A stretch of 64,000 nucleotides of DNA from Campylobacterales bacterium (GTDB lineage Bacteria; Campylobacterota; Campylobacteria; Campylobacterales; Sulfurimonadaceae). The notes under the pieces were generated by a model. The model ran no database searches, was not told where the DNA came from, and saw only the letters and a program-made list of their open reading frames with translations. The stretch spans positions 50,455 through 114,454 of the forward strand of contig JAPLGP010000030.1 in NCBI GenBank assembly GCA_026390075.1. The letters are read 5' to 3'. Position 1 is the stretch's first letter. Each line of letters opens with the position of its first letter. Positions 1 to 64,000 of this stretch are shown in pieces. The translations under genes and the position numbers were made by a program.

Positions 1-1
1 T

Positions 2-412
2 ATAATTTTAGCCATGATTTCACTTCTTGGTGCGACACTCACACTTCCAGGGATGGCTGGTATCGTCCTTCACATCGGACTTGCAGTCGATGCCAATATT
101 ATTATTAACGAACGGATTCGTGAGGGACTTCGTGCAGGAATTCCGACAAGCAGAGCGATTTCTGAAGGGTATCAAAAAGCGATGCGTGCAATTTTGGATT
201 CAAATATTACTCAAATTTTGGCATGTACAATTTTGTATGCGTATGGAACTGGAGCTATCAAAGGCTTTGCAGTTACTTTGAGTATGGGTATTTTAGCTTC
301 AATGCTTACAGCAATTGTTGGAACTTATGGTATCTATCAGTTTTATATGAGTCGTATTGAAAAAAATAAAAACTACACACTGTGGTTTGGTATGACAAGA
401 AAAGGAGCATAA
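2..412 (+). CDS. secD: Protein translocase subunit SecD, C-terminal part (5' truncated by window)
   Basis: Translation has [27 protein letters not shown], typical of the SecD C-terminal membrane domain; directly followed by secF. Confidence 0.93.
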
Positions 413-414
413 GT

Positions 415-1386
415 ATGGAACTTTTTAAAGAAGATAAAGTTTATAACTTTTTAGGAAAAGGGAAAATATTTTTTGTTGCTTCATTCGTTTTATTTTTTAT
501 GGCTATTGCTGTTGTAGCAATAAAAGGGTTCTCTTTTGGTATAGACTTTACGGGAGGAACGGTTGTTCAAGTAAAATATACAGAAAATGCACCTATTGAT
601 AAAATAAGAGAAAGTCTTAAAAAAAGTCCGCTTTTTGAACATGCAACTGTAAGTGAATTTGGCTCAATCCAAGAGGTTGTTATAAAAACTCCATCCTCAA
701 CCGTTGGTTTGAGCAATGACATTGGTGACACAACCAAAGAGATTTTAAAAGGTACGGGTGAGTTTGAAATTCGCCGTGTTGATATGGTTGGTCCAAAAGT
801 TGGAGATGAGTTACGAGTGAAGGGTTTGAGCGCATTTTTACTCACACTTTTAGCAATTATGGCAACTGTAACATTCCGTTATGAGTGGCGTTTTGCTCTT
901 GCGGCAATTATTGCTATTATTCATGATATCGTTATCACTTTTGGATTTGTTGCTTACTTTGGTGTTGATTTCAACATTGAAAGTATTGCGGCACTTCTTA
1001 TGATTTTAGGGTATTCGATTCATGATACTATCATCGTTTATGACCGTGTTCGTGAGCATATAGAAGAGTCTAAAGTGACGGATTTTGTGATGATAATCAA
1101 CGAAGCAGTTTCGCGTACACAGTCGCGTACAACACTTACTTCATTGACAGTATTTTTTGTTGTATTGACACTTTTTGTTTTTGGTGGAGACATTATGTTA
1201 GGCTTTAGTTTTCCAATGCTTATCGGTGTAATTGTCGGAACATACAGCTCAATATTCGTTGCAGCGCAACTTGTTGTTTGGACAGGATTTAGTGTATCCG
1301 CTTACCGTCAAAACATGGCAGAAAAAGTAAAAAATCGTGCTGAAAAAGAGAGAATGCGTTCACAGTTTGAATCTGGAGTGATGTAA
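415..1386 (+). CDS. secF: Protein translocase subunit SecF
   Basis: FGIDFTGGTVVQVKY, LMILGYSIHDTIIVYDRVREH, SRTQSRTTLTSLTVF motifs; likely start at MELFKED rather than the longer ORF start at 382. Confidence 0.94.
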   Translation: MELFKEDKVYNFLGKGKIFFVASFVLFFMAIAVVAIKGFSFGIDFTGGTVVQVKYTENAPIDKIRESLKKSPLFEHATVSEFGSIQEVVIKTPSSTVGLSNDIGDTTKEILKGTGEFEIRRVDMVGPKVGDELRVKGLSAFLLTLLAIMATVTFRYEWRFALAAIIAIIHDIVITFGFVAYFGVDFNIESIAALLMILGYSIHDTIIVYDRVREHIEESKVTDFVMIINEAVSRTQSRTTLTSLTVFFVVLTLFVFGGDIMLGFSFPMLIGVIVGTYSSIFVAAQLVVWTGFSVSAYRQNMAEKVKNRAEKERMRSQFESGVM

Positions 1387-1393
1387 AAATCAT

Positions 1394-1429
1394 TTCCACA
1401 TGCCAAGAGTTTACTCTTGGCATGTGGAA
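1394..1429 (+). terminator. Long perfect hairpin after secF made of two inverted copies of the iterated CCACATGCC motif
   Basis: TTCCACATGCCAAGAGT / ACTCTTGGCATGTGGAA, 17-bp arms separated by TT, 8 nt after the secF stop. Confidence 0.6.
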
Positions 1430-1577
1430 TTAAACTATTAGTCTTCCTCTTTTTTATAACATTCTACTTACTTTACCCAGCTTTCATTCAGTCGCTTATT
1501 AAGATACTTTTTGTATAATCTTCACATAAAACAGACGCATTTAAACTCATAATTATTATACTATACAGGAGAAAGAA

Positions 1578-4028
1578 TTGGAATACAGTTCAAAATCAAT
1601 AGAAAAAAAATGGCAAGATTTTTGGAAGCAAAACAGAAGTTTTGAGCCAAGTGAAGATTTTACAAAAGAGAAAAAATATATACTCAGTATGTTTCCATTT
1701 CCGAGTGGGCGACTTCACATGGGGCATGTGCGAAACTACACACTTAGCGATGCTTTTGCTCGTTACTACCGTCAACAAAACTTTAATGTTCTTCACCCAA
1801 TCGGCTTTGACAGTTTTGGTATGCCTGCTGAAAATGCAGCTATCAAAAATGGTTCACACCCAAAAAAATGGACTTATGATAACATTGACTATATGAAAAA
1901 TGAGTTTTACTCTCTTGGTTTTTCCTTTTCTCGTGAGAGAGAACTTGCAACTTCGGATGAGCTTTATACAAAATTTGAACAATCTTTCATCATCGATATG
2001 TACGAAAAAGGGCTTTTATACCGTAAAAAAGGGATGCTTAACTGGTGTCCACATGACCAAACAGTTCTTGCAAATGAGCAAGTGGTTGAGGGATGTTGCT
2101 GGAGATGTGACACGCCGATTGTAAAAAAAGATATGAACCAGTACTACTTCAAAATCACGCAGTATGGCGATGAACTTTTGAATGATTTGAAAAAACTTGA
2201 AGGCGGATGGCCGAAACAAGTTCTTACTATGCAGGAGAACTGGATAGGAAAATCAAATGGTTTAGCGTTTGATTTGTTCTTTGATGAAATTTCACTTGCA
2301 AAATTAAATAACAGTTTCAAAGGTTTTGATGTTTTTACAACGCGACCTGACACTATTTATGGTGTGAGTTACACGGCACTTGCTCCTGAACATGAGATAG
2401 TTTCTTACATGATTGAAAATGCCCTTTTATCTGAGGATGTTATAACTCAAATCAAGGTGATGAAAACGACCTCTTCGATTGACAGACAAAAAGAAAAGAG
2501 CGGTGTTTCTCTTGGTTTGGATGTTCTTCATCCATTAACGGGTAAAAAAGTGCCTGTTTGGATTGCGAATTTTGTTCTTATGGATTATGGAAGTGGTGCG
2601 GTTATGGCTGTTCCTGCGCATGATGACAGAGATTTTGATTTTGCTAAAAAGTATGATTTGCCAATCAATGCGGTTATCAAACCTTATGAGGACGAGTTAA
2701 GTGCTGACTCTGCTTTTACAGAGGTTGGAGTGCTTTTTAACTCACATGAATTTGATGAAATGAACTCTAAAGAAGCGCAGTCAAAAATTATAGAACATTT
2801 TGAAGCCAAAAAAATCGGTAAAAAAACAACCAACTATAAACTCAAAGATTGGGGTGTAAGCCGTCAGCGTTATTGGGGTGCACCGATTCCTTTTGTACAT
2901 TGTGATGCTTGTGGTTTGGTGATGGAAAAAAAAGAGAATCTTCCAATCGCACTTCCTGAAGATATCGAGATAACGGGCGAGGGCAATCCTCTGGATAACC
3001 ACCCGACTTGGAAACATTGTAAATGTCCGGCATGTGGAAATGATGCAATTCGTGAGACAGATACAATGGATACTTTTGTTGAATCTTCATGGTATTTTTT
3101 ACGCTTTTGTGCATCTCCTAAAAACTGGGAAACAGAAGCTTTTTCACAGGAACAGATAAAATATTGGATGGGTGTTGACCACTACATCGGCGGGATTGAA
3201 CATGCAATTTTACACCTTTTGTACGCAAGATTTTTTACAAAAGTTTTCCGTGATTTAGGCTACATCGAATTTGATGAGCCGTTTGATAAACTTCTCACAC
3301 AAGGAATGGTTCTCAAAGACGGTGCGAAGATGAGTAAATCTAAAGGCAATACTGTTGACCCTGATGCTATCATTGAGAAGTACGGTGCAGACACAGCGAG
3401 ACTTTTTATACTCTTCGCCGCTCCACCAACACAAGAGTTAGAGTGGAATGATAGTGCAGTTGAGGGTGCGTACAGATTTATCAAAAGATTTTATGAGCGT
3501 TCAAGCCATGTAAATAAAACAGATAAAATCCCTACAATCGTACATGCCGCACTTAGCAAAGAAGAGAAGTTTGCAAGAAAAAAAGTGTATGAAGCACTGG
3601 TTCGAGCAAACGATGTTTACACCGAAAAATATACTTTTAACACGATGATAGCGGGTGTTATGGAGGCTATGAACGCTCTGAATCTACAAAATAATTCTGC
3701 TGTTTGGAGTGAGGGGTATTGGATTTTAAGTTCTATCATGGAGCCTGTAATTCCGCACACTTGTTGGGATATAAGCAGTGAAAAATTTGCTTTAAAAAAT
3801 TTCTCAAGCGTAAAAGTTTTGGATGAAGTTTTCGTAGAAGATACTATTACGCTTGGCGTTTCTATCAACGGAAAAAGAAGAACAGAGATAGAAGTTGCGA
3901 CTGACGAGAGTGATGAAAATGTTTTAAAAATCGCAAAAGAGAGTGCTGCAAAATGGCTAGAGGGACAAACTTTGCTCAAAGAGATAGTTGTTCCTAAAAA
4001 ACTTGTAAATTTTGTAGTTAAAGGTTAG
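1578..4028 (+). CDS. leuS: Leucyl-tRNA synthetase
   Basis: [32 protein letters not shown] (KMSKS), [14 protein letters not shown]; probable TTG start. Confidence 0.97.
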
Positions 4029-4030
4029 GT

Positions 4031-4591
4031 ATGAAAAATTTTCCACATGCCAACAAAATTATATTTTTGGTTTTAATAGCTACACTTTTCTCGGCATGTG
4101 GATATAAACAGAGTTCTAAATTTGCTCGTGAAGCTATTGGTGAAAAAATCAGTACAAGTGTAATTATTTCAGCACAAGACCCTGAAAATACAGTTGTCAT
4201 AAAAGATGCAGTTGATAGCGCAATTCTAGAAGTTTTTCATGCTTCACTCACAACGCGTGAATCCTCAGATACGCATCTTTCTTTAAAAATTCAAAATCCA
4301 GTATATGCTCCAACTCAGTATGATAGCAATGGATTTGTTGTAGGATACAGAACAACTATTACGCTTAATATTACTAGGCTTAAAAATGGTGTGACAAAAA
4401 ATTATTCACTTAGTGGAACTTATGATTTTAGTGTGAGTCCAAATGCGGTACTAACCGATCAAGAGAGATTTGATGCGATAAAATTTAGTTCACAAAAAGC
4501 TATTAAATCATTTATTGCACAGGTTTCAGCAGAGGGTGCAAGAGAAAAAAATATAAAGGAGAGAAGAGATGACAATACAAGCAATAATTAA
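4031..4591 (+). CDS. LPS-assembly lipoprotein LptE-like
   Basis: Signal peptide with lipobox (LFSACG), position between leuS and folC as in Campylobacterota. Confidence 0.7.
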   Translation: MKNFPHANKIIFLVLIATLFSACGYKQSSKFAREAIGEKISTSVIISAQDPENTVVIKDAVDSAILEVFHASLTTRESSDTHLSLKIQNPVYAPTQYDSNGFVVGYRTTITLNITRLKNGVTKNYSLSGTYDFSVSPNAVLTDQERFDAIKFSSQKAIKSFIAQVSAEGAREKNIKERRDDNTSNN

Positions 4592-6113
4592 AAATGCAAT
4601 GAAAAGACTTGAGTTAGAGGGTAAACTTTTAACTCCTGATTTTTATGCAGAAGCGTTTTGTAAAGAAGCTCAAAAAGCTGGTATGAATTCGGAAGATTGT
4701 AATCAACTGGACAAATTTACACAAACGCTAGGGAAAGATTTTCAAAAAGAGCTAACGAATTATAGAATTACAACGATGAGTGAACTTACTCGTTTTTTGA
4801 TTTCCAAGTTAAATAGAACAAACAAATCTCAATGTTCCGAAATTCTTGATTCTCAAACTCTGCTTTTTAAAAGAGTGTTGCAAGTTATAGAGGTGTTGCA
4901 TAATAAAGAGGCGAGTGATTTAGCGAAAAAATGTATAGAACTTTTAGCGCAAACTCCTTCAACGGCTCAGTTGGAGCAGTTTAGACAATTGTGGATTAAT
5001 TTTATTACAACCTATGATGACTCTTTTTTACAAAACCTGAGCTCTTTTGGCACAGTAGATTCTAAAAATTTAAGAGAAACTATAAAAAAGTTAAAAGTAG
5101 TACCTGTAAATAACACACTTAGTAATTCAGATTTAGCAAAAATATCTTCACTTTTAATCGCATCTCTTGTTCCTTCTATCGCATCAAGTGTGAATGAAAA
5201 AATTGCAGACTTAAGTCAAAGAATTAAAAGTAATCCGGCTCTTTTAGATACAGCAGATATTGAAAATGAGATAAAAGCTGCCATTTCTCTTAGAATAGCA
5301 CTCGATAAAAATAGCGTTAAAGAGATGGTAGAGTCTATTGATGGTGTGCTTGATAAACTCTCTTTAAGACTTATTGACATGATTGAAAAATCTGATAATT
5401 CAACAATAGAGATTAAAAAAATCAAAAGTGAATTAGAAGCTTATAATGGAGAATCTGATAAAAATTTCACTCTCTCACACAAAAAACTTTTTACGATAGC
5501 TTTAGCCTTGGAAGAAAATACGGAGCTTTTAAGTAAGGATTTAAAAGGGCATAATGAGGAAGTAAAAATACTCGGTCAAAGAATTCGTCAGCTCGAAGGT
5601 GATTTGGAAGTAGCAAAACAAGAGTCAAAAGAGGACTTTTTAACAAAGCTTTATAACAAAAGAGCTTTAGAAGAATTTTTAACCATAAAAGAGGCAGAGT
5701 TTGATAGATACGGACATAATTTTTCTGTAGTTATGTTTGATATAGACCACTTTAAAAATGTCAATGATACATTTGGACATGATGCAGGAGATGCAGTACT
5801 CTCCGCTTTTGCAAAGATACTTAAAAGTGAAGCGAGAACAGTGGATATTGTGGGAAGATTTGGTGGTGAGGAATTTTTGGCTATTTTAAGTGAAACAGAT
5901 ACCGCCGGTGGTGCTATTTTTGCAGAAAAAGTAAGACTTCATGTGGAACAAGCAAAATTTATGTACAAAGGTCAAAGAATAGCGGTAACTGTAAGTGCAG
6001 GTGTTTCAGAGAGAAAGGTTCATTCTTCTTTTCGTGCTGCAATTAATTCAGCAGATGAATACCTCTACAAAGCAAAAAAAGATGGGCGTAATCAAGTCGC
6101 ATATAAGAAGTAA
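4569..6113 (+). CDS. Diguanylate cyclase (C-terminal GGDEF domain)
   Basis: DFLTKLYNKRALEEFL, FDIDHFKNVNDTFGHDAGDAVL, RFGGEEFLAIL. Confidence 0.92.
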   Translation: MTIQAIIKNAMKRLELEGKLLTPDFYAEAFCKEAQKAGMNSEDCNQLDKFTQTLGKDFQKELTNYRITTMSELTRFLISKLNRTNKSQCSEILDSQTLLFKRVLQVIEVLHNKEASDLAKKCIELLAQTPSTAQLEQFRQLWINFITTYDDSFLQNLSSFGTVDSKNLRETIKKLKVVPVNNTLSNSDLAKISSLLIASLVPSIASSVNEKIADLSQRIKSNPALLDTADIENEIKAAISLRIALDKNSVKEMVESIDGVLDKLSLRLIDMIEKSDNSTIEIKKIKSELEAYNGESDKNFTLSHKKLFTIALALEENTELLSKDLKGHNEEVKILGQRIRQLEGDLEVAKQESKEDFLTKLYNKRALEEFLTIKEAEFDRYGHNFSVVMFDIDHFKNVNDTFGHDAGDAVLSAFAKILKSEARTVDIVGRFGGEEFLAILSETDTAGGAIFAEKVRLHVEQAKFMYKGQRIAVTVSAGVSERKVHSSFRAAINSADEYLYKAKKDGRNQVAYKK

Positions 6114-6115
6114 TA

Positions 6116-7267
6116 TTGGTGTTAAAAGAGTTTTTGGCTCAGAAGCCGCTTTATTATAATGAAATTGATTACACTCGCATGCCAAGGGTGTATGAAGCGA
6201 TAAAATCTTATTTGGATACTCCAAAAATCATTCATATTATTGGGACAAATGGCAAGGGGACAACGGGGCGTTTTTTAGCAACTGCGTTAGTTTCTCTCGG
6301 GCTTAAAGGAGGACACTACACATCTCCGCATATTTTAGAATTTAATGAGCGAATTTGGCTGAATGGACAAAACGCAAGTGACGAAATTTTGAACTTAGCA
6401 CATGAAAAACTCCAAACTATTTTAGCAACTTCTGATTCGGACGCACTGAGCTATTTTGAATATACAACTCTTTTGTGTATGATAGTTTATAAAGGGTGTG
6501 ATTTTGTAGTTCTTGAGGCTGGGCTTGGCGGGGAGTATGATGCTACCGCTGTGTTTCCTAATTTACTAACACTTGTAACACCGATAGATTACGACCATGA
6601 AGCTTTTTTAGGAAATAGCATACAAGAGATAGCAACAACTAAATTAAATGCTATGCAAAAAAGTGTGATTTTAGCTAATCAAAAGCATCAAGAAGTTGAG
6701 GGAATTGCAAAAAAAATCGCACTTCAAAAAGGTGTGGAAGTTTACAATATTGATACACTTCTGCGTAAGGAAGATACAAATAAAATAGAAATAATTTCAA
6801 AAAATCTTTCACTCGCACGCTACTTACAAGAGAATTTAAAACTAAGTATTTGTGTTTTAAATTTTTTAGGTTTGAGTTATAGCGTGGATGATTTTAATAA
6901 CTCTAAACTTTTTGGCAGACTAACAAAAATAAGTGAAAATATTACAATAGATGTGGGACATAATCCCCTAGCTGCAAGTTCTCTCGTAAACTCTTTATAC
7001 CCGCAAAAATATATTTTAATTTATAACACTTATAAAGATAAAAACTATCAGGAGATATTGGAAATTTTAAAACCCATAATACGGCATGTGGAAATAATAG
7101 AGGTCTTGGGAGAAAGAGTAGAAAAATCTGAGCTGCTTCAAAAGAGTTTAACAGAGTTAAAGATAGAATATAGTTCTTTTAAAGAGATACATCAACAATA
7201 TAACTACCTCGTTTTTGGTTCTTTTAGTGTTGTAGAAGCATTTTTGAACTGGAAAAACAATGGATAA
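6116..7267 (+). CDS. folC: Dihydrofolate synthase / folylpolyglutamate synthase
   Basis: IIGTNGKGTTGRFLATAL, GHYTSPHILEFNERIWLNG, LEAGLGGEYDATAV. Confidence 0.92.
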   Translation: MVLKEFLAQKPLYYNEIDYTRMPRVYEAIKSYLDTPKIIHIIGTNGKGTTGRFLATALVSLGLKGGHYTSPHILEFNERIWLNGQNASDEILNLAHEKLQTILATSDSDALSYFEYTTLLCMIVYKGCDFVVLEAGLGGEYDATAVFPNLLTLVTPIDYDHEAFLGNSIQEIATTKLNAMQKSVILANQKHQEVEGIAKKIALQKGVEVYNIDTLLRKEDTNKIEIISKNLSLARYLQENLKLSICVLNFLGLSYSVDDFNNSKLFGRLTKISENITIDVGHNPLAASSLVNSLYPQKYILIYNTYKDKNYQEILEILKPIIRHVEIIEVLGERVEKSELLQKSLTELKIEYSSFKEIHQQYNYLVFGSFSVVEAFLNWKNNG

Positions 7268-8204
7268 TCACTTTACAATTACCATTCATGATGACAATGG
7301 TGTGCAGCAATATAATTTACACCATTTTGTAAAAAAAGTAATTCTTTATGTAGCAATGTTTTTAGGTTTTATTGCTTTTTTCTCGGTCATGACTATTTTA
7401 TATCTTAATCATGAAGTTGAAGCAATAGATATCAAACGCATGGCAATGCAAAAAAGTTATAAAGAGATAGAGTTAAAAAACAAAGAATTAAATGATAATA
7501 TGAACGCTACATTAGAAACACTTCTTAGTAAAAAAGAGGAACTAGACAGAGTTTCTCAATCTCTCTCCGACATAGAAACACTTATAGGACTTGCTCCTGT
7601 GGAAGAGATGACGCTTCAAGAAAGAGCAGACATTGCAAAGTTAAGTTCAGAAGATATGGCAACGCTACTGCAGTTTATTCCAAGTGGTTCACCTGTTCAT
7701 TACACTGGTATTGGCGGTGATTTTGGAAGAAGAATTCATCCAATTACAGGCAAAATAGAGTACCATGCAGGAACGGATATGAGGGCGGATATGAACACGC
7801 GTGTGAATGCTACAGCGGATGGCATTGTTGAATTTGCAGGACCTGATGGCAAAAGCGGATATGGAAATCTTATCATTCTTCAGCACAACTATGGATTTAA
7901 AACATATTTTGCGCATTTAAATAAAATTGTGATAAAATCAGGTCAATTTATTAAAAAAGGCGATTTAATCGCTTATTCTGGCAACACAGGGCTCACGAGT
8001 GGTCCACATCTTCATTACGAAGTGAAATTTATGGCAAGAATAGTAAATCCAATTTGGTTCATAAAATGGGACGCACTCAATTATAAAGAAATTTTTGAAA
8101 AGGAGAATGAAATTCCATGGCAATCTTTAATAAAGGCGACAGCACACATCAAAGTACCAAACCCGACTCAAGCACAACCATTATCACAATCGGTTCATCA
8201 ATAA
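7260..8204 (+). CDS. M23 family peptidoglycan endopeptidase, Csd1-like
   Basis: GGDFGRRIHPITGKIEYHAGTDM, GNTGLTSGPHLHYEVKF (M23 HxH); next to bactofilin and folC. Confidence 0.88.
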   Translation: MDNHFTITIHDDNGVQQYNLHHFVKKVILYVAMFLGFIAFFSVMTILYLNHEVEAIDIKRMAMQKSYKEIELKNKELNDNMNATLETLLSKKEELDRVSQSLSDIETLIGLAPVEEMTLQERADIAKLSSEDMATLLQFIPSGSPVHYTGIGGDFGRRIHPITGKIEYHAGTDMRADMNTRVNATADGIVEFAGPDGKSGYGNLIILQHNYGFKTYFAHLNKIVIKSGQFIKKGDLIAYSGNTGLTSGPHLHYEVKFMARIVNPIWFIKWDALNYKEIFEKENEIPWQSLIKATAHIKVPNPTQAQPLSQSVHQ

Positions 8205-8548
8205 AGGGGGAAATGAATCTCTCTTGCAATTTATATGTTGATGGCGAATTTGAAGGTGTTATTAACTCTAAAAATGAGGTAAACATCGGTAAACATGGAC
8301 ATATTAAAGGTGAGATATTTACAAATCGTCTTGTGGTTCAAGGTTTTATCGAAGGTACAATAAACGCTGATAAAGTTGAGATAAAAGCGGATGGGCGTGT
8401 GAAAGGCACGATAGAATCCTCTGAACTTATCATAGAATCAAAAGGTATCTTTGAGGGGATGAGTGTTTTAAAAACTGCGCAACTCTCAAAACAAAAAAAA
8501 CCTCTTGAAACAATCCAAGTACCAGAACCAGAACCTTTAAAAATATAA
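8117..8548 (+). CDS. Bactofilin (CcmA-like polymer-forming cytoskeletal protein)
   Basis: GSSIKGEMNLSCNLYVDGEFEGVINSKNEVNIGKHGHIKGEI, repeated beta-helix pattern; overlaps the upstream M23 gene by 88 nt. Confidence 0.87.
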   Translation: MAIFNKGDSTHQSTKPDSSTTIITIGSSIKGEMNLSCNLYVDGEFEGVINSKNEVNIGKHGHIKGEIFTNRLVVQGFIEGTINADKVEIKADGRVKGTIESSELIIESKGIFEGMSVLKTAQLSKQKKPLETIQVPEPEPLKI

Positions 8549-8563
8549 ACCCATAGGAAAAGT

Positions 8564-11542
8564 ATGTCACAAAGTTCTCTATTTGAATATTTTAAAACAA
8601 ACAAAACTCCAAATATGGAAGTTTTGGTTTGTGAAGATAAAAATGAGGCAGAAGAACTTGCAACTGTAGCGCATTTTTTTAAAAAAGATGTACTTGTTTT
8701 TCCAGATTTTCGTCCTACTTTTGGAGATGATTTACGCTCTTATAAAGAGGAGTTACATCAACTCTTCTCGCAACTTAGACTCTATTATCGTGCGAAGAAA
8801 AAACCGCTTATTATTTCACCTCTCAAAACTTTACTTTTCCACATGCCAGACGAGAAGTTACTCAAATCAACTTCATTAGAATTTGGGCAAACAGTCGAGT
8901 TCAATGCTTTTAAAGAGCAGATGCTTTTTTGGGGTTATAACTTTGTGGATATGGTGCAAGTGGAGGGCGAAATCTCTTTTCGTGGAGATATTATCGACAT
9001 CTACACGCCTTCTGCTAAAAATCCTGTTCGTATTTCGCTTTTTGATAATGAGATAGAGCAGATAAAATATTTTGAACTTGAGTCCCAAAGAACGCAAAAA
9101 GAGGAGCTTGAAAACATCGAGATAACGAGTGCTTTTTATTCACTCGATGAGAGAGGTTTTAACGCTTTAAATGAGAGAGTGCAAAACTCTCAGTTTGATT
9201 CTTTGGTCAAAGATGTTGCTTCTCTTGGATTTTGGTATCTGGATGAAAATGGCTCAAATTTTTTAGAGGGTAAAAATGCAAAACTCAGTAGAAATTTAGA
9301 CAATCTCCTCAAAGAGGCGTATGGTATAAATAATCCCTTACTCTCAAGAGAAAGTTTTAACTTAGAGATACTTCCAGATTCGGATGCTTTTAAAGAGTTA
9401 GCGGTTGTAGATGTAAGTGTACTTTTAAAAGTTCACAAAGATAAAAAGATAACTATCATTGCAGCCAATGAAGCTTCGATGAAACAAGTCGGAATTTATG
9501 AGTTTGAAAATATCAACAAAGTGTATGCACCCTATATTTTAAATATTATCTCTAAAGATGAACTTGTAATTTCTCTCAACAAACCAGAGAAAAAAAGACG
9601 AAGAAGAAAGAGTGCCATCCTTCTTGATGACCTCAAAGTGGGCGATTATGTTGTGCATGAAGATTACGGCGTTGGGATTTTTGAGGGGATTGAGCAGACT
9701 GAAATCCTCGGCGGTATCAAAGATTTTATCGTTATAAAATATGTCGGTGATGATAAGATTTTACTCCCCGTTGAGAACTTAGATTTTATCGACCGTTACA
9801 TCGCTTCTGGCGGTTCAACTCCTGTTTTAGACAGACTTGGAAAAGGAAGTTTTGCGAAACTTAAAGAGAGTGTCAAAAAACGACTCTTCGAGATTGCAGG
9901 AGCGATTGTAAATACAGCAGCGGCTCGTGCACTCATCAAAGCACCTCAGGTAATTGTCGATAAAAGAGAGTTAAAAGAGTTTCAAAAACTCTCAGGATTT
10001 GATTATACAGAGGATCAAACACAGTCCGTCGAAGAGATAATTTCTCAAATGGAATCTGGGCATATTATGGATAGACTCCTCAGCGGAGATGTCGGGTTTG
10101 GAAAAACGGAAGTGGCGATGAACACGATTTTTGCAGCCTACAAATCAGGGTTTCAGTCGGCTCTTATCGTTCCAACGACGCTTCTCTCAGCACAACATTA
10201 CCGTTCGCTTCGTGAGCGATTTGATAAAGTAGGTATTAAAGTCTCTAAGCTCGATAGATTTGTAAGTGCAAAAGAAAAAACAAATATCATTAAGGCTCTG
10301 GCATGTGGAGATTTGGATGCGGTTGTGGGAACACACTCTCTTTTTGGGCTGGAGTTTAAAAATCTGGGTGTTGTAATCATCGATGAAGAGCATAAATTTG
10401 GTGTGAAACAAAAAGAGAAAATCAAAGAGCTTTACCACAATGTGCATCTTCTCTCCATGAGTGCAACGCCGATTCCTCGCTCACTTAATCAAGCGATGAG
10501 TTCCATAAAAACCATGAGCCAACTTCTCACGCCTCCGAGTGACAGACAGCCTGTGCGAACCTTTGTAAAAGAGTATGAAGAGAAACTCATCAAAGAGGTC
10601 ATTCTTCGTGAACTTCGCCGTGGTGGACAGGTTTTTTATGTGCATAATTCCATCGACCACATGCCGATAAAACTAGGCGAACTCAAAGCGATTTTGCCAG
10701 AACTTAGAATTGTTATGCTTCACTCCAAAATTTCAGCAACACAGACGGAAGAGGAACTTTTAAAGTTTGAAGAGGGCAAGTATGATTTGATGTTGGCAAC
10801 TTCCATCATCGAATCAGGAATCCACATGCCGAATGTAAATACCATCATAGTTGATGGTGCGGACAGATTTGGTATGGCAGATTTGCATCAATTACGCGGT
10901 CGTGTCGGTCGTTCTCACGCTGAAGGCTTTGCCTATTTCATCGTTGAAAATAAAGAGAACCTTACAGATGAAGCAAAAAAACGACTTTTGGCGTTAGAGT
11001 CAAACTCCTTTTTGGGAAGTGGCTCAGTTTTGGCGTATCATGATTTAGAAATTCGTGGCGGTGGAAATCTCGTCGGCGATGCTCAAAGTGGACATATCAA
11101 AAATATTGGTTATTCTTTGTATCTTAGAATGTTAGAAGATGCCATCAAAGTGTTGAGCAACACAGTCGAGAGTGTGAAACTTAAAGTAGATATCAAACTC
11201 ACTATTTCCGCTTTTATCTCCGATGAGGTCGTAAAAGAAGATAGATTGCGATTAGATATTTATAGAAGACTCTCTCAGTGCGAAGAAGTGGTGGAAGTGT
11301 ATGAGATAGAAGAGGAAGTAATAGACAGATTTGGTGTTTTAGACAACCCGACAAAGCAGTTTTTTGAGCTTATGGTAATCAAACTTTTGAGTCTTGAAAA
11401 TAGAATCAAATCTATCTCAAACTATGGGCAAAATGTTACATTTACTTATATGAATGAGGCAAAAGAGAGTATAAAGTCCAATAGTAAAGATGATGATGAC
11501 ATTATAAAAGCGACACTTTTGTATCTGAGAACAAAAAGATAG
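8564..11542 (+). CDS. mfd: Transcription-repair coupling factor Mfd
   Basis: [63 protein letters not shown]. Confidence 0.97.
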
Positions 11543-11613
11543 GGTATTCTTAAATAGTGATTTAAGATTTATAAAATTATTGCACATGAAAACATATAAG
11601 TGTAATTAACCTG

Positions 11614-11640
11614 AAATATATAGCAATTTGCAATATATTT
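11614..11640. promoter_or_regulatory. Near-perfect palindrome upstream of methyltransferase gene
   Basis: AAATATATAGCA-ATT-TGCAATATATTT, 11 of 12 arm positions complementary, in the mfd-MTase intergenic region. Confidence 0.4.
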
Positions 11641-11694
11641 TAGATATAGATTTTTATTTTTGTATTATCTTTCCAATTTGACTGGAGAGATACA

Positions 11695-12678
11695 ATGACT
11701 TATATGATGGGAAGAAATTTATTTAATATGAATACAAACAAAAAAGATAGCCTTAAAGCCATTGACCTTTTTGCTGGAATTGGTGGAATTAGACTTGGAT
11801 TTGAACAGGCTTTTGGTGAAAAAATAGAATTTGTTTTCGCCTCTGAAATAGACAAATATGCTCGTGAAACTTACTATGCAAACTTTGGAGAAATTCCTAA
11901 AGGCGATATCACGCAGATAGATGAAAAAAACATCCCTCCTTTTGATATTTTATTGGCTGGATTTCCTTGTCAAGCTTTTAGTGTAGCAGGACATAGAAAA
12001 GGTTTTGAAGATACAAGAGGAACACTTTTCTTTGATGTCATGCGTATTGCTGCACATCATAAACCAAAGGTTATATTTTTGGAGAATGTAAAAGGTTTAG
12101 TCGGACATGACAAAGGAAAAACTTTTAAAGTTATTTTGGAAACTTTAAAAGAGTTGGGTTATTCTGTAAAATATCAAATCTTAAATGCAAAAGATTTTGG
12201 AGTGCCACAAAATAGAGAGCGAATTTATATTGTTGGATTTTTGGATAATGAAGTAGAACTTGAATTTCCAAAACCAATAGAAAAATGTGTAAAAGTTGGC
12301 GATATTTTAGAAGATAAAGTTGATAAAAAATATACTATTTCAGATAAACTTTGGGAAGGACACCAAAGAAGAAAAATTGAGCATAAAGCTAAAGGAAATG
12401 GTTTTGGATACTCTATGTTTAATGAAAATTCATCATATACAAGTACAATTAGTGCAAGATATTATAAAGATGGCTCAGAAATTTTGATTGAGCAATTAGA
12501 TAAAAACCCTAGAAAATTAAGTCCAAGAGAAGCAGGAAGACTTCAAGGCTTTCCAAATAGTTTTCATATAAAAGTAAGTGATGTTCAAGCTTATAAACAA
12601 TTTGGTAATAGTGTGTCTGTTCCAGTAATTGAAGCTATTTCTAAAAATATTTCTAAAATTATTAACAAGGAAAAATAG
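11695..12678 (+). CDS. DNA (cytosine-5)-methyltransferase, type II R-M
   Basis: AIDLFAGIGGIRLGFEQAF, GFPCQAFSVAGHRKGFEDTRGTLFFDVMRI, FLENVKGL, QNRERIYIVGF, QFGNSVSVPVIEAI. Confidence 0.96.
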   Translation: MTYMMGRNLFNMNTNKKDSLKAIDLFAGIGGIRLGFEQAFGEKIEFVFASEIDKYARETYYANFGEIPKGDITQIDEKNIPPFDILLAGFPCQAFSVAGHRKGFEDTRGTLFFDVMRIAAHHKPKVIFLENVKGLVGHDKGKTFKVILETLKELGYSVKYQILNAKDFGVPQNRERIYIVGFLDNEVELEFPKPIEKCVKVGDILEDKVDKKYTISDKLWEGHQRRKIEHKAKGNGFGYSMFNENSSYTSTISARYYKDGSEILIEQLDKNPRKLSPREAGRLQGFPNSFHIKVSDVQAYKQFGNSVSVPVIEAISKNISKIINKEK

Positions 12679-13713
12679 ATGAGTATAGAAAAACTAAAAA
12701 TTGAAAAAAGCCAATTTGATATAAACTTGAAATTTTACTTTATTTTGAAATATCTTTTAAAAGCTGCTTTAAATGATAAGGATATAAAAAAAATAATAGA
12801 AATTTACTCTTTATATAAAGGGTTGTTTTTTAAGAATGCTTTGCTGGGTAGTATGGATAATTTATATGGAACATCTAAATCAGGGTTAAAAAAGAAAGAC
12901 TTTTTAACAGATATTTTAGATTTATTTGAAACAGATTTGGATAGCGAACTTTTTATTTTTGGACTTAAACTAATCGCGATAAAACCACTTTTATTGCAAG
13001 AAGCTAAAACAAGAGATTTACTCGATACTTCAAAATTACCAACACTTAATCCTTTATCTCTCGCGTATGATAAAATAACTTTGTTTAGCCCTTATTCTAC
13101 AAGAGTTAGCGGGGCTTTACTTTCTTTAATATTTTTTGATAAATTAGAAAATAAAGATACTGTTTTTATCTCAAGTGATACAACAGATTTTTTAAAAGAA
13201 CTTTCAAAAGATGCTATTAAACTAAAAAAGATTGGAGTAGAACCAAACCAAATCTTCATGCTCATGTTTAGTGAAAGTATAAATCAGTCTATTATAAGTG
13301 ATAGTGGTTCAAATTATGAAGATAGAATTTTGTCTGTGCTCCTAACGATAGGAATAGATAAAGATAAAATAGTAAAAACACATGATAAAGATGACAGCTC
13401 TACAGAGTTTGATTTTTTCTTTGAGCTTGATGGAAAAACATATGGAATTGGAGCAAAAAGAACTTTAAGAGAGCGATATAAACAATTCATAAAAACAGCT
13501 CAAATGACAAAAATAGATGTAATGATTGAGATAACCTTGGGGATTGATTTAACAGAAGAAAAGGTGAAAGCTATACGAAATTATAATGTGTTTTTATTTA
13601 TTTCAGATGAAGTTTATAGTTCCAATAAATATTTGCAAAATATAAGTGGTGTTTACAGTTCAAAAGATTTAACACTTCAAACGCTGAAAAAATTATCTGA
13701 GTTTGGTGTATAA
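12679..13713 (+). CDS. Putative type II restriction endonuclease partner of the C5 methyltransferase
   Basis: Starts immediately after the MTase stop; possible PD-(D/E)xK-like segment TEFDFFFELDGKTYGIGAKRTLRERYKQ; no other family recognised. Confidence 0.68.
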   Translation: MSIEKLKIEKSQFDINLKFYFILKYLLKAALNDKDIKKIIEIYSLYKGLFFKNALLGSMDNLYGTSKSGLKKKDFLTDILDLFETDLDSELFIFGLKLIAIKPLLLQEAKTRDLLDTSKLPTLNPLSLAYDKITLFSPYSTRVSGALLSLIFFDKLENKDTVFISSDTTDFLKELSKDAIKLKKIGVEPNQIFMLMFSESINQSIISDSGSNYEDRILSVLLTIGIDKDKIVKTHDKDDSSTEFDFFFELDGKTYGIGAKRTLRERYKQFIKTAQMTKIDVMIEITLGIDLTEEKVKAIRNYNVFLFISDEVYSSNKYLQNISGVYSSKDLTLQTLKKLSEFGV

Positions 13714-13737
13714 AATAGATAAATATAGGATTCTATA

Positions 13738-14547
13738 ATGAGAGTAATGTTCATAGGCGATATAGTTGGGCAACCTGGGCGTGAGATGATAAAAGTACAT
13801 CTTAAAAATATTAAAAAAGAGTATGAAGTTGATTTTGTTATCGCAAACTATGAAAATGCTTCGCATGGTTTTGGTGTAACTTCTAAAAATGCAACGGAAC
13901 TTATGGCATGTGGAATTGATTGTATGAGCGGTGGTAATCACTCTTGGGATAAAAAAGAGGTGGTTGCACTTTTTGCAACGCATGAGATACTCCGACCACA
14001 TAACTATCCTGATGGCGTTGAGGGAACAGGGTGCAAAGTGTACGAGGTGGCGGGTGAAAAACTTGCAGTTTTAAATCTTATGGGACACTACTCTATGCCT
14101 TATACAGATAATGTTTTTCGATGTGCTTTGAGCACGGTTGAGGCACTTCACGCAGAGGGAATTAAAAATATTTTTATAGATTTTCATGCAGAAGCGACAA
14201 GTGAAAAACGAGCGATGATGATGCTTCTTCAAGGCAAAGTGAGCGGGATTATCGGGACACATACGCATGTTTCAACGGATGATTTTCAAATCGTAAAAGG
14301 TACAGCGTATTTAACGGATATTGGGCTGAGCGGATGCAGAGACAATGTCATAGGAATGGATGAAAAAGTGCCATTAAAGCAGTTTTTAACTGGTATAAAA
14401 GGACATTTTGACATTCCAAAATCATGTAAAAGAATACTTCAAGTAGCACTTATGGATTTTAGTGATGGGAAATGCTCAAGCGCTGTAAAATTAAAATATT
14501 TCGATGATGCAAGAGTGATGAAAACTGAGGCGTGGATAGAAAATTAG
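13738..14547 (+). CDS. YmdB-family metallophosphoesterase
   Basis: MRVMFIGDIVGQPGREM, ANYENASHGFGVT, GGNHSWDKKEV, GTHTHVSTDD. Confidence 0.9.
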   Translation: MRVMFIGDIVGQPGREMIKVHLKNIKKEYEVDFVIANYENASHGFGVTSKNATELMACGIDCMSGGNHSWDKKEVVALFATHEILRPHNYPDGVEGTGCKVYEVAGEKLAVLNLMGHYSMPYTDNVFRCALSTVEALHAEGIKNIFIDFHAEATSEKRAMMMLLQGKVSGIIGTHTHVSTDDFQIVKGTAYLTDIGLSGCRDNVIGMDEKVPLKQFLTGIKGHFDIPKSCKRILQVALMDFSDGKCSSAVKLKYFDDARVMKTEAWIEN

Positions 14548-15035
14548 GCTGTGATTTTGTAGTACTTATCATTTTGTGCATAAGTATTTACCATGATATG
14601 ACGCATATTTTGTTCTTGTAATTTTTGAACATTCTCTGGAAGTCTTGTATCTGTTTGTGGTGTTTGGTCAAGTGGATGACGTGGCATTCTAATGAGTGAA
14701 AATATTTTTGAATTATCTTCGTACGCACTTTTTGCATTTTGGAGAGTCTTATTGCCCATAAACTCTTTTGTTAATTCTTTAGATTTGGATACAAACTCAT
14801 TTTCTGGATTTTTAAAAGCCTCTTCTTGTCTTTGAAGCTCTAATTTAGTGTTAAAAGATTTAGCTCTGTAAACATAGTCAATAGGCAAATCTGAAGCTGA
14901 ATCAAGGTCAAGACTAGGCTGTGCAAGAAGTTTAGAACTAAAAGAAGTATTGTTACTACTCACACTCTCTTTGGTTTTTGCAGGTCTATCAGAAGCATTT
15001 GTCTGAATGTAAGTGCTATACGATGATACAAACAT
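14544..15035 (-). CDS. Hypothetical protein
   Basis: 163-aa ORF, convergent with ymdB-like gene; no recognisable motif. Confidence 0.6.
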   Translation of the reverse strand: MFVSSYSTYIQTNASDRPAKTKESVSSNNTSFSSKLLAQPSLDLDSASDLPIDYVYRAKSFNTKLELQRQEEAFKNPENEFVSKSKELTKEFMGNKTLQNAKSAYEDNSKIFSLIRMPRHPLDQTPQTDTRLPENVQKLQEQNMRHIMVNTYAQNDKYYKITA

Positions 15036-15118
15036 GATACTTCCTTTTCTCTCTATTTTCTACATTATAAAACATGTAAGCTTTCTTTTATATAAAGTTT
15101 TTTTGATAGAATATATTT

Positions 15119-16039
15119 ATGAAAATTTTCAACTTACTATTTGTCTTTTTTATAACACATCTCTATGCAGACAGTCTCGATTTGGGTTTTGACTATAGTC
15201 TCTTTTGGAAGATGATTGCTTTTTTTGCATTTATCTCTCTCTTTTTTATTTATAGACAGTATGAACTAAAAAAATTAAATAACAAACTTCAAAAATCTTT
15301 TGAAGAAGAGAGAATAAATTCACGAGATAAAGACCAACTTATTTTTAATCAAAAGAAACTTGCGGCAATGGATGAAGTGCTTGAAAATATCGCACATCAG
15401 TGGAGACAGCCTCTCTCTCAAATAAACTCATCTGTTTTGGTTATTGATGATAGAATGTATGAAAAAAACTTTAAAGATGATGTTATAGAGGAAAAATTGC
15501 TTGAGATAGAATCCCTTACTCAGTATATGTCAAAAACTATAAATGATTTTAAAAACTTTTTTGATGGTCAAAGTAAAATGGAGAAGTATTCACTCAAAGA
15601 TTTGATTGACAAATCTGTTTATATCATTAGAGGAACTCTTCTTTCACTTAATATCAAAGTAGAAGTTATAGCAGATAAGAAGTGCATACACTATGGATTT
15701 CCTAATGAACTTGAACAAGTTATACTTGTAATTTTAAATAATGCTAAAGATGTGTTAGTAAGCAGGAATATTCAATATCCAAAGATTAGAGTAGAAGTTG
15801 AGAAGATTGAACATGATTATCATATAAAAATCGAAGATAATGGCGGAGGAATTGATGAGTCGATTATTCATAAAATATTTGACCCATACTTTACAACAAA
15901 ATATAAATCACAAGGAACAGGCTTGGGATTGTATATTTCTCAAATGATAATTAAAGAGAGAATGAATGCTGAACTGATTGTTCATAATACAAAAATTGGA
16001 GCGTGTTTTACAATTATTTTTAAGGATGAAAATGCATAA
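15119..16039 (+). CDS. Sensor histidine kinase
   Basis: ENIAHQWRQPLSQI (H box), KIEDNGGGIDESIIHKIFDPYFTTK, GTGLGLYISQMII. Confidence 0.92.
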   Translation: MKIFNLLFVFFITHLYADSLDLGFDYSLFWKMIAFFAFISLFFIYRQYELKKLNNKLQKSFEEERINSRDKDQLIFNQKKLAAMDEVLENIAHQWRQPLSQINSSVLVIDDRMYEKNFKDDVIEEKLLEIESLTQYMSKTINDFKNFFDGQSKMEKYSLKDLIDKSVYIIRGTLLSLNIKVEVIADKKCIHYGFPNELEQVILVILNNAKDVLVSRNIQYPKIRVEVEKIEHDYHIKIEDNGGGIDESIIHKIFDPYFTTKYKSQGTGLGLYISQMIIKERMNAELIVHNTKIGACFTIIFKDENA

Positions 16040-16721
16040 CGATGTAAAAGAGTATGACATACTGTTTGTTGAAGATGAAAAAGCAATAAGAGCGAATTAT
16101 GTTAAATACTTACAAAGATACTTTAAAAATGTATATGAAGCAGAAGATGGTGAGAGAGCATATGAAATTTATAAAGCAAAAAAACCACATATTATGATTA
16201 TTGATATAAATTTACCAAAGCTTAATGGTATTGATTTACTTAAAAAGATAAGAGAAAAAGACCACTCTACAAAAGTGTTGATGCTAACATCGCACACAGA
16301 TACGGGTTATTTACTTGATGCTGCAAGTCTTCAACTCACAAAATATTTAGTAAAGCCTATAAGCAGAGAAGATTTAAAAAATGCTCTCAATTTAGTAGAA
16401 GAAGAGCTTTCAAAATTTACGATAACAGAGAAAAAAAGGTTAACTCTCAAAGACAATTTTAGTTGGGATTATGACTCAAATGAACTTTATGACGATAACT
16501 ATTTGGTACTTCTTACAAACAAAGAGAGAAAAATACTCACTATTCTTTTTTCGGATATCAACAGAACTTTTACATACGATGACATAATTATAGATGTTTG
16601 GTATGACCTTGATGAAGATAAAGTAGCTGCTTTAAAAACAATTATAAAAAATATAAGAAAAAAAGTACCCGAAAATACAATCAAAAATGTATTTGGCGAA
16701 GGGTATAAAATAGAAATTTAA
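16026..16721 (+). CDS. Two-component response regulator with winged-helix output domain
   Basis: DILFVEDEKAIRANYVKYL, IIDINLPKLNGIDLLKKI, C-terminal NTFTYDDII..GEGYKIEI; overlaps the kinase 3' end. Confidence 0.88.
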   Translation: MKMHNDVKEYDILFVEDEKAIRANYVKYLQRYFKNVYEAEDGERAYEIYKAKKPHIMIIDINLPKLNGIDLLKKIREKDHSTKVLMLTSHTDTGYLLDAASLQLTKYLVKPISREDLKNALNLVEEELSKFTITEKKRLTLKDNFSWDYDSNELYDDNYLVLLTNKERKILTILFSDINRTFTYDDIIIDVWYDLDEDKVAALKTIIKNIRKKVPENTIKNVFGEGYKIEI

Positions 16722-16742
16722 AGAGTAAACTAATGAATAGAT

Positions 16743-16837
16743 TTCTTGCAAAACTCTTTTTTAGATTGCTTCGCTTTGCTCGCAATGACAGTCATGTGCC
16801 AAGGAGGAACGACGAAGCAATCTGAGTTTTGCAAGAA
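16743..16837. repeat. Interrupted long inverted-repeat element (MITE/REP-like)
   Basis: TTCTTGCAAAACTC-TTTTTT-AGATTGCTTCG ... CGAAGCAATCTGAGTTTTGCAAGAA; 25-bp arm complementary to the left arm except for a T6 insertion. Confidence 0.7.
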
Positions 16838-16864
16838 GCCTATTGCAAAAAAGGAAAATAAACC

Positions 16865-18259
16865 ATGTTAAAAATACATCAGATATTTATTGTTAAATTT
16901 TTACTACTTTTTATTAGCGCTTTACTTATCTCTTCTATCATAAGTTACGGTGCTCTGAAATCTATCATAATTACCAATAATACATACAATCTTCAAAATA
17001 GTATTCATCTTCTCTCCATTGAACTCTCAAGAGTTGATAATTTAGATGAGTACGCTCTCAAAATCAGTGAAAAAACAAAAATGCGAGTAACTATAATCAA
17101 TGGCACAGGAGAGGTGATTGCTGAATCAAATTCTGATAAAACTACCATGGAAAATCACTCCTCAAGATATGAAATTATGCAAGCAGACAGTGAAGAATTT
17201 TCGCATATCATAAGGTATTCTGAGACACTGAATGTTGACTCTTTGTATGTAGCAAAAAAATTATCCTATAAAGGTAAAATCATTTATGTCAGGTTGGCGA
17301 TGAGCTTAGCCCAAGTTATGGATGATTTTTACTCATTGTGGGTTAAACTTTTTTTTGTTTTTTCATTTATTTTGTTTATCGCTTTATTTGCTTCGAAAAA
17401 GATGAGTCAAAAAATAGTTTATGATATTATGCAAATTACAAAGTATCTTGATGAAATATCCAATAAAAATTATAGAGCAACCATAAAAACAAAATATTTT
17501 TATGAGTTTTTACAAATCTCACTTCTTCTAAAAAATCTTGTAAAAAAACTTCACAATAGAGATAAACAAAAACAAAAATATATAGCAAAACTCAGGTTAA
17601 TGAATAAACAAAGAAATGATATTTTATCGGCTATTTCGCATGAGTTTAAAAATCCTATCGCTTCCATAATGGGGTATGCTCAAACGCTCCAACAAGACTC
17701 TCATCTTGACATAAAAATACGAGAAAAATTTTTAGAAAAGATTAGCTCCAATGGTGACAAAATAACTAAGATGCTCGACCGATTGGCACTCACGGTGAAA
17801 CTTGAAAACAGTGACATAGAGATTAAAGAGACTCCTTTTAATCTAAAGCTTTTGTGTGAAGAGGTAGTAACAAATCTCTCTTTAAAATATAAGAGTAGAA
17901 AAATAGTTCTGCATGCTAAAGATTGCATCATTCACGCTGATAAAACTATGATAGAGTTGGCACTTATAAATCTTATCGATAATGCACTCAAATACTCAGA
18001 CGATGAGGTAGAAGTTGTACTAGAAGAAGAGATGCTTTTGGTAAAAGATAGAGGCATAGGCATAAAAGAGAAATATTTAGACAAGGTAACTTCAAAATTT
18101 TACAGAGTTCATAAAAATAGCTGGGATAATTCTATGGGCATAGGACTTGCCATGGTAAGTTATATTTTAAAGGCGCATAAAACCGCGCTTTATATAAAAT
18201 CAATATATTCGGAAGGTTCAACTTTTGGTTTTAGTCTGAAAAATATGTTGAAAAAGTAG
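16865..18259 (+). CDS. Membrane sensor histidine kinase
   Basis: ILSAISHEFKNPIASIMGYAQTL (H box), LINLIDNALKYSDDEV (N box), KDRGIGIKEKYL, GIGLAMVSYILKAH. Confidence 0.93.
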   Translation: MLKIHQIFIVKFLLLFISALLISSIISYGALKSIIITNNTYNLQNSIHLLSIELSRVDNLDEYALKISEKTKMRVTIINGTGEVIAESNSDKTTMENHSSRYEIMQADSEEFSHIIRYSETLNVDSLYVAKKLSYKGKIIYVRLAMSLAQVMDDFYSLWVKLFFVFSFILFIALFASKKMSQKIVYDIMQITKYLDEISNKNYRATIKTKYFYEFLQISLLLKNLVKKLHNRDKQKQKYIAKLRLMNKQRNDILSAISHEFKNPIASIMGYAQTLQQDSHLDIKIREKFLEKISSNGDKITKMLDRLALTVKLENSDIEIKETPFNLKLLCEEVVTNLSLKYKSRKIVLHAKDCIIHADKTMIELALINLIDNALKYSDDEVEVVLEEEMLLVKDRGIGIKEKYLDKVTSKFYRVHKNSWDNSMGIGLAMVSYILKAHKTALYIKSIYSEGSTFGFSLKNMLKK

Positions 18260-18280
18260 TAAGTTTATTTTTCTTATCTT

Positions 18281-21109
18281 TTAAAAATCATAAAATTTTT
18301 CGACAAACTTCACTATTTTTTCTAGCACTCGAGGGATGATTACTTTTCTCTCAAGGAGTTTTGGTTTTTCGTTTAAAGTTTTGGCTACATCATCTTTAAG
18401 AGGAACTCTTTGCTCATAGATATAAGTATCTACTACTTTTTTGAGTTCTGTAGCATTTAGATTTTCATCTTTGCAAAGTGCCTCAAATGCACACATTTTT
18501 TCTTCATCCAAAAACTTTTCAAACTCATTTTCTATATTGTCCGAGTCTGCGATGCCTTGCAGATTTTCATTGATGAATTTCTCTATGAGCTCTTTTTTGC
18601 TTCTGAGATTTGCTTGTCCATTGATGATGCTTAGGATGTTATTTTTTTGTGTCTCTTGTTCCTCTTGACTTGCATCTTTATAACGGGAGAGTAATTTTAA
18701 TATGTACGATACATTGATTTCATCAACGATTATCAACTCCAACTCAAAGTCCACATCTTCAAGGATGGATACTTTTTCTTTTGTTTGTGTCGGCTTTAAA
18801 ATTTCATACAAATCAAGATACTTCGATTTATAATCCTCAAACTCTTGTTCACGCATAGACAAATCAGACCACTTAAAATCACTAAATCCTTCAAGTATAT
18901 TTTTTGTACGCATAATCTCACGAAATGCTCTGACAAACTCCAACTCCCTGCCCTGAGCTATAAGTTCATCCACACTTGCAACGCTCGGAGCTATTTGCGT
19001 CAATGTCAAAAACGCTTCGTTAAATACTTTCACATACTCTTCATAAGGCTTCATGATGATTATATCTTTCGCATTTTTATTTGAAAAAAGTGCGATTGCA
19101 TCATCAGTTGCTTTTTTGAGGTTTCTAAAACAGACAATATTTCCCTGCGATTTTTTTTCATTTATAATTCTGTTTGTTCTTGAGAAGGCTTGAACAAGTC
19201 CGTGATATTTGAGGTTTTTATCGACATAGAGGGTGTTGAGACTTGGAGAGTCAAACCCCGTTAAGAACATATTGACCACCAAAAGAATATCTATTTCTCT
19301 GTTTTTTACTTTTTTTGAGATGTCATTGTAGTAGTTATAAAAACTCTGCGAATCTTTGGTGCTAAACTTCGTCCCAAACATCGCATTGTAGTCGCTTATG
19401 TAGCTCTCAAGCTTGTCACGGCTGTGTTGATTGATATGTGCTTCGTCCACATTTGCACCGTCTGCTTCATCTAACTCATAAACGCCGTTTGCATCTTTGT
19501 CCTTTTCGTTTGCACTGTATGAAAAAATGGTGGCTATTTTGAGGTTATGGTTTTTGCTTTTAAAGAGTTCATAGTATTTTGTAAGTGTCTCAATGCCACT
19601 CACGCACATCATCGCCGTAAACTCTTTGTTATGCGTTTTTCTTGGATGGTTGGCAATTATGTAATCGGTAATCTTTTCAAGCCTCTGTGGGCTCTCTAAA
19701 AGTTCTTTGGTGTCTATCTCTTCTACATCGATGTCGATGTTTGTTGCACTTCCCTCTTTTTCTTTGTATCTGCCCACATATTCGACCGAAAATTTGAGAA
19801 CATTATCATCGCCGATGGCATCGGTAATGACATATTTATGCAAAGCATCGCCAAAGAGTTCTGTTGTGGTGCGTTTACCGAGTTTGTTACCCGTTGCATT
19901 TTCTACAAATATTGGCGTACCTGTAAACCCAATCATCTGATACTTGTTAAAAAACTTCGTAATAGCTAAGTGTGTCTCTCCAAACTGGCTTCTATGGCAC
20001 TCATCAAAGATAAAAACGATGTATTTGTCTCGGAGTTTTTCCATTTTTTCCAAATAGTGTTTTTTGCTTATGGCGGAGTTTAGTTTTTGAATGGTTGTGA
20101 CAATGAGTTTCGTATCATCGCCAAACTGTTTGACAAGTGCGTTTGTGTTGTCTGTGCCATCGACTGAGCCATTGCTAAAGCTGTTAAACTCCTTGTTGGT
20201 TTGGTAATCAAGGTCTTTTCTATCGACGACAAACACCACTTTTTCGACATGTGGAAGTTTCATCAAAATTTGTGCGGTTTTAAAACTTGTAAGCGTTTTT
20301 CCGCTTCCCGTTGTGTGCCAGATATAGCCGTTTTTATCACTGTTTTCTACTCGCTCAATGATGGCTTCCGTGGCATGAAATTGGTAGGGTCGTAAAATCA
20401 TAAGTATTTTTGGCACGGTCGCTAAAACTATATACTTGCATATCATTTTAGAGACATGGCATCGCTCCAAAAACACATCTGTAAACGCATCGAGATTTGT
20501 TATGTTTTTATTCTTATCATCTGCCCAAAAGAAGGTCTGTTTAAAGGATTGCTTACGGTTGTTTGAGTAGTATTTGGTGTTTACCCCATTACTGATTATG
20601 AAGATTTGCACATAGTTAAATAGAGCATTATTTGAGCCATACGAGTGTCGTTGGTAGCGGTTGATTTGGTTAAAAGCCTCTTTGAGTTCCAAGCCTCTGC
20701 GTTTGAGTTCAATCTGCACAAGAGGCAAACCGTTTATAAGAAGCGTCACATCGTAACGGTTTTTATAAACGCCATCCACGGTGACTTGTTGCGTGACTTG
20801 AAAAAGATTTTGACACCAATGTTCTGAGTCCAAAAACTCTATATATTTGGTTGTTCCATCATCTAAAGGCAGTACAAACTTATCTCTAAGAATTTGAGCC
20901 TTTTCAAACACGCTTCCTTTGTTTAAATGGTTAAGCACTCTTTTAAACTCACTCTGGCTCATGCTAAAATTATTATGTTTTTCGAGTTGCATCTTAAGGT
21001 TGGCTTCGAGTGCCGTGTCGTCTTTTATGGTGACTTTTTCGTACTCTAAATTTACAAGTTGTTTAACTAGGTTCTCTTCTAGTATCGCTTCGCTTTGTTT
21101 GCTCAACAC
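18281..21109 (-). CDS. hsdR: Type I restriction-modification system restriction subunit
   Basis: WHTTGSGKTLTSFKTAQIL, FIFDECHRSQFGE, QMIGFTGTPIF, VNMFLTGFDSPSLNTLYVDKNL. Confidence 0.96.
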   Translation of the reverse strand: MLSKQSEAILEENLVKQLVNLEYEKVTIKDDTALEANLKMQLEKHNNFSMSQSEFKRVLNHLNKGSVFEKAQILRDKFVLPLDDGTTKYIEFLDSEHWCQNLFQVTQQVTVDGVYKNRYDVTLLINGLPLVQIELKRRGLELKEAFNQINRYQRHSYGSNNALFNYVQIFIISNGVNTKYYSNNRKQSFKQTFFWADDKNKNITNLDAFTDVFLERCHVSKMICKYIVLATVPKILMILRPYQFHATEAIIERVENSDKNGYIWHTTGSGKTLTSFKTAQILMKLPHVEKVVFVVDRKDLDYQTNKEFNSFSNGSVDGTDNTNALVKQFGDDTKLIVTTIQKLNSAISKKHYLEKMEKLRDKYIVFIFDECHRSQFGETHLAITKFFNKYQMIGFTGTPIFVENATGNKLGKRTTTELFGDALHKYVITDAIGDDNVLKFSVEYVGRYKEKEGSATNIDIDVEEIDTKELLESPQRLEKITDYIIANHPRKTHNKEFTAMMCVSGIETLTKYYELFKSKNHNLKIATIFSYSANEKDKDANGVYELDEADGANVDEAHINQHSRDKLESYISDYNAMFGTKFSTKDSQSFYNYYNDISKKVKNREIDILLVVNMFLTGFDSPSLNTLYVDKNLKYHGLVQAFSRTNRIINEKKSQGNIVCFRNLKKATDDAIALFSNKNAKDIIIMKPYEEYVKVFNEAFLTLTQIAPSVASVDELIAQGRELEFVRAFREIMRTKNILEGFSDFKWSDLSMREQEFEDYKSKYLDLYEILKPTQTKEKVSILEDVDFELELIIVDEINVSYILKLLSRYKDASQEEQETQKNNILSIINGQANLRSKKELIEKFINENLQGIADSDNIENEFEKFLDEEKMCAFEALCKDENLNATELKKVVDTYIYEQRVPLKDDVAKTLNEKPKLLERKVIIPRVLEKIVKFVEKFYDF

Positions 21110-21115
21110 AAATCC

Positions 21116-22264
21116 TTAGTTGTTATTTAAAAAATCAGACACAAAACCATTCTCTTTGAGTACTTTCATAATACCTCTTAAAAGATAGTTGTTTACAAAC
21201 CTTATAGTGTAGATTCTACCGCCCTCAGTAACAGGAACTACAATATTTTTCTCTTTGAGTTTACCCATAACTACTGCTTTTTTCTTAGAATCTGTTATCC
21301 CTAAAAAGCTCAATTCCTCCGACTTCATTGCCATATCATCTTTATTTATGAGGTATTCCAATATCTTAAACTCTTGGTCTGTAATATGCTTACCCTCTCG
21401 TGCTAAAACCAAAGTAGGCAAAAGAATCTGTTTTTTTACATACTCTTTATTGAGCAAAGAATCTATCTTTTGTATTTCATTTTTTAGTCCGAGTAAAAAG
21501 TATTCACACCACGCCAAAATATCATCACTTTTTAAAGAGTCGGCACGAGAAAGCATCTCATAATATTTATCTCTGTCTGTGTAAAAAACAGATGATGGGT
21601 TAATGATTCTTCCATTTTTTACTTGAAACCCAAGTTTGATTAAAAAAGCATAGTTAAGTAGTCTGCCCATTCTTCCGTTTCCATTGTCAAAAGGGTGGAT
21701 AAACTCAAACCTGTGATGTGCAATAGCGACCATTAAAAGCTGGTACTGTTCTTTGTGTGAAAAGTTTATAAAATCAATAAACTTTTCAAAATATTCTCTC
21801 AAAATAAAATGCTCGGGCGGAGTGTGTCCTGAGCTTTTTATGCTTACATTGTGTGCTCGAAGTTCTCCTGGGTTTTTCGAACCTTCCCCGTTTGGAGGTG
21901 GAGTTAAATTTTTGGTTAAAATCTGATGAATCTCTGAAATAAAAGCACGATTAAAAAGCGTGTTTTCATCTGTATTGTCTTCAATGAAATCTATGGCGTT
22001 TTCTAAGTTTGTAATTTCATCATCACTCTCGTCATGTATGTTTTTTTCTATGATTTTTTCTACATATTCTGATAATGTTGTATTGTTCCCTTCAATTCTT
22101 GCACTTCCCAAAGTCTCTAAAATATGAAAAATATCTTTGAGTTGAAAAAAGATATGAGAAGGAACATCTCCGCCAAGTCGTTTGGTTCTAAGTTTTTCCA
22201 AATCTAAAATAATATTGGCTAAATCACTTCCCCAAGAAGGGTCTGGTATGACAATATCTTTCAT
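21116..22264 (-). CDS. Fic domain protein embedded in type I R-M operon
   Basis: FIHPFDNGNGRMGRLLNYAFL (Fic HPFxxGNGRxxR motif); N-terminal SARIEGN matching the Fic inhibitory-helix motif. Confidence 0.93.
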   Translation of the reverse strand: MKDIVIPDPSWGSDLANIILDLEKLRTKRLGGDVPSHIFFQLKDIFHILETLGSARIEGNNTTLSEYVEKIIEKNIHDESDDEITNLENAIDFIEDNTDENTLFNRAFISEIHQILTKNLTPPPNGEGSKNPGELRAHNVSIKSSGHTPPEHFILREYFEKFIDFINFSHKEQYQLLMVAIAHHRFEFIHPFDNGNGRMGRLLNYAFLIKLGFQVKNGRIINPSSVFYTDRDKYYEMLSRADSLKSDDILAWCEYFLLGLKNEIQKIDSLLNKEYVKKQILLPTLVLAREGKHITDQEFKILEYLINKDDMAMKSEELSFLGITDSKKKAVVMGKLKEKNIVVPVTEGGRIYTIRFVNNYLLRGIMKVLKENGFVSDFLNNN

Positions 22265-22307
22265 ACTACTTCCTTTTCATTTTTTTATTACTTCCCACAT
22301 ACACCCT

Positions 22308-22324
22308 TTATAATGCCATTATAA
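22308..22324. promoter_or_regulatory. Perfect palindrome upstream of fic
   Basis: TTATAATG-C-CATTATAA, 8-bp perfect arms about 44 bp before the fic start codon. Confidence 0.4.
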
Positions 22325-22398
22325 CGCACATTACAATATTGTTGACATTTTATTAGTGACAATTTTCAAATTTGTTACTTCCTTTTAGTGCTTTGTTT

Positions 22399-23649
22399 TC
22401 ACACAAACATCTGTTGCAAGAGTGCTTTTTTGAACTGTTTTGTGGAGTTTAGTTGTGTTTCCACATGCCAGATTTTTGAGTCTAGGGATGAGAGGAAATT
22501 TGCTATTTTTGTTTGTTCTTTTAGGGTCGGCATGTGGATTTTTAATTCTTTTACAGACGGAAAATTCACATAAATTTGTGTTCCTCCCTGAGCAATTAAA
22601 AACACTTTTTTTCTAAATAAATTTGAATTTAAGTAATGCCAAGCATAATATGGGCTTAGTTTTTCATTACAAGTAAGTCTTTCACTTCTTTGATTATAAA
22701 TAAATTTATCATTTTCATTTATTAAAATTGTTGAACCTATTATGTCTCCAGATGATGTTTTATCATTTAAAACCATAATTAAATCATCTTTATTTACTAG
22801 CTTTGTTTTAGTCTTTTCGTTAAGTTCTATCCGTTGACCATTATCAATATACTTACCATCTTTAGTATAGTTTCCAATAGAAATAAAATTATATTTTCCA
22901 GTAGGTGATACATGTTTTTCTAAAGCTGTACCACCAATATTTTTTACAACTTCCCCCAACTTCTTCTCAATCCACTCAGGGTATTCGCTTCCATCGTCAT
23001 CACGAAATCGTATCTCTTGTGCAAATATCTTTTGCATTACACCTTTTTTGTACTGATCAAGAAGTATTTTCTTTTTTGTAAGTTGCTCTATTTTTGTATC
23101 CACAGAAGTCAAAAAAGAGGCGATTTTTTGTTGTTCTAGTTTTGATGGTAGATTTAATTTGATTGTTTTAATACTCTGAAAATTTAGTCCTTCTCTTCCA
23201 CTTCCCGTCTGCAAACTTGTAAATACATTTTGTCCTGTTTCGGAACTAAAAATCGGTTGTATAAAATAAGGTTCATTCTCCTTATTGATTCTTACAATGC
23301 ATACATGTTGATTTACATTTCCGACAATAAAATCTTTTGGTACTACACAACTTCTACCAAGTGAAGCTCCTGTAATATTTAATAAAATATCTTTTGGCAA
23401 TACAATACTATTCTTCATAGTATTGTTAATTTGCTCAGGTATAAAAGTAGAATTTTCTAAAGATAATTTATTATCAAATACATTTTGACTTCTAATAAAC
23501 AATATTCCTTCTTCTGTATATACACTTTCTCCGCCTAGTGGAGTTTTTCCACTATTTATTTTACTAGATATTTCCCCCAACTTCTTCTCTTCCCACTCCC
23601 CACTAAACTCACGAAATCGTAGCTTTGGTACATTCATCTTGTCTCTCAT
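22399..23649 (-). CDS. hsdS: Type I R-M specificity subunit
   Basis: PKLRFREFSGEWEEKKLGEIS and PEWIEKKLGEVV, two target-recognition halves; the longer ORF (to 23703) overlaps hsdM, so the start is probably MRDKMNVPK or MNVPK. Confidence 0.92.
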   Translation of the reverse strand: MRDKMNVPKLRFREFSGEWEEKKLGEISSKINSGKTPLGGESVYTEEGILFIRSQNVFDNKLSLENSTFIPEQINNTMKNSIVLPKDILLNITGASLGRSCVVPKDFIVGNVNQHVCIVRINKENEPYFIQPIFSSETGQNVFTSLQTGSGREGLNFQSIKTIKLNLPSKLEQQKIASFLTSVDTKIEQLTKKKILLDQYKKGVMQKIFAQEIRFRDDDGSEYPEWIEKKLGEVVKNIGGTALEKHVSPTGKYNFISIGNYTKDGKYIDNGQRIELNEKTKTKLVNKDDLIMVLNDKTSSGDIIGSTILINENDKFIYNQRSERLTCNEKLSPYYAWHYLNSNLFRKKVFLIAQGGTQIYVNFPSVKELKIHMPTLKEQTKIANFLSSLDSKIWHVETQLNSTKQFKKALLQQMFV

Positions 23650-23650
23650 T

Positions 23651-25213
23651 CTAAAACGGCGTCGAAATGTTAAGCTCTGCACAAAACTTAGCAATGCTCT
23701 CATCTGTTATTTTCATCTCCACTTCTAAGGCTTGAAGCTCATTTGAGACTGCATCCAAATCTATCGCATTTTCTTCTTCAAAGGTATCGACATAACGGGG
23801 AATGTTTAGGTTGTAGTCATTCTCTTTTATCTCTTCTAAACTTGCATTGTGAGAATATTTCTCAAGCTCTGTGCGGTTTTTGTAGGTCTCTATGATTTTT
23901 GCTACATGCTCGTCTGTGAGAATGTTTTGACTTTTTACTTTGTCGAACTCATTACTTGCATCTATAAAAAGCACTCTTTGGCTATCTTCTCTACACTTTT
24001 TAAAAACTAAAATACAAGTCGGGATGCTTGTACCATAAAAGATATTTGCAGGTAAACCGATAACAGCGTCAAGATAGTTTTTGTCCTCTATGAGATACGC
24101 TCGTATGTGTCCCTCAGCACCTCCACGAAAAAGTACGCCATGTGGAAGTACCACCGCCATCGTGCCATTGTCGTCCAAATGGTAAATCATGTGTTGCACA
24201 AAAGCAAAATCCGCTTTGCTCGAAGGTGCCAACTTACCGTACTGAGAAAATCTGTCATCACTCATGTGCAACGGATTTGCCGACCAGTTTGCCGAAAAAG
24301 GAGGATTGGCTACGATGGCTTCAAATTTGTCATCCATGTGTTGCGGGTTTTCTAGCGTGTCCTCTTGGCGAATGTTAAACTTGCGGTAATGCACATCATG
24401 CATAATCATGTTCATACGAGCCAAGTTGTAAGTGGTGCGGTTGAGCTCCTGACCGTAAAAGTTGCTTACATCTTCCACCTCTTTGGCAACACGCAAAAGG
24501 AGTGAACCACTTCCACATGTCGGGTCATACACAGATTTGAGTTTTGATTTTTTGTTAGTTACGAGTTTTGCCAATATTTTTGAGACTTGTTGGGGCGTGT
24601 AAAACTCTCCCGCTTTTTTCCCAGCACCTGAGGCAAACTGAGCAATCAAATACTCATACGCATCGCCCAAAACATCTCTGTCATGGTTTTTGAGTTCAAA
24701 GTTTATGTTGTCAAGATGGGAGAGAACCTTTGCTATGAGAGTGTTTTTTTGCTCTTCAGATTTACCGAGCTTTGTACTTGTGAGGTCGAGGTCTTCAAAA
24801 AGATGTTCAAAATCATCTTCGCTCTCATGCCCCATTGTGCTTTGCTCAATGCTTCGGAGGATTCCAGTGAGGTCTTCGAGGATGAAGTTGTTTGTGTCGC
24901 TATTGCCACGCTTTGCAACTGCTGAGAAAAGCTCTGAGGGTTTTAAAAAATAGCCGAGTGACTCAATTGCATCTTCTTTAATAGCTTCAAGCATCTCTTT
25001 GCCATCTACACTGCTTTCATCTATCTGAGTGTAGCTTACGCCGTCTTCTTTGAGAAGTTCATCACCATAATTTTCGATTTTTTCAGAGAGATATTTATAA
25101 AAGATAAAGCCCAAAATGTAATCACGAAACTCATCCGCATCCATCTTGCCTCTGAGTGTGTTTGCTATGTTCCAAAGTTGTTGTTCAAGTAGTTTTTTCT
25201 GCTCTTCGCCCAT
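23651..25213 (-). CDS. hsdM: Type I R-M methyltransferase subunit
   Basis: AGKKAGEFYTPQQVSKILAKL, YDPTCGSGSLLLRV, EAIVANPPFSANW (NPPF). Confidence 0.96.
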   Translation of the reverse strand: MGEEQKKLLEQQLWNIANTLRGKMDADEFRDYILGFIFYKYLSEKIENYGDELLKEDGVSYTQIDESSVDGKEMLEAIKEDAIESLGYFLKPSELFSAVAKRGNSDTNNFILEDLTGILRSIEQSTMGHESEDDFEHLFEDLDLTSTKLGKSEEQKNTLIAKVLSHLDNINFELKNHDRDVLGDAYEYLIAQFASGAGKKAGEFYTPQQVSKILAKLVTNKKSKLKSVYDPTCGSGSLLLRVAKEVEDVSNFYGQELNRTTYNLARMNMIMHDVHYRKFNIRQEDTLENPQHMDDKFEAIVANPPFSANWSANPLHMSDDRFSQYGKLAPSSKADFAFVQHMIYHLDDNGTMAVVLPHGVLFRGGAEGHIRAYLIEDKNYLDAVIGLPANIFYGTSIPTCILVFKKCREDSQRVLFIDASNEFDKVKSQNILTDEHVAKIIETYKNRTELEKYSHNASLEEIKENDYNLNIPRYVDTFEEENAIDLDAVSNELQALEVEMKITDESIAKFCAELNISTPF

Positions 25214-25227
25214 AATTGCTAAATCCT

Positions 25228-25246
25228 ATGTCTGTATAATAGACAT
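25228..25246. promoter_or_regulatory. Short inverted repeat just upstream of hsdM
   Basis: ATGTCT-GTATAAT-AGACAT, 6-bp perfect arms, 15 nt from the hsdM start. Confidence 0.3.
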
Positions 25247-25350
25247 TTTATCTAAATTAATTATGTAATAAAAATAATATACAATAAGTCGTGAAATTTG
25301 TTTAACGCTTTTTAAAAAAGTAGAAGACAGCCAGAAAACTGGCTGTTATG

Positions 25351-26163
25351 TTACGCGGCAGCTTGGATTTTTTCAACGGTCTCATCAAAAAAGTTTTGTT
25401 CCATTCCATACTCTTCAATAAGTTCACGAGCATTTTTTAAAGTCTCATCTGTCATTGTTCCCTCGAGTGAAATTGCTTCTTTCGCAACTTTTAGGAACTT
25501 TGCCATCTCTTGTGTTTCAATATCCCCAGCATCTTCTGGTTCATTGGAATAGCGAATAAGATGAACCAAATCTGGATCAAAATTCCATCGATAAAAGAGA
25601 GTTGCTGTAACATCTTCGGATTTACTTCCACATGCCAAAATTTCTGCTTGTTCAGTCGTTTTTCCATTTTTCAATGCTTCACTTAACAACGCACCTTGCC
25701 CTGATTCAATGAGGTAGCGACTAATGACGATTTTACCTAGTTCAAGCAAAAATGAAGCGAGTGAAAGATGCACCAATAAAGAGCGATCTACTTTGTTCAC
25801 CCATCGACTTACTAAGGCATTTTGCAACTGTGCGCGTGCCAAATAATTGTTTTGAGTCATCCCGTATGGCGAGAGGTCAATGTCCATACAAGTGTTTGCC
25901 GCTGAGGCAATTGTAAATGTGCGTACTGTGTCTTTACCTAAGAGTGAAATAGCTTGTGCTATATCTGTAACAGTGCGGCTCAGTCCATACAAAGGAGAGT
26001 TGGCTGTTTTGAGAATATACGCCGTAATAATCGGATCTTCCTTGACTGCATTCGCCATATCCATCACACCACTACTTGGATTGTTGTACACCGTTTCTAC
26101 TTTTTGAACGGTTTCTGGGAGCATAGGTACATGCTCGATTTGTTCCATTAATTCAGCTTTCAT
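25351..26163 (-). CDS. HDOD domain protein
   Basis: LPMLPETVQKVETVYNNPSSGVMDMANAVKEDPIITAYILKTANSPLYGL. Confidence 0.85.
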   Translation of the reverse strand: MKAELMEQIEHVPMLPETVQKVETVYNNPSSGVMDMANAVKEDPIITAYILKTANSPLYGLSRTVTDIAQAISLLGKDTVRTFTIASAANTCMDIDLSPYGMTQNNYLARAQLQNALVSRWVNKVDRSLLVHLSLASFLLELGKIVISRYLIESGQGALLSEALKNGKTTEQAEILACGSKSEDVTATLFYRWNFDPDLVHLIRYSNEPEDAGDIETQEMAKFLKVAKEAISLEGTMTDETLKNARELIEEYGMEQNFFDETVEKIQAAA

Positions 26164-26376
26164 TCATTTCTCCAAAATAATCTAAACTATCTTAGATGAT
26201 TATAGAGTATTGTTAGTAAAAATCATTATTTTTTTTTGTGATTTGTAGAAAATGTTACAAAAATGTGTGAAAAATCAACTTTAAGAACTTTTTAGAGTGA
26301 TAATTTAAAAAAAAATAGCAAACTGCAATACTTTTGTTTGAATAGAATTTCTTTTGATATATTTCTTTTAAAATAA

Positions 26377-26470
26377 ATTTCTTGTTTGGCTGCAAGAAAT
26401 TATCTGCCTCGAAGAGGTAGCTTTAGTGACCCAAGCGGTCTTAGCGTAGTAAAATGGACTCGTTCATTTT
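26377..26470. other. Structured intergenic region with three consecutive short hairpins
   Basis: ATTTCTTG/CAAGAAAT (8 bp), CTGCCTC-GAA-GAGGTAG, AAAATG/CATTTT, all between HDOD gene and small HTH gene. Confidence 0.35.
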
Positions 26471-26490
26471 GCGTTTAAATTGATAAGAGA

Positions 26491-26715
26491 GTGATTATGA
26501 GAGATTTTTATAATGTTATAAAAGAGTTAAAAAAGTATTTGTCGAGAGATAAAAAGATAAAAGTGTTAGATAAAGATGTCGCAGATGCTTTAGAAATTTC
26601 TCAGGCAAATTTTGCAACTCTTAAAAGTAGAAATTCGATGCCCTATGCCAATATATTGATTTTTTGCCAGAAAGAGAAACTTTGTGCCCGTGAGATATTT
26701 TTTGCAGATTTGTAA
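26491..26715 (+). CDS. Small helix-turn-helix (CI-repressor-like) protein
   Basis: KVLDKDVADALEISQANFATLKSRNSMPYANILIFCQKEKL resembles the phage CI repressor N-terminal domain. Confidence 0.6.
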   Translation: MIMRDFYNVIKELKKYLSRDKKIKVLDKDVADALEISQANFATLKSRNSMPYANILIFCQKEKLCAREIFFADL

Positions 26716-26724
26716 GAAAATCTG

Positions 26725-28542
26725 CTAAATTTTAGATTGAATTGTTATCTTTTTAGCTTCAAAAAGTTCTATTGCTTTTTGAACCATCGGCTCTTCTTTT
26801 ATATCTGTGCCGTTTATCTCTTTAGAGGCTTCGTCACTTTGTGAGCAGTTGCTGACACAACTCGCATTTGTGCCTATTTGGGCATCTTCTATCATGGAAC
26901 TGCTTTGTGAAGTTGGCATGTGGGTTTGCTCACTCTGCACAAAAGTTGTCTCTTGAGATGCAGATTGTGAGGGAGTGTACGAGGCTATTTCTGGAATTAC
27001 ATCATTTTTTTCTTCTTCTTCTATCACTTTGGAGCAAGGTAAACCTTTGATAGTTGTCTCAAAGCCGAATACCTCTCTTACAAATTGTCTTATAACTGTA
27101 TAGCCATGTTTGAGTGCTTGTTTACATTTTTCATCTGCACAACTTTCCCATGACAAAACACCATTTTCGTAAGAGATAAATGTTACGCTTTGCGTAAAAC
27201 ATTCGGCAAGTTCATAGTTTCTATCTTGGATTTTATGCACTAAAATTTCAAAACTCTTGGCATGTGGATTTATTGTGGCATGTGGAACTGTTTCTTCTTT
27301 TATAGTTTCTACTGGAATTTGTATCTCTTCTTCTTGGGCATGTGGAACTCTTTGTGCCTCTTGCTCTTTTTCTGGTTTTATATCTTCGATTTGTGTCGGT
27401 AATGAAGCACTTTTATGATGTTGCACTATGGCATGCAGTGTTTCTATGGCAGGTCTTTGAATCTCTTTTTGCATTGATTCTATCATCTGGTCAATCTCTT
27501 TGATGCGAAGCGCTTCTATCATTTTGAAAAATATAAGAGAAAGAACAAAAGAGCCATTTGCATTTACGCTAAAAAGATATTTTGAGTCACTTAAAATTCT
27601 AAAAAATCTGTCCAAGACTAGAGTAGAAAAGAGTGAGTCGTGGTTGTACATGCGTTCTTTGAGGTAGGCGATGAGCTCATCCACAACCATCTCAGGCTCA
27701 TAATCTTCTAAAATTTTTGTATATTCAACTAACTGCCCATAATCTTTTGCAAAAACAGCACTAAACAAATCTGCTATAAATTTAGGGTCAACAAGACCGA
27801 GCATATCGGTTACGGTTTTAACATCGACATGATTTTTAGAGTAGATTATGGCTTGGTCTAGCAGAGTGAGCGTGTCTCTTAAACTTCCACTTCCACTTCG
27901 TGCGAGTATCTCAAGTGCATCATTTTCATACGCAATTTTTTCTAAATTAAGTATGTGCGCTAAATGGTCTGCGATTTTATTTGTTGCAATACTTTTAAAT
28001 CTAAAGTGCTGTGTACGGCTTAAAATCGTCGCTGGAAGTTTCAGCGGGTCAGTGGTTGCAAGTATAAATTTCACATAACTTGGTGGTTCTTCAAGCGTTT
28101 TTAGAAGTGCGTTAAATGCCTGAGGTGTGAGCATGTGGACTTCATCGATGATAAAGATTTTAAATCTTGCAGTGGAAGGTTTGTATTTTGTTTGTTCAAC
28201 AAGGTCACGGATATCGTCAATCCCGCGATTTGAAGCAGCATCCATCTCTACAATATCCATGTGGCGACCATCGAGAGCTTGGATACAGTTTGCACAAGTT
28301 CCACATGGCTTATGCGTTACACCTCTTTCACAAATAAGAGCTTTTGCAAAGATACGCGCGGTGGAGGTTTTACCGCTTCCACGAAGTCCTGAAAAAAGGT
28401 AGGCGTGTGAAAGGCGGTTGGAGTCAAGTGCAAGGGAGAGAGTTTGAGCGATTGTTTCTTGCCCTATAAGTTCATCAAAGTTTGACGGTCTATATTTTCT
28501 AGCTAATACTTCTGAACTCTCTCTCACTTCATCACGCTCCAT
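26725..28542 (-). CDS. dnaX: DNA polymerase III subunits gamma/tau
   Basis: YRPSNFDELIGQETIAQTLSLALD, FSGLRGSGKTSTARIFAKAL, IDEVHMLTPQAFNALLKTLEEPP. Confidence 0.96.
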   Translation of the reverse strand: MERDEVRESSEVLARKYRPSNFDELIGQETIAQTLSLALDSNRLSHAYLFSGLRGSGKTSTARIFAKALICERGVTHKPCGTCANCIQALDGRHMDIVEMDAASNRGIDDIRDLVEQTKYKPSTARFKIFIIDEVHMLTPQAFNALLKTLEEPPSYVKFILATTDPLKLPATILSRTQHFRFKSIATNKIADHLAHILNLEKIAYENDALEILARSGSGSLRDTLTLLDQAIIYSKNHVDVKTVTDMLGLVDPKFIADLFSAVFAKDYGQLVEYTKILEDYEPEMVVDELIAYLKERMYNHDSLFSTLVLDRFFRILSDSKYLFSVNANGSFVLSLIFFKMIEALRIKEIDQMIESMQKEIQRPAIETLHAIVQHHKSASLPTQIEDIKPEKEQEAQRVPHAQEEEIQIPVETIKEETVPHATINPHAKSFEILVHKIQDRNYELAECFTQSVTFISYENGVLSWESCADEKCKQALKHGYTVIRQFVREVFGFETTIKGLPCSKVIEEEEKNDVIPEIASYTPSQSASQETTFVQSEQTHMPTSQSSSMIEDAQIGTNASCVSNCSQSDEASKEINGTDIKEEPMVQKAIELFEAKKITIQSKI

Positions 28543-28589
28543 TTTTAGGTAGAAGATTTTAACATGTAAAGAGTTAAAGTATCATCAAA

Positions 28590-30347
28590 TTACAAGAGTG
28601 TACTTATAGAGAGGTGGTTGTATTCATGTTTTGCAACTTTTTTTTGAGAAGATAAAACTTCATTTATATTTTTTGAGAATCTATTTTTTGTTTTTTGCGG
28701 GATGAGAACAATGGACGCACTTACGGTAAGCAGAGGAAACTCTTTTATGTTTTCATCTCTATCTTTTGATACTATGTAACCTCTTTTTTTATCTTCTTGA
28801 GAATAAAAATCTTTGGCATCTTGCGTAAATTTTGTTACAACTTTGAGTATTTTTTTAATATACAAATACTCATCTTCACCTTTGCTCTGCACCGCTACAA
28901 AGAAGTCATCACCGCCGATATGTGCTTTAAAAAACTCTTGTGGTAAATGTTTTCTCAAAATATCTGCAAAAAGGAGGATAACTCTGTCTCCGTTTCTAAA
29001 GCCATACACATCATTGAATGCTTTAAAGTTGTCTAAATCAAAATAACATAACAAGTAAGAATCTTGATTTGTTGCTATGTTTGAAATATATTTTTCTATC
29101 ATTGTATTTCCAGGGAGCTTTGTGAGAGGGTTTTGCTCTCTTGCAAAAAGTAAATTTTCTTCATTCATAAGCGTGATGATAGCTCTTGCAGAGAGATAAC
29201 CATAATATTTAGAGTTATTTGTAAGGATAATTCCTACAGATTCAGGATTATTTGAAAAGAGCTCGATGAGAGTTGCAATATCACTGTTAATATCCGCTAT
29301 GCCACAAGGAGTGATTAGATTTTTAAGTTTTGATTTTTTTGTGCCATCATTGAGTAGAAGTGATTTGCCATAATGTGAATATAAAAACTCTTTTATAATG
29401 TTTTCTTGAACGATTCCTATGGGCTCATTATTTGAGTTTATAACAGGCATCGTAGGAATGTCTGGGTGTTTTTTAAAGTAGTCTATCACTTCATTCATTT
29501 TTGATTCTATAGATATTGGTTTTATTTTATCGAGATAAGTATCTATCTTGTATTTACTTTCTTCTCTTTTGTCATGGGTAATTAAATCTACAATATTGTG
29601 ATATTTTTTAACTATTTCATCCGTGTTGAGTGTTGGTTTTTGAACTAAATATCCTTGAACCAAATGACAACCAATATCTTTACATACAAGAAGTTCTTCT
29701 TTTGTCTCAACGCCCTCTGCAATGACTTTTATGCCAAGTTGAATAGCCAGATGCGTGATACTTCGAACCATGAGTTTTTTCTTTGCATCTTTTTCTATGT
29801 CAGTTAAAAAAAATCTATCTATTTTTATAACATCAGGTGTGCTGTCATAGAGAAGTTTATAGCCAGAGTGACCAACTCCAAAATCATCAATGGCAATACA
29901 AAAATTTTCATCTTTGTAGTGCATAAGAACTTGTTCCATGTTGCAATCACTTGATATTTCATGTCTTTCTGAGATTTCAAAGCAGATGTTGTCTTTTTTT
30001 ATATCGTATTTTTTTAGCAGTTGATTTGTGTTTCCGTTGGAGAAGTCAGGCATCTCAAATAAACGATTATCGAGATTATAAAAGAGTTTAATATTTCTAA
30101 AATTATCAATTTTTGTAAATTTTTGTATAGCTTTTTCTCGCAAGGCTATATCAAAAGAGTAGAGCAGATGTTCTTTATACACTTGGTCAAAAAGCGCAAA
30201 AATAGAGTCAAAACCTACTTTCTTATAATTTCTAAGAAGTGCTTCAACTGCGTAAATTCTGCCAGTATGAATATTTATAATTGGTTGAAAGGCTATATCT
30301 AAAACTTTTAAGTTGTCTAACCATATTTTGGGTAATGTATTTTGCAT
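28590..30347 (-). CDS. EAL - CBS pair - GGDEF-like c-di-GMP signalling protein
   Basis: AVEALLRNYK (EAL), AIDDFGVGHSG, VIAEGVET; C-terminal FDLDNFKAFNDVYGFRNGD and degenerate GGDDF. Confidence 0.88.
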   Translation of the reverse strand: MQNTLPKIWLDNLKVLDIAFQPIINIHTGRIYAVEALLRNYKKVGFDSIFALFDQVYKEHLLYSFDIALREKAIQKFTKIDNFRNIKLFYNLDNRLFEMPDFSNGNTNQLLKKYDIKKDNICFEISERHEISSDCNMEQVLMHYKDENFCIAIDDFGVGHSGYKLLYDSTPDVIKIDRFFLTDIEKDAKKKLMVRSITHLAIQLGIKVIAEGVETKEELLVCKDIGCHLVQGYLVQKPTLNTDEIVKKYHNIVDLITHDKREESKYKIDTYLDKIKPISIESKMNEVIDYFKKHPDIPTMPVINSNNEPIGIVQENIIKEFLYSHYGKSLLLNDGTKKSKLKNLITPCGIADINSDIATLIELFSNNPESVGIILTNNSKYYGYLSARAIITLMNEENLLFAREQNPLTKLPGNTMIEKYISNIATNQDSYLLCYFDLDNFKAFNDVYGFRNGDRVILLFADILRKHLPQEFFKAHIGGDDFFVAVQSKGEDEYLYIKKILKVVTKFTQDAKDFYSQEDKKRGYIVSKDRDENIKEFPLLTVSASIVLIPQKTKNRFSKNINEVLSSQKKVAKHEYNHLSISTLL

Positions 30348-30433
30348 ACTGAAATTCTATAATGGAGCAATTGCAAAATGGTTACAAAACTAAAAAACTG
30401 ATTTTGAATGAAGGTATTATTTGCCCTTAGCAT

Positions 30434-31699
30434 TTAAATTACTTTTAAAAGTTCATTTATTCTATTTAAAACATTTACTTCATAAAGATGAATAAAACTC
30501 TCATAATGAGTATCTAATTGTAATATATTGTCATTTTTTTGTTTTATTAGAGTGTTTTCAATACTTAATGCCACTCTCTTAAACTCATTGACAAATATTT
30601 TCTTGTGAATATGAATGGACTTATAAAATTCACTCAAGTCATATTTTGTTAAATTATTGATATTAAACTCATCATCAATAGCCATTGCCATTTCTTGTTC
30701 ATAAACTGTATCATAGAGCGATATATTTACTATATCATAAAATGGGGCGAGAGTTATTTTGTCTCTATCGACAAAAAATGATATATTTTTCCCATGTGCA
30801 TCACTATTTCCTAAAATGAGGTTTATGCATATCCAAGTAATCAACTCTTTTTTTGCCAATAAAGGGATTTCACATAATTGTGTGAGTGAAAATATTTTTT
30901 TATAAGAAACCCCTTCTCTAATATATTTAACATGCTCACCTGATCCAAAGTTTCTCTCATATTTATAGGAAACTGATAAATCTAAAGCTTGACATGCATC
31001 AATAATATGAAGTCGTTTTACTATTTGAGCATCGAGAAGTTCTCTGTCAAATCTTTTAACTAGCAGTACATCTATGTCCTCTATCTTTATCAAATCAACA
31101 TCGGCGACATTGAGTCCTGCATTTTTTGCCAGTTTCATTGAGAGATATTCATTGATTACAATGTTTAAAGATTCTTTGTTGAATTTAAGTATATGTGTTG
31201 AAGCAAGAGCTCCTTCGCCAAATCCATATTTGCTTTCTATGATTGCAATAGGGAGTTTATCTTGTACTCCTGCAACACTAAGACGAGGTTTTTTGTCCCA
31301 TATGCTAAGTGGTATATTATTTTTATCTCTAATTCTATTTGCTAACTCTTCTTCGGAAATTTCTCTAAATTCAGTTTTAAACTCATTTGGCGATGATGCA
31401 AATGTGAGAGCTCCAGTAGTCTCAATGCCAATAGTTTTTATCATGGCGAATGGATTGGACTTGGAAATTTGATAATATTTACTTAAAAAATCAAGAGCAT
31501 TGCCTTCTGGTAAAAGGTTTTCGATGAAATTTTTAATAGATTGAGATTTGATTTGTGCATTAAATTGCAAAGATGGAGCTAACTCAAATCCTTTAAGAAT
31601 CCATGCGTCGTCATAAGCGAGTTGAAACTCATTTTTATCTTGATTATAAAAAATTGTAGCTACTTTTTGTGTCTCAAAAAAAACTTCTACATTATGCAT
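30434..31699 (-). CDS. HipA-like kinase toxin
   Basis: RLSVAGVQDKLPIAI, LVKRFDRELL, LILGNSDAHGKNISFFVDRDKITLAPFYDIV. Confidence 0.92.
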   Translation of the reverse strand: MHNVEVFFETQKVATIFYNQDKNEFQLAYDDAWILKGFELAPSLQFNAQIKSQSIKNFIENLLPEGNALDFLSKYYQISKSNPFAMIKTIGIETTGALTFASSPNEFKTEFREISEEELANRIRDKNNIPLSIWDKKPRLSVAGVQDKLPIAIIESKYGFGEGALASTHILKFNKESLNIVINEYLSMKLAKNAGLNVADVDLIKIEDIDVLLVKRFDRELLDAQIVKRLHIIDACQALDLSVSYKYERNFGSGEHVKYIREGVSYKKIFSLTQLCEIPLLAKKELITWICINLILGNSDAHGKNISFFVDRDKITLAPFYDIVNISLYDTVYEQEMAMAIDDEFNINNLTKYDLSEFYKSIHIHKKIFVNEFKRVALSIENTLIKQKNDNILQLDTHYESFIHLYEVNVLNRINELLKVI

Positions 31700-31937
31700 C
31701 TAAACTGACCTTTATACCAAACATTTTTGCAATATACAATGCAGTTGACAATCTTGTTCCCTCTGCACCTTTTTCAAGTTTGTCTAATGTTCTATAGTTT
31801 ATGCCACATAAAGAGGCTGCATCATCTATGGATAGTCCCTGAGCAGTTCGTTTGTATTTAACATATTCTCCGAAACTTTTTGCATCTTCTATATTTACAT
31901 ATTCTGGTTTGTTTGTTTGGATGACACTCTTCGCCAT
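31692..31937 (-). CDS. HipB-like XRE-family antitoxin/regulator
   Basis: FGEYVKYKRTAQGLSIDDAASLCGINYRTLDKLEKG, overlaps hipA-like start by 8 nt. Confidence 0.88.
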   Translation of the reverse strand: MAKSVIQTNKPEYVNIEDAKSFGEYVKYKRTAQGLSIDDAASLCGINYRTLDKLEKGAEGTRLSTALYIAKMFGIKVSLDA

Positions 31938-32002
31938 GGTAATTCCAATTAAATGTATTTATGTGTAGTTTATTCTAAATACCCTTTAAAATTTATTATA
32001 AA

Positions 32003-32067
32003 TGTACAAATGTACAGTAAATAGATATGTAGATGCGTAAGGTTATTAAAACTGTACTTTTGTGTAG
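32003..32067. promoter_or_regulatory. Candidate hipBA operator cluster
   Basis: TGTACA-AA-TGTACA (32003-32016) and ACTGTAC-TTTT-GTGTAGT (about 32051-32067) upstream of hipB-like gene. Confidence 0.4.
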
Positions 32068-32077
32068 TAATAAAGCT

Positions 32078-32105
32078 TCCACATGCCAAGCAATTGGCAT
32101 GTGGA
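32078..32105 (-). terminator. Hairpin downstream of murI made of two inverted copies of the iterated motif
   Basis: TCCACATGCCAA-GCAA-TTGGCATGTGGA, 12-bp perfect stem with 4-nt loop. Confidence 0.6.
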
Positions 32106-32147
32106 GTTGAGAAAAGCTAATAGGTCATGTAAGAAATTTAATAAGTT

Positions 32148-32891
32148 TTAGAGATTGAGCCACATCTTTGCAACACTTCTGAGGGCTTCTGGATTTTCTG
32201 AGGCGAAAAATTTGAGTTTTGGATTTTTATATTTTGTAAGAAAGGTAAACTCTCTCTCTAGGTGTTCAACAATCGCATCACCCGAATGTATCAAGAGTGT
32301 CTCTTTTCCAAAGTAGTTTTGCAGAGCATCTGAAATGAGAGGAAAGTGCGTACAGCCTAAAATCACGGCATGTGGAACTTCTAAATCTTTAAAATAGTGT
32401 GTAAGCGTAGCGTCTAAAATCGCACCGCTGTAAATTCCCTCTTCAACCATTGGAACAAACAAACCTGTGGCTTTTGCTTGTAAATTTACAAACCCTTGTT
32501 TATGAAGACTTATCTCGTAGGCTTTTGAGTTTACAGTGGCTTTTGTTCCTAAAATAAGGATATTTGAATTTTTATCTTTGAGGGCGTTGGAAGTTGCAAG
32601 TACACCAGACTCCACTACTCCAATAACTGGGCATGTGGAACTCTCTCGCATTTCATCGAGCGCATACGCACTAACGGTATTACAAGCAACTATGATAAGG
32701 TCAAGTTCAAAGTTTTTGAAAAATTCGACGGCTTCTATGGCATAACGAATGATTGTGTTTTTATCTTTGATACCATAAGGAACACGGGCAGTGTCTCCAA
32801 AATAGACAATCTCCTCAAAAAGTTCATGCTCAAGAAGAGATTTTACAACTGTAAGTCCGCCAATTCCGCTATCAAATACACCTAGTTTCAT
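32148..32891 (-). CDS. murI: Glutamate racemase
   Basis: MKLGVFDSGIGGLTVVKSL, YFGDTARVPYG, VACNTVSA, ILGCTHFPLI. Confidence 0.95.
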   Translation of the reverse strand: MKLGVFDSGIGGLTVVKSLLEHELFEEIVYFGDTARVPYGIKDKNTIIRYAIEAVEFFKNFELDLIIVACNTVSAYALDEMRESSTCPVIGVVESGVLATSNALKDKNSNILILGTKATVNSKAYEISLHKQGFVNLQAKATGLFVPMVEEGIYSGAILDATLTHYFKDLEVPHAVILGCTHFPLISDALQNYFGKETLLIHSGDAIVEHLEREFTFLTKYKNPKLKFFASENPEALRSVAKMWLNL

Positions 32892-32894
32892 AGT

Positions 32895-34262
32895 TTATTG
32901 GTTTGTGTTCATACTTTCTAAAAACTCTGCATTCGTCGCTTTTTTGCCCATAGTTGTGTAAACAAATTTGAGTGCTTCGATTTCATTGTCTTGTTTATGA
33001 ATCATCTGACGAAGAATAAATACTTTTTGCAGAACATCAGAACCGATAAGTAAATCATCTTTTCTCGTTCCAGATTTAAGGATATCGATAGCAGGAAAGA
33101 TGCGTCTCTCAGCGATTTTACGGTCAAGAACAACTTCCGAGTTACCAGTACCTTTGAACTCTTCAAAGATAACTTCATCCATTTTGCTTCCAGTATCCAC
33201 AAGTGCAGTCGCGATGATAGTCAAACTTCCACCATTTTCAATATTTCTAGCTGCTCCAAAAAAGCGTTTTGGTTTGTGAAGAGCATTTGCATCCACACCA
33301 CCAGAGAGAACTTTACCACTTGAAGGTGTTACGGTGTTGTACGCTCTTGCCAAACGCGTGATAGAGTCAAGTAAAATTACTACATCTTTACCAAGTTCAA
33401 CGCGTCTTTTTGCTTTTTCTATTACCATTTCAGCAACTTTAACATGGTTTTTTGCAGGCATATCAAAAGTGGAACTGTAAACATCACCCTTAACGCTTCT
33501 TTCCATATCGGTTACCTCTTCAGGTCGCTCATCTACGAGTAAAACCATTAAATCTATGTCAGGATGATTTGCGGTAATACCATGTGCTATTTCTTTTAAA
33601 AGCTCAGTTTTACCACTTCTTGGAGGGGCTACAATAAGTCCACGCTGACCTTTTCCAATAGGAGCAAACAAGTCCATCATACGACCGATAAGCCCTTTTT
33701 CTCTGTACTCTAGTTTGATTTGTTCTTGTGGATAGAGTGGTGTAAGATTTTCAAAAAGAGGTCTTTTTTTACTCTCTTCAGGAGGTAAGCCATTGACCGC
33801 TTCTATTTTAATAAGTGCGTAATATCTCTCTTGGTCTTTTGGAGGGCGCACTTGACCTGTTACAACATCCCCATTTCTTAGTGCAAATCTTTTTATTTGA
33901 GTGTTTGAAACATAAGCATCATTGATACTTTCATTGAAACTTTTATCAATTGAGCGGATAAATCCATACCCATCTTGCATGATTTCAAGAATTCCACTAA
34001 AGAGAATAAAACCGCCTTGTTCTGTTTGCGCCTTTAAAATTTCAAAGATAATATCTTGTCTTTTTAACTCATTTGGATGTTCAACATTGAGCTCATTTGC
34101 TATGGATACTAACTCTTCGATTGTTTTTGTACGAAGGTCGTCAACTGTTACACCTTTGACAGGAGTGTGAGAGCGAGTTTTATTGTTTGGCTTTGTAGTC
34201 TTGCGCGGTTGAGTTGGTGTTGTTTGTGTTGGAGTTTCTGTTTGTGAATTGTTTTCACTCAT
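32895..34262 (-). CDS. rho: Transcription termination factor Rho
   Basis: [63 protein letters not shown]. Confidence 0.97.
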
Positions 34263-34396
34263 TAAGTAATCACCTTAGTTTTTTTGGATTTTTTTGCGTC
34301 ATGCATAAACGAGAGGATATTGAGATATGTAAATATCTATTTTGATGTCGCAATTTTACACTAATTGAAGATGCAATGTCAAGTTTTTAAGCATTC

Positions 34397-35548
34397 TTAG
34401 CTTTTTAAACCCGAAATTGCATCCGCCATACCTGATATATTTACCTTCGCTTCGTCAAGTGTTTTTTGCGTTCTCTCTGCGAGATTTCTCACTTCATCGG
34501 CTACAACTGCAAATCCTCTTCCATGTTCTCCTGCGCGTGCTGCTTCTATGGATGCGTTAAGTGCTAAAAGATTTGTTTGGTCTGCAATATCTGAGATAGT
34601 ATCTAAAATATGAAATATATTTTGACTTTGATGTTGCAATAAATTCAATTTTTCTTTAAATGCAACACTATCATTTGGTTGATTTAAACTTTTTAAATTT
34701 CCTTGAAACTCATCCATAAGAACTTCTTGTGAATTTTTTAACTCTGAAATTTTTACTTGAAGATCTTCAACCTCTTTAAGAAGTGTCATTTTTTCATTTT
34801 TAAGTTCAGCGTTTGTATTTTCAACTTCCACATGCCAAGACTCTTTTTGACGCTCTAAAGATTTTACCTCTTTTAGAACATTGTCGTGCATTTTTTGTAA
34901 ATTTGCTAAAAGATTTTTATTGTCTTCTTCTTCCTCATTATTTTCATCATGATGGGTTTCATTGTAATGATGCGCATCATTGTGTTTTACACTCTCTTCA
35001 TTTGCATCATCGAAAATGTTATCATATTTTATTTCATCATTCTTAATCTCATCATTGTGAGTATATTGAATCAGTGTAGAGTTTGGAGTTTTTAGGAAAA
35101 AGTAATATACGCCTGAACCTAATCCTAAAACGATAATAACAGTTCCTAAAATTATGAACAGGAGTGTTGAATCATTCGAAGAATTAACATCATTTTTTAC
35201 AAGTTCTAAGGCATTTTTATTCATTTGTGAGTAAAGAGTTCGCAAACTTTCAATTTCTGTTTTGTGCAACTTTTTGTTGTGCTCAATAATAGTTGAAAAA
35301 ACTTTGAGAGTTTCTTGTTCTATTTCCGTTAATCCAATAATCTTTTTTTCATTGTGCGCATACGCAGTTGTAATTTTGTCATGTGTTGCGAGAACGAGGA
35401 GGTAAAGCGATACTTTTTCCTCCGCAGACAAATCCGAAGATATAGCGTCTATGCCTTTGCTCAGTTGTTCATAATTTCCTTGAACATCTGACAAAGACGA
35501 AGCAAAAGCGGTGATACTAAATAAGATTAAAAATATAATTGATTTCAT
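34397..35548 (-). CDS. Methyl-accepting chemotaxis-like protein with short C-terminus
   Basis: [45 protein letters not shown]-terminal signal peptide, one internal TM segment. Confidence 0.88.
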
Positions 35549-35597
35549 AACATTTTACTAAGCAAGTACTATTCCAAAAAAATTAGTTTAAGTGTAA

Positions 35598-36122
35598 CTA
35601 GGCATAAAGTTTTTTGTTCAATTCATCAAAAGATTGAAGTGTTTTTTCTAGTAATTTTTTTACATCTTCAAATATTTTCTCCATTGAATCACTCTGTTTC
35701 ATAGAGTTATCAAACGATTTAACTATACCTGACTTTGCATGATTTTTGGTATTTTCATCTTTTTCTTTCATGGGCGCAAATATATCTGCAATCTGGTTTG
35801 CCAGTTTAGTGACTGGTGTTTTAGGTGCATCTTGCTCTAATTCTTTTAAAAATGAGTCGATGAACGGTTTTGCTGTTTTCATAAAAGCGTCTATCTCTTT
35901 TTGGTCTTGTTCGTCTATGCCATTGCCTGTCATTGAAAACTGAAACGACTGCATTGAAGAGAAAGAAAGAGACTCTTTTGTACCATTTTTATTTTTTTCA
36001 CTACTCATTGAAAGCTCTTGTTTGTTTGCAAAATCCATTTTTATTACATCACCACTCGATGTTTTCATACTTATGTTTAAGTCGTGAGATGTGTAAGCAT
36101 TTACGCCATAAGAAGTGTTCAT
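35598..36122 (-). CDS. Hypothetical protein
   Basis: ORF; likely start at MNTSYGVNAYTSHDLNI (36122) after a GGAG-like site rather than at 36317. Confidence 0.6.
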   Translation of the reverse strand: MNTSYGVNAYTSHDLNISMKTSSGDVIKMDFANKQELSMSSEKNKNGTKESLSFSSMQSFQFSMTGNGIDEQDQKEIDAFMKTAKPFIDSFLKELEQDAPKTPVTKLANQIADIFAPMKEKDENTKNHAKSGIVKSFDNSMKQSDSMEKIFEDVKKLLEKTLQSFDELNKKLYA

Positions 36123-36150
36123 AATTTGCTCCTTTATTATTGATGTTACG

Positions 36151-36197
36151 CACTCAAACGAACTCGTCCGTTTGAGTGACAGGGACAAGATGTCCCT
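36151..36197. repeat. Two tandem perfect hairpins
   Basis: CACTCAAACG-AACTCGTC-CGTTTGAGTG followed by AGGGACA-AGA-TGTCCCT. Confidence 0.55.
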
Positions 36198-36373
36198 ATA
36201 ACCCCCTAAAGCTACGAAAACAAGAGAATCGCTTTTCGCACCGCGAAAATGTTTCTTTAGTAAAACTCTGTTTTTCGAGAATTTTAAGGTATGGATACAT
36301 ATCGGACAAGATATCAATTGTTTTAGTATTTCAATGTATAATTGCCCATATAGTTTATTTTTAAGGGAAAATT

Positions 36374-37615
36374 ATGATAAAAATTTTATGGATGACATTG
36401 ATGATTTTGTGGGTGAGTAGCTCTTTAGAAGCATATACGAAGCAGATTGTTTTGGAAAATTTTAAAGATAAAGAGAGTGCAGAGTCAGCACTACAAAAAT
36501 TAAAAAGTGATTTAATCTATGAAAAGCTTGGTTTAATTGCTAAAGAAAATGGTTTTACGATTCACACTATTTCCTCTGGGGGTAGTACAAAATTAGTTGC
36601 AGAGCCTATAAAAAATAAGTTTATAGAAGATGAAACTCTAAAATTAGTGCAGCCAATGTTTAATAAAGCAACTGCCATAAATGTAGAAAAAACAGTCGTT
36701 GAGCCTTTAGTATCTGAGCCAGTTGTAAAATCTGAACCACTTATAAAAGCTGTAGCACCGACACAAGTCTATCCTCAAGGCTATCCTAAAAAAATTCTTA
36801 TGGGAACTTTTTCAAGTCAAATTGGAGCGGATAAAGTATTGCAAGAGTTTAAAAAAGATGCTTCCTATGAAGAACTTTTTTCTTTGTCAAAAGAGAAAAG
36901 TTTTGTGATTCATGTGCGTCCTCTTGGAACACATCATATTTTAACCGCAGAGCCTTTTAAAGAGCAATCCACTTTTGAAAATGCGATGAAATTAGTGAAG
37001 TCAAAATTTAAAGAAGCGTATGGAACTGGCGCAGATGCAGCTTATATGCAAACAGATGAAATTGTTGAAAAAAATGAGACTTTAGTTATTGCACCAATCA
37101 AAAAAGAAGAGACAAAAAAAGTAGATACGAACAAAACGCAATTAGCTTATGAGCCAGTTATAAAAGCACAAGCAAAAAAAGTGGATACAAATATTTCAGC
37201 TTCTAAAAAAGAGATAATCATAGACCAAATGCTAATCAAGCCTACAATGGAAGAGAAAAATACGACTATAAAAGAGACAAACACAACAGGGTCTATTACT
37301 CAACCACTTGTTGAAGATAATAACAGCCAAGCACTAGTGATGCCTACAGTTGAAATAGAAAAAGTGCAAGAAGTAAAAATTGAAAAAGAAACATTTGTAG
37401 ATACTATTTTCAAATTATTTCATTCAAAGCAACAAGATGAAGCAGTTCAAAATCCTTCTAAAAAAGAGACAAGCTTAGCTCCAGAGGAAATAATAAGAGA
37501 AAGAGATGATAGCTTTTCTATCATGGATTATATACTTTTCCTTCTCTTCGCGGCTTTGATGGGTGCAGCCGTACATTATGGTCTGAAATTTAAAAAAATA
37601 TATGATGAATATTAA
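36374..37615 (+). CDS. Hypothetical protein with two SPOR-like/repeated N-terminal modules and C-terminal TM anchor
   Basis: Internal similarity KQIVLENFKDKESAESALQKLKSD versus KKILMGTFSSQIGADKVLQEFKKD; C-terminal hydrophobic segment. Confidence 0.65.
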   Translation: MIKILWMTLMILWVSSSLEAYTKQIVLENFKDKESAESALQKLKSDLIYEKLGLIAKENGFTIHTISSGGSTKLVAEPIKNKFIEDETLKLVQPMFNKATAINVEKTVVEPLVSEPVVKSEPLIKAVAPTQVYPQGYPKKILMGTFSSQIGADKVLQEFKKDASYEELFSLSKEKSFVIHVRPLGTHHILTAEPFKEQSTFENAMKLVKSKFKEAYGTGADAAYMQTDEIVEKNETLVIAPIKKEETKKVDTNKTQLAYEPVIKAQAKKVDTNISASKKEIIIDQMLIKPTMEEKNTTIKETNTTGSITQPLVEDNNSQALVMPTVEIEKVQEVKIEKETFVDTIFKLFHSKQQDEAVQNPSKKETSLAPEEIIRERDDSFSIMDYILFLLFAALMGAAVHYGLKFKKIYDEY

Positions 37616-37629
37616 AAAGAGGAACTCCT

Positions 37630-38409
37630 TTGGGATATAAAATTTTAGTAACAAATGATGATGGATATCAAGCAAAAGGGCTTTTAGATTTAGTCGCGGC
37701 ACTCAGAGAAATAGAGGATGTGGAAGTTACCGTGGTAGCTCCAGCAAATGAAAAGTCGGCATGTGGACATTCGCTTACTTTGGTGCGTCCGCTTCGTTTT
37801 GTTTGTGTGGATGATGATTTTTATAAACTCGATGATGGAACGCCGAGTGATTGTGTTTATCTTGCACTGCACTCTATGTTTGAGGGTCAAAAGCCTGATT
37901 TGCTTGTGAGCGGAATAAATCGTGGTTCAAATATGGGTGAAGATATTACCTACTCTGGAACTTGTGCTGGTGCGATGGAAGCGGTTTTACATGATGTTCC
38001 CGCTATTGCCATAAGTCAAGTAATGGATTTTACAAACCCTGATGGAAATTTTTCTCTTGCTTGTGTGATTATAAAAGAGCTGGTTTCAAAGATAAAAGAG
38101 GGTTCATTTCCACTTCCTCACAGAGAATTTTTAAATGTAAATATTCCAGCTGAACTAAGTATTGCTCCGATGAAAGTCACTTATGCAGGGTACAGATGTT
38201 ATGCAAATGATGCACATCTCCATAGAAATCCTCGTGGCGAAGAGCATTATTGGCTAGGTTTGCATCCATTAGAATTTCGTTCTCGTGATGTTGCACATGA
38301 CATGAGTGACTATGAAGCAATCGAAGCGGGTTTTGTTTCTCTGACCCCGATACATCTTGATATGAGTGCCTATAAAAGCATAAATGCGCTTGAAGAGTGG
38401 ATGAAATAA
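37630..38409 (+). CDS. surE: 5'/3'-nucleotidase SurE
   Basis: ILVTNDDGYQAKGL, SACGHSLTL, DGTPSDCV, SGINRGSNMGEDITYSGTCAGAMEA. Confidence 0.96.
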   Translation: MGYKILVTNDDGYQAKGLLDLVAALREIEDVEVTVVAPANEKSACGHSLTLVRPLRFVCVDDDFYKLDDGTPSDCVYLALHSMFEGQKPDLLVSGINRGSNMGEDITYSGTCAGAMEAVLHDVPAIAISQVMDFTNPDGNFSLACVIIKELVSKIKEGSFPLPHREFLNVNIPAELSIAPMKVTYAGYRCYANDAHLHRNPRGEEHYWLGLHPLEFRSRDVAHDMSDYEAIEAGFVSLTPIHLDMSAYKSINALEEWMK

Positions 38410-38413
38410 GTAG

Positions 38414-39052
38414 ATGAAATACGACCGCATAAAACTGCTTTTGCAAGATGATTTTGCAAAACTCCAAAATGCAAAAATTATCCTTCTAGGCGTTGGCGGA
38501 GTTGGGAGTTTTTGTCTTGATTGTCTGACGCGTAGCGGAATCAGTGACATAACAATCGTTGATTTTGACACTTACGATGAAACAAACCAAAACCGTCAGA
38601 TGTGGTCTGAACTCCATGAGGGCGAGTTTAAAGTTGAAGCTTTGCAAACTCACTATCCACATGCCAAGATAATCAATATTCGTGTAGATGAACAGTGGGT
38701 TTGGGATTTTGATTTTGATGCGTATGATTTAGTTCTCGATGCCATAGATGACAGAAATGCAAAATTAGCTTTAGCACAAAAGTGTTATAAAAAACTTATC
38801 TCCTCTTTTGGTTCGGCTAAAAGAGTTGACCCGACGAAGGTCGAAGTAGCCGATATCTGGAAAACACACGGCGATAAATTTGGCTCAAAAATTCGCTACG
38901 AACTCAAAAAACGAGGCTTTAACAAAAAATATACAGTTATCTTTTCAAGTGAAGAGGTTGTTACAAAAGAAAAAGGGAGTTTCATGGGTGTGACAGCAAC
39001 CTTTGGGCTTACCATGTGTGCAGAAGCAATTAAAAAAATAAGAAAATTTTAG
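38414..39052 (+). CDS. ThiF/HesA/TcdA family E1-like protein
   Basis: KIILLGVGGVGSFCLDCLTRSGI, IVDFDTYDETNQNRQ, VLDAIDDRNAKLAL. Confidence 0.88.
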   Translation: MKYDRIKLLLQDDFAKLQNAKIILLGVGGVGSFCLDCLTRSGISDITIVDFDTYDETNQNRQMWSELHEGEFKVEALQTHYPHAKIINIRVDEQWVWDFDFDAYDLVLDAIDDRNAKLALAQKCYKKLISSFGSAKRVDPTKVEVADIWKTHGDKFGSKIRYELKKRGFNKKYTVIFSSEEVVTKEKGSFMGVTATFGLTMCAEAIKKIRKF

Positions 39053-39070
39053 TAGAGATAGGAGAGAAAT

Positions 39071-39451
39071 TTGTTTGATTTTTTAGATAGTGATTGGTTC
39101 AATATATCGTTGCAAATAGTTTTTTTAATACTTATTACTTACGATATTAAAAAATATAGAGAGACGAAAAAAAAAGAGTATATGACAAATATAGTTTTAA
39201 CAATAGGCTTTGCTGTGTGGACTTTGTACCCGTATTACAATAGTTATTTCGCATGGGATGATGGGTTAAAACTGAAGATAATTTCCACATGCCAAGAGGA
39301 TGCAAATCAGACACTTTGTAAATGTGTGGATGAGAGAATTTTCAAAGAGTACAGTTTTGAGAGCTATCAGAGTTTAGATAAAAACAGTAGTGATTTTGTA
39401 GAGTTTATAAAAGAGGCAAAAAAGGATTGTTCAAATGTCCCATGGTTTTGA
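39071..39451 (+). CDS. Hypothetical membrane protein
   Basis: 126-aa ORF, two hydrophobic segments, in operon-like position. Confidence 0.6.
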   Translation: MFDFLDSDWFNISLQIVFLILITYDIKKYRETKKKEYMTNIVLTIGFAVWTLYPYYNSYFAWDDGLKLKIISTCQEDANQTLCKCVDERIFKEYSFESYQSLDKNSSDFVEFIKEAKKDCSNVPWF

Positions 39452-39692
39452 TTTAAACGCACCACTCGTATGTGAAGGAATCATAGGCGATGGCTGTGGG
39501 GGCGGAAGAATTTTTTTCATAAAAGATGAAACACTCTACGCAAATGATCCTATGACAAATGAAAATATTTTGCTTTTAGAAAATATCCACATGCCAAGAA
39601 GTGTGAGTAAGAAAGGGTGTGTTGTGACTATTGAGTGCGAAAATGAGTTGATAGAGTTTGATTTGTCGAAGATGAAAAAAAGTAAAACTTAA
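39435..39692 (+). CDS. Hypothetical protein
   Basis: 85-aa ORF overlapping previous gene by 17 nt. Confidence 0.6.
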   Translation: MSHGFDLNAPLVCEGIIGDGCGGGRIFFIKDETLYANDPMTNENILLLENIHMPRSVSKKGCVVTIECENELIEFDLSKMKKSKT

Positions 39693-39761
39693 AGTAGATA
39701 TCATTTTGAGTAAAAGTTTTGTATAATAGGCAAAATAATATGCAAAATAAAGGGAATAATT

Positions 39762-40079
39762 ATGCTTTCTTACAATACAAATGAACTCTTTAGTGCGACG
39801 GAAATGGCAAAAAATTTTGCAACCATCACATCTAAACTCTATAAAAACGAGTTGGAAAAAGTCGGAATTTTAAAAAACAATAAGCTAGATTTTGTGCTAT
39901 TAAAAAGTGAAGATTTTGAAAAAATCATAGAAAAAGAGGTTCAAAAAGTACTTTTTGAAGAAGATAGAAAGTTTGTAGCTTCGCAAGTAGAAAAGATAAA
40001 AAGTGGTGCAGCAAAATTTCACTCTCTCGAAGAAACACAAACTCAGCTTGATGCGGCAATAAAAATATATGAACATTAG
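39762..40079 (+). CDS. Phd/YefM-like antitoxin
   Basis: FSATEMAKNFATITSKLYKNELEKVGILKNNKLDFVLLKSEDFEKI; overlaps RelE/ParE-like toxin. Confidence 0.75.
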   Translation: MLSYNTNELFSATEMAKNFATITSKLYKNELEKVGILKNNKLDFVLLKSEDFEKIIEKEVQKVLFEEDRKFVASQVEKIKSGAAKFHSLEETQTQLDAAIKIYEH

Positions 40080-40368
40080 ATTTGAAGAGAGTTTTATCAA
40101 CTCTTTGGCTCTAAAACTAGAATATATAGCAAAAGATAATCCTCGTGCAGCTAGAAAATTTAAAGATGAGTTGATTGCATCATGCAAAGATATTTTACAC
40201 ATGCCCTATAAACACAGAAAATCAATTTATCATAATGATGAGAACATTAGGGACTTGATATTTAAAGGCTATACAGTTGTTTATATGATTGAAGATGAAA
40301 CAATTTTTGTTTTTGCATTTATTCATCATGAAAAATACAGCTATACTCAAGTGAAAAAATATACATAA
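40069..40368 (+). CDS. RelE/ParE-family toxin
   Basis: FEESFINSLALKLEYIAKDNPRAARKFKDELIASCKDI, IRDLIFKGYTVVYMIEDETIFVFAFIHH. Confidence 0.82.
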   Translation: MNIRFEESFINSLALKLEYIAKDNPRAARKFKDELIASCKDILHMPYKHRKSIYHNDENIRDLIFKGYTVVYMIEDETIFVFAFIHHEKYSYTQVKKYT

Positions 40369-40455
40369 AGGTTGGCATGTGGGACTAAAAGCAAACATTG
40401 TAAAAGCGGGGGATTTTATAAATTTTTAAGAAAAAGTATTAAAAAAAGGAAAACT

Positions 40456-42069
40456 ATGAACGGACAAAGCCAAACCCCACAAGAGATAAAATTACAACAG
40501 TTACAAGAACTTTTTCCTGAAGACAAAATAGATTTTGAAAAGCCAAAAAAAATTATTGTACTTGACAAACTTTCTACAGACAATATGAAAAAATTTGACC
40601 TTAATATTGAAAAAATCTTGGAGAACTGGGAAACTTTTCATGCAATTAGAGAACTTATTGCAAATGCTCTTGATGAACAACTTTTGACAAATACAAACGA
40701 AGTTCAAATTTTTAAAAATGGTAATTCATGGCTAATTCGAGACTTCGGACGTGGGGTTCAATATACCCATCTAACGCAAAATGAGAACCAAGAAAAGCTA
40801 AAAAATACCAGTGTAATTGGAAAATTCGGAATTGGTTTAAAAGATGCATTGGCAACATTTGACAGAAAAAAAATCAAAGTAGTTGCCAAATCCAAACACA
40901 GCCAAATTACAATTGCAAAATCGGAAAAAGAAGGCTTTCGGGATATTATTACACTTCATGCAATAATTGAAGATCCATTAGACACAAAATTTGTAGGGAC
41001 AGAATTTGAACTTGTTGGAGTAACTGACAAGGATATTGAAGATGCAAAAGATTTATTTTTAAAATTCTCGGGAGAACGAATAATTGAAGCAACCAAACAA
41101 GGACAGGTAATTGAGAAAAAAGGGAAACATGGTAATATCTACATTAACGGTGTTAAAGTTGCAGAAGAAGAAAACTTTTTATTCAGTTATAACATAACAA
41201 TTATGAATGCTTCAATAAAAAAGGCATTGAACAGAGAACGGACAAATGTTGGTAGAACTGCTTACACAGACTCCGTAAAGAAAATTTTATTAGCTTCTGC
41301 ATCAAAAGGTGTTGCTGAAATACTTGCCAAAGACTTGACTAACATTAATCGTGGAACAGCACATGATGAACTAACTTGGATTGATGTTCAAGAACATTCA
41401 GTAAAAATACTCAATCAACTAGGAAAGTATTTATTTGTAACTTCTTTGGAAGCAATGCAGCTTCCCGACATGATTGACCAAGCAAGAAATAGCGGACATG
41501 AAATCATAACAATTCCTGAAAATCTAAAATATAAAATTCAAGGCTTGTCAGATTTATCAGGCAACCCAATTGTTGACATAGGGCAATTTGTTTCAAACTA
41601 CAATGACAGTTTTGATTTTACATTTATCGACCCAAACAAATTGAACGAAAATGAAAAAGCTATTTATAAACTAACTCCAAGAATCATTAACTTGTTTGGT
41701 GGACAACCCAAAAAAGTTAAATTCATTAGTATTTCTTCGACAATGCGAAAAGACTTTTTTGCAGATGTGGAAACATTGGGTTGTTGGGACAAAGCGACAA
41801 ATTCAATTGTTTTATCTCGTAAAACTTTAAAAACTATTACAGACTACTCGGGGACATTAATCCATGAATTAATTCATGCAAAAACTGAACAAGATGATGT
41901 AACAAGAGCCTTTGAAAGTTCATTGACAGAAACTATTGGGCAATTATGCGGACATATACTGATAAATGAACAGAAAATTATTGTCTCTGGCATGAGCGCA
42001 GGTACTATATTGATGAAAATATTGAACTTTTGCCAGCAAAATTTACGGTGGTTATTTATCAGAAAGTAA
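40456..42069 (+). CDS. GHKL-type ATPase domain protein with C-terminal HExxH metallopeptidase-like motif
   Basis: HAIRELIANALDEQ (N box), WLIRDFGRGVQ, IGKFGIGLKDALATF (G box), TLIHELIHAKTEQDDVTRAFESSL (HELIH); start chosen at MNGQSQTPQ after AAAGGA rather than 40372. Confidence 0.72.
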   Translation: MNGQSQTPQEIKLQQLQELFPEDKIDFEKPKKIIVLDKLSTDNMKKFDLNIEKILENWETFHAIRELIANALDEQLLTNTNEVQIFKNGNSWLIRDFGRGVQYTHLTQNENQEKLKNTSVIGKFGIGLKDALATFDRKKIKVVAKSKHSQITIAKSEKEGFRDIITLHAIIEDPLDTKFVGTEFELVGVTDKDIEDAKDLFLKFSGERIIEATKQGQVIEKKGKHGNIYINGVKVAEEENFLFSYNITIMNASIKKALNRERTNVGRTAYTDSVKKILLASASKGVAEILAKDLTNINRGTAHDELTWIDVQEHSVKILNQLGKYLFVTSLEAMQLPDMIDQARNSGHEIITIPENLKYKIQGLSDLSGNPIVDIGQFVSNYNDSFDFTFIDPNKLNENEKAIYKLTPRIINLFGGQPKKVKFISISSTMRKDFFADVETLGCWDKATNSIVLSRKTLKTITDYSGTLIHELIHAKTEQDDVTRAFESSLTETIGQLCGHILINEQKIIVSGMSAGTILMKILNFCQQNLRWLFIRK

Positions 42070-42230
42070 GTAAACTTAATATGAAATATTGGTAGAAAAC
42101 ATCATTACAACACATGATGAACTTTACAGTGTTAGTTTGGATATTATAGTGTTACCAATGAAGTATAAAATTACAGAGAAGCACTTTGATGGGGTTTGCT
42201 TTTGTTTTTAGAACTGACGAAGAGTAATCA

Positions 42231-42386
42231 ATGAAAATAGATGAAATCCCAGAACCTAAAAAACAAAACCCACATGCCAAGACAAGAGAATTAAAAACAG
42301 CCATAGACGAGTTGGTCTATAAACTGTATAATTTAACCGATGATGAAATAAAAATCGTACAAGGAGAGCAAAATGGTAGCCTATAG
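42231..42386 (+). pseudogene. 51-aa ORF resembling the extreme C-terminus of type IIG/Eco57I-type methyltransferases (remnant)
   Basis: TAIDELVYKLYNLTDDEIKIVQGEQ resembles the common LVYxLYxLTxxEIxIVEG tail; no upstream methyltransferase body. Confidence 0.5.
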
Positions 42387-42573
42387 AGAAATTGTTAGAA
42401 ATCATGATGATATTATCCATATAACAAATATGTTAAAAGAGATGAAAACTGTGAGTGAGGTCATCATCGTGCCACTGGGTGAAACAAAAGAGGAAGATAT
42501 TAAAAAATTGCAAATATCTTCGATGGCTAAAACTTGGGATAACAGCGAAGATGAGGCATGGGATGAGCTATAA
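42373..42573 (+). CDS. Putative antitoxin of PemK/MazF-like pair
   Basis: 66-aa ORF overlapping the start of a MazF/PemK-like gene. Confidence 0.62.
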   Translation: MVAYREIVRNHDDIIHITNMLKEMKTVSEVIIVPLGETKEEDIKKLQISSMAKTWDNSEDEAWDEL

Positions 42574-42889
42574 AAAAGGCGATGTGTTGCTTGTGAATTT
42601 TCCTTTTACGGATTTAAGCAGTTCAAAAAAAAGACCTGTTTTGGCTATAAAAGATGAAAGTGAATATGGTGACATAGTCTGTTTTCAAATAACATCTAAG
42701 AAAAATCAATCAAGCCTTATGCAAATTCAATCAGCCGATATACTAAAAGAGCCTTTAAAACTTACATCATTTGTGAAATATGACAAATGTTTTACGATTG
42801 ATTCAAATGTAATTGATAAAAAACTAACAGAAGTTAATAGCAGTTTTTTACAACAATTAAAGGAGAGTTTTTGCAATGAGGTGTTTTAG
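42563..42889 (+). CDS. PemK/MazF-family toxin
   Basis: YKKGDVLLVNFPFTDLSSSKKRPVLAIKDESEYGDIVCFQITS; start at MSYKKGD. Confidence 0.82.
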   Translation: MSYKKGDVLLVNFPFTDLSSSKKRPVLAIKDESEYGDIVCFQITSKKNQSSLMQIQSADILKEPLKLTSFVKYDKCFTIDSNVIDKKLTEVNSSFLQQLKESFCNEVF

Positions 42890-42961
42890 TAAATTTCAAA
42901 CAATTTAAAAATAAAAACTTAATCTGATATAATTTTAAAAATTAAAAAAAAGAGAATCATT

Positions 42962-43459
42962 ATGGATAGAATTGAGCCTATGACAGTTTTTGGTTATGCG
43001 AAACTTCAAGCTGAGATGAAAGATTTAAAACATGTTAAAAGACCGCAAACTGTGAGAGATATTGAAGATGCGCTTGAGCATGGAGACTTAAAAGAAAATG
43101 CTGAGTACCACGCTGCAAAAGAGCAACAAAGACTTATTGATGGGCGATTGATTGAGTTAGCAGAGATTATTGGTTCTGCCCAGATAGTTGATCCCTCAGA
43201 GCTTGAACATGCGCGTGTAAGCTTTGGTTCAACTGTAGTTTTATGTGATTTAGCTACCGATGAAGAGATAACTTATGTGATTGTGGGCGGATGCGAAAGT
43301 AACCCTGACATAGGGCTTATTTCGTTTAGTTCTCCTTTGGCGAAACAGCTTTTAGGAAGAGAAGAGGGCGATGATTTTAAAGCAAAACTTCCAAATGGTG
43401 AAAAAGAGTATGAAATTTTGGAAGTAAAATATCAGGAGATAGTGTTTGAGTGCAATTAA
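42962..43459 (+). CDS. greA: Transcription elongation factor GreA
   Basis: MTVFGYAKLQAEMKDLKHVKRP, DLKENAEYHAAKEQQRLIDGRL, SFSSPLAKQLLGREEGD. Confidence 0.95.
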   Translation: MDRIEPMTVFGYAKLQAEMKDLKHVKRPQTVRDIEDALEHGDLKENAEYHAAKEQQRLIDGRLIELAEIIGSAQIVDPSELEHARVSFGSTVVLCDLATDEEITYVIVGGCESNPDIGLISFSSPLAKQLLGREEGDDFKAKLPNGEKEYEILEVKYQEIVFECN

Positions 43460-44450
43460 TGTCGGGATTATCGGAGCGAGTGGATACACTGGCTTAGAAC
43501 TTGTAAAGATTCTTATAAACCACCCAAAATTTCATCTAAATTATGTTGCGAATTCTGAGGGTGGAATTGCACTTCACGAACTTCATCCATCTTTGGCAAA
43601 AGTATATGAGTGTGATGTAGAAAAAGCCGATATAGACGAAGTTGCAAAGAGATGTGCGCTTGTGTTTTTAGCAGTTCCTCATCAAACTGCAATGGCTTTT
43701 GTCAAACCGCTTATGGCATGTGGAGTTAAAGTGGTTGACCTCTCTGCTGATTATAGATTGCCTCAAGATATTTATGAAGAATTTTATTGTTCTCATACGG
43801 ATGTTGAAAACTTAGAGAGTGCTGTGTATGGTTTGCCAGAGATGTTTCGAGATGAGCTAAAAACAGCTTCTTTAGTTGCAAATCCAGGGTGTTTTCCGAC
43901 TTCTGCGATTTTAGGAATGTTGCCATTTATGAAGTTTAGAAATGCGCATACTCCCGTGATTGTGGATTCAAAAACAGGAGTGAGTGGAGCTGGAAAGAAA
44001 CTCAGTGATGTAACCCATTTTGTAAATGTGAACGATAATCTTTTTGCGTACAATCCGTTCTCACATAGACATTCGCCTGAAATTGCTCAAAAGCTCGATA
44101 TTCCTTTGGATGAGGTCAATTTTGTACCCCATTTAGTTCCATTAACGAGAGGAATGATTTCATCGATTTATCTGCAAGTGCATGGCAATTTTGATGCAGT
44201 TGAAGTTCTAAAAGAGTACTACAAAGATGAGCCTTTTGTGCGAATTTGCAAAAACCCTGTTGATATGAAAAATGTTGCAGGAACGAATTTTTGTGACATA
44301 TTTGTAAAACAAAAAGAGAACATGCTTTTTATCTCAAGTGCGATTGATAACCTGATGCGTGGGGCTTCTTCTCAAGCGGTTGTAAATGCAAACTTGATGA
44401 TGGGGCTAGAAGAGAGTACGGGCATTCCAAGTATTGCTTATGTTCCATAA
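43446..44450 (+). CDS. argC: N-acetyl-gamma-glutamyl-phosphate reductase
   Basis: NVGIIGASGYTGLELVKIL, NPGCFPTSAILGMLPF, SKTGVSGAGKK, PHLVPLTRGM. Confidence 0.96.
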   Translation: MSAINVGIIGASGYTGLELVKILINHPKFHLNYVANSEGGIALHELHPSLAKVYECDVEKADIDEVAKRCALVFLAVPHQTAMAFVKPLMACGVKVVDLSADYRLPQDIYEEFYCSHTDVENLESAVYGLPEMFRDELKTASLVANPGCFPTSAILGMLPFMKFRNAHTPVIVDSKTGVSGAGKKLSDVTHFVNVNDNLFAYNPFSHRHSPEIAQKLDIPLDEVNFVPHLVPLTRGMISSIYLQVHGNFDAVEVLKEYYKDEPFVRICKNPVDMKNVAGTNFCDIFVKQKENMLFISSAIDNLMRGASSQAVVNANLMMGLEESTGIPSIAYVP

Positions 44451-45177
44451 TCTTATTTTAAAAGAGGGTGCATTTGTAGTTTCGGATGCACACTACTCGC
44501 ACCTTCGTCCACAACTTTTAGATTTTCTCAAAGCTATACATTCCAAAAATTTACAGCCAACACAACTTATTTTTATGGGCGATATATTTGATACTCTCTT
44601 TGGTGGCATTCCTTATACGCAAATCATTAACGAAGAAGCTATTACACTTTTAAATGAAATATCTCTTGAAATTGAGCTGATTTATTTGGAAGGAAATCAT
44701 GATTTTAATTTAAAAAATATATTTCCACATGCCAAGATAATTCCAATTTCACAACAACCTTTGGCATGTGGATTTGGTGAAAAGAAAATCCTATTCGCCC
44801 ATGGTGACTTTGGAAGTGACACGGGATACAAAATATATACTTCACTTATCCGAAACCCTTTTGTGCTCTTTTTTTTGAGAGTTTTGAATTTTATAAGCAA
44901 TAATATGATTTTAAAAAAATTAGATGTGTATTTAAGTAAAAAAAATGATTGCAAAGAGTTCGTTGGATTTCGAGAGTTTATAGCAAAAAGAGTAAGCGGT
45001 AAATATCTGTGTAACTACTTTATAGAAGGGCATTTTCATCAAAATAAGACTCTTGCCTTTGAAAATTTTAGCTATATAAATTTAGGTGCTTTTGCTTGCA
45101 ATCAAAGATATTTTATTGTAAAATCATCCAAAGAAGTAGAGTTACAAGAAGAAAATATTTTCTTTAAGGATAAATAA
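44434..45177 (+). CDS. UDP-2,3-diacylglucosamine hydrolase-like metallophosphoesterase
   Basis: VVSDAHYSHLRP, FMGDIFDTLFGG, YLEGNHDFNL, FAHGDFGSDTG, EGHFHQNKTL. Confidence 0.8.
   Translation: MLMFHNLILKEGAFVVSDAHYSHLRPQLLDFLKAIHSKNLQPTQLIFMGDIFDTLFGGIPYTQIINEEAITLLNEISLEIELIYLEGNHDFNLKNIFPHAKIIPISQQPLACGFGEKKILFAHGDFGSDTGYKIYTSLIRNPFVLFFLRVLNFISNNMILKKLDVYLSKKNDCKEFVGFREFIAKRVSGKYLCNYFIEGHFHQNKTLAFENFSYINLGAFACNQRYFIVKSSKEVELQEENIFFKDK
44725..44771. repeat. Intragenic inverted pair of the iterated CCACATGCC motif
   Basis: CCACATGCCAA ... TTGGCATGTGG inside the lpxH-like gene, encoding FPHAK...LACG. Confidence 0.75.
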
Positions 45178-45179
45178 AT

Positions 45180-46118
45180 ATGGATGACAATTCACTAAAA
45201 GTTGGTTCCAATGAGATGGAACTTGTTGATTTTCGCATTCTAAAAGAAGAAAATGGCGAAATATATGAGGGTATTTACGGAATTAATGTCTCAAAAGTTC
45301 GTGAGATTATTCGTATTCCTAAGTTAACAGAGTTACCGGGGACGCCTGATTTTATTGAAGGGATTTTTGATTTAAGAAGTGTTGTAATACCTGTCGTAAA
45401 TTTGGCAAAATGGATGGGTATAACTGCACCAGAAGGTATAGAAGAAAAATCAAGAATTATAATTACTGAGTTTAATAATGTACTTATTGGTTTTGTTGTC
45501 CATGAGGCAAAAAGAATAAGACGAATAAACTGGAGTGATATAGAACCATCAACTTTTGGAGGTGGTTCAGGCTCTTTAGATGGAAGTAAAATCACTGGTG
45601 TTACTATGATTGAAAATGACAATGTTTTGCTGATTTTAGATTTGGAGAGTGTTGTGCAAGATTTAGGTCTTTATGAACCTGATACCGAATATACACCTGC
45701 TGATTTAGAATCTTTTGAAGGAATAGCACTTATTTTAGACGATAGTTCTACTGCTAGAAAGATTGTAAAAGAAGCTCTCCTAAAAATGGGTTTTCATGTC
45801 GTTGAAGCAACCGATGGAGAAGATGGCTTAGAAAAACTAGAGAGCTTGTATGAAGCGTATGGGGATGATGTTGCAAATCATTTAAAACTTATAATTTCTG
45901 ATGTTGAAATGCCTAAGATGGATGGTTTTCACTTTGCAGCAAATGTAAAAGAAGATGGAAGGTTTAATACTATTCCGATTATATTTAATTCATCTATTAG
46001 CGATAGTTTTAGTGAAGGTAGAGGGAAAAAAGCTGGCGGAGAAGCTTATTTAGTTAAGTTTGAAGCAAGTTCATTTTATGATGAAGTGGCACGAGTTGTT
46101 CGTGCACATATGAAGTAG
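45180..46118 (+). CDS. cheV: Chemotaxis protein CheV (CheW-REC)
   Basis: YGINVSKVREIIRIPKLTELPGTPDFIEGIFDLRSVVIPVVNL; C-terminal receiver ALILDDSSTARKIVKEAL. Confidence 0.93.
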   Translation: MDDNSLKVGSNEMELVDFRILKEENGEIYEGIYGINVSKVREIIRIPKLTELPGTPDFIEGIFDLRSVVIPVVNLAKWMGITAPEGIEEKSRIIITEFNNVLIGFVVHEAKRIRRINWSDIEPSTFGGGSGSLDGSKITGVTMIENDNVLLILDLESVVQDLGLYEPDTEYTPADLESFEGIALILDDSSTARKIVKEALLKMGFHVVEATDGEDGLEKLESLYEAYGDDVANHLKLIISDVEMPKMDGFHFAANVKEDGRFNTIPIIFNSSISDSFSEGRGKKAGGEAYLVKFEASSFYDEVARVVRAHMK

Positions 46119-46128
46119 GAGTTTAAGT

Positions 46129-48522
46129 ATGGATGAATTTCAAGAAATATTACAAGATTTTTTAGTTGAATCATTTGAATTAATAGAGCAATTAGATCAG
46201 GATTTAGTTGAGTTAGAATCACGACCAGATGATTTAGAACTTTTAAACGGAATTTTCCGTGTTGCGCATACGATTAAAGGTGCTTCGTCATTTTTAAATT
46301 TTGATGTATTGACACATCTTACGCACCACATGGAAGATGTTTTAAATAAAGCAAGACATGGTGATCTCGCAATTACTGCAGAAGTAATGGATGTTGTTTT
46401 AGAGTCTATTGACCTTATGAAATCGCTTTTATCTATTATCCGTGATACAAGTTCGGATGCTGGAATAGAAGTTGGCGATTGTGTTGTGAGACTTGATATC
46501 ATAAGTGGTGGCAAGGGCGATGTTCAAACTCCGGTTGCAGTTGCTCCAGCAGCCAAAGTTGTTGAAGAAGTAGTGGAAGAAGAAGTATATTCTTCAGATG
46601 AACCAGATTATGACAATATGGATGCGGATGAAGTCGAAGCTGAAATTGAAAGACTTTTACAAGAGCGACAAAATCAAGATAAAGCAAAAAGAGCAGCAAA
46701 AATAGCAGCAGGGGAAAGTGTTCCAGAAGCGCCACCAGAACCAATGGATGAGGCAGAAGCAAAACCTGCACCAAAAGCAACACCTGCTCCTGCTCCAGTT
46801 CCAGTTGCTCCAAGAGCAACTCCATCAAGAGCAACTGAGAGTGATGATGCAAAAGCGGCAGCTCCAGCAACAAGAGCTCCTGCGGTAGTTGAGCAGACAA
46901 TTCGTGTAGATGTAAAAAGACTTGACCACTTAATGAATCTTATAGGAGAACTCGTTCTCGCTAAAAACCGTCTAATGAAAATCAATGTGGATGTTGAAGA
47001 AAGATATGAAGGTGAAGCGTTCTTAGAAGAGCTCAATCAAGTAGTTTCTATCGTTTCTCTTGTTACAACTGATTTGCAAATTGCTGTTATGAAGACAAGA
47101 ATGTTACCAATTGGAAAAGTGTTCAACAAGTTCCCAAGAATGATTCGTGATTTAAGTCGTGAGTTAAACAAGAAAATAGAACTTGAAATCTCTGGTGAAG
47201 AGACAGAACTTGATAAGTCGATTGTTGAAGAGATAGGCGATCCTTTAGTTCACATTATTAGAAATTCATGTGACCATGGTGTGGAAATTCCTTCTATTCG
47301 TGTTGCGGCTGGAAAAACGGAATCAGGAACTATTACTTTAAAAGCATACAATGAAGGGAATGCTATTGTTATCCAAATTGATGACGATGGAAAAGGTCTT
47401 GACCCTGAAATGTTGAAGAATAAATCAGTTGAAAAAGGCATTATAACAGATGCAGAAGCTGATCTTATGAGTAGTAAAGAAGCATTTGCTCTTATTTTCA
47501 AACCAGGTTTTTCAACTGCTGCTGCTGTTACAAGTGTGAGTGGTCGTGGTGTTGGTATGGATGTTGTAAAAACAAACATAGAAAAACTTAACGGTATTAT
47601 TGATATAGAAAGTGAACTAGGTGTGGGAACATCTATGAAGTTGAAGATTCCTTTAACTCTTGCGATTATTCAAGCCCTTTTAGTAGGCGTTCAAGAGGAG
47701 CATTATGCGATTCCTTTAGCGTCTGTTTTGGAAACTGTTCGTATATCTAAAGATGAAATTTATACAGTTGAAAACCGTTCAGTTATGAGACTTCGTGATG
47801 ATGTTCTCTCTTTAGTGCATATCGGTGATATCTTTGAAGTAGAACGAATTCTTGACTCAAGCGAACACGCGTATGTTGTTGTTTTAGGACTTGGTTCTAG
47901 TAAACTTGGGCTTATTGTTGATACGCTTGTAGGGCAAGAAGAGATAGTTATCAAATCTATGGGCGATTACTTAAAAGGTATCGAAGGTATTGCTGGAGCT
48001 ACAATCCGTGGAGATGGTGGAGTAACCCTTATCGTTGATGTTGCAGCACTTATGCAGATGGCAAGAGGCGTGAAAGCAAAAGCTATGGTGGAAGAGTCAA
48101 GTTCTAGCAGTAAAAAAGAAAAAACAAGAGCAAGTGACTATAAAGTTATGATAGTCGATGACTCTAAAACAGATAGAATGATTATGAGAAAAGCCTTAGA
48201 GCCACTAGGAGTTACAATAGTTGAAGCGGGTGATGGACAAGAAGCTCTCAATACTTTAAAACAAGGTGATCATAACTTTGATGCGATGCTTATAGATATA
48301 GAAATGCCTAGAATGGATGGTTATACATTAGCTGGAGAGATTAAAAAATATAATAAATATAAAAATCTCCCTCTAATCGCTGTAACATCTCGTACAGGTA
48401 AGTCAGACCGTATGAGAGGTGTAGAATCTGGAATGATTGAGTATATAACGAAACCTTACTCTGCCGATTATTTAGCGAGTGTAGTTCAGAGAAATGTGAA
48501 TTTCAAATCGGAGTTTTTATAA
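46129..48522 (+). CDS. cheA: Chemotaxis histidine kinase CheA with C-terminal CheY-like receiver
   Basis: NGIFRVAHTIKGASSFL, RDLSRELNKKIELEISGEETELDKSIVEEIGDPLVHIIRNSCDHGVE, terminal VMIVDDSKTDRMIMRKAL. Confidence 0.97.
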   Translation: MDEFQEILQDFLVESFELIEQLDQDLVELESRPDDLELLNGIFRVAHTIKGASSFLNFDVLTHLTHHMEDVLNKARHGDLAITAEVMDVVLESIDLMKSLLSIIRDTSSDAGIEVGDCVVRLDIISGGKGDVQTPVAVAPAAKVVEEVVEEEVYSSDEPDYDNMDADEVEAEIERLLQERQNQDKAKRAAKIAAGESVPEAPPEPMDEAEAKPAPKATPAPAPVPVAPRATPSRATESDDAKAAAPATRAPAVVEQTIRVDVKRLDHLMNLIGELVLAKNRLMKINVDVEERYEGEAFLEELNQVVSIVSLVTTDLQIAVMKTRMLPIGKVFNKFPRMIRDLSRELNKKIELEISGEETELDKSIVEEIGDPLVHIIRNSCDHGVEIPSIRVAAGKTESGTITLKAYNEGNAIVIQIDDDGKGLDPEMLKNKSVEKGIITDAEADLMSSKEAFALIFKPGFSTAAAVTSVSGRGVGMDVVKTNIEKLNGIIDIESELGVGTSMKLKIPLTLAIIQALLVGVQEEHYAIPLASVLETVRISKDEIYTVENRSVMRLRDDVLSLVHIGDIFEVERILDSSEHAYVVVLGLGSSKLGLIVDTLVGQEEIVIKSMGDYLKGIEGIAGATIRGDGGVTLIVDVAALMQMARGVKAKAMVEESSSSSKKEKTRASDYKVMIVDDSKTDRMIMRKALEPLGVTIVEAGDGQEALNTLKQGDHNFDAMLIDIEMPRMDGYTLAGEIKKYNKYKNLPLIAVTSRTGKSDRMRGVESGMIEYITKPYSADYLASVVQRNVNFKSEFL

Positions 48523-49016
48523 TGAGTGATAAATTAAAACAGATTATTAATAAACAAGGCGAACAACAAATTAGTCCTATAGATCATGCAGATGATATTA
48601 TTCAGTTGGTTGGGTTTATAATTGGAGAGGAAGAATATGCTGTGCCTATTTTAACGATTCAAGAGATTATTAAGCCTATAAGATGGACAAGAGTTCCTCA
48701 AACTCCTGCTTATGTTTTAGGTGTTTTTAATCTTCGAGGTTCGGTTATACCTCTTTTAGATCTTCGTACTAAGTTTGGACTTCGTCCTTTAAAGCATAGT
48801 GATGAAACGCGTTTCTTTGTTTTAAAACAAGGGGATGAAGTAGCTGGATTTGTTATTGACAGATTGACTATGGCTATTAGAATTAAGAAAACAGATATTG
48901 GAGCAGCACCCGATACTATTGCAGCAGACGATAGTATGATTGCGGGAGTTGGTAAACAAGCGGGTAGGATTTTAACCATACTCAAAGTAGATAAATTACT
49001 AGCAAGAGATTTTTAG
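48522..49016 (+). CDS. cheW: Chemotaxis coupling protein CheW
   Basis: IIGEEEYAVPILTIQEIIKPIRWTRVPQTPAYVLGVFNLRGSVIPLLDLRTKFGL. Confidence 0.95.
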   Translation: MSDKLKQIINKQGEQQISPIDHADDIIQLVGFIIGEEEYAVPILTIQEIIKPIRWTRVPQTPAYVLGVFNLRGSVIPLLDLRTKFGLRPLKHSDETRFFVLKQGDEVAGFVIDRLTMAIRIKKTDIGAAPDTIAADDSMIAGVGKQAGRILTILKVDKLLARDF

Positions 49017-49027
49017 TTACTAGTAAA

Positions 49028-50149
49028 ATGAATGTATCTTTTTTAAATATCCAAACACACGGTGATGAGCTCTCTTTAAATTTTTCTGGAGAGTTCAATT
49101 TATATCTTATAACAAAATATCAAAATCAGATAGATACTTTTTCTCTCTCTAAAATAAAAAAAGTATCTATAAACTTGAATGAACTCAGTTTCTTAGATAC
49201 TGCTGCATCACTCTTTATTAACAATCTTCAAAAAAATTTACAGTCCAAAAATATACAAACTTTTTTAGAATGTCATAAAAAAGAAATATTAGATACTCTT
49301 GATTTAATTAAAAAACAAAAAAAAGTTTTACATGCAATTCCACATGCCAAGAAAGTAAGTTTCATAGATACGATAGGCAGGGAAACTCATAAAAACTATA
49401 TAGGTCTTCTTTCCTTTTTATCATTTTTAGGCGAAACATTTTTCACACATGCTCGTAGCATTAAATCATTAAAAAATCTTAGATTGAAAGAGATAGCTTT
49501 TGAAATGAATGAGAGTGCTATTAAGGCTTTAGGTATTGTTTGCTTGACTAGTTTTTTGATAGGTTTGGTTGTAGCCTACCAATCAGCGTATCAGCTTAAC
49601 ATGTATGGAGCAAACATATTTATAGTTGATATGCTAGGAATTTCAATGCTTAGGGAGTTAGCACCTCTTATTACCGCTATCGTCATAGCTGGAAGAAGTG
49701 GTTCTGCATTTACCGCACAAATTGGTGCAATGAAGATAACACAAGAGCTTGATGCAATGCGTACTATGGGTTTTGACCCTTATCTGTTTTTAGTTTTGCC
49801 TCGCATTATAGCTTTGATGATTGCCATGCCGATACTTATTTTTGTATCAGACATCATGGGAGTACTGGGCGGAATACTAGTCGCAAATTTAAATTTACAA
49901 ATAACCCCTGAACTTTTTATAGATAGATTTCGAAATGTTGTCGCTGCAAAGCACTTTTTTATCGGTATAGGCAAGGGTCCATTTTTTGCATTTTTAATCG
50001 CTTCTATTGGGATTTATAGAGGTTTAATGGTTCAAGATGACACACAAAGCATTGGATTTAACACAACAAAAAGTGTGGTAGAGTCGATATTTGCAGTTAT
50101 TGTGTGTGATGCAATTTTTTCTATTGCATTTACGAACTTAGGCATTTAA
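49028..50149 (+). CDS. MlaE-family ABC transporter permease with N-terminal STAS-like region
   Basis: LGISMLRELAPLITAIVIAGRSGSAFTAQIGAMKITQELDAMRTMGFDP. Confidence 0.92.
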   Translation: MNVSFLNIQTHGDELSLNFSGEFNLYLITKYQNQIDTFSLSKIKKVSINLNELSFLDTAASLFINNLQKNLQSKNIQTFLECHKKEILDTLDLIKKQKKVLHAIPHAKKVSFIDTIGRETHKNYIGLLSFLSFLGETFFTHARSIKSLKNLRLKEIAFEMNESAIKALGIVCLTSFLIGLVVAYQSAYQLNMYGANIFIVDMLGISMLRELAPLITAIVIAGRSGSAFTAQIGAMKITQELDAMRTMGFDPYLFLVLPRIIALMIAMPILIFVSDIMGVLGGILVANLNLQITPELFIDRFRNVVAAKHFFIGIGKGPFFAFLIASIGIYRGLMVQDDTQSIGFNTTKSVVESIFAVIVCDAIFSIAFTNLGI

Positions 50150-50886
50150 TGAAAACTATTATAAAAGTACAAGATGTTAGAACAGTGTTTGATGGTAGAG
50201 TTGTGCATGATGGATTGAACCTTAGTATCAATAAAGGTGAGATTTATGGTCTTCTTGGTCCGAGCGGATGTGGAAAAACGACACTTTTGCGTGAAATGGT
50301 TATGCTACAAAAATTTAGTGGTGGCTCGATAGAAATATTGGGATATAACTTAGCAAATATCAAACAAGAAAATGCTCAAAAACTCAGACAAGATTGGGGC
50401 GTTTTGTTTCAAGCAGGAGCACTTTTTTCATCGCTGAGTGTTGCAGAAAATATAGCACTCCCACTTCAAGAATATACTGACCTCTCGTCAGAAATGATAG
50501 AAGAAATTGTAGCGTTTAAGATAAATCTCGTTGGTTTACAAAGTAGAGATGCACTTTTATATCCATCACAAATAAGCGGTGGAATGAAAAAAAAAGCAGC
50601 CCTCGCTCGCGCTCTTGCAATGGATCCAAAACTTCTTTTTTTAGATGAGCCAACAAGTGGATTAGACCCTATTTCAGCGAGAGATTTTGATGCTTTAATT
50701 TTAGAACTTCGCTCACTTTTAGGTCTTACGATTGTTATGGTTTCACATGATTTAAAATCGATTTACGATACACTTGACAGAGTTGCAATCATAGATAACA
50801 AAAAAATAGCATACGAGGGAACACTCAGCGAAGTTACTTCGGTTAAGAGCGAATTTATAGAGACATTTTTTAGAGGGGTTCAGTAG
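50149..50886 (+). CDS. MlaF-like ABC transporter ATP-binding protein
   Basis: GLLGPSGCGKTTLLREMVML, QISGGMKKKAALARALAMDPKLLFLDEPTSGLDP. Confidence 0.94.
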   Translation: MKTIIKVQDVRTVFDGRVVHDGLNLSINKGEIYGLLGPSGCGKTTLLREMVMLQKFSGGSIEILGYNLANIKQENAQKLRQDWGVLFQAGALFSSLSVAENIALPLQEYTDLSSEMIEEIVAFKINLVGLQSRDALLYPSQISGGMKKKAALARALAMDPKLLFLDEPTSGLDPISARDFDALILELRSLLGLTIVMVSHDLKSIYDTLDRVAIIDNKKIAYEGTLSEVTSVKSEFIETFFRGVQ

Positions 50887-50931
50887 ATATGCAACGAATG
50901 TATTTTATGAAAATGATGGAGATAAACTTAT

Positions 50932-51894
50932 ATGAATAACAAAGTAAACTACTCTTTAGTCGGCTTTTTAGTTCTTTTTGGAGTTACATTGATGCTAGGG
51001 TTTATATACTGGCTTTTGCAACCATCCAACGAACAAGAGACAAAAAAATATACAATATATTTTAATGAGTCTATTTTAGGTCTAAATATCGATGCACCTG
51101 TAAAATATAGAGGTATTGCAGTTGGTAAAGTCTCAAACTTAGGAATCAGCCCTAAAAACTCAGAACAAGTGGAAGTCATCGTTACTATTTTAAAATCAAC
51201 TCCTATAAAAGAAGATACTATCGCAAAACTTACGGCTCAGGGAATTACAGGTCTTAGTTACATCAACCTTGATATGGGCTCTCACGGTGGTGCTGAACTC
51301 AAGGCGAAAGAGGGGGAAAAGTATCCATCCATAAAAAGTGCCCCATCCTTTTTTGAAAATATTGAGTCTTCACTTGGGTCAGTATCTACAAAATTATCCT
51401 CAACTTTGGCGCAAACAGAAAAACTTTTAAATGATGAGAATCAAAAACAGATAACGCTTGTGCTTCAAAGAACCGCAGCTTTTATGGACAAAATGGATAG
51501 AATAATCGATGATGAAACAATCAACCATTTACATGCAAGTGCAAAGAATATAGATAGTGTGAGTAAAGATTTAACGAAAATCACACCAAATATAGATAAA
51601 TTTATAGCCAACAGTATCTCATTTGAAGATAAAATTTCCTCATCACTTGGTTCTATAATGAATAGTTACTTAGGCATCAGAGCTACAATGGATGAAGTAA
51701 AGCGAGCAATTGCAAGTGGCGAATTTAATCTTAAAGAGATTTCGAGTGATGTTGTGCCAACGATAAATAACACGCTTTTAGATACACAACGCTTAATCAT
51801 TAAAGTTGAAGATGTTCTGAATGCTTATGAGAGAAGTCCGGGGGATATTTTGTTTAAGCAAGAAGAAGTTAAAAAAGGTCCAGGAGAGAAGTGA
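50932..51894 (+). CDS. MlaD (MCE) family protein
   Basis: YTIYFNESILGLNIDAPVKYRGIAVGKVSNLGISP, LTAQGITGLSYINLD. Confidence 0.9.
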   Translation: MNNKVNYSLVGFLVLFGVTLMLGFIYWLLQPSNEQETKKYTIYFNESILGLNIDAPVKYRGIAVGKVSNLGISPKNSEQVEVIVTILKSTPIKEDTIAKLTAQGITGLSYINLDMGSHGGAELKAKEGEKYPSIKSAPSFFENIESSLGSVSTKLSSTLAQTEKLLNDENQKQITLVLQRTAAFMDKMDRIIDDETINHLHASAKNIDSVSKDLTKITPNIDKFIANSISFEDKISSSLGSIMNSYLGIRATMDEVKRAIASGEFNLKEISSDVVPTINNTLLDTQRLIIKVEDVLNAYERSPGDILFKQEEVKKGPGEK

Positions 51895-52493
51895 AGATGA
51901 AGATATTTGTTATGATATTTACTATTTTAGTATTGAGCGGATGTGTTGGTGTGCAACCTCCAATGAATGAGTATAGACTCAGTTCCCACATGCCGAGCAA
52001 AAAAGCTACTGTGAAAATTTTTGAAGATAAATCATTAAAAGTAGCGGAAGCCTTTAGTTCCAACACTTTAATGTCTTTGGATATGAATTATGTTCAAGGG
52101 GTAAATAAACAGTTTGCTTTCTCACAAGCAAAATGGGCTACCACGCCAAATCAGGCGATTACAGCGAAGTTACTTGAACTTCTAAGAGATGCAAATCTTT
52201 TTAAAAATATTCAAGTCTCTAAGTCAAGAAGTAAAAATGATTTGATTTTAGAAACAAATATAGAAGATTTTATGCAGTATTTTAGTGAGGATTTTAAAGA
52301 GTCTTACTCGAGTGTTGTACTCACTTTAACGCTTATCGACTCCAATAAAAACAGCGTTATAGCAACAAAAACATTTCGCTCTAAAGTGAATGCAAAAAGT
52401 TTAGATGTAGAAGGTGGAGTTGTTGCTCTTGACGCAGCTCTCTATGAAGTTTTAACGCAAATAAATGAGTGGTTTACTCAGGTAAATAAATGA
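51891..52493 (+). CDS. ABC-type transport auxiliary lipoprotein
   Basis: Lipobox VLSGCVG; downstream of mlaEFD-like genes; TPNQAITAKLLELLRDANLFKNIQVS. Confidence 0.8.
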   Translation: MKMKIFVMIFTILVLSGCVGVQPPMNEYRLSSHMPSKKATVKIFEDKSLKVAEAFSSNTLMSLDMNYVQGVNKQFAFSQAKWATTPNQAITAKLLELLRDANLFKNIQVSKSRSKNDLILETNIEDFMQYFSEDFKESYSSVVLTLTLIDSNKNSVIATKTFRSKVNAKSLDVEGGVVALDAALYEVLTQINEWFTQVNK

Positions 52494-53815
52494 TTTCAGA
52501 GCTGGAATATAAGTCACGAAGAGAGACTTTAGGAACAAAATTATCTAATAATTCTGTCGTTGTTTTGTTTAGTGCAGAACCAAAAACCCGCTCAAATGAT
52601 ACAGCGTTTCCCTACAGACAAAATAGCAATTTTTACTATTTAAGTGGATTTAAAGAGGATAACTCTGCTTTAGTAATTATCAAAACAAAAAAAGGTCTCA
52701 AAACTATTTTGTTTGTACAAAGCAAAGATAAAACGATAGAGCTTTGGAATGGAAAAAGATTAGGAGAAAAAAAAGCTAAAGAGAAATTTTTAGTTGATGA
52801 AGTTCACTCTATAAGTACATTGCAAGAGAAGTTAAAAGAGTTTTTTGTCAGTAAAAAATCTCTCTATTATGATTTTAGTTTGGATTATTCAAAGGTCAAA
52901 ACTCTTAAAAAATATTCTAAGCAGATATTTGCTCATAAAAATATTGCACTTCTCATTGGTGAAATGAGGCTGATTAAATCAAACGCAGAGATAGAGTTGA
53001 TAAAAAAAGCTATGAGCATCACGAAAGAGGCGCATCACGAGGCTATGAAGTTTGATAAAAGAAATAAGTATGAGTATGAACTTCAAGCTAAAATAGAGTA
53101 TGTGTTTAAGTCAAATGGCGCGTATAGCGATGCTTATACATCTATCGTGGCATGTGGAAATGCAGCAAACACACTTCATTATGTGAGCAATAATAAAATG
53201 CTTATAGATAATGAGCTGATTCTCATAGATGCTGGATGCGAATATGAGTACTATGCAAGTGATATTACCAGAACGATTCCCGTCAATGGTACATTTACAA
53301 AACCTCAAAAAGAGCTCTATACTATGGTGCTCGAAGTTCAAAAAAAAATAATTAAGATGATAAAGCCACATGCCAAACGAAGCACTCTTCAAGCAAAAGC
53401 AGAAAAATTACTTACTCTTGGAATGATAAAACTAGGCATTCTCAAAGGCAATTATAAAAAGCTTATCAAAAAAAAGAAACATAAAAAGTATTTTCCACAT
53501 GGCATAGGGCATTGGATGGGCTTGGATGTTCACGATGAAGCACCATACAAATATCATAATGATAAAGAAATACCACTTATGAAGGGTATGGTTTTAACCA
53601 TAGAACCAGCAATTTATTGTGACAAAAATGATAAAAGTATCCCAAAAAAATACCGTGGTATTGGGATACGCATAGAAGATAATATTTTAGTAACATCAAG
53701 CGGTTATGAAAATCTTTCAAAAAGTATTGTTAAAAGCATAAACGAGATAGAGTCTAAAAAAATTAGTTGTAGCTATAACTCCAGCCTGTTAAACTCTTCT
53801 CTTTTGCCTCGCTAA
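52490..53815 (+). CDS. pepP: Xaa-Pro aminopeptidase (M24)
   Basis: FPYRQNSNFYYLSGF, LIDAGCEYEYYASDITRTIPVNG, FPHGIGHWMGLDVHD, MVLTIEPAIY. Confidence 0.93.
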   Translation: MISELEYKSRRETLGTKLSNNSVVVLFSAEPKTRSNDTAFPYRQNSNFYYLSGFKEDNSALVIIKTKKGLKTILFVQSKDKTIELWNGKRLGEKKAKEKFLVDEVHSISTLQEKLKEFFVSKKSLYYDFSLDYSKVKTLKKYSKQIFAHKNIALLIGEMRLIKSNAEIELIKKAMSITKEAHHEAMKFDKRNKYEYELQAKIEYVFKSNGAYSDAYTSIVACGNAANTLHYVSNNKMLIDNELILIDAGCEYEYYASDITRTIPVNGTFTKPQKELYTMVLEVQKKIIKMIKPHAKRSTLQAKAEKLLTLGMIKLGILKGNYKKLIKKKKHKKYFPHGIGHWMGLDVHDEAPYKYHNDKEIPLMKGMVLTIEPAIYCDKNDKSIPKKYRGIGIRIEDNILVTSSGYENLSKSIVKSINEIESKKISCSYNSSLLNSSLLPR

Positions 53816-54191
53816 AGTTATCAGAATCTGCTAAAAAGTCCATAACAAACATTGCGGCATGTGGAATTGAATTTATATCTTGAGGTTTGATTAGAAGCAT
53901 GGGCATTGGTGTATCCTGAGTGCTTTGTGCGAAACCTACTGCCATGATTTGACTCATTAGCTCCGTTGGATTTTTGATAGCATTTTCTTCTAAAAACTTC
54001 TCTAAAACAGCCTTTTGAACCTCTTGTGGCAAAGACTCATCTGTGTTTAGAAAAATTGTAAAATGAATCGGGGTATCCTTGAAATGCTCAGGAGCAGGGG
54101 CGGCCATGATGATATACTCAACATTTTGCAGATGTATTTCTATATCGTTTATCTCTAAATATCTATTTGTTTTTATTGCTTGTGGATTCAT
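53763..54191 (-). CDS. Conserved hypothetical protein
   Basis: 142-aa ORF, 3' end overlaps pepP 3' end by 53 nt. Confidence 0.65.
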   Translation of the reverse strand: MNPQAIKTNRYLEINDIEIHLQNVEYIIMAAPAPEHFKDTPIHFTIFLNTDESLPQEVQKAVLEKFLEENAIKNPTELMSQIMAVGFAQSTQDTPMPMLLIKPQDINSIPHAAMFVMDFLADSDNFSEAKEKSLTGWSYSYN

Positions 54192-54201
54192 TTTTTTCCT
54201 T

Positions 54202-55596
54202 TCATAATTCTACTGAAACACCATATTCCATTTGATGCGCATCTAAGTTTAGCTGAGTTTTAATCTCTTGTGCAAATATATCCATTTTCTCAGTTTCGCC
54301 ATGAATAAGGCAAAGGTGCTCTAAATTTTTCACAGGTCGCATCCACTCTATAAGCTCTTTTTGGTCTGCATGTGCTGAAAAGCCATTGATGGTAAAAACA
54401 TTCGCTTTACAAATAATCTCTTCGCCATAGATTTTTATAAACTTTGCACCATCTATGATGTTGCGTCCAAGTGTTCCTTTGACTTGATAGCCCACAAATA
54501 TTATTGCATTTTTTGGATTCCATAGTCTGTGTTTGAGATGTTGCATGACTCTGCCACCGTTGCACATGCCGCTTCCAGCGATGATAATTGCGCGTTCTTT
54601 GACCTTGTTTATCATCATAGATTGGTCTCTTGTTTGTGTTGTTTGTAGCCATTCAAAAGAAAATGGGTCTTTGATGCTTGACATTATTTCTAACTCATCG
54701 ATAAGATGAATAGGGTATTTGTTATAAAGTTTTGTTGTTTTTACAGCAAGAGGACTATCAAGAAAGATTTTGCATTTTGGTAGTTTTTTTTCGTCAAACA
54801 TCTGATGCAGTAACCATAAAATCTCTTGCGTACGCTCGAGGGCAAAAGAGGGGATTATGATATTTCCATCATTTTCAATCGTTTGTATAACAGCGTTTTT
54901 AAACTCTTCTACACTCTCCATTAGAGGCTTATGCTGACGGTCGCCATAAGTGGATTCTATAAAGAGTGACTGAGCTTTATATATCTTATCGGGTGCGGTA
55001 ATGATGAGTCGTTTAGGACTTCCAATATCGCCTGAAAATACAACGCGTTTTTGTTTGTTTTCTTCATTATAGTCAAGCATAACAAAAGCACTTCCCATGA
55101 TATGACCTGCATTTGCTAAAGTGACTACGATATGCTGTGGTAGTTTTTTTTCTTCAAAATAATCAAGCGTAATCCACTTTTTATAAAAAACATCCTTTAC
55201 ATTTGCCTCAGAGTAGAGCGGCTCTGTTATGCTCTCCTCTTCGCCTCGTCTTCTTGCTTTTCTTTTTAGAGTTTTATACTCTTCTTTTAAAATTGCGGCA
55301 CTGTCAAGAAGCATGATTCTTGCAATATCTTTTGTTGCTTTTGTAGCGATAATTTTGCCAGTAAACCCCTCTTTTACGAGTTTTGGAACTCTCCCGATAT
55401 GGTCAAGATGGGCATGTGTTAAAATAAGATAATCAATTTCACGAGGATCAAATCCGAATGCATCATAATTCATGTGACCTACGCCATCTCCTTGAAACAT
55501 GCCACAATCTATAAGAATTTTAATCGACTTTATTTTTACAAGATGGCATGAACCAGTGACGGTTTGTGCTGCTCCATAGGATGTTACTTTTATCAT
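54202..55596 (-). CDS. MBL-fold beta-CASP RNA nuclease
   Basis: LILTHAHLDHIGRVPKL, FSGDIGSPKRLI, SGMCNGGRVMQHLKHRL, FSAHADQKELIEWM. Confidence 0.93.
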   Translation of the reverse strand: MIKVTSYGAAQTVTGSCHLVKIKSIKILIDCGMFQGDGVGHMNYDAFGFDPREIDYLILTHAHLDHIGRVPKLVKEGFTGKIIATKATKDIARIMLLDSAAILKEEYKTLKRKARRRGEEESITEPLYSEANVKDVFYKKWITLDYFEEKKLPQHIVVTLANAGHIMGSAFVMLDYNEENKQKRVVFSGDIGSPKRLIITAPDKIYKAQSLFIESTYGDRQHKPLMESVEEFKNAVIQTIENDGNIIIPSFALERTQEILWLLHQMFDEKKLPKCKIFLDSPLAVKTTKLYNKYPIHLIDELEIMSSIKDPFSFEWLQTTQTRDQSMMINKVKERAIIIAGSGMCNGGRVMQHLKHRLWNPKNAIIFVGYQVKGTLGRNIIDGAKFIKIYGEEIICKANVFTINGFSAHADQKELIEWMRPVKNLEHLCLIHGETEKMDIFAQEIKTQLNLDAHQMEYGVSVEL

Positions 55597-57428
55597 TTTA
55601 TCTCCATTTCGTTAGCTGTTTTTGGTACTTCTTTGATATGAATATCCATTTGTGCAAATGGAATGCTGATATTATGTTTATAAAGAGCGTTGTATATTAA
55701 AACGAGAAAATCAGATTTTGCAGCATTTGGACGGTCTCTATTATTTCCTTCTACCCAAACGAGCAACTCAAAATTGACCGTGCTTTGAGCCATTTCAACC
55801 ATCCAAACCTCAGGTTTTTTTTCATCATTGTCTTTTATGTAAGCTAAATCACTCTTTTGTAATTCATCCAGTATAACATCCATAAGAAATTCTATTTTTG
55901 TGCCATACGCAACACCAAAAGGTATATGCACGCGTCTTGACATATCTTCTAGCGTCCAGTTTATAACATTGTTTTGAATAAAAGAGGAGTTGGGAACGAC
56001 AATGTCAATGTTGTCGAAAGTTTTTATGGTTGTTGAACGGATACGCATGTCAGTTACTCTTCCACGCGAAGTTGCACTAAGTTCTATCACATCTCCGATA
56101 CGAATCGTTCTCTCAAACATTAAAATAACACCCGCAATAAAGTTTGAAACAACAGTTTGAAGACCAAAACCTATCCCGATAGAGAGCGCTCCAGCAATCA
56201 ATGACATAGAGGACATGTCAATTCCAATGCTGCTGATAGAGATGATAAAAGCTAGGATAACAATGAAATAGTAACCAATATTTGTAGCGAGTCGAACAGA
56301 CATCTGACTTGCATTTGGCCATCTTCTTGCTGTGTTTATTATCCATTTTTTGTAAAACATACCCGTAATAAAACCAAAAATGATGAGCGTTAAGGCTTTT
56401 ATGAGGCTAAGCAGAGATATTGGATGTTCATTAAATACAAAAATGGATGATGTGATAGAGTTGATTATTGTATTAAATATCTCTTTCACTTCGTGAAGTG
56501 TAGCTCCAAAGAAAAGTTTTGTCATGCCAAATGCCTCTTTTGAGAGGTCTCTGAGTGTTGTAATTTGCTCGGTATAAATTGGTTTTATCTCAGGAGAAAG
56601 TCCTAAAGTGAACTCTTCTATCTCAAGGAGGAGTTTGAAATAGTCTTGATTATTTTCATTTTGTATGAGACAAATCGACTGTTTGGTTTTTAAGCTTATG
56701 ATTTGAGTGAGTGTTTTTTGGTACTCATCTTGAGCTGTTTTTGCCTTTAAAATAATTTTTTCTTTCGTATCGCTCTCTGTGATTGTGGCATTCTCAAGAC
56801 TGATTTGTAAGGCAATTTTTTCTTGAGCCATCTCTTTTAATTTTTCATCATAAGAGAGCAGAGTTGCTGATATATTTGTCAGTTTGTCGCATTGTAAATG
56901 AGAAAGAGCGACTAGCAACTGCTTCAATACCTCTTGCTCATGCTTTTGTAAAAGTTCCATTTTACTTTCAATATTTTTTTGCAAAAGTTTATTGTAAGCA
57001 AATTGGAGTTGAAGTGAGAGAAGTTTTTCTTTATCTGCTTCGATAATATTAACGATTTTTTCTTTGATAAAGGCTAGTTTTGCTTGGATGTTTGAGAGCA
57101 TTTTTTGATGCTCTTTGAGGGCATAACGCAAAGATGCAACAGCATTAATAGCATCATAGTAGTTTTGTAAAGTAATGCTATCGCCCGAGATTTTAGCTAA
57201 ATCATAACTGTCAATTTGAATATTTTGTGAGGCAGCACTCCGAACTCTGGAGAGTTGAAGTCGCTCATCTGTAAGTAGTTCTGGTGAGCGTTTATGTAAA
57301 GTACTTTCAATCTGTTTTTGAATTTCTTTGTAATAAACTTCTTTATTAGTTCCCTCAAAAAGTTTTTCATCAATATCCGCAGAAAATGCTAAAGTGCTTA
57401 AGAGTAATATAAAAATGAAAAATTTCAT
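55593..57428 (-). CDS. MscS-family mechanosensitive ion channel with long periplasmic coiled-coil domain
   Basis: AGALSIGIGFGLQTVVSNFIAGVILMFERTIRIGDVIEL, TFDNIDIVVPNSSFIQNNVINWT. Confidence 0.92.
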   Translation of the reverse strand: MKFFIFILLLSTLAFSADIDEKLFEGTNKEVYYKEIQKQIESTLHKRSPELLTDERLQLSRVRSAASQNIQIDSYDLAKISGDSITLQNYYDAINAVASLRYALKEHQKMLSNIQAKLAFIKEKIVNIIEADKEKLLSLQLQFAYNKLLQKNIESKMELLQKHEQEVLKQLLVALSHLQCDKLTNISATLLSYDEKLKEMAQEKIALQISLENATITESDTKEKIILKAKTAQDEYQKTLTQIISLKTKQSICLIQNENNQDYFKLLLEIEEFTLGLSPEIKPIYTEQITTLRDLSKEAFGMTKLFFGATLHEVKEIFNTIINSITSSIFVFNEHPISLLSLIKALTLIIFGFITGMFYKKWIINTARRWPNASQMSVRLATNIGYYFIVILAFIISISSIGIDMSSMSLIAGALSIGIGFGLQTVVSNFIAGVILMFERTIRIGDVIELSATSRGRVTDMRIRSTTIKTFDNIDIVVPNSSFIQNNVINWTLEDMSRRVHIPFGVAYGTKIEFLMDVILDELQKSDLAYIKDNDEKKPEVWMVEMAQSTVNFELLVWVEGNNRDRPNAAKSDFLVLIYNALYKHNISIPFAQMDIHIKEVPKTANEMEIK

Positions 57429-57610
57429 AAAATTCCTTACGAAAAGAGTGTTATTTTTGTTTATATTAGCATAAATAGTGTTTGAATTTGTAAAAAATGC
57501 TAAAGACTTGGCATGTGGAAGTGATAATTTTCTGATGAGATTAAAATCTCTTCAGAAAAATTGTTGGCATTTCGAGGGCATTTGTCACTTTGTTCGAGCA
57601 TTTGGGGAAA

Positions 57611-57886
57611 CTACAATGACTCTTCCTTTTGTTTTTCTAACTCTTGTTGCTGTTTTGACATCTCTAGTCGTATTTCATCCATGGCATGTGGAGAAACATT
57701 GTCGTCTTTGCTCCATTTTACTTCATCGATTTGCCCGCCATACACAGCACCAAATTCTTCTACTTTTTGAGCATATTCATCCATTGTCTGGCAAGTTGCA
57801 ACTTTTTGAGATAGAGTGTCAAGTAGTTCTATAAACCACTCTCCATTTTCATCTACTTTTATGCAAGATTCAAAGATTACAGACAT
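57611..57886 (-). CDS. Hypothetical protein adjacent to napD-like gene
   Basis: 91-aa ORF immediately downstream of the napD-like gene. Confidence 0.6.
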   Translation of the reverse strand: MSVIFESCIKVDENGEWFIELLDTLSQKVATCQTMDEYAQKVEEFGAVYGGQIDEVKWSKDDNVSPHAMDEIRLEMSKQQQELEKQKEESL

Positions 57887-58276
57887 CTATCTTTTGCCTG
57901 TATTATCAAATGTTCTAGCAAAGCCTTCTAAATCTTTTTTCTTTAAGTCACCGTTGTAAACGATATCTCTTGCTTTGATTGAGTGATCATTGAGCATTTT
58001 TGGAACAACATCTGCATTGTTAATAACTTCCATATGCGCATCAAGTTCATCTTCACTATATGCCATTTGCATATCGGCAGCTACGACATGTGGAATTGCC
58101 TCTATAATTCTTAGTTTTTCCAGCTCCTCCGATACTCCATTGCCCTCTATAGTGATGATTATTCTGCCTTTTTCATCGTGTATGTGATAATCACAAGTCT
58201 CACAATCTTTTAAGCTCTGAACAACTTCATTTAAATACTTTGGTACTGTTTGAACTACTATGCTTGATACATTCAT
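57887..58276 (-). CDS. napD: Periplasmic nitrate reductase chaperone NapD-like
   Basis: MNVSSIVVQTVPKYLNEVVQSLKDCETCDYHIHDEKGRIIITIEG; end of nap cluster. Confidence 0.82.
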   Translation of the reverse strand: MNVSSIVVQTVPKYLNEVVQSLKDCETCDYHIHDEKGRIIITIEGNGVSEELEKLRIIEAIPHVVAADMQMAYSEDELDAHMEVINNADVVPKMLNDHSIKARDIVYNGDLKKKDLEGFARTFDNTGKR

Positions 58277-58287
58277 TTTCTTACTCC

Positions 58288-58737
58288 TTAATTTGATTCA
58301 TAAATTATTTTTCGTCTCTTTTCGCCGTTATCTTTTCTCATTTTATCATATAATTTTTGATGTTCTAATTTTTCTTCATAACTCACAGGAGTTCTTAGTG
58401 ATTTGTACTCAATTAACTCACCATCTTTATATACACTAGAAACCATTGCCCTAACCCAGTAAAAACCTCCGTCTTTACGAATATTTTTTACAATACCACT
58501 CCACTGTTTTTTATTTTCAATAGTTTGCCACAAATCTTTAAATACAGAGCTTGGCATATCAGGATGCCTTACAATATTATGGGGTTTACCTATGAGTTCA
58601 CCTGTCTCATATCCGCTTATTTCACAAAATGTCTCATTTGCATAAGTAATAATCCCCTCCAAATCTGTTCTAGAGATGATTAACTCATGCTCTGGGACTA
58701 TGGTTTCTATTAAAAATTCAGATTCATTATACTGCAT
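58288..58737 (-). CDS. PAS-domain protein (Aer-like)
   Basis: LIISRTDLEGIITYANETFCEISGYETGELIGKPHNIVRHPDMPSSVFKDLWQTI. Confidence 0.92.
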   Translation of the reverse strand: MQYNESEFLIETIVPEHELIISRTDLEGIITYANETFCEISGYETGELIGKPHNIVRHPDMPSSVFKDLWQTIENKKQWSGIVKNIRKDGGFYWVRAMVSSVYKDGELIEYKSLRTPVSYEEKLEHQKLYDKMRKDNGEKRRKIIYESN

Positions 58738-58746
58738 ATTTAACCT

Positions 58747-59697
58747 CTATTTTATTTTATATATATTGATTTTACTATCGTCACTCGATACTAAAAACTC
58801 ATTCTCATTTATGAACAGTATATTTGAGAGAGTCATTTTATTACCGCCAAATATTCCCATCTCACTTTTAGACTTTGTATCAAAAATGGCAACATTATTA
58901 TTTTCATCACTAGAATACCCCACATATTTTGCACTTGCTGAGAGACCTACGCTATAAATTAAAAATGTTGCTGTTTTAAAGTAAGATTCTCCTGATACAG
59001 CATTGTAAACTACAACTTTTCTATCTTGTCCAGCTGTTGCAATAACTCCGTTTTTGTAATCAACTTGAAAAACATTATCAAGATTTCGTTCACCAAAAAT
59101 CCTTATAAGAGAGCCATCTACTGTATTATACAGTTTCAAATTGCCACTCTCATCAGCAACTACAACTTGGGTTTTTGTCTCATTGAGTGCAAAATTTGAA
59201 AATTTAGATTGTGAAATCTGAATTTTCCAGTTTTCTCTTTTATTTTTTATGTCATAAGAGATTAATTCATTACTTAAAAGTGCCAAAAGTATAGTGTTTT
59301 CGTTTAAAAATTTTGCTTTTGCAATATAAAGTTTTTTTGTATATGGAATGATTAATTCCATTGTATCTGCCATGTGGATATGAACTCTTCTAAAGCCCTG
59401 TTCTGCTTGAGAGAGCAGTAAAATTTTATCTTTTATAACATCAACAGAGTAAACTTTTGAGTCAATAACATCTCCAAGAAAGTTAGTTATCTTCTCTACT
59501 TCTATTTTCCCAATACTATCTTTTGTCTTCATATCAAAAATATTAACACAACCAGCATTGGTTGCGCTGTATAACTTATCATCGTGAAGAACCAAATCAA
59601 CAACACCGCCACATGATTGCAGTTGCACAAAAGGTAGTTCTATTTTCGCTCCAAACAAAGAGGTAAGAAGAATAAGCGCTAGTATAAGTTTTGTCAT
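58747..59697 (-). CDS. napL: NapL-like WD40/beta-propeller protein
   Basis: Repeated propeller-like blades, signal peptide MTKLILALILLTSLFGAKIELP, position in nap cluster. Confidence 0.8.
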   Translation of the reverse strand: MTKLILALILLTSLFGAKIELPFVQLQSCGGVVDLVLHDDKLYSATNAGCVNIFDMKTKDSIGKIEVEKITNFLGDVIDSKVYSVDVIKDKILLLSQAEQGFRRVHIHMADTMELIIPYTKKLYIAKAKFLNENTILLALLSNELISYDIKNKRENWKIQISQSKFSNFALNETKTQVVVADESGNLKLYNTVDGSLIRIFGERNLDNVFQVDYKNGVIATAGQDRKVVVYNAVSGESYFKTATFLIYSVGLSASAKYVGYSSDENNNVAIFDTKSKSEMGIFGGNKMTLSNILFINENEFLVSSDDSKINIYKIK

Positions 59698-60182
59698 CAA
59701 TTTACCTTTATATCGATTGCCAAAGTTGGACATCTGCTTATGCAAAATCCACATGCCGTACATATGTTCGTATCTATACTTGGCATAAACATCGCTTTAA
59801 AACTTATTGCATCTTCTAAACATGGGTCTTTACATGAAAAACACATAACACCCGACCAACTAAGGCAAGTGGTTTCATTGATACTTACATCTGCGTTCAT
59901 AACCTTTTTATCTTTTACATTTAAAACGCCAAACCCACATGCCAATGCACATGCATCACAGTAGGTGCATCCGCCTTTTGACAAATTAAGAGATGGAGTT
60001 TTATCACTATTGATAACAATAATTTGCTCTTGGCACAAAGTGGCACATCTGCCATCGCATTTTTGGCACTCTGTATCAAACGCATGAATATCATTGAAAT
60101 AAGGTGGTCTTAAATAGCTCTCTTGCTCTACTTTTGGTTTGAGTTGCGAAGAGAGAAAGCTAAAAAGCTCTCTTCTTTGCAT
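59697..60182 (-). CDS. napF: NapF-like ferredoxin
   Basis: RRELFSFLSSQLKPK; several CxxCxxC clusters incl. CTACGFCISRCPTLAI. Confidence 0.88.
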   Translation of the reverse strand: MQRRELFSFLSSQLKPKVEQESYLRPPYFNDIHAFDTECQKCDGRCATLCQEQIIVINSDKTPSLNLSKGGCTYCDACALACGFGVLNVKDKKVMNADVSINETTCLSWSGVMCFSCKDPCLEDAISFKAMFMPSIDTNICTACGFCISRCPTLAIDIKVN

Positions 60183-60185
60183 TAA

Positions 60186-60818
60186 CTATTTGCCTTCAAC
60201 AGTGTTGAGACCTTCAGTCATTTTAGCACCATTCCAGCTTGATCTGTTCGCACCATCTTTGCTTGTATAGACAGGTTTAAAGTTATTTTCAACTGCTAAA
60301 CCTTCTGACTGTGGAGCATGACATTGCGTACAATTAAATCTTGTACCTGAGAGTTTGTCCCCATTTGATTTAATAGAAATAGCATTGCCTTTACTACTAG
60401 CAGCAGGATCAACAACTTCTCCATTGTTCATCAACTTTCCATCTTTAGAAAGAGCAACCGCCGGTCTAAAAGTTGTGAAGTGTGAAGCTGGTACAGGTGT
60501 CGCACCAACAGAAACAGCAACTTCTGGCATGTGGCAACTTACACATTGATTGTTGTCTCTTGTAATTGGAGTCATACCTTCTGTATCATGTGGAATCATA
60601 GGTGGAGCATCTTGGAATGCTCTTTGTATCTTATGTCCACTTCCTGCCGCACCAGTACCATATTTTGTTGCATCACCATGTGTTGCATTACTTTCTACAT
60701 AAAGATTAGTCTTTCTAAGCCCAAGTGACTCTTCACTTACACTTTTTGCTGTACTACAGCCAACAGTTAGCAGTGCTGCAGTAGCTAAACCAATTGTAAT
60801 TTTACTTATTATCTTCAT
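60186..60818 (-). CDS. napB: Periplasmic nitrate reductase cytochrome subunit NapB
   Basis: QCVSCHMPEVA and FNCTQCHAPQSEG haem motifs, PPMIPHDTEGMTPITRDNNQC. Confidence 0.94.
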   Translation of the reverse strand: MKIISKITIGLATAALLTVGCSTAKSVSEESLGLRKTNLYVESNATHGDATKYGTGAAGSGHKIQRAFQDAPPMIPHDTEGMTPITRDNNQCVSCHMPEVAVSVGATPVPASHFTTFRPAVALSKDGKLMNNGEVVDPAASSKGNAISIKSNGDKLSGTRFNCTQCHAPQSEGLAVENNFKPVYTSKDGANRSSWNGAKMTEGLNTVEGK

Positions 60819-60819
60819 C

Positions 60820-61650
60820 TCATTCTCCCATTTTTTTATTTTTTGCGAGTTTTCTTATCGAAAATCCCAGAGCATCGTCATCACACACTTCTATACATCT
60901 TGCACAATTTGTACATTCACCCGATGTTACAGATAAACTCTCTTTGCCAATCATATATAATACTTGGTGCTCAGGACATACAGTTTTACATTTCATACAT
61001 AAAGTACATTTCTCTTGAGAGTGAAGCACTCTTATGAGACTAAAGCTTCCAAGAAGTGAATAAAACCCACCAAGTGGACATACATGCCCACACCATCCAT
61101 CTTTTAATACAAATAAATCAAAAAGAAAGATTATAAGCATTGCTGCCCAACCAAAACCCAAACCAAATACAATTCCCCTATGAACCATAGAAATCGGAGA
61201 AACAAACTCAAAAGCAGCAACTCCCATTATCGCAGAGATAATCAAGCTAAGAGCTAAAATCCAATATCTCATATTTCTTGTGGCAGGCTGTCTAAATCCT
61301 TGTGCACGGTCAATTTGAAGCTTTCTTCTAAGAAAGTTTGCACTATCAGTTATGATATTGATAGGGCAAACCCAGCTACAAAATGCACGACCGCCAATCA
61401 GCATATAAAAAAGAGTGGCAACTCCCACACCTATAAGTAAGTCTGTTGCCAAAGCTGCCCCTGCTGCTAACATTTGCAGAGCAGCATAAGGGTCACTCAT
61501 AGGTACAATGCTTAGAATTTTTGATGAGCTAAGATTGCCCATCAAAATTTTCCATCCCCAAGCATTCGCTCCAAAATAGAGCAACATCAGACCAATTTGC
61601 GTAACTCTTCTTAAAATCAGGTATCTGTAATTATTCCATAGCGTTGCCAT
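60820..61650 (-). CDS. napH: Quinol dehydrogenase membrane component NapH
   Basis: FCSWVCPINIITDSANFLRRK, CGHVCPLGGFYSLLG, C-terminal 4Fe-4S motifs. Confidence 0.95.
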   Translation of the reverse strand: MATLWNNYRYLILRRVTQIGLMLLYFGANAWGWKILMGNLSSSKILSIVPMSDPYAALQMLAAGAALATDLLIGVGVATLFYMLIGGRAFCSWVCPINIITDSANFLRRKLQIDRAQGFRQPATRNMRYWILALSLIISAIMGVAAFEFVSPISMVHRGIVFGLGFGWAAMLIIFLFDLFVLKDGWCGHVCPLGGFYSLLGSFSLIRVLHSQEKCTLCMKCKTVCPEHQVLYMIGKESLSVTSGECTNCARCIEVCDDDALGFSIRKLAKNKKMGE

Positions 61651-62453
61651 TAGTATAACCCCTTACTATCATTAAGTGAGTCAACTGCAGATTTTTTACT
61701 TATCTCTGTTGTTGTAGTTTTTGAAGTAGCATTTTCTAAACGCTTCTCATCATTCTTATCCCAACCTTTAATATAGTGATCTCCTGCTCTTCCAAGAGCA
61801 ACTTCTCTAGGAAGTACAAAAATAGCTGCTTTTTCTGTTACACAAGCCCTCTCACAAAGTCCACATCCTGTACAAACATCACTCTGAACAACTGGCTTCA
61901 TAAAAGCATGTTTGCCGGTTCTTTCGTTTTTAGAGTACTCTATAGTTATTGCCTTACCCAAAAGTGGACATGCTCTATAGCAAGCATCGCATTGGATTCC
62001 CCAAAACGCAATACAACTACTGTGATCCACCACCGCAACTCCCATTTCAGCACTATTTATATCAAGCTTTCCATCGGTTGTTACGCTCTTTTCATCCAAA
62101 GCACCAGTTGGACAAACTGGAACACATGGAATAGTAGGACACATATAACAAGCTATCTCTCTTGGAACAAAGTAGGGCGTTCCCAGAGGTTTATTATCAC
62201 CCGGTTTTGCTAGTAATAGCGTATCATATGGACAGGCTTCAACACAAAGCCCGCATTTGATACATGTTTTTAAAAAATCATGCTCTTTTATGGCACCTGG
62301 TGGACGAAGCATTAGTGATGAAGCTGTTACTTCATCAACATAAGCACTCCATATAAAACCACCCATAGTAGCGAGACCTGCGCCTCTAGCCATGTTGAGT
62401 ATAAATTTTCTTCTATCACTGACAGGTTGTTTCTTTGTTTTAGTTTCGCTCAA
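61650..62453 (-). CDS. napG: Ferredoxin-type protein NapG
   Basis: CIKCGLCVEACPYDTLLLA, GIQCDACYRACPLLGKAITIEY. Confidence 0.95.
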   Translation of the reverse strand: MSETKTKKQPVSDRRKFILNMARGAGLATMGGFIWSAYVDEVTASSLMLRPPGAIKEHDFLKTCIKCGLCVEACPYDTLLLAKPGDNKPLGTPYFVPREIACYMCPTIPCVPVCPTGALDEKSVTTDGKLDINSAEMGVAVVDHSSCIAFWGIQCDACYRACPLLGKAITIEYSKNERTGKHAFMKPVVQSDVCTGCGLCERACVTEKAAIFVLPREVALGRAGDHYIKGWDKNDEKRLENATSKTTTTEISKKSAVDSLNDSKGLY

Positions 62454-62477
62454 GATACTTTCTTTTTTAGTAAATTT

Positions 62478-64000
62478 TTATACTTTGTAAACTTTTACAG
62501 CACATTTTTTAAAGTCAACTTGTTTTGATTGAGGACAAGTTGCATCTAAACATACTTTGTTAATGAAAACTTTTTCATCAAACCAAGGAACAAAAACAAG
62601 TCCACGAGATGGTTTATTTCTACCGCGAGTTTCAACTCTTGCTTTAACTTTTCCACGACGAGATTCTACCCAGCAGAGTTCACCCTGTTTCACATCGAAT
62701 TTTTTTGCATCTTCAGGGTGCATGTAACAGAGTGCTTCTGGAACTGCTCGATAAAGTTCAGGTACACGCATAGTCATAGTTCCTGAGTGCCAGTGTTCTA
62801 GCACACGACCTGTCGATAACCATGTTGGATACTCTGCATCTGGCATTTCTGGTGGATCCATGTAAGGACGAGCAAAAATTTTGGCTTTATTTTTAAGAGC
62901 TTTTGTTGTTTTATCTTTAACGCCCATCAAATCGCCCTGCATAAGTTCTTTTGCGATAGTACCGTAGAATGCGTGAGAATTTCCACTTTCTTTCGTCTCT
63001 TTTGCTGCATAAGGGTCATAATTTGCGTTAAATCTCCATTGCGTCTCTTTACCATCCACAACAGGCCACTTAAGTCCACGAACTTTATGATATGTTGTAA
63101 AGTCAGCCAAGTCATGTCCATGACCGCGACCGAATGAAGCGTACTCTTCAAAAAGGTATTCTTGAATCATAAATCCATACCCTTTAAATACTTTGCCATC
63201 AGAGCCTATAACATTTCTGCTATCGCCGTTACCATCAGTATTATCGTAGCCTTGTTGAGGAAAAGATTTCAAATCTATTTTATAAGATTTTGCCTCTTTA
63301 TTCGCAAAAAGAATTTCAAACATAGTTGTATCTTCAGTATAACCCATAGCTTTTGCTGCATCAATTACACTTGGAAGAGAGTTAGGATTCCCTTGTTCGT
63401 CTTTACCTCTTAATGGTTGCGCACCCCAAACATCTTTAACAGTAAATCTTTTTGAAAGTTCAACCCATTGCCAAGTATCACTCATCGCATCGCCTACTGG
63501 AAGAACTTGTTGTCTCCAGAGTTGTGTTCTGCGTTCCGCATTTCCATATCCACCCCATTTTTCATAAATCATAGCCGATGGTAAGATAAGGTCAGAAACT
63601 TTTGCGCTTATTCCTGGATAACCATCTGAAGTTACAATGAAGTTATCCATCTCTCTTGCTGCTTTAATCCAATGCTCTGCATTTGCAGAATCTTGATAAG
63701 GATTACAAACATTTACCCATGCAAACTTTATGAATCCATCTTCAATATCTCTATGAATTTTCATAATATGTTGATTTCCAATAGGATTTAGAGTTCCAGC
63801 TGGAACTTTCCATCTGTTTTCAACGATTTCTCTATGTTTAGGGACATTAACCATCATATCTGCTGGTAAACGGTGTGTGAATGTTCCAACTTCACGAGCC
63901 GTTCCACATGCCGAAGGCTGACCTGTTAAACTGAAAGCTCCAGAGCCTGGAAGTGCTTGTTTGTTTAGTAAAAAGTGAACATTGTAAGCAAGTGTATTTA
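62478..64000 (-). CDS. napA: Periplasmic nitrate reductase catalytic subunit NapA, C-terminal part (5' end outside window)
   Basis: [63 protein letters not shown]; frame open to window edge. Confidence 0.96.

Follow-up and report, generated by a model that had tools for sequence, protein, structure and literature searches.

Introduction

Among the effectors of bacterial immunity, peptidases are an emerging class. GHKL domains have recently been shown to be fused to immune proteins, as in VcSduA, or to control them, as in CapK. VcSduA is a Shedu protein in which an N-terminal GHKL ATPase is fused to a nuclease, and it protects against phages (PMC12137116). A 2008 survey of GHKL proteins in restriction-modification (R-M) systems, the MORC and paraMORC proteins, names helicases and nucleases as their operon partners and does not mention a peptidase (PMC2292703). 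A survey of jumbo phages lists SprT-like zincins, ArdC-like zincins and GHKL (RIIA) proteins, each separately.

Here we analyse a gene in the window, a stretch of 64,000 nucleotides from a Campylobacterales bacterium, whose product joins a GHKL-S5 ATPase to a predicted C-terminal zinc peptidase domain (hereinafter GHKL-zincin). An earlier note, made from the letters of the window, had recognised no characterised system with this pair, and the literature searched (open-licence full text) and the PADLOC models likewise gave none. The GHKL and zincin fusion was not found in that literature, and among catalogued defence systems PADLOC gives a weak match to TmtA only (E 0.009), over the GHKL stretch.

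The closest described design is that of VcSduA, to which GHKL-zincin appears analogous. Both are single, accessory, defence-linked genes that encode a GHKL ATPase, a clamp-like middle domain and a C-terminal enzymatic effector. The effector of VcSduA, however, is a DUF4263 PD-(D/E)xK nuclease, whereas that of GHKL-zincin is predicted to be an HExxH zinc peptidase domain, and the two proteins have no sequence family match. Assignment to Shedu (SduA) was rejected because there is no DUF4263 Pfam match and the C-terminus is a zincin. Like prokaryotic MORC and paraMORC, GHKL-zincin has a GHKL and S5 ATPase, lateral mobility and an R-M neighbourhood; unlike them, it is mostly solitary rather than in operons, and it carries a zincin. 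Assignment to the MORC/paraMORC proteins of R-M systems was also rejected, as there is no conserved neighbour (30 loci) and an R-M gene or SNF2 helicase lies beside a minority of copies only.

The predicted C-terminal domain resembles the minigluzincins (selecase, abylysin and jannalysin) and SprT/WLM proteins in being a small alpha-beta zincin in which a helix bearing Glu comes after the HExxH helix. Minigluzincins, Wss1 and Spartan, in contrast, are stand-alone or DNA-targeted peptidases without GHKL, and their sequence similarity to GHKL-zincin is marginal. Phage RIIA has the same Hsp90-like GHKL fold, but RIIA matches extend across the ATPase fold only, and several inspected phage members of PHROG 6077/8203 lack the zincin. 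IetAS and CapH-CapP share the ATPase and/or peptidase logic in immunity; these and others differ in having AAA ATPases or separate genes, and other peptidase families (PMC13373217 and general knowledge).

Gene boundaries

The earlier note placed the gene at 40456-42069. This span is stop-free and sits within an uninterrupted forward-strand frame (40372-42069), but neither end is that of the gene, which starts at ATG 40585 and ends at about 41961. Specifically, homologues start with MKKFDLN, corresponding to ATG 40585 in the window and not to 40456. Their N-terminus reads M(K)KFDLNIEKILENWE, and the closest of them finish '...LCxxILDK*'. The parts of the frame are as follows.

40456 to 40584, forward strand: 43-codon in-frame upstream extension, missing from homologues
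40585 to 41961, forward strand: core GHKL-zincin gene, homologous region of 458-459 aa (MKKFDLN...CGHIL), from homologue starts and ends and dN/dS
40585 to 41019, forward strand: GHKL ATP-binding domain, residues 1-145, from Pfam, invariant columns and Foldseek
41020 to 41601, forward strand: S5-like domain and small middle domain, residues 146-339, from AlphaFold, Foldseek and invariant columns
41602 to 41958, forward strand: predicted minigluzincin-like C-terminal zincin domain, residues 340-458, from the isolated model and Foldseek
41863 to 41877, forward strand: predicted HELIH zinc-binding and catalytic motif (H427, E428, H431), invariant in the close family
41962 to 42069, forward strand: frameshift tail in place of the ancestral stop, from DNA comparison with the homologous loci L009 and L022

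The 43-residue extension has no Pfam, plasmid or congener match. It looks like the N-terminus of an R-M methyltransferase, but database searches gave this source no support. At the other end, the ancestral stop near 41967 has been lost through a one-base deletion near 41961/41962, as the DNA comparison indicates; the gene ends in ATACTGGACAAATAA in L009 and in ATACTGATAAATGA in the window. Because the deletion took out this stop, about 35 non-homologous residues follow after about 41961.

L009 is the nearest relative, with 93% identity to the window protein. The dN/dS between the two genes is 0.054 for the whole core and 0.111 for the zincin part; therefore the protein was kept functional for most of the interval, and the core protein appears from this comparison to be under purifying selection.

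Island and flanking genes

The gene lies between a ParE-family toxin upstream and a PemK/MazF-family toxin downstream, in agreement with the toxin-antitoxin (TA)-rich island of the earlier note.

39693 to 42961, forward strand: accessory insertion between the gene at 39435-39692 and greA, from tblastn searches of congener loci with window genes
39762 to 40079, forward strand: putative antitoxin, weak Phd/YefM
40069 to 40368, forward strand: ParE-family toxin (PF05016, 6.9e-13)
42231 to 42380, forward strand: C-terminal scrap of an Eco57I/TaqI-like R-M methyltransferase, from protein similarity
42373 to 42573, forward strand: putative antitoxin of the MazF-like gene, from position only, with no family match above cut-off
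42566 to 42889, forward strand: PemK/MazF-family toxin (PF02452, 6e-11)

The methyltransferase scrap matches a Planktothrix DNA methyltransferase (47.6% over 42 aa, E 1e-4) and, more weakly, Eco57I/TaqI-like enzymes. The GHKL-zincin gene thus seems, from these similarities, to be placed in an eroded R-M/TA island. The distance from the 39435-39692 gene to greA is 3.27 kb in the window; in the congeners L044, L049, L057, L059, L062 and L065 the homologue of that gene lies ~50-80 bp from greA (tblastn), so the island is an accessory insertion. The gap before greA looks like a hotspot for small defence-type cargo. In the congener L050 (300-1520) it holds a protein that, judged by eye, resembles DUF1016-type nucleases.

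The window copy may itself be decaying, a passenger carried along in an island of R-M and TA remnants; this reading is compatible with the others, and we regard it as doubtful but well worth keeping in mind. The lost stop, the foreign upstream extension and the adjoining truncated methyltransferase point that way, as does an end branch in the tree of 0.086, longer than that of L009 (0.014); other copies of the family are visibly broken, one split (L023) and one shortened (L034). Nevertheless, all catalytic residues and the full core frame of the window copy are intact, and the low dN/dS against its nearest relative also argues against decay.

ATPase half

The N-terminal half of the window protein contains the motifs of the GHKL superfamily (ExxxNxxD, DxGxG and GxxGxGxx), namely the N-box E23..N27..D30E31, the G1 box D53xG55R56G57 and the G2 box G79KFGxGLKD87. 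The GHKL strings quoted in the earlier note (RELIANALDEQ, IRDFGRGVQ and IGKFGIGLKDALATF) and its C-terminal TLIHELIHAKTEQDDVTRAFESSL are all found in the ORF. The claim that one protein holds both the GHKL boxes and HELIH is thus correct, and both sets are invariant in 25 homologues. In the ATPase half, E23, N27, D30, D53-G55-G57 and G79-F81-G84-K86-D87 are invariant in the 25 aligned members, and these are, as far as conservation can tell, the residues that a working GHKL ATPase needs. Pfam HATPase_c_3 (PF13589) matches the window protein just above the cut-off (25.6 bits against 25), and PF13589/PF02518 are matched in 21 of the 25 members. In the S5-like domain, the block N216RExxxxxGR224 is invariant in the same members, and the basic residue that an S5-type domain supplies may lie in N216-R217...R224.

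The AlphaFold2 model of the full protein, made from an alignment of 23 natural homologues, has a pLDDT of 86.7 and a pTM of 0.73. In a Foldseek search of the PDB with this model, the Hsp90 N and middle domains come first, with topoisomerase IV and MORC4 further down the list. The alignments to Hsp90 N+M, MORC4 and the topoisomerase IV ATPase indicate a Bergerat fold with an adjoining S5-type domain.

Zincin half

Residues H427-E428-H431, followed by D438 and F443-E444, are invariant in the close family (25 members). The model places HExxH on a helix and E444 on the next helix, and E444 is the likely third zinc ligand. The last 119 residues, modelled alone, have a pLDDT of 93.5 and a pTM of 0.88. 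A Foldseek search of the PDB with this isolated domain gave selecase or abylysin structures as the top eight matches, with probabilities up to 0.99 (0.90-0.99 for the top five), TM-scores of 0.38-0.56 and modest E-values of 0.03-0.4; jannalysin, BepA (M48) and an M32 carboxypeptidase are lower matches. The zincin-like fold suspected in the earlier note is therefore predicted confidently, with minigluzincins on top, and the models strongly support both the architecture and the fold of GHKL-zincin. We conclude that the C-terminal half is, by structure prediction, a minigluzincin-like zincin.

At the level of sequence, a PDB search with the single protein gave no meaningful match. The SprT-like Pfam match over the HELIH stretch is weak (E 0.0017; 18.6-19.0 bits, under the cut-off of 25.6), which is short of membership in SprT/Spartan/Wss1, and a match of DUF6782 to the C-terminal half is also weak (0.028). 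Distant phage members often have a residue other than Glu at 444 and a His at 443, so that the third ligand may be E or H; the member of one characterised phage lacks the E444 ligand. This Glu/His exchange would be compatible with SprT/WLM-type sites as well.

The C-terminal ends of family members vary. In many, a low-complexity linker follows the zincin and ends in a short aromatic/hydrophobic motif. Such C-termini are found in L010, L012, L016, L019, L020, L021, L030, L033, L036, L039 and L066; the end motifs are PWFKFW, PWYKFW, RWYKFW, WLQKFFGE and FFRRLFGTK, and the linker of L033 is ~200 aa long and contains a repeat. The linker and end motif could be a docking or autoinhibitory tail. The Sulfobacillus member (L028:7965-9596) seemingly ends in a PcrA/UvrD-type tudor domain; the tudor Pfam match (1e-9) was obtained for one member of the family, and the matching C-terminal extension is present only in L028. 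On a conjugative plasmid of Citrobacter braakii (L040:8001-8348), the zincin end occurs by itself as a 115-aa fragment, which is annotated as a hypothetical protein and would be either a remnant or a stand-alone peptidase.

Family distribution and mobility

The earlier note had presented the fusion as a single candidate. The pairing and, by structure prediction, the zincin fold stand, but the protein is no one-off; it belongs to a widespread and mobile family. The 25 homologues, 42-93% identical to the window protein, are bacterial, archaeal or plasmid-borne. One scan of genome contigs gave 28 loci, with hosts in Bacteroidota, Pseudomonadota, Nitrospirota, Acidobacteriota, Bacillota and Actinomycetota, one Lokiarchaeon and one Poseidoniaceae archaeon. 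Plasmid copies are present in Priestia, Croceicoccus, Natrinema, Salinibacter, Euzebya and others, and six viral contigs have a family member. In E. coli, a search for homologues of the Citrobacter gene of the family gave no match.

Within lineages the gene is patchy, being carried by 1/397 genomes of the phylum of the window and by 2/399 genomes of the order to which the Paenalcaligenes host belongs. This patchiness excludes a housekeeping family, the alternative that the earlier note had set against its own candidate, and defence genes and prophages are found nearby. In the tree, the window gene and L009 are nested among copies that otherwise all belong to Bacteroidota (support 96/94, given for the four-row set); the window gene was therefore most likely acquired horizontally. 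The family is rare, and it moves horizontally. One copy (L023:4804-6712) is split by what appears by eye to be an IS200-type transposase gene, and another (L034:8007-8909) is shortened by divergence into a stop. Judging by these broken copies, gene turnover seems fast.

Genomic neighbourhood

A defence gene recognised by PADLOC is the immediate neighbour at 9 of the 28 genome loci, and prophage carriage is also seen, in line with the conflict setting suggested in the earlier note. The neighbours are a type II R-M methyltransferase and endonuclease (L009), TmtA (L012), an AriA/Old/GajA-like ATPase (L016), PDC-S06 (L019 and L022), HEC-04 (L021), IetA (L024), a DrmD/BrxH-like helicase with a type IIG R-M enzyme (L025) and, in the Lokiarchaeon (L026), a PD-T4-7 homologue (2.8e-33) 24 bp downstream of GHKL-zincin. 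On the Salinibacter plasmid pSR56 the gene lies between hsdS and hsdR, inside a type I R-M operon, and in Natrinema a pAgo is one gene away. In L026 (9419-11060), another ORF, which contains an HELGH motif, comes after the PD-T4-7 homologue, and a TPR protein lies upstream with an overlap of a few bases.

Against a defence reading, the immediate neighbour is not a recognised defence gene at 19 of the 28 loci, and ORFs at a distance of over 5 kb, taken as a control, also gave 2-3 defence hits in 25. Eight neighbours were first chosen by eye and the remaining loci were scanned afterwards. The enrichment is given as a count and without a p-value because the control hits come partly from the same islands.

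An all-against-all comparison of the neighbours at 30 loci found no recurrent neighbour gene at the threshold used, which rules out a conserved operon partner. A tight link to one R-M type was rejected as well, since R-M neighbours occur at a minority of loci only. Because no gene recurs beside the family, GHKL-zincin would work alone or with host factors.

These data also bear on the possibility that the protein is a regulator and not an effector, whose peptidase cleaves a repressor or antitoxin and so turns on adjacent R-M or TA genes, as peptidases of the CapP/ImmA type do. Two TA pairs flank the window copy, and peptidase-controlled immune operons such as CapH+CapP exist (PMC13373217). However, neither a repressor nor any other partner gene is conserved near the family, neighbours vary at nearly every locus and many copies are solitary, so that a regulatory role is improbable.

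In a marine proteobacterial bin (L014:6629-15689), GHKL-zincin and a DUF2130 gene lie between dnaN and the recF/gyrB region. With dnaN, recF and gyrB named by eye, this interval is an unusual site for accessory genes.

Another possibility is a protease coupled to a DNA clamp and acting, like Wss1, Spartan or SprT, on DNA-protein crosslinks or on proteins bound to DNA; it is unlikely, although it ranks above a regulator. Here a MORC/MutL-like clamp would hold DNA while the minigluzincin trims stuck proteins, and the gene would be mobile because it is useful under genotoxic or phage stress. Wss1 and Spartan, which are proteases activated by DNA, belong to the minigluzincin/SprT/WLM class (PMC4559962), and MutL/MORC-type GHKL-S5 proteins act on DNA (PMC2292703). 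There are also the weak SprT-like and WLM Pfam matches, a weak PDB profile match to Wss1, the member with the PcrA/UvrD tudor domain and the one between dnaN and recF/gyrB. On the other hand, the patchy distribution (1/397 and 2/399) and the prophage and plasmid carriage are unlike those of a repair housekeeping gene, no conserved DNA-binding segment was found in the family, and the neighbours are defence genes rather than repair genes.

Proposed function and mechanism

We propose that GHKL-zincin is a stand-alone mobile conflict effector in which a GHKL clamp controls a fused metallopeptidase, a reading to which we give an even chance. A conflict role is moderately supported by the mobility and the neighbourhood, and phages or mobile elements are the most likely target. 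The GHKL-S5 module would bind and hydrolyse ATP and, by analogy with Hsp90, MutL, GyrB and MORC, would probably dimerise and close clamp-like on a partner or DNA. Clamp closure may position or release the C-terminal minigluzincin-like zinc peptidase and thereby put it under the control of ATP. In the putative peptidase site, H427, H431 and probably E444 would be the zinc ligands, and E428 the general base. Infection would be the trigger, and the peptidase would cut a phage or host protein during it and so protect against phage.

There is a real chance that GHKL-zincin is a new defence class. The most specific version is more tentative and less likely than not: a new immune effector class found in bacteria, Asgard archaea and haloarchaea, a one-protein ATP-gated metallopeptidase whose GHKL clamp senses infection and unleashes the minigluzincin, with both full and peptidase-less versions in phages, the latter as possible decoys or inhibitors. 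If true, a compact gene that combines a GHKL clamp and a zinc peptidase would extend the modular logic of GHKL effectors to proteolysis. In this single gene the ATPase and the peptidase could be mutated separately, at N27 and at E428.

Distant relatives, phages and tandem forms

GHKL and zincin are still together at 22-30% identity. The Moorella phage MTATph1 and the Exiguobacterium phage vB_EalM-132 have compact versions. A profile built from distant relatives found 17 full-length viral relatives (>400 aa), and HExxH lies within the last 75 residues in 15 of the 17, against 0.4% in shuffles. Because of this and the invariance in 25 homologues, the pairing of the motifs is not due to chance.

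Relatives of the Moorella phage protein are contained in ~95 phage records, the majority of which match across the ATPase half only. Among named phage proteins inspected, those of two Vequintavirinae, PaMx11, a Vibrio phage and an uncultured podovirus have the ATPase part without HExxH. By HMM, phrog_6077 and phrog_8203 (PHROGs of unknown function) are relatives. Large phages carry relatives of zincin-bearing and zincin-less forms alike, which also fits a benefit to the phage and counts against a defence role; the zincin-less relatives raise the question of counter-defence.

The family could thus be primarily phage-encoded, an RIIA-like host-takeover or counter-defence factor whose peptidase acts against host immune proteins, with bacterial copies as captured prophage cargo. 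The abundance of phage relatives, the structural similarity to RIIA, the two PHROGs, the HExxH-bearing members on viral contigs and the Moorella phage copy, which sits close to replication genes, are consistent with this. However, the closest family (>40% identity) is found mainly on chromosomes and plasmids, frequently next to bacterial defence genes, only six viral contigs hold it, and RIIA similarity is common to all Hsp90-type GHKL folds. We therefore consider a phage origin of this kind quite unlikely, slightly more so than a crosslink protease, and retain the conflict effector as the preferred reading.

Tandem forms are found on megaplasmids of Alkaliphilus and Aneurinibacillus, where tandem GHKL modules have the same zincin at the end. 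On these Bacillota megaplasmids (L072:2943-6257 and L083:3368-6244), repeated GHKL-S5-middle modules precede one zincin. The Alkaliphilus tandem protein has three N-boxes, and the tandem proteins appear from their sequences to be ATPase modules covalently joined in one chain.

On viral contigs, the gene lies in the tail-gene region in L067 and at the lysis end in L068, and such placement, among structural genes or at the lysis end, is typical of cargo genes. In the single protein of 672 aa encoded by a Mu-like viral contig (L066:7404-9422), a TerD domain (PF02342, 3e-51) is fused ahead of GHKL-zincin.
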